Assembly (NCBI RefSeq): GCF_004833285.1
Contig: NZ_STFG01000029.1
Location: 1-35,658 of the forward strand
Origin: Lampropedia puyangensis
GTDB lineage: Bacteria > Pseudomonadota > Gammaproteobacteria > Burkholderiales > Burkholderiaceae_C
Length of the DNA stretch: 35,658 nucleotides
Reading direction: 5' to 3'
Positions 1 through 35,658 of this stretch are shown one piece after another (within the stretch, counting starts at the first letter, position 1; every line of letters starts with the position of its first letter). Below the pieces are notes generated by a model. That model saw only the letters and a list, made by a program, of their open reading frames with translations, did no database searches and was not told where the DNA came from. The position numbers and the translations under genes were made by a program.

Positions 1-143
1 CAAAATCATCTTCCAACTTGCTATCACCGTCCAGCGCCCACCCCATAAAGAACAAAACACCGAACTCGCGAAGGGCGCAACTATACAGCCATTCCAATCA
101 ACAAAAATCAAATCGATGGGGAAATTTTCGAATCTTTTGGTTT

Positions 144-1346
144 TCAAGCCTTTTCTAGTACCAAGGCAATTCCTTGCCCAACCCCAATACACATTGTGCA
201 AAGGGCGTAGCGCCCTCCCATACGATGTAGACGATTGGTTGCAGTCGTGGCCAAGCGTGCGCCACTTGCTCCCAATGGATGGCCTAAAGCGATGGCCCCG
301 CCCCACGCATTAACACGTGGATCATTGTCTTGCAGCCCTAAAGTACGTAAGACGGCTAATCCCTGAGCAGCAAATGCTTCGTTAAGCTCTATGACATCCA
401 TTTGCTCCAAATTTAAACCTGTCTGATTGAGCACTTTCTGTACTGCAGGCACGGGGCCGATACCCATCATGCGTGGAGCAACTCCAGCGACGGCCATTCC
501 GACAATACGGGCTTTAGGCTGCAGTTGGTGTTTATCTATTGCAGATTCGCCAGCAATGAGTAAAGCGCACGCACCATCATTGACCCCGCTGGCATTGCCT
601 GCAGTGACCGAACCATCCGCGCGCACAATGCCCTTGAGTGCTGCAAGTTTGCTCAAACTAGTTGAGCGCGGGTGCTCGTCTTGACTCACCACGATGGTCT
701 CACCCTTTTTTTGCGGAATATGCACAGGCACAATTTCCGCAGCCAAGTGCCCAGCCTCTTGTGCAGCCACGGCACGCAGCTGGCTGGATAGTGCCATTTG
801 ATCTTGCGCAGCGCGCTCTATCCCGTATTCGATTGCAACGTTTTCTGCGGTTTCTGGCATAGAGTCGATGCCATACTGCTCTTTCATCAAGCGATTGACA
901 AAACGCCAACCGATAGTGGTGTCGTAAACGGCATTGTTGCGGTCGAATGCACTCTGGGCTTTGGGCATCACAAAGGGTGCACGACTCATACTTTCCACAC
1001 CACCAGCAATCATGAGTTGCGCTTCACCAGATTTGATCGCTCGCGCCGCAGTGCCCACTGCGTCCAAACCAGAGCCACATAACCGGTTGAGCGTTGCGCC
1101 AGGCACATCAATAGGCAAACCGGCCAACAATGCGGCCATCCGAGCCACATTGCGGTTGTCTTCGCCAGCTTGATTTGCGCAGCCAAAAATGACGTCGTCT
1201 ATTTCGTCCCATTGCACGCCAGCATTGCGCGCCATCAACGCCTTGATAGGGATGGCCGCTAAATCGTCTGTGCGCACACTACTCAGTGCGCCGCCATAAC
1301 GGCCAATTGGTGTACGGATGGCGTCACATATATAAGCTTGGTTCAT
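144..1346 (-). CDS. Acetyl-CoA acyltransferase / 3-oxoadipyl-CoA thiolase-like (PcaF/PaaJ type)
   Basis: Thiolase that cleaves a 3-oxoacyl-CoA with CoA to give acetyl-CoA and a shortened acyl-CoA. The 400-residue protein has the usual full length of the PcaF/PaaJ class. The nucleophilic Cys90 lies in a RLCGSGLDAVG context, His356 in GGAIALGHPLGASG, and the second active-site Cys386 in CTMCIGVGQG, so all catalytic residues are present. GNASGVNDGA near residue 250 is also typical. It is the last recognisable gene of a minus-strand acyl-CoA cluster, 98 bp after the Bug-protein gene. Its similarity to 3-oxoadipyl-CoA thiolases hints at a C6 dicarboxylyl or other short acyl substrate, but general acetyl-CoA acetyltransferase activity cannot be excluded. 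The enzyme class is certain; the substrate is inferred. Confidence 0.92.
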   Translation of the reverse strand: MNQAYICDAIRTPIGRYGGALSSVRTDDLAAIPIKALMARNAGVQWDEIDDVIFGCANQAGEDNRNVARMAALLAGLPIDVPGATLNRLCGSGLDAVGTAARAIKSGEAQLMIAGGVESMSRAPFVMPKAQSAFDRNNAVYDTTIGWRFVNRLMKEQYGIDSMPETAENVAIEYGIERAAQDQMALSSQLRAVAAQEAGHLAAEIVPVHIPQKKGETIVVSQDEHPRSTSLSKLAALKGIVRADGSVTAGNASGVNDGACALLIAGESAIDKHQLQPKARIVGMAVAGVAPRMMGIGPVPAVQKVLNQTGLNLEQMDVIELNEAFAAQGLAVLRTLGLQDNDPRVNAWGGAIALGHPLGASGARLATTATNRLHRMGGRYALCTMCIGVGQGIALVLEKA

Positions 1347-1444
1347 AAGATTCTCAGTGTGAATACATTAAGCAGCGGTACAGCGCACGGCTCTCACTCA
1401 TGTTGCACCATTGGCTATGCCGCCACTCAGGCCTGCCAGTTCCA

Positions 1445-2443
1445 TCAATCCAGTCGGATGTCTGCCTGGTGAATGACCGCAGCCCACTTATCAGTTTCTG
1501 TTTTAATAAAGGCATCCGTTTCTTCCGGCGTGAGTCCTTTCGCAAAGGTGCCCATGCGGTGCAATGTTTCTACAGTTTTCTCCTCGCGAATGATCTCTGC
1601 CGTGGCCTTTGAGACTTTTTGCACAATTTCATCCGGAACACCTGCTGGCGCAATCAAAGCGGCCCACGTGCTACCAGTTACCCCGTCGACCCCCTGTTCA
1701 GCAAAAGTAGGCACGTCTGGTACCGCAGGAAGTCGCTCATCACCAGCAACGCCAACCAGACGTACCCGCCCCTGTGGACCACTTTGCTCAATCAAATTCA
1801 CGGGCGCGTCCAAAAACAGCTGAATATGGCCCCCAAGCAAATCTGCCAGCGCAGGGGCCGCGCCACGGTATGGCACATGTACCATCTCCACTTTGGTGCG
1901 CCATGCGAGCAGTTCTGTTGTTAGATGCACTGATGAGCCATTGCCTGAAGAGCCGAAGCTGATCTTGCCTGGATGCGCTTTCGCATCCTTGATCACATCA
2001 TTGATGTTTTGGTATGGGGAGCTTTTGGCCACACCGGCCAAAAGCGGAGAAATTCCCATCAGCGATACACCACGAACCTGCTTAGGGTCGTATGGCAGCT
2101 TGGCATACAAAGTGGTATTGGCAGCGTACGCGGCAATCACCACTCCAAAGGTATAGCCATCAGGTGCAGAACGGGCCATGTCCGCCACACCAATCAAGCT
2201 ATTGCCTCCCGGCTTGTTTTCTACCACCACGGGTTGCCCCAATCGGACTTGCAATCCTGGGGCCACCAGCCTGGCCATTTGGTCCGTGAACCCACCAGGG
2301 GCGTACGGCACAATCAGTCGGATAGGCTTATTGGGCCAAGCGTTTGTTTGTGCCTGTGCTGCACCCCCGACCAACAGCAGCGCCACTGCCATCAGAATGC
2401 CACTGCCCCTAATGCTGCCACCGTGTTTAAAGTTTGAATGCAC
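1445..2443 (-). CDS. Bug-family tripartite tricarboxylate transporter (TctC-like) substrate-binding protein
   Basis: Periplasmic solute-binding protein of the Bug/TctC family, 332 residues, the usual size. An N-terminal signal peptide has a hydrophobic stretch at about residues 15-28 and a likely signal-peptidase site after AQA (29-31). The mature protein opens with the family hallmark WPNKPIRLIVPYAPGG and contains VVVENKPGG and APDGYT. The start is GTG, chosen because AAAGGAG lies 8 bases upstream and the signal peptide begins there. Such proteins capture carboxylates or related small acids; Burkholderiales have many paralogues, often without TctA/TctB partners nearby, and none is visible here. 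Its position between acyl-CoA dehydrogenase and thiolase genes suggests it delivers the acid this cluster degrades; the ligand is unknown. Confidence 0.93.
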   Translation of the reverse strand: MHSNFKHGGSIRGSGILMAVALLLVGGAAQAQTNAWPNKPIRLIVPYAPGGFTDQMARLVAPGLQVRLGQPVVVENKPGGNSLIGVADMARSAPDGYTFGVVIAAYAANTTLYAKLPYDPKQVRGVSLMGISPLLAGVAKSSPYQNINDVIKDAKAHPGKISFGSSGNGSSVHLTTELLAWRTKVEMVHVPYRGAAPALADLLGGHIQLFLDAPVNLIEQSGPQGRVRLVGVAGDERLPAVPDVPTFAEQGVDGVTGSTWAALIAPAGVPDEIVQKVSKATAEIIREEKTVETLHRMGTFAKGLTPEETDAFIKTETDKWAAVIHQADIRLD

Positions 2444-2557
2444 TGCTTTGTCTCCTTTTATTGATATAGATGGGCATCCCTACCTAGCCCCTTATGTTTA
2501 CGGCCCATTTTCTGGGCTCAACTTGTCGTTTGAAGTTCTGAGGAATTGAATGTGACG

Positions 2558-3733
2558 CTACGGAGCCCCCACCAGCGCTCGACCAATAATGACTTGTTGA
2601 ATCTGACTGGTCCCCTCATACAAACGCAACAGGCGCACATCACGGTAGAGGCGCTCCACCGCGAACTCATTGATGTAGCCTGAACCTCCATGAATTTGCA
2701 CGCCACGATCGGCAATTCGCCCCAACGCCTCTGTGGTGAACAGCTTGGTTGCTGAAGCATGCAGTGCCACCTCTGGATCACTGCGCCCTGCTCCAGCCAT
2801 GCGTTCTTTGCCCTGGTCGTAGCGAATGGCTGTTTGCTGTACCAACGCCCAGCCAGCCAATAATTCAGCCTGGCTGTCTGCCAGCATGGCTTGAATCAAT
2901 TGAAAATCGCCAATGCGCTGGCCAAACTGCTTACGCTCACGGGCGTAAGCAATCGATTCATCCACAATCCGCTTAGCCTGCCCGCACGCCACAGCTGAGA
3001 TGTGCAGGCGTCCTCGGTCCAACACCTTCATCGCAGTTTTAAAGCCTTTGCCTGGCACCCCACCAATAATATTGGTAGCAGGCACGCGCACGTTATCGAG
3101 AATGACGTCAGCCGTTTTAGTCCCCTTTTGCCCCATTTTTTTGTCGGGCGTGCCAACAGATAGGCCCGGCAAGTGCGCAGGCACAATGAACGCACTGATA
3201 CCGTTGGCGCCAGGGCCGTCGGTACGCGCCATCAAAGTGAACGCGCCCGCGCGAGGCGCGTTGGTAATAAAACGCTTGGTGCCATTGAGCACATAGACAT
3301 CGCCATCACGCTCAGCACGCAGCTTCAGTGCCGCAGCGTCGGAGCCTGCATCAGGTTCAGTCAACGCAAAAGACATCACCAACTCGCCACTGGCCACCAA
3401 GGGCAAATACTGCTGCTTTTGCTCTTGCGTTCCATCCATCAAAATGCCTTGTGAACCAATGCCCACGTTGGTTCCAAAAACTGAGCGAAACGCCAATGAG
3501 GTGTATCCCAGCTCGTAGGCAACTTGCACTTCCTGCTGCATATTCAAGCCAATGCCTCCCCATTCCTCGGGAATCGACAGGCCAAACAAACCCAGCGTTT
3601 TCATATCTTGGATGAGGTCTTCAGGCACATCATCGAGTTCTTCAACTCGCTTCTCCGCAGGCATTAAACGTTCGCGCACAAAGCGCTGCACAGCGCTTAA
3701 CAGCAATTCAAAAGTATCTTGATCCAGTGCCAT
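2558..3733 (-). CDS. Acyl-CoA dehydrogenase
   Basis: FAD-dependent acyl-CoA dehydrogenase introducing a 2,3-double bond into acyl-CoA and passing electrons to electron-transfer flavoprotein. The 391-residue protein has the normal three-part layout: N-terminal helical domain, middle beta domain with FALTEPDAGSDA (first family signature, about residues 122-133), and C-terminal helical domain with QIHGGSGYINEF and ERLYRDVRLLRLYEGTSQIQ. Glu373 in the YEGTS motif is the expected catalytic base, as in short-chain enzymes. The ATG start has an AAGGCAG-like ribosome site. The gene lies 56 bp after the CoA-transferase gene, so the two probably share a transcript. The substrate is not readable; neighbours suggest a short or dicarboxylyl-CoA. 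Confidence 0.94.
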   Translation of the reverse strand: MALDQDTFELLLSAVQRFVRERLMPAEKRVEELDDVPEDLIQDMKTLGLFGLSIPEEWGGIGLNMQQEVQVAYELGYTSLAFRSVFGTNVGIGSQGILMDGTQEQKQQYLPLVASGELVMSFALTEPDAGSDAAALKLRAERDGDVYVLNGTKRFITNAPRAGAFTLMARTDGPGANGISAFIVPAHLPGLSVGTPDKKMGQKGTKTADVILDNVRVPATNIIGGVPGKGFKTAMKVLDRGRLHISAVACGQAKRIVDESIAYARERKQFGQRIGDFQLIQAMLADSQAELLAGWALVQQTAIRYDQGKERMAGAGRSDPEVALHASATKLFTTEALGRIADRGVQIHGGSGYINEFAVERLYRDVRLLRLYEGTSQIQQVIIGRALVGAP

Positions 3734-3789
3734 TTCAGCTGCCTTATTGTGAATTCAATCGGTTATCGGCTATGGCGCTTTGAGCGCCA

Positions 3790-4998
3790 TCACAGCACGC
3801 CATTCGCCTGCAATTGGGCCAAACGTGCATCATCGAGATGGAGAAGGGTTTGCAGCACTTCGCGCGTTCCTTCCCCCAAAAAAGGTGGGGCTTGCCGCAC
3901 TGCTGTGCGCTGACCATCCAATACAAAAGGAGCTGCAAGTACATGGCTGGTAGCCCCTTCTTGCGCCGGCACAGCCTGCACCATCCCAGTGGCTTGTGCA
4001 CGCGGCGATTGCAAAGCCTGTAGCAACCCCAGCACTTCCCCGCAAGGAATACCTGCGGAGGCCAGCCGTGGCAACAATTGCGCGCGGGTGAACGTGCGCA
4101 AAGCCTCTTCAATTTGCGCAATCAATACGTTGCGATACTGACCGCGAAGCACATTGGTAGCAAAGCGAGGGTCTTGCGCCATATCAGGTCGCTCAATAAC
4201 CTCACGCGCAAAGCGCTGAAACTGTGCGTTGTTGCCAACCGTGATCACCAACGGGCCATCAGCCGCCTCAAACACACCATACGGCACGATTGAAGGGTGC
4301 GAATTGCCATAACGCGGAGGGTCCTCGCCCATCTGCAAAGCCTCAAGGCCGTAATAGGCAGTCAGCATCAAACCGCAGTCAAACAAGGCCAGTTGCACAT
4401 GCCTGCCACAGCCGCTTCGTTCACGATCAAACAAAGCAGCAAGCACAGCTTGGGCCGCATGCATGCCCGTGAACAAATCCACAACTGCCACACCAAACTT
4501 CAAGGGCGGCTGCGTCGCTTCGCCATTCATCGCCATCAAACCGGCCTCGGCCTGGACCACCAAGTCATAGCCAGGCCGCGCCGCCTCCTGCCCTTGTGCA
4601 GCGTAGCCCGAGACAGAGACGTAAATGATGTCATCCTTGAGTGCTTTGATGTCCTCATAGCCCACGCCAAGTTTCTGCGCTCCGCCGAACTTGAAGTTCT
4701 GCACCACCACATCACACTGCGCGGCCAACTCGCGCACCAGTTGCTGGCCTTCGGGATGCTGTAAGTCAACCGTGATTGAACGCTTATTGCGGTTAACGCT
4801 GTTGAAATAGGCCGTTTGGGTAGAGTTCACGCGCAGTCCCCAGTCGCGCGTGTCATCACCGCGGCCTGGATGCTCTACCTTGATGACCTCGGCCCCCAAA
4901 TCCCCCAGAGTCTGTGCGCACAATGGTCCAGCCAAAACGCGGGATAAGTCCAACACCCGAATACCTGCTAAAGGCATTGCTGCGCCTGCCTGTGTCAT
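3790..4998 (-). CDS. CaiB/BaiF (class III) CoA-transferase
   Basis: Family III CoA-transferase that moves CoA from a donor such as succinyl-CoA onto a free carboxylic acid. The 402 residues match the family length. The start LAGIRVLDLSRVLAGP and the following GDLGAEVIKVEHPGRGDDTR are diagnostic. Asp145 of the RPGYD motif aligns, by my recollection of the family, with the catalytic aspartate. The gene overlaps the upstream hydroxyacyl-CoA dehydrogenase gene by four bases (ATGA), implying translational coupling. In this cluster it is the probable activating enzyme that turns the imported acid into its CoA ester, because no acyl-CoA ligase is present. Acid and donor are inferred only. Confidence 0.93.
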   Translation of the reverse strand: MTQAGAAMPLAGIRVLDLSRVLAGPLCAQTLGDLGAEVIKVEHPGRGDDTRDWGLRVNSTQTAYFNSVNRNKRSITVDLQHPEGQQLVRELAAQCDVVVQNFKFGGAQKLGVGYEDIKALKDDIIYVSVSGYAAQGQEAARPGYDLVVQAEAGLMAMNGEATQPPLKFGVAVVDLFTGMHAAQAVLAALFDRERSGCGRHVQLALFDCGLMLTAYYGLEALQMGEDPPRYGNSHPSIVPYGVFEAADGPLVITVGNNAQFQRFAREVIERPDMAQDPRFATNVLRGQYRNVLIAQIEEALRTFTRAQLLPRLASAGIPCGEVLGLLQALQSPRAQATGMVQAVPAQEGATSHVLAAPFVLDGQRTAVRQAPPFLGEGTREVLQTLLHLDDARLAQLQANGVL

Positions 4999-6335
4999 GC
5001 GCCCGCCCTTGCCACAGCAGTGGCTGCTGAAGCGCCATTCAAACTCTCAAATTTTTGGCCTTGCGCCACGAGTTGCCGCAACAAGGGCGATGGCTTCCAA
5101 AACAAGGCATCTTCTTTGGCATACCGCTCTATATCAGCCAGCACTTCAGGCAAACCTTGCGCATCAGCCCAGAACATGGGGCCGCCTTTTTCGCGCGGAA
5201 AGCCGTATCCATAAAGTAATGTGACATCCACATCCAAAGGCCGCAGCGCCACGCCTTCGTGCACGATATTAGCGCCCTCATTCACCATGGCGACCATATA
5301 GCGCCGCACAATTTCTTCGTTCGTGAACGTGCGTGGAACTACCCCTGCGCGTAGGCGCTCCGCATCGATGATTTGCAATACCTGTTCATCGTGTGCTCCG
5401 TTCCTTGAGCCGTTTTCATACAAATAATATCCACGCCCCGTTTTTTGACCAAACCATCCGCGCTCGCATAAGCGGTCGGCAATCTGCACATAACGCGCCT
5501 GCGGGTCTCGCGTAGCAGCGCGGCGCTTGCGCGTGGCCCAGCCAATATCGCCACCGGCCAGATCCGCCACCTGAAATGGGCCCATTGCAAAACCAAATGC
5601 GCGCAAGGCCTCGTCAATTTGGTATGGCGTTGCCCCGTCTTCCATGGCGAATTCAGCCGCTTGCCGATAAACCGCCAGCATGCGGTTGCCAATGAACCCA
5701 TCGCACACCCCGGCTCGCACAGGTACTTTGCCTAAGCGTTTGGCCAATGCAAATGCCGTCGCCACAACTTCGGGGGCCACTTTCGTTGGTACAACGACTT
5801 CCAGCAGTTTCATGATGTGCGCAGGCGAGAAAAAATGCAGCCCAATCACATCCTGCGCCCGCTGTGTATAGCCTGCAATCACATCAATGTCCAGGTATGA
5901 GGTATTGGTTGCCAATACCGCCCCCGGCTTGCACACAGTATCCAGGGCTTCAAAGACCGACTGTTTGACCGCCATGTCTTCAAACGCAGCCTCGATGACA
6001 AGATCCACCTCCCCCAGTGCCGCATATTCGCAGCCACTGTCAAAGCGCGCTAACGTGTCAGCCTTGCCTTGCTCACTCAGCTTGCCCTTGCTGACCATGC
6101 CAGAGAACACCTTCTCCACATTGGCATAGCCTTTTTGTGCTGCACTCGCATCCCGCTCAACCATATGCACCTGCAGCCCTGCCTGCAGCAAGGCCACGGC
6201 AATACCCGCACCCATGGTGCCGCCACCAATGACTCCTACGTACTCAACAGCGCGCGGCTCAACCGCCTCAAACCCTGGAAGCGCAGCTGCTTGTTGTTGC
6301 GCCCACTGGACGTAACTCTGCACATCATGTGCCAT
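4995..6335 (-). CDS. 3-hydroxyacyl-CoA dehydrogenase (stand-alone, without hydratase domain)
   Basis: NAD-dependent oxidation of (S)-3-hydroxyacyl-CoA to 3-oxoacyl-CoA. The Rossmann motif GVIGGGTMGAG is at residues 34-44, Glu115 in DLVIEAAFED, Ser146 in NTSYLDI, catalytic His167 in GLHFFSPAH and Asn217 in FIGNRM. A second helical 3HCDH domain follows, ending in PSPLLRQLVAQG as in multifunctional beta-oxidation proteins. The start at 6335 is chosen over an ATG 75 bases upstream because GGAGAC lies just before it and the earlier residues are not conserved-looking. At 446 residues it equals the C-terminal half of a FadB/FadJ-type protein; the enoyl-CoA hydratase half is missing. It is the first gene of the minus-strand cluster, facing the LysR gene. 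Confidence 0.93.
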   Translation of the reverse strand: MAHDVQSYVQWAQQQAAALPGFEAVEPRAVEYVGVIGGGTMGAGIAVALLQAGLQVHMVERDASAAQKGYANVEKVFSGMVSKGKLSEQGKADTLARFDSGCEYAALGEVDLVIEAAFEDMAVKQSVFEALDTVCKPGAVLATNTSYLDIDVIAGYTQRAQDVIGLHFFSPAHIMKLLEVVVPTKVAPEVVATAFALAKRLGKVPVRAGVCDGFIGNRMLAVYRQAAEFAMEDGATPYQIDEALRAFGFAMGPFQVADLAGGDIGWATRKRRAATRDPQARYVQIADRLCERGWFGQKTGRGYYLYENGSRNGAHDEQVLQIIDAERLRAGVVPRTFTNEEIVRRYMVAMVNEGANIVHEGVALRPLDVDVTLLYGYGFPREKGGPMFWADAQGLPEVLADIERYAKEDALFWKPSPLLRQLVAQGQKFESLNGASAATAVARAGA

Positions 6336-6397
6336 GCCTGTCTCCTTATCCTTGCGTATTTCATGCGTTGGACACAGTCTAGGCAGGCAAATCAGGC

Positions 6398-6445
6398 TTG
6401 ACAATTCCAAACATTATTGACATGGTGTCAAAATTTATTTGACAC
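6398..6445. promoter_or_regulatory. Probable LysR-type operator between divergent genes
   Basis: The 190-bp spacer between the acyl-CoA cluster and the LysR gene contains a perfect inverted repeat, GTGTCAAA (6425-6432) and TTTGACAC (6438-6445), separated by five A/T bases. A second, overlapping inverted pair is TTGACA (6417-6422) and TGTCAA (6426-6431), and a further TTGACA lies at 6398-6403. Palindromes with AT-rich centres in the spacer to a divergent operon are typical LysR-regulator binding sites. The TGTCAA copy read on the minus strand could also serve as a -35 hexamer for the catabolic cluster, with TGGAAT 16 bases further on. Operator function is inferred. Confidence 0.6.
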
Positions 6446-6525
6446 ATATAGATTCTTTACCACCATAGGCTCCAGCCGTACCAAGGCAGCGCCCTCACAC
6501 CCCACCGATTTTTCCAACACACGCC

Positions 6526-7455
6526 ATGGATCCCGCTTCTCTTGTCTTACTGGTTGAAATCATTGAGGCAGGCAACCTCAGCCGCGCTGCACGCAAACTG
6601 AAAATGACACGTGCCAATGTCAGCTACCGATTGGCCCAACTGGAAAAGCAAGTCGGCTCGCAATTGCTACGCAGAACTACGGTACAGGTCGAAGCCACCG
6701 AACTGGGCAAACGCCTACTGGAACATGGCATCCTGATACGCAATGAACTGCTACAGGCACAAGAGAGCGTCGAGCGTTTGGGGCAGGGCCTGCATGGGCG
6801 CGTGGGATTGTCTGTGCCCAGTGGCTACGGTCAGATGGTCATGGCCCCATGGTTGCTGGAATTCAAGCAACGATACCCAGACATCGTGCTCGATGTAGTG
6901 TTTGAAAACCGTGTTGACAACCTGGTGCGTGACGAAATCGACGTCGCCATCCGCATCATGCCCGAGCCCCCAGGGCAACTGGTAGCGCGCGACATGGGCA
7001 CAGTGCGCTACATCGCTTGCGCCACCCAAACGTGGCTTGCGCAGCACGGCACACCCCAAACCCCGCAAGCCTTATCCACACTGCCGGTTATCACTTCAGC
7101 CGTTGTTGGCGAAAAAATCCGACTGCGGGCTTACCGTGAAGACGGCAGTTTTGACGATGCCCCCTTGAATCCAAGCTTGGTGTCAGAGCACTTCCCATTC
7201 CTGCGCGAAGCCATTCTGGCGCACCTTGGTATTGGCATCGTGCCCGATTACGTCGTGCAAGCAGAGTTGCTCAGCGGGCAAGTTCTTGCCATGCTGCCAT
7301 CGTATCGGCTCAGCATTTTTGGTACGCGAATGTTTATGCTGTACATGCCCGGACGCCATCAAACCCGTGCCATCCGAACCTGCATTGACTTTTTACTCGC
7401 CAAAAACCAAGCCCAATTGACACCTTCAATCCACAACCCACTGCTTGCGCCATAA
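6526..7455 (+). CDS. LysR-family transcriptional regulator
   Basis: A 309-residue LysR regulator. The N-terminal winged helix-turn-helix covers about residues 3-60, with the expected pattern NLSRAARKLKMTRANVSYRLAQLEKQVGSQLLRRTT. The rest is an effector-binding domain with VGLSVPSGYGQ near residue 93, VDVAIR-like text (EIDVAIRI) and GIGIVPDYV. This layout resembles the CrgA/DsdC-like group common in Burkholderiales. It is divergent from the acyl-CoA cluster, and the shared spacer carries a clear palindrome, so it most likely controls that cluster in response to the substrate or its CoA ester. No strong ribosome site precedes the ATG. Confidence 0.94.
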   Translation: MDPASLVLLVEIIEAGNLSRAARKLKMTRANVSYRLAQLEKQVGSQLLRRTTVQVEATELGKRLLEHGILIRNELLQAQESVERLGQGLHGRVGLSVPSGYGQMVMAPWLLEFKQRYPDIVLDVVFENRVDNLVRDEIDVAIRIMPEPPGQLVARDMGTVRYIACATQTWLAQHGTPQTPQALSTLPVITSAVVGEKIRLRAYREDGSFDDAPLNPSLVSEHFPFLREAILAHLGIGIVPDYVVQAELLSGQVLAMLPSYRLSIFGTRMFMLYMPGRHQTRAIRTCIDFLLAKNQAQLTPSIHNPLLAP

Positions 7456-8060
7456 ACATCGCGAGATGTCTGCCAGTACAAGCGCATTGCCCAAGGTGCT
7501 TTGCAAAGCTGCAATCACCGTTACAATCACCGGTTCAATCCAAAAATCAGGCGTAGCGCATGGCGCATGCTGGTGGGCTTGGCCTGCTGCACACCATTCG
7601 CCCGCAATCTGGTTGGTCACAACCCTTACTCTCGACATCGAGGTTGGCGCATCACCATGACTTTTGCCTTGACAGCAATTTACCGCTGGGAGCATTGCCA
7701 CACGCTCACCAGCCATGCCATTCGCGTGTATCGTGCATTTCGCGCGTTAATCATCTGGTAACCCACTCTTGGCCCCTACATTGGAAGGCGCCTCATCGGT
7801 TGCGCGCCACCGCCCCAAGTAGGCATAACACCCGCACGCTGACTTCATCAGCAAGCACACCACTGTTTCTGTATTGCAAGGGCGTCATCAGCGCTTCTTT
7901 GCTGGAGGCAACAAAGGCGATATTGGCCTTTTTTTATCCACGCGCAACACAGGAGAAGCTTGCTCGCACTCAGCAGCGCATCAAGTTTTATTGCCGCGGC
8001 ATTCTTTCAGGCACGCCCATTGCGCAGCTGCACGATACCTATTACTTCTGGAGTTTTGAT
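7456..8060. other. Long region without a recognisable gene
   Basis: About 600 bp between the LysR gene and the decarboxylase gene. Several frames stay open on both strands, and one is continuous with the downstream gene from an ATG at 7560, but the translations are rich in His, Ser, Cys and Trp and match no family I recognise. I see no convincing ribosome site before 8061. A terminator-like hairpin lies at 7913-7935. The stretch may be an untranslated leader, a decayed gene, or both. Confidence 0.5.
7913..7935 (+). terminator. Rho-independent terminator-like hairpin upstream of the polyamine genes
   Basis: A six-base stem AAAGGC (7913-7918) and GCCTTT (7926-7931) encloses a seven-base loop and runs into seven consecutive T residues (7929-7935). 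It lies about 125 bases before the chosen start of the carboxynorspermidine decarboxylase gene and 460 bases after the LysR stop. It could end the LysR transcript or act as a leader attenuator. Confidence 0.5.
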
Positions 8061-9188
8061 TTGTCCACCACGGCTACCGTATTCCAAACGCCTTACTACC
8101 GCATTGATGAGTCCAAGCTGCTCATCAACATGCAGCGCATCGCACGCCTGCGTGAGCTCTCAGGGGCCAAAGCCTTGCTGGCACTCAAATGTTTTTCCAC
8201 TTGGTCCGTCTTTCCGTTGATGTGCCAATACATGGATGGCAGCACCTCTTCATCGCTGCACGAAGTCAAACTCGGCTTTCAAAAATTTGGCGGCGAAACG
8301 CACGCTTACTCGGTAGCGTTTGCCGCACACGAAATCGACGAAGTGCTGGCCAACAGCGACAAGGTCATCTTCAATTCGTTAGGCCAGTTGGCACGTTTTG
8401 GCACAGCAGCGCATGCGACCCACAAACCAGTAGGCCTGCGCGTCAACCCGGGCACCAGCAACTCGCCCTATTTACTGGCTGACCCTGCACGCCCACACAG
8501 CCGCTTGGGCGAGGCCGACCCAGACAAAATCGCTGCTGTCATCGACCAGCTTTCGGGTTTCATGTTCCACAACAATTGCGAGAACCGCAGCTTTGAAAGC
8601 TTTGACCACATGCTCGGTCAGATCGAGGCGCGTTTTGGCCACTTGTTGCAAAGCGAAGGAATTGCCTGGGTCAGCTTAGGCGGCGGCATTCACTTTTGTG
8701 ATGAAGGCTACCCGCTGGAGCAACTGGCGGCGCGTCTGCGCGCCTTTGCAGACCAATACCAAGTGCAAGTGTATTTGGAGCCCGGCGAAGCCTCCATCAC
8801 CAACAGCGCCACGCTGGAGGTGAGCGTGCTCGACATCAACGTCAACGGCAAGCAACTGGCGATTGTGGACAGCTCGACCGAAGCGCACATGCTCGATTTG
8901 CTGATCTACAACTTGCCCGCACGCATCGAGCCCAACACGGGTGAGCATGCGTATCTGGTGTGCGGCAAAACCTGTTTAGCAGGCGATATTTTTGGTGAAT
9001 TCCGCTTTGAGGCGCCCCTGCAAGTGGGTGATCGCATCAGCATTCAAGATGCAGCGGGCTACACCATGGTGAAGAAAAACTGGTTCAACGGTGTGGGCAT
9101 GCCTTCCATCGTGGTGGCCCGCTTGGATGGCACCGAAGAGCTGGTGCAATCGTTTGGGTTTGACGACTACGTCAACAGTCTTTCGTAA
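8061..9188 (+). CDS. nspC: Carboxynorspermidine / carboxyspermidine decarboxylase
   Basis: PLP-dependent fold-III decarboxylase that removes CO2 from carboxynorspermidine or carboxyspermidine to give norspermidine or spermidine in the cytoplasm. With the TTG start at 8061 the protein is 375 residues, the usual NspC length, and begins just before the conserved QTPYYRIDESKLL. The TTG is chosen because GGAG lies seven bases upstream and because the in-frame sequence before it (open from 7560) is not family-like. The PLP lysine is probably Lys43 in ALLALKCFS. Other family motifs are LGGGIHFCDEGYP, YLEPGEA and CGKTCLAGDIFG (Cys301/Cys305), the last supplying the catalytic Cys. The partner synthase follows 190 bp downstream. 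Norspermidine or spermidine as product cannot be decided. Confidence 0.9.
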   Translation: MSTTATVFQTPYYRIDESKLLINMQRIARLRELSGAKALLALKCFSTWSVFPLMCQYMDGSTSSSLHEVKLGFQKFGGETHAYSVAFAAHEIDEVLANSDKVIFNSLGQLARFGTAAHATHKPVGLRVNPGTSNSPYLLADPARPHSRLGEADPDKIAAVIDQLSGFMFHNNCENRSFESFDHMLGQIEARFGHLLQSEGIAWVSLGGGIHFCDEGYPLEQLAARLRAFADQYQVQVYLEPGEASITNSATLEVSVLDINVNGKQLAIVDSSTEAHMLDLLIYNLPARIEPNTGEHAYLVCGKTCLAGDIFGEFRFEAPLQVGDRISIQDAAGYTMVKKNWFNGVGMPSIVVARLDGTEELVQSFGFDDYVNSLS

Positions 9189-9228
9189 AAGCGAAGTGGG
9201 ATTTGGGTTCATGACTTTGGCAAGCCTG

Positions 9229-9298
9229 CCGTTCACCCTGAGCCCGTCGAAGGGGCAGCACTGCTGCACAGCGACTTCGACAAGTTCAGTCCGATCGG
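9229..9298. repeat. REP-like imperfect palindrome
   Basis: Two 24-base arms (9229-9252 and 9275-9298) pair at 17 of 24 positions around a 22-base loop. The cores are CTGAGCCCGTCGAAG and CTTCGACAAGTTCAG. Closely similar palindromes are widespread between genes in Burkholderiales and other Proteobacteria. This copy sits in the 190-bp gap between the two polyamine genes and would form a hairpin in their shared transcript. Confidence 0.65.
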
Positions 9299-9378
9299 CG
9301 GCATGCCTTGGCCTTTGCCCAACACTCACATCAACTGCCGCAATGTCGCGGTGAATGTCATAGGGGGATTTGTGCGAA

Positions 9379-10647
9379 ATGAAGAAGAACGTTTTGATTA
9401 TCGGCGCTGGTGGAGTTGGGCAGGTAGCGGCACATAAATGCGCGCAACACAACCGTTTGCTGGGTGATATTCACATCGCCTCGCGCAGCATCAAAAAATG
9501 CTTGGCGGTGATCGACAGCGTGCATGAAAAAGGCGCACTGCAAAATCCAAAAGGCGTACTCAAAGCCCATCAATTGGATGCGATGGATACCGCTGCGGTC
9601 AAACGCTTGATCGAGCAAACGGGCAGCCAAATCGTCATCAACCTTGGCCATGCCTTCGTCAATATGAGCGTGCTGCAAGCCTGCATCGAAACTGGTGCCG
9701 CTTACTTAGACACCGCCATCCACGAAGATGCCGACAAAATTTGCGAAACCCCACCTTGGTACGCCAACCACGAGTGGAAGCGCAAAGCCATCTGTGCGGA
9801 AAAAGGCATCACCGCTATCTTGGGCTGCGGTTTTGACCCCGGTGTGGTCAACGCCTATGCCGCGCTGGCCGTCAATGAGTATTTCGACAGCGTCGATTCG
9901 ATCGACATCATCGACATCAACGCAGGCAGCCACGGCAAATACTTCGCCACCAACTTCAACCCAGAGATCAACTTCCGCGAGTTCACGGGCCAAGTTTGGT
10001 CGTGGCAAAACGGCTGTTGGCAATCGAACAAAATGTTCGAGGTCAAGCGCACCGATGACCTGCCCGTGGTAGGCCAGCAAACCGCGTACCTCACCGGCCA
10101 CGACGAGCTGCACTCGCTCTCGCAAAACCTGAACGTGCCCAACATCCGCTTTTGGATGGGCTTTGGCGAGCACTACATCAACGTGTTCAACGTGCTGCGC
10201 AACATCGGTCTGCTGTCTGAAAAACCGGTCACGCTCGACAACGGCCAACAAGTCGTGCCGCTGCAATTGGTCAAAGCCGTGTTGCCAGACCCTGCATCGC
10301 TCGCGCCCGGCTACATCGGCAAAACCTGCATTGGCAACCTCGTTAAAGGCACGAAAGACGGCCAGCCGCGCGAAGTCTTCGTCTACAACGTCGCCGACCA
10401 CGTCGAAGCCTTTGCCGAAGTAGGCAGCCAAGGCATCTCCTACACCGCAGGCGTGCCCGCCGTGGCCGCTGCCATCCTCATCGCCCAAGGCCAGTGGGAT
10501 GTAAAGAAAATGGCCAACGTGGAGGAACTGCCCTACCAGCCCTTCATCAACCTGATGAACCGCATGGGCCTGCCCACCCACCTGCGCGAAGCCGGGCAAG
10601 AAGACAGCCTTATCAGCTTTGATCTGGAAGAAACCAGCGAAGCATAA
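9379..10647 (+). CDS. Carboxynorspermidine / carboxyspermidine synthase (saccharopine dehydrogenase family)
   Basis: NADPH-dependent reductive condensation of aspartate semialdehyde with a diamine (putrescine or diaminopropane) to carboxyspermidine or carboxynorspermidine. The 422-residue protein has an N-terminal Rossmann fold with VLIIGAGGVGQVAAHKCAQH (GAGGVG at 9-14) and the saccharopine dehydrogenase layout, including ILGCGFDPGVVNAYA. Pairing with the NspC gene decides between this function and lysine metabolism. The start is ATG at 9379, with GGGGGA about ten bases upstream; a TTG at 9370 is also possible but too close to that site. No diaminobutyrate aminotransferase/decarboxylase for diaminopropane is in the window, so spermidine from putrescine is at least as likely as norspermidine. 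Confidence 0.88.
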   Translation: MKKNVLIIGAGGVGQVAAHKCAQHNRLLGDIHIASRSIKKCLAVIDSVHEKGALQNPKGVLKAHQLDAMDTAAVKRLIEQTGSQIVINLGHAFVNMSVLQACIETGAAYLDTAIHEDADKICETPPWYANHEWKRKAICAEKGITAILGCGFDPGVVNAYAALAVNEYFDSVDSIDIIDINAGSHGKYFATNFNPEINFREFTGQVWSWQNGCWQSNKMFEVKRTDDLPVVGQQTAYLTGHDELHSLSQNLNVPNIRFWMGFGEHYINVFNVLRNIGLLSEKPVTLDNGQQVVPLQLVKAVLPDPASLAPGYIGKTCIGNLVKGTKDGQPREVFVYNVADHVEAFAEVGSQGISYTAGVPAVAAAILIAQGQWDVKKMANVEELPYQPFINLMNRMGLPTHLREAGQEDSLISFDLEETSEA

Positions 10648-10884
10648 AAAAAGCTGCTCACAACCGCTCTATGCGCAGGAGCATCAGCAGCACATCGCAG
10701 TTGCCGAGACCGTCCATGAAAGCGGCTCGGCATCAAGTTCATTGGATAAGGCATGATCAACAATGCCATGCGAGAATCTGACATTCTTGCACTTACTTTT
10801 CCTCTGTATTGCGATCACCTAATGCATGACGCTTGTGTCAAAGCAACATCACAAGCCTTCGCTTTTTTCTGCTTAACACCCTCC

Positions 10885-11793
10885 ATGTCCGTCCAGTCTG
10901 ATCACTCACTCGCCTCACCAGACCGCTATGTCGTGATTGGTAACCCTATCGCCCATAGCCGCTCTCCCGCCATTCACCAGCAATTTGCAACCTTGACAGG
11001 ACAAAGACTGGACTATGGGCTCTGCCTAAGTCCCGTTGATGCGTTTGCGACGACGCTGCAACAATTGCGTGCACAAGGCATACAAGGTGCCAATGTCACA
11101 GTTCCCTTCAAATTAGAAGCTGCACAGCTCGCTACATGGGCTGATCCCAGAGTGTCACTAGCCCAAGCAGCCAATACGTTGGTCTTTACGCCCGAAGGCG
11201 AGTTCCATGCGTACAACACCGATGGATTGGGTTTGGTACGTGACATCACTGTCAATGCTCAAACCCCTCTTGCGAATGCCGATGTTCTGCTGCTTGGCGC
11301 AGGTGGCGCTGCTGCAGGCGCTTTAGCACCACTGATTGAACAGCAACCGGCCTTGATTGCCGTTGCCAACAGAACGGCAGCTAAGGCACAAGCGTTGATT
11401 GAGCAGCACACCAGCATTGCGCAGCAGTATGGAGTGCAATTAATGGCCTTGGCCTTGGATGAGATAGACACTGCAGCCTTGCCGTCCATCAATGTACTGA
11501 TCAATGCAACGGCAAGTAGCCTGCAAGGGGCAACACTGCCGATTACGCAGCCTGCACGCATTCTGAGCAAACATGCACTGGTCTACGACATGATGTATGG
11601 CCCTGCCGCACAACCATTTCTCAACTGGGCAAGCAGCCACTGCCCCCATGCACATTTGCGCGATGGCTTAGGCATGCTGGTGGAACAGGCCGCAGAAGCC
11701 TTTGCAATATGGCGCGGCATTCGCCCTCCAAGCGCTTCGGTTTTGCAATCCTTGCGGCACGAGGTTGATTACCAACGCGCTTCACACGCGTAA
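10885..11793 (+). CDS. aroE: Shikimate 5-dehydrogenase
   Basis: NADPH-dependent reduction of 3-dehydroshikimate to shikimate in aromatic amino acid synthesis. The 302 residues include the substrate-binding SRSP (25-28), the NVTVPFK motif with catalytic Lys76, Asn97 in AANTLV, Asp113 in NTDG, the dinucleotide loop GAGGAAAG near 138-145, and C-terminal DGLGMLVEQAAEAF. The open frame extends upstream to 10753, but family similarity begins at about residue 14 of the chosen protein and an ATG at 10885 gives a near-normal length; no clear ribosome site supports any start. mtgA follows after nine bases, so the two are co-transcribed. Confidence 0.94.
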   Translation: MSVQSDHSLASPDRYVVIGNPIAHSRSPAIHQQFATLTGQRLDYGLCLSPVDAFATTLQQLRAQGIQGANVTVPFKLEAAQLATWADPRVSLAQAANTLVFTPEGEFHAYNTDGLGLVRDITVNAQTPLANADVLLLGAGGAAAGALAPLIEQQPALIAVANRTAAKAQALIEQHTSIAQQYGVQLMALALDEIDTAALPSINVLINATASSLQGATLPITQPARILSKHALVYDMMYGPAAQPFLNWASSHCPHAHLRDGLGMLVEQAAEAFAIWRGIRPPSASVLQSLRHEVDYQRASHA

Positions 11794-11802
11794 ACCTGCG
11801 CC

Positions 11803-12504
11803 ATGCCCAACTTGCAACGTTTTCTTCATGGTCTTGGCCGGTGGTGCGTGCTACTGGCGATCGCGGGGCTCAGCCTGCAACTGTACTTTGGCATCACCAT
11901 TGCATCGCTCGCTCTTTGGCAACCACTATCGACCACGTTCCAGCGCACAGCCATTTGGGAAAACCTGCGTGAGGCGCGGGCCATCACATGGCGACACACG
12001 CCAGTACCAAGTGACCGCATTGCAGATACAGTCCGCCAAGCGGTAGTGGCCTCTGAGGATAATTTGTTTTTCAGTCACCAAGGGGTGGACTGGTCGGCCA
12101 TTGAACGTGCATGGGAACGCAACGCACAGAGCGAGCGCATTCTTGGCGGCTCAACTATTACCCAGCAATTAGCAAAAAATCTATTCCTCTCCAGCGAACG
12201 CAGCATGTTGCGTAAAGGACAGGAATTGGTTCTTGCGTGGATGCTGGAAGCCGCTCTGAGCAAAGAGCGTATTCTGGGCCTGTATCTCAACCAAGTGGAA
12301 TGGGGTGATGGTATTTACGGTATTGAAGCTGCGGCGCAGCACTACTTCAATACCAACGCAGCACGCCTGAGCATTGCACAAGCGGCACGTTTGGCAGTCA
12401 TGCTGCCACAGCCCCGCAACCTTGGCACCAATCCTTACAGCAGTTATATGAACCAACGCACCAGCATCATCACCCGCCGCATGGGTTCAGTCGACTTGCC
12501 GTAA
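11803..12504 (+). CDS. mtgA: Monofunctional biosynthetic peptidoglycan transglycosylase
   Basis: GT51 enzyme that polymerises lipid II into glycan strands at the outer face of the inner membrane. The 233-residue protein has a single N-terminal membrane segment (about residues 13-38) and no penicillin-binding domain. The catalytic Glu85 is in VVASEDNLFFSHQGVD, followed by GGSTITQQLAKNLFL (about 115-129) and KERILGLYLNQVEWG, all canonical. It sits nine bases after aroE, an arrangement found in other betaproteobacteria. Function is clear; the coupling to aroE is probably only transcriptional. Confidence 0.95.
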   Translation: MPNLQRFLHGLGRWCVLLAIAGLSLQLYFGITIASLALWQPLSTTFQRTAIWENLREARAITWRHTPVPSDRIADTVRQAVVASEDNLFFSHQGVDWSAIERAWERNAQSERILGGSTITQQLAKNLFLSSERSMLRKGQELVLAWMLEAALSKERILGLYLNQVEWGDGIYGIEAAAQHYFNTNAARLSIAQAARLAVMLPQPRNLGTNPYSSYMNQRTSIITRRMGSVDLP

Positions 12505-12549
12505 GCGCATACCGCTCATTTTTGAATACCTCTTTTATTGATTCACCCC

Positions 12550-13098
12550 ATGCGCATACTTGGCATTGATCCTGGCTTACAAACAACGGGGTTTGGCGTG
12601 ATCGACGTGCAAGGCCAGCGCCTGCAGTATGTGGCCAGTGGCACCATCAAAACCACCGCATTAGAGCGCGGAGATCTGCCTGGCAGGCTCAAAGTATTGT
12701 TCGATGGCATTGGTGAAATTACCCGGCAATACCAACCGGATGAGGCTTGCGTTGAAATCGTTTTCGTCAACGTCAACCCACAATCCACATTGATGTTAGG
12801 CCAAGCCCGTGGCGCCTGCTTGGCTGCCTTGGTCTCCAACAACCTGCCGGTGGCCGAATACACGGCATTGCAAATGAAAAAAGCGATGACTGGCCATGGC
12901 CGTGCGGCCAAGTCACAAATCCAGGAAATGACCAAGCGCCTACTGCAGCTACCGGGCTTGCCCGGCACCGATGCCGCTGACGCGCTGGGCCTGGCCATCA
13001 CCCATGCCCACGCCCAACGCACGCGTGACGCATTAGAGAAAAACACCACATTGCAAAGGCGCCAGCACGCCATGTACAAAGCTGGTCGCAGCTACTAA
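12550..13098 (+). CDS. ruvC: Holliday junction endonuclease RuvC
   Basis: Dimeric endonuclease that resolves Holliday junctions made during recombination. The 182-residue protein carries the four acidic catalytic residues: Asp7 in ILGIDPGL, Glu69 in ACVEIVFV, and Asp141 and Asp144 in [16 protein letters not shown]. The LGQARGA motif after Glu69 is also standard. The ATG at 12550 is chosen because it places the conserved MRILGIDPG at the N-terminus; a TTG twelve bases upstream would add four residues. ruvA and ruvB, which often follow ruvC, are absent here. Confidence 0.95.
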
Positions 13099-13135
13099 AC
13101 ATCCTATTCAAAAGCCGCAGCAACACGCTTACAGT

Positions 13136-13191
13136 TCGTCATCTCGCATTCATGCATCTGTCATGAATTATTCATCAGGCATGCCTACATT
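13136..13191 (+). promoter_or_regulatory. Candidate PhoB box array and -10 element
   Basis: Four seven-base direct half-sites are spaced at exactly 11 bp: TCGTCAT (13136), CATTCAT (13147), CTGTCAT (13158) and TATTCAT (13169). All share the TCAT end, and one is the perfect PhoB half-site CTGTCAT. Four-base spacers and an 11-bp period are the known Pho-box geometry. TACATT at 13186-13191 lies ten bases after the last half-site, the position of the -10 hexamer in PhoB-activated promoters. Transcription would start within a base or two of the glycosyltransferase ATG. PhoB binding is inferred. Confidence 0.65.
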
Positions 13192-13199
13192 GGTGTGTC

Positions 13200-14462
13200 A
13201 TGAACCAAGCACCAGCGCCTAACACCTCTGCCTCCAGTGCCCCTGACCTGCGCGGTCAACACCAGAGCTTGCGCATTTGTCTGGTCACTGAAACCTTTCC
13301 GCCCGAGGTCAATGGTGTCGCCATGACTGCGGGTCGTGTAGTCAATGGTTTGCTGGCCGCAGGACACAAGGTGCATATCGTCCGGCCGCGCCAGCCCGAA
13401 GAAGACCGCGCCCACTTGGCCAGTTTTGCCGATTTGCCAACAACGCTGGTGCATGGCGTTGGCGTGCCTGGCTACAACGGTATACGCTTTGGCCTTCCTG
13501 CAGGTAATGCCCTCGAACGAGCATGGCGCCACCAAACACCAGATGTGGTGCATGTCCTCACCGAAGGGCCGCTAGGTTACTCTGCAGTCAAAACGGCCCA
13601 GCGACTTGGCCTGCCCATCGTAGGCGGCTACCACACGCACTTTGACCGCTACACCGAACACTACCGATTTGGTTTTCTGCGCCAAACCGTCACCAATTAC
13701 TTGGTGCGCTTTCATAACCGCTGCCATATCAATCTGGCGCCCACTCAAGAATTGGCGCAAAGTTTGATGCAGCAAGGCATGAAAGAAGTGCGGGTGATGT
13801 CACGCGGCGTGGACCGCAGCCTGTTCCATCCCCAACATCGCAGTACAGCCCTGCGCACGCAATGGGGCGTTGGCAAGGACGATCTGGTACTGCTGTGTGT
13901 TGGACGTCTTGCTGCAGAAAAACAGCTCGATTGGGTGGTTCGTGCCTGGCAAGCGGTGCGCCAAGACAAGCCATACAGCAAACTGGTGCTGGTGGGGGGA
14001 GGCCCGGAATACCAGCGTTTGGCGAGCCAATATCCTGACGTGATTCTCACCGGGCCAGTCAGCAGCCATGACTTAGGCGCCCATTACGCTTCTGCAGATT
14101 TGTTTGTCTTTGCCAGCATGAGCGAAACCTTTGGCAATGTAGTGCAGGAGGCCCTGGCCAGTGGCGTACCTGTGGTGGGGTTTGACTATGCAGCCGCTCG
14201 GGAGTTGATCCACCACGATGTCAATGGTGTTCTGGTTCCTTTTGGCGACCAACAGGCCTTTATTCAGGCCACCGTGCAGGCGGCAAGCCAACCGGCACAC
14301 CTTCGCCAAATGGCGCGTCAAGCCGCCGAAACTGGGCGTAGCTGGAAAAGTGTGCTGCAAGACCTTATTGCCAACTACCACGATGCAATTGACCTAGCCT
14401 CCATCGTGGATCATCGAACGCAAGGAAGCCCCCATGCACACTCCACTCAAAACGTTCCATGA
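13200..14462 (+). CDS. GT4 glycosyltransferase (SQD2/MgtA-like), probably lipid-directed
   Basis: Retaining family-4 glycosyltransferase of 420 residues with two Rossmann domains. The first begins at about residue 24 (LRICLVTETFPPEVNGV) and contains GGYHTHFDRYTEHY near 143-156; the second contains VGRLAAEKQL (Arg236, Lys241), VLVGGGPE and the EX7E pair Glu309/Glu317 in SETFGNVVQEALASG, for donor nucleotide-sugar binding. Overall it resembles GT4 enzymes that glycosylate diacylglycerol or phosphatidylinositol, such as plant SQD2. It is first in a unit with a lipid-phosphatase gene and a UDP-glucose dehydrogenase gene, behind a PhoB-box-like array, so I infer a glycosyl- or glucuronosyl-diacylglycerol synthase. 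The first 23 residues look non-conserved; a TTG at 13269 is an alternative start. Confidence 0.85.
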   Translation: MNQAPAPNTSASSAPDLRGQHQSLRICLVTETFPPEVNGVAMTAGRVVNGLLAAGHKVHIVRPRQPEEDRAHLASFADLPTTLVHGVGVPGYNGIRFGLPAGNALERAWRHQTPDVVHVLTEGPLGYSAVKTAQRLGLPIVGGYHTHFDRYTEHYRFGFLRQTVTNYLVRFHNRCHINLAPTQELAQSLMQQGMKEVRVMSRGVDRSLFHPQHRSTALRTQWGVGKDDLVLLCVGRLAAEKQLDWVVRAWQAVRQDKPYSKLVLVGGGPEYQRLASQYPDVILTGPVSSHDLGAHYASADLFVFASMSETFGNVVQEALASGVPVVGFDYAAARELIHHDVNGVLVPFGDQQAFIQATVQAASQPAHLRQMARQAAETGRSWKSVLQDLIANYHDAIDLASIVDHRTQGSPHAHSTQNVP

Positions 14463-15045
14463 AACTCCCCCTCACATAGGTGAGCCCCCTCAGCTAGAGC
14501 CCGCTTTGCCCTGGACCGCGGCAGGCACGGCAAACAGCTTTTCCCGCAAGGAGTTGCTGTTGTGCGCAGCCGCACAACGCAAACTCAAACACCCCTATTT
14601 CCTGCGGCTGATGCGGCTTGTCAGTCGCCTTGGCAATGGCATAGCCTGGTACTTTTTAATCGCCTGCATCGCCATCAGTGGCAGCCCTCAGGCCATGCAG
14701 GCCAGCACACTGATGAGCATCGCTGGCATGGCAGGGCTGGTGCTCTATAAATGGTTGAAAAAAACCACCAGTCGCCCACGCCCTTATGCACGTGATGGGC
14801 ACATCATTGCCTTGACTGCTGCCCTCGATGAATTCAGCTTTCCTTCCGGGCATACCTTGCATGCTGTCGCATTCACCACGGTTGCTGTAGCGTTCTTCCC
14901 TTTGCTTGCCTGGATTCTGGTGCCGTTTACTGCGTTGATTGCACTGTCACGCGTCGTGCTGGGCTTGCATTACCCCAGTGACGTATTAGCAGGCGCCTCA
15001 ATTGGCGCCACCTTGGCCGCGACCATTTTGCTTTGGGCGGCATGA
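14434..15045 (+). CDS. PAP2-family membrane phosphatase
   Basis: Integral membrane phosphatase of the type 2 phosphatidic acid phosphatase family, 203 residues with about four or five hydrophobic segments after residue 65. All three catalytic motifs are intact: KX6RP (Lys109 to Arg116-Pro117), PSGH (137-140) and SRX5HX3D (Ser172, Arg173, His179, Asp183). The ATG lies 29 bases inside the end of the glycosyltransferase gene and is preceded by AAGGAAG six bases upstream, implying coupled expression. It could release diacylglycerol from phosphatidic acid for the glycosyltransferase, or instead act on undecaprenyl pyrophosphate or another lipid phosphate; sequence alone does not decide. Confidence 0.92.
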   Translation: MHTPLKTFHETPPHIGEPPQLEPALPWTAAGTANSFSRKELLLCAAAQRKLKHPYFLRLMRLVSRLGNGIAWYFLIACIAISGSPQAMQASTLMSIAGMAGLVLYKWLKKTTSRPRPYARDGHIIALTAALDEFSFPSGHTLHAVAFTTVAVAFFPLLAWILVPFTALIALSRVVLGLHYPSDVLAGASIGATLAATILLWAA

Positions 15046-15079
15046 AGCCATTGAGAACCATCCATCAAAAGGAGTCGCC

Positions 15080-16453
15080 ATGCGCATAGTTGTGATTGGA
15101 ACTGGATATGTTGGCTTGGTCAGTGCCAGCTGCTTTGCCGAAATGGGACACCATGTAATTTGCGTCGATACCAACGCAGAACGCATTGCGCAATTGCGCC
15201 AAGGGCACATTCCCATTCATGAACCGGGACTGGACGCCATGGTGCGCAATAACCATCAGCAAAGCAGGTTGCATTTCACCACTGAACTGAGACCCGCGCT
15301 TGCCAACGTCGACGTATGCTTCATCGCCGTCGGCACCCCATCCTCTGCCGATGGTGCGGCAGATACACGACAAGTATTTATGGTTGCAGAAGACCTGGGC
15401 CGTTATCTGCCTGCGGCCTGCGTAGTGGTGAATAAATCGACGGTCCCTGTAGGAACAGCTGAACGTGTTGAACGGGCCATTGGCGAACAACTGCAGCAAA
15501 GACAGGTCAGTTTTACGGTGTCCGTTGCCAGCAACCCTGAATTTTTACGCGAAGGCTGTGCCATTGAAGACTTTATGCGTCCGGATCGGATCATCATCGG
15601 CACCGCCGACACCCGCAGCACACAAGTACTGCAAACACTGTACGCACCTTTTTTACGCAAAAATCCACGTCTGCTGGTCATGGGCCGCCGCGAAGCAGAA
15701 ATGAGCAAATATGCCGCCAATGCCATGCTGGCCACGCGCATTTCATTCATGAACGAGATGGCTTGCCTGAGCGAGAGTCTTGGTGTTGATATCGAATCCG
15801 TTCGATTAGGCATTGGTTCTGACAGCCGCATCGGCTATGACTTTCTTTACGCTGGCTGTGGCTACGGCGGCTCCTGCTTTCCGAAAGACGTTCGTGCTCT
15901 AATCCACACAGCACAGCGTCATGGCTTGCCCAGCCATATTCTGCAGGCCGTAGAGGAACGCAACACCATTCAAAAAGCGGGCTTATTCGTCAAACTCAAG
16001 CAACACCTGGGCACGTTGGAGGGGCGGCGTATTGCACTATGGGGCTTAGCCTTCAAGCCGGGCACCGACGACATTCGCGAAGCACCTGCGCTGCAATTGC
16101 TCGAATCACTCATACAAGCTGGAGCACAGGTGCACGCCTATGACCCAGTGGCCTGCGACAACGTGGCGCACACTGTACCAACGCAATGGATCGACAGTGC
16201 ACAACTGACCCTGTATGCGAGCGATCCATACCAAGCTCTTGAGGGCGCGCAAGCCTTGGTGGTGGCTACAGAATGGAAGCCCTTTCGCCAACCCGACTGG
16301 AAGCGCATTGCCACACTGCTGCAAACACCTCTGGTTATTGATGGACGCAACATCTACGACCCACAAACCATGCGCGAAAATGGTTTTACCCATGTGGGCA
16401 TTGGTCGCGGTATGCAGAGCACAGGCTATGCAGCACTCTCACGCGCAGCCTGA
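15080..16453 (+). CDS. ugd: UDP-glucose 6-dehydrogenase
   Basis: NAD-dependent two-step oxidation of UDP-glucose to UDP-glucuronate in the cytoplasm. The 457-residue protein starts with MRIVVIGTGYVGLVSASCFAE, has VGTPSSADG, SNPEFLREG (about 151-159), KYAANAML (210-217) and the catalytic Cys266 in GYGGSCFPKD. The ATG at 15080 has AAAAGGAG five bases upstream; the frame is open earlier but overlaps the phosphatase gene. It lies 34 bp after the PAP2 gene and before a terminator, so it is the last gene of that unit. It probably supplies the glucuronate donor for the glycosyltransferase, though surface polysaccharide synthesis would use it too. Confidence 0.95.
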   Translation: MRIVVIGTGYVGLVSASCFAEMGHHVICVDTNAERIAQLRQGHIPIHEPGLDAMVRNNHQQSRLHFTTELRPALANVDVCFIAVGTPSSADGAADTRQVFMVAEDLGRYLPAACVVVNKSTVPVGTAERVERAIGEQLQQRQVSFTVSVASNPEFLREGCAIEDFMRPDRIIIGTADTRSTQVLQTLYAPFLRKNPRLLVMGRREAEMSKYAANAMLATRISFMNEMACLSESLGVDIESVRLGIGSDSRIGYDFLYAGCGYGGSCFPKDVRALIHTAQRHGLPSHILQAVEERNTIQKAGLFVKLKQHLGTLEGRRIALWGLAFKPGTDDIREAPALQLLESLIQAGAQVHAYDPVACDNVAHTVPTQWIDSAQLTLYASDPYQALEGAQALVVATEWKPFRQPDWKRIATLLQTPLVIDGRNIYDPQTMRENGFTHVGIGRGMQSTGYAALSRAA

Positions 16454-16458
16454 AAAAT

Positions 16459-16483
16459 GAAAGAGGCCTCAAAGGCCTCTTTC
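16459..16483. terminator. Bidirectional terminator between convergent ugd and lpxC
   Basis: A perfect 11-base stem, GAAAGAGGCCT (16459-16469) and AGGCCTCTTTC (16473-16483), with a three-base loop lies in the 56-bp gap between the converging genes. A five-base A run on the left gives a T-rich tail for transcripts coming from lpxC; the plus-strand tail is shorter (TTT within the stem end). It can end transcription from both sides. Confidence 0.85.
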
Positions 16484-16509
16484 GTAGCATTGCCAGGTGC
16501 ACGTTACCG

Positions 16510-17434
16510 CTACCAAGCCAGTGCTTGTTCCGCAGTAAACCCGCGCGGTGCTTTTTTCTCATCGTCAAAGCTGACGATCTCCCACGCATCCTCTTGTGCC
16601 AGCAAAGCGCGTAGCAACTGGTTATTCATGGCGTGGCCAGAACGATACGCAGAATATGCCGCCAACAGGGGTTTCCCCAAAGCATACAAATCGCCAATCG
16701 CATCGAGAATTTTGTGCCGCACGAACTCGTCGTCGTAGCGCAAGCCTTCTTGGTTCAGCACCTTGTAGTCGTCCATCACTATGGCGTTGTCGTAACCGCC
16801 ACCCAATGCCAACCCATTCGAGCGCAGCACCTCCACATCGCGGGTGAAGCCGAAGGTGCGCGCGCGCAATGTCCTTGACATAATGGCCTTGCCCCATGTC
16901 AAACTCCACTACCTGACCGGTCGAGTCAACAGCCGGATGGCTAAAGTCAATTTGGAAACTCAGCTTGAAACCATCAAAAGGCTCAAAACGTGCCCACTTC
17001 ACATCACCGACACCTTCTGTGCGTACTTCGACAGGTTTGATCACGCGCACAAACTGCTTGGGCGCTGCTTGCAACGCAATACCCGCTTCGCGCAGCAAAT
17101 ACACAAAAGCAGCAGAGGAACCATCCAGAATAGGCACCTCCTCGGCTGTTAAATCGATGTACAGGTTATCTATACCCAGCCCTGCACATGCAGACATGAT
17201 GTGCTCAATGGTGCTGATGCGCGCGCCCTCTCGACCAATCGTAGTGGCCATGCGCGTATCAAAGACAGCCTCTGCGTTGACCTGAACGGGCTCTGGCTGT
17301 GGCAAATCCACACGTGTAAACACAATACCCGTGTTCACTGGCGCTGGGCGCAGGGTCAGCTCCACGCGCCTGCCACTGTGCACGCCGACCCCTACTGCGC
17401 GCGTGCGTTGTTTGATGGTTCTTTGAACTAACAT
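16510..17434 (-). pseudogene. lpxC: lpxC, UDP-3-O-acyl-GlcNAc deacetylase gene split by a frameshift
   Basis: Zinc deacetylase for the committed step of lipid A synthesis. The N-terminal part reads in frame from the ATG at 17434 to about residue 192 ([32 protein letters not shown] with Zn-ligand His78, DGSSAAF), then enters a wrong frame that ends at 16622. The remaining part, from [14 protein letters not shown] to the end at 16510, continues in another frame and holds [11 protein letters not shown] (two Zn ligands) and SGHAMNN (active-site His). The break is in a (GC)5 tract at 16858-16867; one more GC unit would restore a 308-residue protein of normal length. Because lpxC is usually essential, a sequencing error is as likely as a real mutation. 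There is no ribosome site before the ATG. Confidence 0.88.
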
Positions 17435-17645
17435 GTTGTCATTTTATCGGGCCTGCGTCCTATCGGTGCAAAGCCTGCGTAAACCTCCAATCAAGCTGGG
17501 CAATAACCTGCCACGAAACCCCTTCAGCGCCAGTGATCTAGCCCAGCAGTGGACTACATCTTCAACGCACCGCTAGGATATGGGTTGACCCTTCAACCTT
17601 CTTCAAATTCTCATGCATCCCAGAAGCCTAGGTTGAGCAGGCATG

Positions 17646-17669
17646 AAAAAAGGGCCCTCAGGCCCTTTT
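17646..17669 (-). terminator. Terminator after ftsZ
   Basis: A perfect nine-base stem, AAAAGGGCC (17648-17656) and GGCCCTTTT (17661-17669), with a four-base loop lies 20 bases after the ftsZ stop codon. On the minus strand it ends in six T residues. It closes the division and cell-wall cluster and separates it from lpxC. Confidence 0.88.
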
Positions 17670-17689
17670 GCTTTGCCAATAGCCAAGGT

Positions 17690-18925
17690 TTAGTCGGCTT
17701 GCTTGCGCAGGAAAGCTGGGATTTCCACATCGTCCATTCCACCAGAAGACATGGCATCCACACGGGCAGCAGCGCTGCTGTCACGAGGGGTACGCCAAAC
17801 TGGAGGAACAGCCAAGCTGTCATAGCTTGGACTGCTGCGGCCCAACAAAGCACTGCTGCCACTATTGAGGCCGGAGACACGATTGGCAGCGCCTTGCAGT
17901 GGCAAGTTGTCAGTGCCTGTACGCAATGTGCTTTGCACCATGGTCAGGTTCTGGCGACGCTGTTGGTGGTTCACCAAGCCGGTGGCTACAACGGTCACAC
18001 GCAGTTCATCTCCCAAGCTGTCATCGTAGGCTGCGCCGTAGATTACATGCGCTTCTTCTGAAGCGTAGGCGTTGATTGTGCTCATGGCCAAACGCGACTC
18101 GGAGAGTTTGAGGCTGCCACGCGCAGCAGTCACCAACACCAAGATGCCTTTTGCACCAGAAAGGTCAATGCCTTCGAGCAATGGGCATGCGATGGCTTGC
18201 TCTGCAGCAATGCGTGCACGGTCAGGGCCAGAAGCGCTGGCAGTCCCCATCATGGCCTTACCAGGCTCGCTCATCACGGTCTTCACGTCTGCAAAGTCGA
18301 CGTTCACATGGCCATGTTCGTTGATGATTTCAGCGATTCCGCCCACAGCGTTACGCAACACATCATTGGCGTAACCAAATGCTTCATCTTGGGTGATATC
18401 GTCGCCATACACGGTCAACAGCTTTTCGTTGAGTACAACGATCAGTGAGTCCACATTGCGTTCGAGCTCGTCAAGGCCAACATCGGCATTTTTCATGCGG
18501 CGAGGACCTTCCCAGTCAAAAGGCTTAGTCACTACACCAACCGTCAAAATCCCCATTTCTTTGGCCACGCGAGCAATTACTGGAGCAGCCCCAGTGCCTG
18601 TACCGCCCCCCATACCCGCTGTGATGAAGAGCATGTTGGCCCCCTCAATGGCTTTGCGAATTTCATTCTCCGCCAACACCGCAGCTTCACGCCCTTGCTC
18701 TGGCTTGCTGCCAGCCCCCAGACCGTTCGCACCAAGTTGAATGATGCGCTCGGCTGAGTTGCGTGACAGCGCTTGAGCATCGGTGTTGGCGCAAATGAAT
18801 TCCACGCCTTGCACATTCTTCTCGATCATGTGCTGCACAGCGTTGTTACCGCCACCGCCCACGCCCAATACTTTGATGCTTGTGCCCTGGGAAAAAGATT
18901 CATTGTCGATCATTTCGATGCTCAT
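17690..18925 (-). CDS. ftsZ: Cell division GTPase FtsZ
   Basis: Tubulin-like GTPase that forms the cytokinetic ring. The 411-residue protein has the nucleotide-binding GVGGGGNNAV (21-30), the tubulin signature GGGTGTG (106-112), KPFDWEGPRR, the T7 loop NVDFADVKTVM and the C-terminal conserved peptide DDVEIPAFLRKQAD, which binds FtsA and ZipA-like partners. A variable linker of about 60 residues precedes the tail. AAGGAG lies upstream of the ATG. It is the last gene before the terminator and is separated from ftsA by 199 bp, long enough for its own promoter or leader. Confidence 0.98.
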   Translation of the reverse strand: MSIEMIDNESFSQGTSIKVLGVGGGGNNAVQHMIEKNVQGVEFICANTDAQALSRNSAERIIQLGANGLGAGSKPEQGREAAVLAENEIRKAIEGANMLFITAGMGGGTGTGAAPVIARVAKEMGILTVGVVTKPFDWEGPRRMKNADVGLDELERNVDSLIVVLNEKLLTVYGDDITQDEAFGYANDVLRNAVGGIAEIINEHGHVNVDFADVKTVMSEPGKAMMGTASASGPDRARIAAEQAIACPLLEGIDLSGAKGILVLVTAARGSLKLSESRLAMSTINAYASEEAHVIYGAAYDDSLGDELRVTVVATGLVNHQQRRQNLTMVQSTLRTGTDNLPLQGAANRVSGLNSGSSALLGRSSPSYDSLAVPPVWRTPRDSSAAARVDAMSSGGMDDVEIPAFLRKQAD

Positions 18926-19124
18926 ACGATTGCTCCTTGCGGTTGGGGGGATTGGGTTAAAACTAAAAAAACTCTTGAAATACGTTTGGGTTGACTTCGA
19001 TGCTGAAAAACTGGGGCAAAAAATCCTAGAGGAGGCTCAAGGGCTTGCACCAAGCGCCAACATCGGCGAACCCTGGTGTGGAAATACCAGGAAATGCTTT
19101 TGATACGGATTCGACGATTCATGC
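18926..19124 (-). other. ftsA-ftsZ spacer with hairpin
   Basis: This 199-bp gap is the longest inside the division cluster. It holds a perfect six-base stem, CCTGGT (19072-19077) and ACCAGG (19086-19091), with an eight-base loop and no T run, then the ftsZ ribosome site. I see no convincing promoter hexamers. A leader or processing role for ftsZ mRNA is possible but unproven. Confidence 0.4.
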
Positions 19125-20354
19125 TTAGAAGTTCCCCACGATGAAGTCACGAATCCGCGAAAAAATATTTTTCACGGGGCCATTTTTGGTAGCGACTTTG
19201 TAGCCTCGGGCGCGCTCATTACGGGCGTCTTCAAGCAAGCCCATGACCGTTGCGGCATGGGGTTGTGCAATCATGTCTGCGAGTTGGCCGGTGTAGTGCG
19301 GCACGCCGCGGCGCACCGGCTTGAGGAAGATATCTTCACCCAATTCCACCATGCCAGGCATCACACAAGAGCCGCCGGTAAGCACAACACCAGAAGAGAG
19401 AATTTCTTCATAGCCAGACTCGCGAATGACTTGTTGCACCAGCGAGAAAATTTCCTCAACGCGCGGCTCAATCACACCCGCCAAGGCTTGTTTGTTAATC
19501 AAGCGTGGGCCACGGTCACCCAGACCCGGCACTTCAACTTGTGCATCAGGATCAGCCAGCATGGCTTTGGCACAACCGTTCTCAACCTTGATGTCTTCAG
19601 CATCTTTAGTAGGGGTACGCAATGCCATCGCGATATCGCTAGTAATCAAGTCACCAGCAATCGGAATGACGGCCGTGTGGCGAATGGCGCCACCGGAGAA
19701 GATGGAAATATCGGTGGTGCCTGCGCCTATATCGACCAGTACCACGCCTAACTCACGCTCATCGTCGGTCAGTACAGATTGACTCGACGCAAGCGGATTG
19801 AGCAGCAACTGCTCCACTTCCAGACCACAGCGACGCACGCACTTGATGATGTTCTCGGCCGCACTTTGCGCACCGGTGACGATATGCACCTTTGCTTCCA
19901 GCCGAATGCCACTCATGCCAATGGGCTCTTTAACTTCTTGCCCATCGATGACGAACTCTTGCGAGGCCACTAACAGCAAGCGTTGGTCCGAGGGAATGTT
20001 GATGGCTTTGGCAGTGTCCAGCACCCGGCTGACATCGGTTTGCGTGACTTCCTTGTCCTTAATGGCAACCATACCACTGGAGTTGAAACCACGAATATGG
20101 CTACCAGTGATGCCGGTATAAACCCGAGAAATTTTGCAATCGGCCATCAATTCAGCTTCACGCAGTGCCTGCTCAATGCTTTGCACTGTCGCCTCGATAT
20201 TGACGACAACCCCGCGTTTCAAGCCATTGCTTGGGGCCACGCCAAAGCCTGCCAGCTTGAGCTGACCATCGGCCTGAACCTCTGCCACCACAGCCATCAC
20301 TTTGGCGGTGCCAATGTCCAAACCCACAATGACGTCTCTGAATTCTTTAGCCAT
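19125..20354 (-). CDS. ftsA: Cell division protein FtsA
   Basis: Actin-like ATP-binding protein that tethers FtsZ to the membrane and recruits later division proteins. The 409 residues open with VIVGLDIGTAKV (phosphate-1 loop), include VLVDIGAGTTDISIF (phosphate-2) and VVLTGGSCVMPGM (adenosine motif), and end with the amphipathic helix IFSRIRDFIVGNF that binds the inner membrane. It follows ftsQ after 53 bp, the usual order. Confidence 0.98.
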   Translation of the reverse strand: MAKEFRDVIVGLDIGTAKVMAVVAEVQADGQLKLAGFGVAPSNGLKRGVVVNIEATVQSIEQALREAELMADCKISRVYTGITGSHIRGFNSSGMVAIKDKEVTQTDVSRVLDTAKAINIPSDQRLLLVASQEFVIDGQEVKEPIGMSGIRLEAKVHIVTGAQSAAENIIKCVRRCGLEVEQLLLNPLASSQSVLTDDERELGVVLVDIGAGTTDISIFSGGAIRHTAVIPIAGDLITSDIAMALRTPTKDAEDIKVENGCAKAMLADPDAQVEVPGLGDRGPRLINKQALAGVIEPRVEEIFSLVQQVIRESGYEEILSSGVVLTGGSCVMPGMVELGEDIFLKPVRRGVPHYTGQLADMIAQPHAATVMGLLEDARNERARGYKVATKNGPVKNIFSRIRDFIVGNF

Positions 20355-20407
20355 TTGCGTCTCTATTCATCCAGTTGCAACCTTGCGTTCATACCCATTG
20401 AACCGCT

Positions 20408-21199
20408 TCAACGTCTGCCGGCGGGTGCTGCATTGGCAGCCTGCGTCACCACACCCCGCAAACGAATGGCGTATCCATCCCGATGCCTCAAATCGGCGAA
20501 CTCCAAAGCCTGCGGCCTTACACCCAAAGGGGCCAAAGCCTGCGGCAATGTCGTAAAAAAATCTGCCAAGCGCTGTCCGACTTGGTCTTGTTCTCCAGCC
20601 CCTAACTCCATGTGCGCGCCATTCGAGAGAAACAGCTGCCAATTACCACGCGGCGTAAGGTACAACGCCACCGGCTGCATGGCATTGCCCTGTAATTGCT
20701 CCAGTAAATAACGGTACATCGCCAAAACCGATGCCGACTGCCCATCTGGACCTGCCAGCCGAGGCAAAATCTCGTGCTCCACTTCACCACGGTTGGCCTC
20801 AAACACCTCCCCAAACGTGTTGATCATGGTCGAAGCCTCATCACCATCCCACATCGCCACAGGCACGTGCTCTTGCAATCGCACATCCAATGTGTTGGGA
20901 AACGCCCTGCGCAGTTCTGCTTTGCGCACCCAAGGCATTTGCTCAAACACCTTTTGCGTGGCATTCAAGTCCAACGTAAACAAGTTGCCTTTGAGTTGCG
21001 GCAAAACATTGGCCTGCAAACCCACTGCACTGCTGTGCTGCGGATCCCCGTGCACCACCACCTGGGTAATGGCAAAAGCAGGATTACGCAAAGCCCACAA
21101 CACCGCAGCCGCACACACCAGCACGAACACGCCTGAGAATGCCAGCGACGCGGTGGCATTCATCAAGCGAACATCGACTGGCTGTGCGGTTTGACTCAT
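20408..21199 (-). CDS. ftsQ: Cell division protein FtsQ
   Basis: Bitopic inner-membrane divisome protein that scaffolds FtsB and FtsL. The 263-residue protein has a short cytoplasmic start, one membrane segment (about residues 16-37), a POTRA domain beginning at [12 protein letters not shown] and a beta domain with [25 protein letters not shown]. The ATG overlaps the ddl stop by four bases. The C-terminus ends in an Ala-rich tail. Confidence 0.95.
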
Positions 21200-22209
21200 A
21201 CGCCACCTGCCTTCAGGCCTGCCCCATGGGGCACGGCAGAACCATCACAACGCGCAGCCGCCAAAATGTGCAAACACAGATCCTCATACGACATGCCAGC
21301 AGCACGTGCGGCCATGGGTACCAAAGAGTGTCCGGTCATGCCCGGCGAAGTATTGATTTCCAATAAGAACGGCTTGCCATCGCTATGGCGAATCATCACG
21401 TCAGCGCGTGCCCAACCTCGGCAGTGCAATGAGCGGTAAGCGTCCAGGCACATCTGTTGAATAGTGCTCTCCAATGCTGCTGGTAAGCCGCTCGGGCAGA
21501 AATACTGGGTAGCATCCCCGTAATACTTGTTCTCAAAATCGTAGTTGCCGCCTGGCGCCACAATACGAATCACAGGCAGTGCACGGGCACTACCTTGTAC
21601 GTCCAACAACGCGCAGGTGGTTTCCTGCCCATCAATGAACTGCTCGCACAAGACTTCATCGTCGTACTGGGCAGCCAACGTATAGGCGTGCTCACATTGC
21701 TCAGGTGAGGTTACTTTGGTCAAGCCAATGGTAGAGCCCTCGCGCGCAGGCTTGACGATCATGGGTTCGCCCAACTTGGTCAGCGCCGCCGCCACGGCTG
21801 CTGGTGAATTGACCAATTCCCATGCAGGGGTAGCCAAGCCATCTGCGTGCCATAAACGTTTGGTAAGCACCTTATCCATCGCCATGGCCGAAGCCATCAC
21901 GCCCGGGCCGGTATAAGGAATTTGCAGCAATTCCAAGAAGCCTTGAATGGTGCCGTCTTCACCACCGCGGCCATGCAGTGCGATAAAGCAACGCTCAAAG
22001 CCTTCCGTTTTCAAGTCCCACAGAGGGCGGTTGCCCGTATCAAAGGCATGGGCATCAACCCCGCGTGAGCGCAATGCCTGCAAAACGCCCTGTCCCGACA
22101 TCAAAGAAACTTCACGCTCGGCGGACAACCCGCCCAGCAATACAGCCACTTTGCCCAAGGCCTTCACATCAATGGCGACTGCGCCGTGTTGTTGCAGTGC
22201 GGTATTCAT
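21196..22209 (-). CDS. ddl: D-alanine--D-alanine ligase
   Basis: ATP-grasp ligase that joins two D-alanines for the peptidoglycan stem peptide. The 337-residue protein has [17 protein letters not shown] (about 25-40), [13 protein letters not shown] (78-90), the ATP-grasp core [11 protein letters not shown], and [18 protein letters not shown] near the C-terminus with metal-binding Glu and Asn. It is the DdlB type encoded between murC and ftsQ and overlaps both neighbours by four bases. Confidence 0.97.
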
Positions 22210-23621
22210 ACTGCCTGCTCCTCTTTAGACAAACGTTGTGCCAGCAGCGCCGCTTGCGCACCAATACTCCCTGCACCCATCAAGATCACCACATCCCCAT
22301 CTTCAACATAACTCTCAAGCATGGCGCCCAACTGCGCAACGTCTTCCACAAACACAGGCTCAACCTTGCCGGCCACACGAATGGCACGTGCCAACGAGCG
22401 TCCATCAGCAGCCACAATGGGCGCCTCACCTGCGGCATAAACCTCAGTGAGCAATACCCCATCGGCCGTACCGAGCACCTGCACAAAATCTTCAAAGCAA
22501 TCTCGTGTGCGCGAATAGCGGTGCGGCTGAAAAGCCACGACCAAGCGGCGACCTTCAAAAGCACCACGCGCAGCAGCCAAGGTCACGGCCATTTCCACCG
22601 GATGGTGACCATAGTCCTCAATCAAAGTGAAACCATTGCCGTTGCCAGCAACCAATTCACCGTGGCGCTGAAAGCGCCGCCCCACACCTTTGAATTGCTC
22701 CAGGGCACGCACAACAGCAGCATCTTCGATGCCCAATTCGACTGCAATCGCAATTGCGGCCAAAGCGTTCAACACGTTATGGTTACCCGGCAAATTCAGC
22801 GTCACATGCATATCAGGCAGCGTGATACCGTTGCTGCGCTTGACTGTAAAGTGCATGCGCCCTTTGTCTGCACGCACATCCACCGCCCGCACCTGCGCGC
22901 CTTCGGCAAAACCGTAGGTAGTGACTGGGCAATTGACGCGCGAGAGAACCTCACGCACGCCTTCGTTCTCAATGCACATCACTGCAGCACCATAAAAAGG
23001 CATGCGGTGCAGAAAATCCACAAATGCCTGGCGCAAACGCTCAATGTCGTGCCCATAAGTTTCCATGTGATCGGCATCGATGTTGGTGACAATCGCCATC
23101 ACCGGCATCAGGTTCAAGAACGATGCATCTGATTCATCCGCTTCCACCACGATGTACTCGCCAGAGCCAAGCTTGGCATTCGCACCAGCACTGTTGAGTC
23201 GTCCGCCAATCACAAAAGTGGGATCCAGGCCTGCTTCAGCAAGTACGCTAGTGACCAAGCTGGTGGTGGTGGTTTTACCGTGTGTTCCAGCCACGGCAAT
23301 ACCTTTGCGGTCACGCATCAACTCCGCCAGCATGGTCGCCCTTGGCACCACAGGAATTTTGCGCGCACGTGCTGCCTGTACTTCTGGGTTGTCCGCTTGC
23401 ACAGCCGTGGACGTGACCACGGCATCCGCGCTAGCAACATGCTCCGCATGGTGGCCCACAAAGGTGTGGATACCCAAGCTGGCCAAGCGGCGCAACACGG
23501 CACTGTCTTGCAAGTCAGAGCCCGAAATGGTGTAGCCTTGGTTATGCAGCACCTCTGCAATGCCGCTCATGCCCGCACCGCCAATACCTACAAAATGAAT
23601 GTGGTGGATTGCATGCTTCAT
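22206..23621 (-). CDS. murC: UDP-N-acetylmuramate--L-alanine ligase
   Basis: Adds L-alanine to UDP-MurNAc, the first Mur ligase step. The 471-residue protein has an N-terminal Rossmann-like domain ([17 protein letters not shown]), the ATP loop GTHGKTTT (112-119), [10 protein letters not shown], the central [12 protein letters not shown] region and the C-terminal DDYGHHP-equivalent [13 protein letters not shown] overlaps join it to murG upstream and ddl downstream. Confidence 0.98.
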
Positions 23622-24691
23622 GCCAGCACCTCCTCACATGCAGCGACCATTTGGTCCACGGCGTCGGTTTTGGCTAAATGCTGCGCCTTCTGTGCACGCG
23701 CCAGCAAAGTTGGCCGATCCAACTGGCTTAAAAAAGCGGCCAACGCTTCTGCTGTCAACTGTGTTTGTGGCATCAACCACGCCGCTTGCGGGGCAACCAA
23801 ATAATCGGCATTCATGGTCTGGTGGTCGTCTACCGCATATGGAAAAGGCACAAAGCAAGCGGCTGCGCCTACCGCAGCAATTTCTGTCACGGTGCTGGCA
23901 CCTGCGCGGCACAGCACAATATCGGCCTCAGCGTATGCTTGGGCAGTGTTATCAATAAAAGGAGTCAATTGAGCTTCTACCTGGGCGTTTGCATAATGGT
24001 TTTGCAACGCCTCCATTTGTTTCTCCCCGCTTTGATGCAGAACCAATGGTCTACGCTCGGCAGGAATTAAAGCCAACGCTTGCGGCACCACGGTATTGAG
24101 TGCTTGCGCCCCCAAACTGCCACCAATAACCAACAAGCGCAGCGGCCCTTGACGCCCTGCAAACCGATCGGCAGGCAAGGCTTGTTCTAAAAACGCTTGG
24201 CGCAACGGGTTGCCAACCCATTGGCCACGACGCAGCGCGCCCGGAAAGGCTGTAAAAACGCGACGCGAAACATAAGAAAGCAACTTATTGGCCATGCCAG
24301 GCAGCGCATTTTGCTCATGCAAGAACAAGGGCACTCCGCAGCTGGCTGCCGCCAAGCCACCTGGTGCACTGATGTAACCACCAAAGCCCAAAACCACCTG
24401 TGGGCGTTCCTGTTTGACAATACGCCGCGCCTGCCACCATGCACTCGCCAAGCGCCAAGGCAACAAAGCCAAGGTTTTCAGCCCCTTGCCACGCACACCA
24501 GAAAAAGCCACTGTCCGCATGTTCAAGCCATGTGCCGGAACCAGCTTGCGCTCCATTCCCGCCTCCCCTCCAAGCCAGACGACGCGCCAACCAGCACGCT
24601 CAAGACCTTGCGCAACGGCAATGCCTGGAAAAATATGACCACCCGTTCCGCCGGCCATGATCAGGGCTGTTTTTTGCAATGTTGGGCTCAT
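23618..24691 (-). CDS. murG: Lipid II synthase MurG (GlcNAc transferase)
   Basis: GT28 glycosyltransferase that adds GlcNAc to lipid I on the inner face of the membrane. The start at 24691 gives 357 residues and puts [14 protein letters not shown] at residues 14-27; the frame is open 180 bases further upstream but inside fts[23 protein letters not shown] and [15 protein letters not shown] are the classic lipid- and UDP-GlcNAc-binding motifs. Four-base overlaps connect it to ftsW and murC. Confidence 0.98.
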
Positions 24692-25956
24692 ACTTGACGC
24701 CCTCTCATCAAAATGCGGTTCTCGTAATCGATACGCAGCACAACCGCCATAGCAACTAGGTTGAGCAAAACGCCTGAACCACCAAAACTCATCAAAGGCA
24801 GCGTCAAGCCCTTGGTAGGCAAGGCGCCCAAATTCACACCAATATTGATCACTGCCTGAAAGCCAATCCACAAAGCAATACCTTGTGCTACCAGGCCCGA
24901 AAAAATACGGTCTAGTGCCACGGCTTGGCGGCCAATCACCATGATGCGACGGGTGAGCCAGAAGAACACTGCAATCAGCAGCAAGACGCCAACCAGGCCA
25001 AACTCTTCACCAATCACCGCCAAAATGAAATCGGTATGCGCTTCTGGCAGCCAATGGAGTTTTTCCACACTGCCGCCCAAGCCCACACCTGAAACTTCCC
25101 CGCGCCCAATGGCGATAAGCGAATGGGTGAGCTGGTAGCCTCGTCCCAAGCGGTGCTCTTCAGACCACGGATCGAGATACGCAAAAATACGATCACGGCG
25201 CCATGGTGATGTCCAGATAATGAACATGAAGGACACGCCAAGCACCACCAACATCAGCATAAAGCCGCGAATATTGACCCCGCCCAAGAACAAAATACCA
25301 ACGGCAATGACTGCGATGACCACAAAGGCACCCATATCCGGCTCGGCCAACAATAAAAAGCCAATCAAGCCAACTGCCAAACCAATGGGAACCACCGCAC
25401 GGAAGAATTTCTCACGCACATCCATACGCCGCACCATGTAGTCGGCGGCATAAATCACCACCGTCAACTTTGCCAATTCAGAGGGCTGAAAGCTCATGAC
25501 CCCCAAAGGCAACCAACGCCGCGCACCATTCACGGACGTTCCAATCCCGGGAATCAAAACGGCTACCAACAAACCAATGGTGATCAACAGCAACCAAATC
25601 GCATTCTCACGCCAGACATCCATCGGAATCTGCGACACTGCAACAGCAGCAACAAAGGCAACCCCAATCGAAATCACGTGACGGATCAGGAAAAACTCAT
25701 TGCTGATGCCACCAAAGCGCGGGTTATCGCCCATCGCAATGGAGGCCGAATACACCATCACCACACTCCAGGCCAATAGTGCGATCAATACGCCCAATAA
25801 GGTCTGGTCAATGTCCTGTACAGCAGGCGGCGCTGAAGAGGTTTTGTAGCGGTATTCCAAACCTGCCGAGCGCACAGGCAGATCCAACACCTCTTCCTTG
25901 CGGCGCAAGAAACGGCTCAACAAACCAGCCTTTCTGTTAGGTGTTGCCATGCTCAT
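24688..25956 (-). CDS. ftsW: SEDS peptidoglycan glycosyltransferase FtsW
   Basis: Septal peptidoglycan polymerase working with FtsI. The 422-residue protein has about ten membrane segments after a long cytoplasmic N-terminus (about 55 residues). SEDS motifs include [15 protein letters not shown] with the long periplasmic loop [20 protein letters not shown] containing the probable catalytic Asp, and the end signature [20 protein letters not shown]. The ATG at 25956 is chosen because it forms an ATGA overlap with murD and has GGAGGTG upstream; a GTG six bases earlier is possible. Confidence 0.97.
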
Positions 25957-27716
25957 GCCCACACCTCCAGCTCATGGCCTGCATCCAACGCCAAAGCACG
26001 TACGCGTTCGGTAAACACTTCTGCGCGATGGGCATAGTTTTTGAACATGTCCAAACTGGCGCAGGCTGGCGACAGCAGTACCGCATCCCCTTCATGGGCC
26101 AGAGCTGAGGCCTGCTCGACTGCCGCTTCCAAGGATTCGGCGCAGACCATCGGCACCTCTGTTGCAGCCAAGGCTTGCGCAATGCGTTGTGCATCGCGAC
26201 CTATCAGCACCACAGCGCGTGCAGCCTGTTGCACAGGTTGTGCCAGCGGACTGAAATCCTGCCCTTTGCCATCACCACCGAGAATCACCACCAGCTTGCG
26301 CGTTCCAGCCAAACCACGTAAAGCGGCTTCCGTCGCGCCCACATTCGTGCCTTTGCTGTCATCAATGTATTCAACGCCAGCGACCACACCAATGGTCTGA
26401 ACGCGGTGCGGTTCACCCCGGTATTCACGCAAACCATGCAGCATGGCGGCCAAACCAGCACCCGTCGTGCTGGACAAAGCCAATGCGGCCAATGCGTTGC
26501 TGACATTGTGGCGCCCGCGAATACGCATCGCATCAGCAGGCATCAACCGTTGCATAAACAGCTCCTGCACCTGCGCTTTACGGCCACGGGTAGTTTTCTG
26601 CACCGATAGGCTTTCATCGCCCACAACGCGAGCCAACCACAGCATGCCGTTGATGGTTTCCACGCCCCAATCGCCATAGAGTTCAGGCAAGTCCAACCCA
26701 AAGCGAATGACCGAACGCTCCACGGCAACAGACTTGCTTGTGCGTCCAGTTTTAAGCACTTGGGTCTTGGCCAATACTTGCGGCATAAATGCGACTGTGG
26801 CCACATCATCGCGGTTCAAAACGATCGTGGCCCGATTGCCATAAATTTTGGCTTTGGCCTGCAAGTACGCTTGGGCACTGCCGTGCCAATCCAAGTGGTC
26901 TTGACTGATATTCAGAATCACCGCCGCTGTCGGCTCAAAACCCGTGGAGTATTCCAATTGGAAGCTTGAAAGCTCCAACACCCACGCTTGGGGCATCGCA
27001 TCTACAAATGCGTTGCGCACCTCAGGCTCGGCTAGCGTTTGCGCGACCTCTTCTACGCCATCATCCATTGGATCTAACCGCTCAGGTTCTCCCATGTCCG
27101 TTGCCTGATCTGGATTCAGTGATACAGGCACGGACTCAGAAGCCGCTTCTGATGTTTGCGCATCTTGCTGCGCTTTTGCTGCGTTGGCTACGCCCATGGC
27201 CTGCGCCAGCGTATCCAGCAACGAAGGGCCAATATTGCCAGCAACAGCCACCCGCATGCCCACACGGCTAAGCAGTTGTCCCGTCAAGGATGTGACGGTT
27301 GTTTTGCCATTGGTGCCCGTGATGGCTAACACATGCGGTGTATAGCCATGCTGTTGCTGTAGCTGATGCAAGGCTTGCGAGAACAAGTCCAATTCACCGC
27401 CGAAGAAAACCCCCGCGTTAGCTGCCGCCTCACGAACAGGCGCAACCTGCTCCAAAGGCAATCCGGGTGAACAATACACCGCAGAGGCTTCGACATGGCC
27501 CACTGCACTGCACAACAACTGGGCAGACAACGGTTGTCCCACAACACACTCCACGCCTGATACTTCGTTTTGCAGGGTATGTGCATGCGGTGGCTCGGTA
27601 CGCGTATCAGCCACGCGCACGCGCATCCCTTGGCTTGCGCACCAACGCGCCATCGCCAGACCGGATATGCCCAGTCCGAGGATGAGAACCAATGGAGATG
27701 AAACAGGGGCACTCAT
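25953..27716 (-). CDS. murD: UDP-N-acetylmuramoylalanine--D-glutamate ligase, with acidic insert
   Basis: Adds D-glutamate to UDP-MurNAc-L-Ala. Catalytic parts are complete: [16 protein letters not shown] at the start, ATP loop GTNGKTT (134-140), [19 protein letters not shown] (248-255), [12 protein letters not shown] and [14 protein letters not shown]. At 587 residues it is about 130 longer than typical MurD. The main cause is a low-complexity Ala/Glu/Asp/Gln-rich stretch at about residues 173-241, inserted just before the ELSSFQLE motif; a further insertion lies around the [14 protein letters not shown] region. Enlarged MurD occurs in Burkholderiales. It starts four bases after mraY. Confidence 0.96.
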
Positions 27717-27720
27717 GCGT

Positions 27721-28902
27721 TTACCTCAGCTTCAACGTCGACAGACCGATCAAACACAAGAACATTGTGATGATCCAAAAGCGCACAACAACTTGGGTTT
27801 CGCGCCAGCCCTTTTTCTCAAAATGGTGGTGCAAAGGGGCCATCAAAAACAGTCTGCGCCCTTCGCCATAACGGCGGCGCGTGTACTTGAACCAGGTCAC
27901 CTGCAGCATGACGGAAATAGCTTCTGCCACGAAAATACCGCCCATGATGGCCAACACCAACTCCTGGCGAACGATTACGGCAATGGTGCCGAGTGCGCCC
28001 CCCAAAGCCAAGGCGCCCACATCGCCCATGAAGACTTGCGCAGGATAGGCGTTGAACCACAAAAATGCCAAACCCGCACCAGCCATGGCCGCGCAAAACA
28101 CCAGTAGCTCTCCTGTGCCGGGAATATGCTGGAACAACAAATAACGCGAATACACCACGTTGCCAGTCACGTAGGCAAAGATGCCGAGGGCCGAGCCGAC
28201 CATCACAACTGGCATGATGGCCAAGCCGTCCAAACCATCGGTGAAGTTCACGGCATTGGAAGAGCCCACAATGACCAAAAACGTCAAAATCACAAAGCCC
28301 AACACCCCCAGTGGGTAAGCCACATTTTTGAAAAATGGCACTGTCAGCTGTGTATTGAGTTGGAAGTGGGGAGAAAAGCCTGAGCGCACCCAATCGGCAA
28401 ACAAGGCCAACACTCTCCAGTTGTCCACTTCTGAAATACTGAACGCCAAATACAAAGCTGCGACCAAGCCAATGATCGTTTGCAACAAAAATTTTTGGCG
28501 CGAAGGCATACCTTCTGGGTCTTTATTGACGACTTTTCGCCAATCATCTGCCCAACCAATGGCCCCAAATCCCAAGGTCACCATCAGCACGATCCAAACA
28601 AAACGATTGCCTAAGTCTGCCCACAACAGGGTTGCTACCGCGATGGCGATCAGGATCAATACACCCCCCATCGTGGGGGTCCCACTCTTAGCCAAATGGG
28701 TTTGCACGCCGTATTCACGCACTGGCTGCCCAATCTTCAAGGACACCAAATAACGAATCACTTTGGGGCCCGCAACCCAGCCGATCACCAATGCGGTCAT
28801 GGCCCCCATCACCGCCCGCAACGTCAAATACTGGAACGCGCGCAAGAATCCGAACAGTTCAGGGTCCAGCGAAATCAACCATTGGAACAACCAGAGCATC
28901 AT
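27721..28902 (-). CDS. mraY: Phospho-MurNAc-pentapeptide transferase
   Basis: Transfers phospho-MurNAc-pentapeptide to undecaprenyl phosphate, making lipid I in the inner membrane. The 393-residue protein has about ten membrane segments. Key motifs are KSGTPTMGG, the Asp pair in GWADDWRK (119-120), [32 protein letters not shown] and [12 protein letters not shown] with the conserved histidines. The ATG overlaps the murF stop by four bases. Confidence 0.98.
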
Positions 28903-30317
28903 GTGATGACCCTCCCCGAGACTGAGCCATCTAAATCCAACAGGTGCTGCACTGCACGCTCCATCGCCATAAAACGAGATCCCTTGATCAACAAGCTCGC
29001 GGTATAGGGAGCTTGCTTTTGCACTGCCTCACACAACGCATCCATCGTGCCAAAGTGTTGTGCTGCCGCGCCGAATGCGGCACTTGCATGCTGCGCTTGC
29101 TCCCCCAAAGTCCACAAGACATCAATCCCTTTAGCCTTGGCATATTCACCAACTTCCACATGGAACTGCGGGCCTTGGTCGCCCACTTCACCCATATCGC
29201 CCAAAATCAGGCAGCGTGGTGCAGTCAACTCGGCCAATACATCAATCGCAGCACGCACCGAATCTGGGTTAGCGTTATAGGTGTCATCAATCAACAATTG
29301 GCGTGTACCATCGTCATGCAGAATGCTGTGCACCACACCACGGCCTTTGACAGGACGAAATGCGCCTAAACCTTCTGCAATCGCGGTGTGTGAAATGCCT
29401 GCTGCATAAGCTGCAGCCGCTGCGGCCATGGCGTTGCGCAAGTTGTGCCGACCTAGCATATGAATCTGCAATGGCACAACGGCACCACCAACAGAAAATT
29501 CAGCATTCCAGGCCGCAGCATCGCCAGACCATTGCGCACGCAGCAAATGGACGGCTGCATCGCGTTGCCCCGAAAAATGCACCACTCGCGTAGCTCCCGC
29601 TTGGGATTGCCATACCGGCGCAAACGCATCATCACTAGGAAAAACAGCCACCCCATCAGCAGGCAACGCTTGCAAAGCTGCACCATTTTCTCGTGCTACC
29701 GCTTCGACGGTGTGCATGAATTCTTGGTGTTCACGCTGGGCATTGTTGACCAGTGCAACAGTGGGCTGTGCCACTTGAGCCAAACGCGCAATCTCGCCAG
29801 GATGGTTCATTCCCATCTCAAACACCGCAGCACGATGGCTCGCACGTAAGCGCAATACCATCAACGGCACCCCAATTTCGTTATTCAAATTGCCTTGCGT
29901 AGCCAGGCTGTTTTGTCCAAAGGCTGCCTGCAAAATCGCAGCCACCATTTGGGTAACCGTTGTTTTGCCGTTACTCCCCGTCACGCCAATGACAGGGATA
30001 GCAAAACTTTGCCGCCATTGACTAGCCAGTGCAGTCAATGCAGCATAGCTGTCAGGTACCTCAATGCAGGTCAACCCTGGCAATGCACGCCCCATCTCTA
30101 CCAACGCAGCGCAGCCGCCCTGCGCGTACACCTGCGGTAAAAAGTCATGGGCATCAAAGCGTTCTCCACGCAGCGCAATGAACAAATCACCGGCAGTAAG
30201 GCTGCGGCTATCGGTATGCACGCGCTGGATTGACATCGTTGCATCACCATTCAAACGGCTCTGCGCAATCCCTGCATCCTGCAACATTTGCCATGCTTGT
30301 TGGACGGACATCATCAT
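28899..30317 (-). CDS. murF: UDP-MurNAc-tripeptide--D-alanyl-D-alanine ligase
   Basis: Adds the D-Ala-D-Ala dipeptide to the cytoplasmic precursor. The 472-residue protein has an N-terminal domain with [29 protein letters not shown] loop [24 protein letters not shown] and [15 protein letters not shown]. The start at 30317 gives the ATGA overlap with murE and has AAGGGG eight bases upstream; two further ATG codons follow immediately, so the exact start is uncertain by two residues. Confidence 0.97.
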
Positions 30318-31891
30318 GCAGATACCCCTTTCTGAGGTGAAACTGCTTGAATCGCATGCCAACCCGCTAACGCATCTTGGGCCTGCTGCAAGTCAGAGAA
30401 CGGATGCTTCACGCCCTTGATTTCCTGGTAGGCCTCATGCCCTTTACCGGCAATCAAAATCACATCCTGTGCCGATGCATCACGCACTGCGTCCTGAATA
30501 GCCTGCGCGCGATCGACAGTAATATGGGCGCGAGCCCGTTGTGCAGGCGTTAAACCAACGCTGACTTGCTCAATGATATTCAAGGGATTCTCACTACGCG
30601 GATTGTCACTGGTAATCCACAACGTGTCGGCATGCCGAGCCGCAGCCATAGCCATTAAAGGACGTTTGCTGCTATCACGGTCACCACCGCAGCCAAACAC
30701 TACCGTGAGCTGCCCTCCGCGCTGCTGTGCCACGGGTCGCAGCGCTGTCAATGCAGACTGCAAGGCATCTGCGGTATGCGCGTAATCGACCACCACCAAA
30801 GGCTTGCCTTGCTCTTGCACCATTTGCATACGGCCATCCACTGCTGGCACCTGTGCAAGCAAAGCTGCAGCATCAACCAGTGGGTAGCCAAGCGCACGCA
30901 ACGCAGCCAAGACAGCCAACGCATTCTGAACGTTGTACAACCCAACGATAGGCGCTTGCACCTCAACTTGATCAAGCCGCTGACGACCCGCTGGGTCGTT
31001 TTCCGTCACCACGAAGTGTGCCAATCCCGGCGCGAAGAGCACGCTACTAGCCTGCAACCGAGCAGGTGTCTCGCTCAGGCCTTCGGCGTGAACAGCCACA
31101 CTCCACAGATCGAGTGCGCCTTCGTCAGACAGCTCTTGTGCCAGCACTTGGCCAAACGCGTCTTGCACATTGATCACCGCAGCACGAAGACCGGGCCAAG
31201 CAAATAGCAAGCGCTTGGCTTGCCCATACGCTTGCATGGAGTGATGGTAATCCAGATGGTCTTGGGTGAAATTGGTCAGCACTGCCACATTGATCGACAG
31301 GCCGTTTAAACGGCCTTGATCAAGACCGATGGACGAGGCCTCCACAGCACATGCTTGCACGCCGTTTTCATGCATCTCAAACAAAGCATGCTGCAGTTGC
31401 AAGGCCTCCGGTGAGGTTAAGCCAGACAATTGCACATCATCGCCAACCCCGATTCCCAGCGTACCAACATAGCCGCACAGTTTGCAGGCTTCAGACAATG
31501 CATGCGAGAGCCACCAAGCGCAGGTCGTTTTTCCATTCGTGCCGGTAATGGCGACCACATCCATCAACTGGCTGGGCATGCCATACCACGCTGAAGCAAT
31601 AGCGCCGCTAGCACGGTAAAGGCCGTTAAACGAAGCCAGCGGCACAGCTCCGTCAACGTAAAAATCAGCGGATTCGCTTGGCAAGGCATCCACCACTACT
31701 GCCGCAGCCCCCGCTTGCAACGCAGCAGGAATATGCATGCGCCCGTCATGCGCATGGCCAGCCCAAGCTAAAAACACATCTCCAGGCTGGACTTTGCGGC
31801 TATCACTTTGCAACACAGCGCCTGCGCGCGCATGCTGCTGCAGCCATGCCTGAACGGCGCGGACACTGCTCAAGTGTTCAATGGCTGTCAT
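30314..31891 (-). CDS. murE: UDP-MurNAc-L-Ala-D-Glu--meso-diaminopimelate ligase
   Basis: Adds the third amino acid of the stem peptide. The 525-residue protein has SDSRKVQPGDVFLA near the start, ATP loop GTNGKTT (117-123), NFTQDHLDYHHSM, and the DNPRSENP motif that marks meso-diaminopimelate rather than lysine specificity. ATGA overlaps join it to ftsI and murF. Confidence 0.97.
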   Translation of the reverse strand: MTAIEHLSSVRAVQAWLQQHARAGAVLQSDSRKVQPGDVFLAWAGHAHDGRMHIPAALQAGAAAVVVDALPSESADFYVDGAVPLASFNGLYRASGAIASAWYGMPSQLMDVVAITGTNGKTTCAWWLSHALSEACKLCGYVGTLGIGVGDDVQLSGLTSPEALQLQHALFEMHENGVQACAVEASSIGLDQGRLNGLSINVAVLTNFTQDHLDYHHSMQAYGQAKRLLFAWPGLRAAVINVQDAFGQVLAQELSDEGALDLWSVAVHAEGLSETPARLQASSVLFAPGLAHFVVTENDPAGRQRLDQVEVQAPIVGLYNVQNALAVLAALRALGYPLVDAAALLAQVPAVDGRMQMVQEQGKPLVVVDYAHTADALQSALTALRPVAQQRGGQLTVVFGCGGDRDSSKRPLMAMAAARHADTLWITSDNPRSENPLNIIEQVSVGLTPAQRARAHITVDRAQAIQDAVRDASAQDVILIAGKGHEAYQEIKGVKHPFSDLQQAQDALAGWHAIQAVSPQKGVSA

Positions 31892-33660
31892 TGCAACACC
31901 TCCTCATCCACCACCGAAGCGATGATCTGTGGCTTCACATCCATATCTGGCTGAACCCCCAACAAACGCAATGTTTGCTGCACCACCAGGCTGAATACAG
32001 GCGCAGCCACTGCGCCACCGTAATATGCCCCCGCACTAGGTTCATCAATCATCACGGCGACGATGATGCGCGGATTCTCAATGGGAGCGATTCCAACAAA
32101 CCATGAACGGTACTTGTTGGCCACATAATTGCGCCCAATTTGTTTGCGCGCAGTACCAGACTTGCCCCCGACTGAATAGCCGACCGTTTGCGCACGCTGG
32201 CCAGACCCGCCCGGCGCTGCTGCCATTTGCAACATGTGCTGCACGGCACGCGCTGTCTTGGGCGTGAATACCTGCACGCCTGTTGGAGGCGTGTCTTGCT
32301 TAAGCAATGTCGCAGGCAAGAGAACACCGTCATTGGCGAAAACGGTGTAAGAACGCGCCATTTGCAGCAAACTGGCCGACAAGCCATAGCCATAGGACAT
32401 CGTCGCCTTTTCAACCGGACGCCAGTTCTTCCAAGGCCGCAAACTGCCGCTGGCCACCCCCGGAAAGCCGATTTGCGGACGCTCGCCAAAACCAATGGCC
32501 GAGTACACATCCCACATATAGCTGGACTCCATGCGCTCAGCGAGCTTGGTCGAGCCAACGTTGCTGGACTTTTGAATGATGCCTTCGACCGTCAAAGTCC
32601 CGTAGTTCTTCACATCAGACAGGCGAGACCCCGTCACCATGATGTAGCCAGGACCCGTATTGATTTGCGTCTTCGGCGTGACCAAGCCAGCATCCAAAGC
32701 CATTGCCACAGTAAAAGGCTTCATCACCGAACCAGGCTCAAATACATCTGTCAACGCACGATTGCGCAACTGCTCCCCTGTGAGGCGGCTGCGCTCTGCG
32801 GGATCATAGGTAGGGTAATTGGCCAATGCCAAAATCTCCCCCGTCTTGGCATCCAACACCACCACACTGCCCGCCTTGGCTTTTTGCAATGCCACTTGCT
32901 CCTCAAGCTTTTGGCTTGCAAAAAATTGGACCTTGCTATCAATAGACAATTGAACATCCGCCCCATCAACTGGCGGAACCATATCGCCGACGCTTTCAAC
33001 AATCTGTCCCAACCGGTTACGGATGACCCGGTGAGCCCCAGCTACGCCGCCAAGCTTTTCGTTGTAAGCCAGCTCAATACCTTCTTGTCCTAGATCTTCC
33101 ACATTCGTAAAGCCCACAATGTGGGCCGCTGCAGAACCTTCAGGATACTGGCGTTTGTATTCCTTGCGCTGATGAACACCCGCAATCTTCAATGCAGCAA
33201 TTTGCTGCCCCACATCCCAATCCATCTGGCGTTTGAGCCAGACAAAGGTCTTGTCCTCATCGGCCAACCTAGCCACTACATCCTGCAATGGCATACCCAA
33301 TAAGAGCGCCAACTGCTCAAGCTTCTTACGCACATCAGGATCATCCTGATCCACATCTTCTGGTATCGCCCAAATACTGGCAGCAGGCACACTAGAGGCC
33401 AAAATCAAGCCATTTCGGTCTACGATTTTTCCACGATTGGCAGGCAACTCCAGCGTGCGCGCATAACGCACCTCACCTTGGCGTTGAAAGAAATCATTCG
33501 CAAAGACCTGCACGTAGGCTGCTCGCGTAAGCATCCCCAAAAACACAACCGCCAAAACAAGCACTACAAAACGGCTGCGCCCAACCGGCGCTTTGCTGGC
33601 AAGCAAAGGGCTGGTTGTGTAGGCGACGGGCCGACTCGTAGGCTGCTGCGGAGTCGTCAT
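31888..33660 (-). CDS. ftsI: Penicillin-binding protein 3, septal transpeptidase FtsI
   Basis: Class B penicillin-binding protein cross-linking septal peptidoglycan. The 590-residue protein has a cytoplasmic start, one membrane segment (about 30-50), a pedestal domain with ELPANRGKIVDRNG, and the transpeptidase domain with nucleophile motif SVMK (Ser311, Lys314), SSN (365-367) and KSGT (500-503). It overlaps ftsL and murE by four bases each. Confidence 0.98.
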   Translation of the reverse strand: MTTPQQPTSRPVAYTTSPLLASKAPVGRSRFVVLVLAVVFLGMLTRAAYVQVFANDFFQRQGEVRYARTLELPANRGKIVDRNGLILASSVPAASIWAIPEDVDQDDPDVRKKLEQLALLLGMPLQDVVARLADEDKTFVWLKRQMDWDVGQQIAALKIAGVHQRKEYKRQYPEGSAAAHIVGFTNVEDLGQEGIELAYNEKLGGVAGAHRVIRNRLGQIVESVGDMVPPVDGADVQLSIDSKVQFFASQKLEEQVALQKAKAGSVVVLDAKTGEILALANYPTYDPAERSRLTGEQLRNRALTDVFEPGSVMKPFTVAMALDAGLVTPKTQINTGPGYIMVTGSRLSDVKNYGTLTVEGIIQKSSNVGSTKLAERMESSYMWDVYSAIGFGERPQIGFPGVASGSLRPWKNWRPVEKATMSYGYGLSASLLQMARSYTVFANDGVLLPATLLKQDTPPTGVQVFTPKTARAVQHMLQMAAAPGGSGQRAQTVGYSVGGKSGTARKQIGRNYVANKYRSWFVGIAPIENPRIIVAVMIDEPSAGAYYGGAVAAPVFSLVVQQTLRLLGVQPDMDVKPQIIASVVDEEVLQ

Positions 33661-33998
33661 GACGCATCCCCTTGCACTTGCCCAGCTTGAGCCTCTGGCT
33701 GAGGCTCTGCCGCAAGCCGCTCACTGCGGCCAGCAGGCTCATGCACATAGCGGGTTGTTGCCGGAGTTGCCGGTCCCATGTGCAATTCAGTGCGCGCAAA
33801 CTGCTCTACGCGTGAAGCTGCTGCCTGTGCACGCACCGCCACTTTCAACGTATCTGACTCGGTTTCCAATTGACGTGCCATACGCACTTGCTGATCCAGC
33901 TCCGAGTAAAGCAAGCGTGAGTCATAGCGCACATGCACCAACACCAATGCTGACGCCACCACAGCCAACAACAACACTACATTCAAACGGACAACCAT
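33657..33998 (-). CDS. ftsL: Cell division protein FtsL
   Basis: Small bitopic divisome protein acting with FtsB and FtsQ to activate FtsWI. The 113 residues comprise a membrane segment at about 4-22, a coiled-coil region (about 30-65) and the [20 protein letters not shown] end typical of betaproteobacterial FtsL, followed by a Gln/Ala/Pro-rich tail of about 25 residues. It starts 16 bases inside the rsmH gene and overlaps ftsI by four. Recognition rests on position plus topology as much as on motif. Confidence 0.93.
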
Positions 33999-34924
33999 GG
34001 CGCCTCCGTTCTTTCGGCTACCCGCATAATGGCGCTACGCGCACGCGGATTGTTGGCAACCTCTTGCGCACTCGGTTTAATACGCCCTTGCGCACGCAAA
34101 TGCAATGGTTTATCAGCTGCCATCGGCATCTTGCGGTCATACACCTGTTTTGAGTGGCGCTCAATAAAACGTTTAACGATTCGGTCTTCCAAGGAGTGGA
34201 AGCTGATGATCGCCAAACGCCCGCCTGGTCTAAGCACCTTTAAACTGGCCTCTAACGCTTGCTCGAGTTCATCAAGTTCTGCGTTGATGAAAATCCGTAA
34301 AGCCTGAAATGTCCGCGTCGCAGGGTTCTGCCCCGGTTCACGACTTTTGACCGCACTAGCCACGAGTGCGGCAAGGTCTGCGGTCCCAACGATAGGCCCC
34401 CGCTCCTGTCGGCGAGCAACAATCGCCTTTGCAATACCGCCAGCAAACCGTTCTTCCCCGTATTCACGAATCACCTCCGCAATCTCGCCTAGCTCGGCGA
34501 ATTCCAACCACTGCGCCACAGTCTGCCCTCTGGTACTGTCCATACGCATATCCAATGGACCGTCCATCCGGAAGCTAAAGCCCCGGCTTGCATCATCAAT
34601 TTGCGGCGAACTTACCCCCAGATCCAGCAACAAGCCATCCACACTGGCCTCGTCCAATTCACCCAAATGGGCAAAACCTTGGTGCCGAATAGCCACGCGC
34701 GCATCCCCCAAGGCCTGCGCAACAGCAATCGCCTCTGGATCTTTATCGAACACCACCAAAGTATCGTCAGGCGCCATGCGCGAGAGAATGAGGCGGCTAT
34801 GCCCACCCCGCCCAAAAGTGCCATCCACCCAGCACTTAGATGCCAAAACAGATGTGCCCTCCATGAGGGCATCTACAGCCTCATGCAGCAAAACAGTGGT
34901 GTGTTGGAATATTGTGTGATCCAT
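33983..34924 (-). CDS. rsmH: 16S rRNA (cytosine-1402-N4)-methyltransferase RsmH
   Basis: S-adenosylmethionine-dependent methyltransferase of 16S rRNA, formerly MraW. The start at 34924 gives 313 residues beginning [20 protein letters not shown], as in the family, with GAGG nine bases upstream; the frame is open further but overlaps mraZ. Motifs are [51 protein letters not shown] and [13 protein letters not shown]. It lies 11 bases after mraZ. Confidence 0.98.
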
Positions 34925-34935
34925 ACGCGGCGACC

Positions 34936-35367
34936 TCAGAATGTGAAATCCTTGAGGGCATCGGGCATGCCTTGCGCAAGCGCTGCTGCCTCCTTCTCGT
35001 CGTACGTCACTTTGTCCCACAACTCAAAGTGATTACCCATGCCAATCAGCTTGGCCTCCTTGGTCAGGGCCGCAGCTTCGCGCAACTCAGGCGCAATCAA
35101 GACACGCCCAGTGCCGTCCATTTCCACATCCATGGCATTTCCCACCAGAATCCGTTTCCACCATTTAGCTGACTCGGGCAATGCGAGCACTTTTTCACGG
35201 TACTTCTCCCACTCTGCCCGTGGGAAGACCATCAAACACCCTTCAGGATTACGCGTTACGGTCATTCGCCCTTCAAACTGCCCCGTCAGGACGTCACGAT
35301 GCCGGGTCGGCACAGAAAGCCGCCCCTTCGCATCCAAACTCAATGACGAAACCCCTTGAAAAAGCAT
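34936..35367 (-). CDS. mraZ: Transcriptional regulator MraZ
   Basis: Ring-forming AbrB-fold DNA-binding protein that represses the dcw operon. With the ATG at 35367 the protein is 143 residues, the usual length. It has two copies of the family fold, each marked by a DXXGR motif: [17 protein letters not shown] near the start and [17 protein letters not shown] in the second half. A GTG twelve bases upstream is a possible earlier start; no strong ribosome site supports either. It is the first gene of the cluster, preceded by a tandem repeat array likely to be its own operator. Confidence 0.97.
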
Positions 35368-35415
35368 GACTGAGAGCACCTACAAGACGTTAATCCCGAA
35401 ATCATCCTAAAAATT

Positions 35416-35449
35416 GCACGTTCTACCACTTTATGGCACTAAATTGCAC
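35416..35449 (-). promoter_or_regulatory. Tandem MraZ boxes
   Basis: Read on the minus strand, GTGC, GTGC, GTGG and GTGC occur at exactly 10-bp intervals (plus-strand positions 446-449, 436-439, 426-429 and 416-419 after 35000), with A/T-rich bases between them. MraZ proteins in several bacteria bind direct repeats with a GTG/TGG core and 10-bp period upstream of mraZ. The array ends about 50 bases before the mraZ ATG. MraZ binding is inferred from this geometry. Confidence 0.75.
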
Positions 35450-35511
35450 TTTATCAGGATTCTTTTCCACTCACCAGCACGAACACAATTATTTTCAATG
35501 GAATCAATAAG

Positions 35512-35547
35512 TTAGCCGCCAAGCCCATTACTGAACTTGGCGGCTAA
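35512..35547. terminator. Strong terminator-like hairpin upstream of the dcw operon
   Basis: A perfect 12-base stem, TTAGCCGCCAAG (35512-35523) and CTTGGCGGCTAA (35536-35547), encloses a 12-base loop and is flanked by AT-rich sequence on both sides. It probably ends a minus-strand transcript entering from the right of the window and insulates the dcw promoter. No gene is visible between it and the window edge. Confidence 0.7.
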
Positions 35548-35658
35548 ATTTATTTAAAATTAACAACTTAGAGAATAAACACCAAGTCGTTTATAAAGAT
35601 TTTCAGGCTATAAACACGCTTAAGGAGACTCTGCAAAAGCCTAAAAATCAACACAGCA

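Follow-up and report, generated by a model that had tools for sequence, protein, structure and literature searches.

The three-gene operon of Lampropedia puyangensis described here probably makes phosphorus-free glycolipids under PhoB activation and without a phospholipase, a PAP2-superfamily phosphatase taking the place of PlcP in the pathway. It lies in the window, the whole 35,658-nucleotide stretch of DNA that was analysed. When phosphate is limiting, PhoB would bind an array of half-sites, RNA polymerase would start at or beside the ATG of the GT4 glycosyltransferase gene to give a leaderless mRNA, and PAP2 would convert newly made phosphatidate into diacylglycerol, saving one phosphate per lipid. 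Ugd would supply UDP-glucuronate to the GT4, which would put glucuronate, or perhaps glucose, onto the diacylglycerol. The resulting glucuronosyl- or glucosyl-diacylglycerol would then stand in for phosphate-containing membrane lipids. The features on which this reading is built are the following.

13136..13175, + strand: predicted Pho box with half-sites TCGTCAT, CATTCAT, CTGTCAT and TATTCAT
13186..13191, + strand: -10-like hexamer TACATT, ten bases past the array
13200..13202, + strand: predicted transcription start and start codon (leaderless), the ATG lying 8 nt past the -10
13200..14462, + strand: GT4 glycosyltransferase, 420 aa (PF13692/PF13439), predicted diacylglycerol glycosyltransferase
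14434..15045, + strand: PAP2 lipid phosphatase, 203 aa (PF01569, 79 bits), predicted phosphatidate phosphatase
15080..16453, + strand: ugd, UDP-glucose 6-dehydrogenase type, 457 aa (PF03721/PF00984/PF03720)
16459..16483, no strand assigned: hairpin, 11-bp, between ugd and the convergent lpxC, with a T-run on the minus strand

Pfam confirms every domain of the three tightly spaced genes named in the original prediction. The PAP2 gene overlaps GT4 by 29 bp, an overlap claimed for the window only, start codons being ambiguous in the other loci, and a gap of 34 bp separates it from ugd. Shine-Dalgarno-like sequences stand ahead of the ATGs of both PAP2 (AAGGAAG) and ugd (AAAGGAG). The hairpin of the terminator also proposed there is real. 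With its T-run on the minus strand, the hairpin fits the convergent lpxC side better, and termination of the operon at this point would have to be bidirectional.

The Pho array and the predicted leaderless start

PhoB sites are direct repeats of CTGTCAT-like half-sites, spaced by 11 bp and situated upstream of a -10 element. The window array has this geometry, and its coordinates bear out the repeats and the hexamer as first described: the TCAT elements start at 13139, 13150, 13161 and 13172, a period of exactly 11 bp, and the position of the -10-like hexamer is held in four genus relatives as TACATT or TAGAGT. Within the window the array scores 38.0 and the next best site, shifted registers of the array aside, 29.0. 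A genome scan, suggested earlier as a check, returned the array as the single exact match to TCAY-N7-TCAY-N7-TCAY-N7-TCAY in the 3.97-Mb genome, together with one further match carrying one mismatch; the reversed pattern gave none in the same 3.97 Mb. A looser scan for three half-sites gave 19 matches against 15 in its reversed control, a count that is not significant alone; the scan is informative only through which genes lie downstream of its sites. These looser sites precede genes for a PstS-like binding protein, alkaline phosphatase and polyphosphate kinase (ppk), as well as for AMP nucleosidase, a purple-acid-phosphatase-like protein and another member of the PAP2 superfamily, the phosphate-gene sites serving as positive controls from the same genome. 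Judged by its promoter sequence, the window operon is probably switched on at phosphate limitation.

Conservation in relatives is stronger evidence than uniqueness in the genome that the array did not arise by chance. Absence of the repeats from relatives had been named beforehand as an outcome that would speak against the prediction; when compared with shuffled sequences, the four-half-site array was recovered at p ≤ 0.01 in 55 of 59 loci that pair GT4 with PAP2. A three-half-site test passes at the same threshold in 49/59 of these loci versus 1/59 for the reversed sequence. GT4 loci without PAP2 carry the array less often (18/51 and 16/26, both at p ≤ 0.01), and the reversed control at p ≤ 0.05 passes in 7/59, 6/51 and 0/26 loci. 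The cassette itself is patchy: five of the ten genomes examined in the window's genus are without a close GT4, and PAP2 adjoins GT4 in none of the 29 other analysed loci of the window's family.

The distance from array to coding sequence is similarly constrained. In 55 of the 59 GT4+PAP2 loci the array is followed after 22-25 nt by an in-frame start codon, compared with 2.7% for random positions, and a Shine-Dalgarno 5-mer occurs in only one of those 55 and a Shine-Dalgarno-like 4-mer in five. A leaderless start was taken to have its -10 at six to nine bases upstream of the start codon and to lack a Shine-Dalgarno sequence. This is the configuration in the window, where neither a ribosome-binding site nor a leader is found upstream of the GT4 ATG, a point that the original prediction did not raise. 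The fixed spacing together with the near-absence of Shine-Dalgarno sequences predicts a leaderless GT4 mRNA conserved across the GT4+PAP2 loci.

Distribution of PAP2 and PlcP

In heterotrophic bacteria, lipid remodelling has been linked to PlcP, an enzyme that strips phospholipids already present. The proposal that PAP2 defines a variant module in which it replaces PlcP gains support from a near-complementary distribution of the two enzymes and from their exchange inside a single genus. In a sample of 300 genomes of the order, 112 carry the GT4 and 188 do not. Across these 112, PlcP is present in 12/56 genomes with an adjacent PAP2 versus 48/56 without one (Fisher 5.6e-12; by genus 1.3e-4; by family 0.003). 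The contrast is weaker within the nine families in which both kinds of genome occur (10/23 versus 24/26), and in one family, f15, PlcP occurs in 4/5 PAP2-adjacent genomes versus 2/2 others. A PAP2 orthologue or PlcP is present in 106 of the 112 GT4-bearing genomes, and 44 of the 112 combine an adjacent PAP2 with no PlcP. Nine of the 188 genomes without the GT4 carry PAP2; given these and the 12 genomes with both enzymes, replacement and coupling are not strict. The exchange is seen in one genus with two arrangements, dgkA-GT4-PAP2 (loci L151 and L153) versus dgkA-GT4-small ORF-PlcP with no PAP2 (L152).

The same genomes bear on an unlikely alternative, though the best placed of those considered, that this is an ordinary PlcP-Agt system in which PlcP is encoded elsewhere or was missed and PAP2 is an accessory. 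The 12 PAP2-adjacent genomes with PlcP would suit it, as would the clusters that contain both, ordered GT4-PAP2-PlcP in L082 and GT4-PlcP-PAP2 in L215. However, no PlcP homologue was found at E ≤ 0.001 in the window genome (99.57% complete), nor, at 1e-20, in nine further members of the genus (two of them 77-80% complete), while the same query detects PlcP in 22/40 relatives, and 44/56 PAP2-adjacent genomes are without PlcP.

The three enzymes and their neighbours

A GT4 closest to polysaccharide enzymes was a further outcome named as counting against the original prediction; in the tree all 136 GT4s form one clade (0.973) that is sister to 11 GT4s encoded beside PlcP (1.0), with 28-35% identity between the window GT4 and these 11. 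Among the neighbours, dgkA occurs in 36 of the 136 GT4 loci, lying upstream and in the same orientation in 35 of them; olsB occurs in 24 and olsA in 16, and plcP also recurs. The sister relationship to PlcP-linked GT4s and these recurrent neighbours favour a lipid role for the GT4. The structure model has a GT-B fold, and a search with it gave generic GT-B enzymes (BshA, MshA, PimB' and PimA), of no help on the acceptor.

The earlier description of the GT4 as SQD2-like found no support, SQD2 being named by none of the matches listed. The best curated models for the GT4, GpgS and alpha-monoglucosyl-diacylglycerol synthase, both remain far below cut-off. The former is the top NCBIfam match (NF053787), and GpgS glycosylates phosphatidylglycerol; with PgpB a fold neighbour of PAP2, one may picture a GpgS-like GT4 acting on phosphatidylglycerol that PAP2 supplies as a phosphatidylglycerophosphatase. 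This is quite improbable: the match, at 171.6 bits, is far from the cut-off of 480, and three PlcP-linked GT4s likewise match the GpgS model first (77-83 bits), so that the resemblance may reflect shared ancestry. A search for the GpgS family placed no control genome above cut-off, and the tree was therefore built without a GpgS sequence. Moreover, a phosphorus-containing product would make little sense under a Pho promoter, and the operon partners here, PAP2 and ugd, are unlike those of the Pseudomonas aeruginosa gpgS operon, in which gpgS is reported to be accompanied by genes for a deacetylase and a putative flippase (PMC12713373).

Enzymes of the PAP2 superfamily share the motifs K-x6-RP, PSGH and SR-x5-H-x3-D. 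The window PAP2 has the full set with its catalytic motif intact, and K109, R116-P117, PSGH137-140, S172-R173, H179 and D183 are invariant in 59/59 sequences. The protein has the predicted fold of a lipid phosphatase, and neither fold nor sequence fixes its substrate. Its nearest curated models are SepP and PgpB, both far below cut-off; the best in NCBIfam is that of the undecaprenyl-diphosphatase SepP (54 bits, cut-off 250). In the fold search Bacillus subtilis PgpB came out nearest, with LpxE also among the matches; when the PAP2 profile was compared with PDB sequences, Aquifex LpxE scored best (60.6 bits). In a lipid A reading, an LpxE-like PAP2 would salvage the lipid A 1-phosphate, and GT4 and Ugd would add a uronic acid instead; Ugd would supply the acid sugar, and lpxC is the convergent neighbour in the window. 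Such remodelling of lipid A or lipopolysaccharide is comparably improbable. The LpxE model NF007159 reaches just 23.3 bits against a 177-bit cut-off, and at 1e-5 only 6/20 family members match LpxE while 20/20 match PgpB and SepP. An lpxC-family neighbour occurs in 3/16 compared loci, namely the window, L031 and L032, all of the window's genus, whereas elsewhere the neighbours are dgkA, ols and plcP. The exchange between PAP2 and PlcP, too, would be left unexplained.

The phospholipase-independent glycolipid reading draws its probable sugar donor from ugd. The encoded protein scores 450.9 bits with TIGR03026, above cut-off, and 471 bits with TuaD, below that model's 700-bit cut-off. It is the sole UDP-glucose dehydrogenase of its type found in the genome (single match at 1e-60), the one further dehydrogenase over the PF03721 cut-off being nearest to UDP-ManNAc/GlcNAc models. 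Nevertheless, ugd adjoins GT4+PAP2 in only 3/59 loci. In two relatives (G002 and G003), GT4+PAP2 has no adjoining ugd; their Ugd, of the E. coli type, is encoded at another place that has no good Pho array, so uronate supply is not peculiar to the operon in every relative; G003 also has a further short match just above the PF03721 cut-off. The resemblances to TuaD and SepP could be taken for a cell-surface glycan, in which GT4 and Ugd build a teichuronic-like or exopolysaccharide glucuronate polymer and PAP2 recycles undecaprenyl diphosphate, yet this is the least probable of the alternatives, as the operon has three genes with no polymerase, flippase or second glycosyltransferase, the GT4-PAP2 pairing extends to 59 loci with ugd in three of them, and the recurrent neighbours are again those of lipid metabolism listed above.

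Wider reading and comparison with known systems

A more general proposal, for which the case is evenly poised, is that the cassette represents a second, phospholipase-independent remodelling route, widespread in Burkholderiales and reaching gammaproteobacteria, in which a leaderless, Pho-driven GT4-PAP2 pair has repeatedly exchanged PAP2 for PlcP or the reverse. Often situated just downstream of dgkA, the cassette would flip the diacylglycerol/phosphatidate node: with plentiful phosphate DgkA would make phosphatidate, and when phosphate is scarce PAP2 and GT4 would draw phosphatidate into glycolipid. Cultured carriers of GT4+PAP2 include Thiobacillus thioparus DSM 505 (locus L209) and Ectothiorhodospira haloalkaliphila (L204). 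Either PAP2 or PlcP would feed the GT4, and the first gene's leaderless translation would be a conserved trait in its own right. If true, the PAP2 route would be a different economy, in which newly made phosphatidate is used, no new phospholipid is made and the old need not be broken down. Within a single genus, the use of PAP2 in some members and PlcP in another would also make the cassette a natural experiment on glycosyltransferase supply, and it would provide a stress promoter that is conserved and apparently leaderless. Lipid-remodelling surveys, in the portions of two reports considered here, follow plcP (PMC4796936, PMC9239053), so that bacteria relying on PAP2 instead would be counted among those that cannot remodel. 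Among the matches listed in the open-licence PubMed Central literature, by titles and abstract beginnings and exclusive of subscription papers and preprints, there was no Pho-controlled GT4-PAP2 operon.

The closest known counterpart is the PlcP-Agt system of Agrobacterium, Phaeobacter, SAR11, P. aeruginosa and Methylosinus, which shares Pho-box control, a GT4 and a dedicated diacylglycerol-forming enzyme, and whose products, as given in parts of the relevant reports, are monoglucosyl- and glucuronosyl-diacylglycerol (PMC8528852, PMC4796936, PMC9239053, PMC3972451). The window genome differs in having no detected PlcP, the proposed diacylglycerol source being PAP2, whose gene overlaps that of the GT4; its operon further includes ugd, a predicted leaderless mRNA and a GT4 of the sister clade. 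GpgS, the GlcNAc-phosphatidylglycerol synthase of P. aeruginosa, provides the top model for this GT4 but differs in its score below cut-off and its operon partners. With PAP2 enzymes of the PgpB/LpxE type the window protein shares motif and fold, but it falls below the cut-off of every equivalog model matched, and its gene is paired with a GT4 gene behind a predicted Pho box. In cyanobacteria, dephosphorylation of phosphatidate has been suggested as the diacylglycerol source for glycolipids, while in marine heterotrophs PlcP is held to be the likely main source, both in the consulted part of PMC4796936. The proposed chemistry here is the same as in the cyanobacterial route, whereas the window ties the phosphatase to the glycosyltransferase in a proteobacterial Pho-box operon. 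The best reading of these comparisons is a PAP2 phosphatase variant of PlcP-Agt remodelling, here probably with UDP-glucuronate from Ugd.

Architecture of the operon

The original prediction of a half-site array and a −10-like hexamer followed by three closely spaced genes is borne out by the sequence, in which each element lies where it was claimed and Pfam supports all three genes. The terminator assigned downstream of ugd fared only in part: the hairpin is real, but its T-run lies on the minus strand.

Features of the operon in the window
13139, 13150, 13161 and 13172 (starts), plus strand: TCAT half-sites, read from the window sequence
13186-13191, plus strand: TACATT, −10-like, read from the window sequence
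13200-14462, plus strand: GT4 glycosyltransferase P0001, ATG at 13200 (Pfam GT4 domains)
14434-15045, plus strand: PAP2 (Pfam PAP2 domain)
15080-16453, plus strand: ugd (Pfam UDPG_MGDP_dh domains)
16459-16483: hairpin, T-run on the minus strand

GT4 and PAP2 overlap by 29 bp, and 34 bp separate PAP2 from ugd. Beyond the hairpin, lpxC (16510-17434, minus strand) is broken across two reading frames of 270 and 130 aa, matching LpxC model positions 2-186 and 177-295, respectively, while its counterpart at the related locus L031 is a single 308-aa frame. Since lpxC is normally essential, the split likely stems from sequencing or assembly error. Elsewhere in the window (7560-10647, plus strand), carboxynorspermidine decarboxylase-like and synthase-like genes adjoin, scoring 380 and 442 bits, each under its curated cut-off; the pair resembles an alternative polyamine pathway.

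Pho box and predicted leaderless start

Across the 3.97-Mb genome, the four-fold TCAY pattern matches exactly once, at the array itself, and its reversed form nowhere; allowing one mismatch adds one site. The half-site weights applied in the tests on relatives were our own, built on the E. coli consensus CTGTCAT. A looser scan (three half-sites, one mismatch) yields 19 matches versus 15 for the reversed control, such that its count is not significant. However, six of the 17 loose matches outside the window start about 60-115 bases 5′ of classic or plausible Pho genes: a PstS-like binding protein (our reading), alkaline phosphatase (start codon chosen by us), polyphosphate kinase, AMP nucleosidase, a purple-acid-phosphatase-like protein, and another PAP2-superfamily protein. 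These downstream genes make it credible that the motif is a Pho box in this genome. The last of them (L056, contig C3) is apparently secreted, and its Pho-like site starts 75 bases 5′ of its start.

Searches for P0001 covered 40 genomes, 250 genomes of the family (91 with matches at E<=1e-60) and 300 of the order (112 at E<=1e-50). The 136 loci analysed comprise the window, 15 around the best matches of the 40-genome search, 100 order-level loci, and 20 family-level loci, the latter being high-scoring ones not already included rather than a random sample. Besides the window, 104 of 114 order-level places were covered, the ten lowest-ranked being left out. PAP2 lies directly downstream in 59 loci (type A); at least one of an aminotransferase-III, an Mpo1-like protein and a phosphatidylserine decarboxylase lies nearby in 51 (type B); and 26 have other contexts (type C). 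Within the window's family, type A is confined to its own genus (five loci), the other 29 loci analysed being type B; a close GT4 is absent from five of ten genus genomes in the 40-genome search. Farther afield, Thiobacillus thioparus DSM 505 (L209) and Ectothiorhodospira haloalkaliphila (L204) carry GT4 with PAP2.

Every upstream region was tested against 300 dinucleotide shuffles, with the reversed sequence as control. The search for conserved half-sites and synteny in relatives found the array kept in 55 of 59 GT4-PAP2 loci (four half-sites, p<=0.01; L067, L085, L089 and L129 fail), compared with 18/51 type B and 16/26 type C loci.

Loci with a three-half-site array, by type (A, n = 59; B, n = 51; C, n = 26)
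Forward, p<=0.01: A 49, B 18, C 16
Forward, p<=0.05: A 57, B 29, C 19
Reversed, p<=0.01: A 1, B 1, C 0
Reversed, p<=0.05: A 7, B 6, C 0

When the five genus loci were aligned, with the L033 sequence stopping short of its start codon, 20 of 22 invariant columns fell within the cores of the half-sites or in CCTA of the −10 region. That the Pho box is a conserved regulatory feature is highly likely.

In 55/59 type A loci, the best array is followed at 22-25 nt by an in-frame ATG or GTG, versus 2.7% at random positions in the same windows (type B, 15/51, null 4.1%; type C, 15/26, null 3.4%). This codon is the first in-frame ATG/GTG past the array in 36/59 type A loci; in 12/59 the first comes at 14 nt, within the −10 region. 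A C immediately precedes the GT4 start in 48/55. Of these 55 GT4 starts, one has a Shine-Dalgarno 5-mer ahead of it (five have an SD-like 4-mer); for PAP2, 40/55 loci have such a 5-mer ahead of one or more candidate starts, a count biased toward PAP2 by the several starts allowed. In the window, SD-like sequences stand before PAP2 and ugd, and none before GT4. The PstS-like gene of this genome has an SD-bearing leader, so leaderless geometry is not general among its Pho promoters. An excerpt of PMC3160421 records leaderless genes in 9 of 71 beta-proteobacterial genomes.

PAP2 and PlcP as proposed diacylglycerol sources

FastTree analysis of 151 sequences, with low support at several inner nodes, places all 136 GT4s in one clade (0.973), sister to 11 PlcP-adjacent GT4s (1.0) that are 28-35% identical to P0001; the five genus GT4s form a clade (0.999). 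Among NCBIfam models, GpgS scores highest (171.6 bits, cut-off 480), followed by alpha-monoglucosyl-DAG synthase (100.6, cut-off 400); GpgS is also the first match of three PlcP-linked GT4s (77-83 bits). The AlphaFold model (mean pLDDT 86.3) has an ordinary GT-B fold. The predicted role of GT4 as a diacylglycerol glycosyltransferase is very likely correct.

In PAP2, K109, R116-P117, P137-S-G-H140, S172-R173, H179 and D183 are invariant in 59/59 sequences. The nearest curated models are SepP and PgpB, with the window protein under both cut-offs; the best solved structure by sequence profile is Aquifex LpxE, and by fold B. subtilis PgpB (model pLDDT 88.4). Its context suggests that the substrate is quite probably phosphatidate.

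The PlcP query, P0004 from L040, was named by sequence and place, its Pfam match being metallophosphoesterase. With this query, neither the window's genome nor nine others of the genus yielded PlcP; 22/40 relatives have it. Among 300 order genomes, PlcP occurs in 148 and PAP2 in 67. Among the 112 with GT4, PlcP accompanies 12/56 with adjacent PAP2 versus 48/56 without (Fisher p = 5.6e-12; adjacency in G293 taken from coordinates alone). The difference persists when collapsed by genus (6/26 versus 23/30, p = 1.3e-4) or family (4/18 versus 15/20, p = 0.003), and is weaker within the nine families holding both kinds (10/23 versus 24/26). At least one of the two enzymes is present in 106/112 GT4-bearing genomes; PAP2 occurs in 9/188 lacking GT4. 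In genus g212, two loci read dgkA-GT4-PAP2 (L151, L153) and a third dgkA-GT4-small ORF-PlcP (L152), with no PAP2 remnant in the 8 kb of sequence covered at L152; the L151 genome also has PlcP elsewhere. Both enzymes share a row in L082 (GT4-PAP2-PlcP) and L215 (GT4-PlcP-PAP2). On the simplest reading of these gene distributions, GT4 would require a diacylglycerol source, and either PAP2 or PlcP could serve.

Neighbour counts, taken from open-frame clusters between −2.6 and +6 kb and likely lower bounds, place dgkA (PF01219 checked in L042) at 36/136 loci (26 type A, 10 type C); at 35, including L042, it is upstream and on the GT4 strand. At those of the 35 whose Pho array falls between the two genes, the Pho promoter would switch on GT4-PAP2 but not dgkA. 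A PF00882 zinc-dependent phospholipase C-like gene, at 27/136 loci (26 type A), lies downstream of GT4-PAP2 on the opposite strand (Pfam-checked at L037:8317-9204, minus) and could be a further diacylglycerol source. olsB and olsA, whose models matched under cut-off in L037, occur at 24/136 and 16/136. Type B loci (L036, L041, L143, L163, L173, L185 and others) carry a recurrent aminotransferase-III-like/Mpo1-like/phosphatidylserine decarboxylase cluster, often with an LplT-like transporter, which, beside the same GT4 subfamily, may make another lipid.

Uronate supply and known pathways

ugd lies near GT4 at 9/136 loci: downstream on the same strand in the window, L031 and L032, and at six type B loci (L039, L045, L087, L172, L184, L185). 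In the window's genome, G001 and G006, the operonic ugd is the sole UDP-glucose-dehydrogenase-type match over the PF03721 cut-off; one more dehydrogenase over it in the window's genome is nearest UDP-ManNAc/GlcNAc models. In genomes G002 and G003 an E. coli-type Ugd is encoded elsewhere and lacks a good Pho array. Glucuronate is fairly likely to be the donor in the window's operon, and where ugd is in the operon, gene content points to glucuronosyl-diacylglycerol as the likely product.

Among the portions of open-licence PubMed Central papers returned by a literature search, no description of a Pho-controlled GT4-PAP2 operon was found. Excerpts of PMC8528852, PMC9239053 and PMC3972451 describe the PlcP-Agt pathway. 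According to a section of PMC4796936, diacylglycerol can originate from phosphatidate or by phospholipase C; two marine heterotrophs apparently lack phosphatidate phosphatases, so that PlcP is likely their main source, while cyanobacteria probably use phosphatidate phosphatases.
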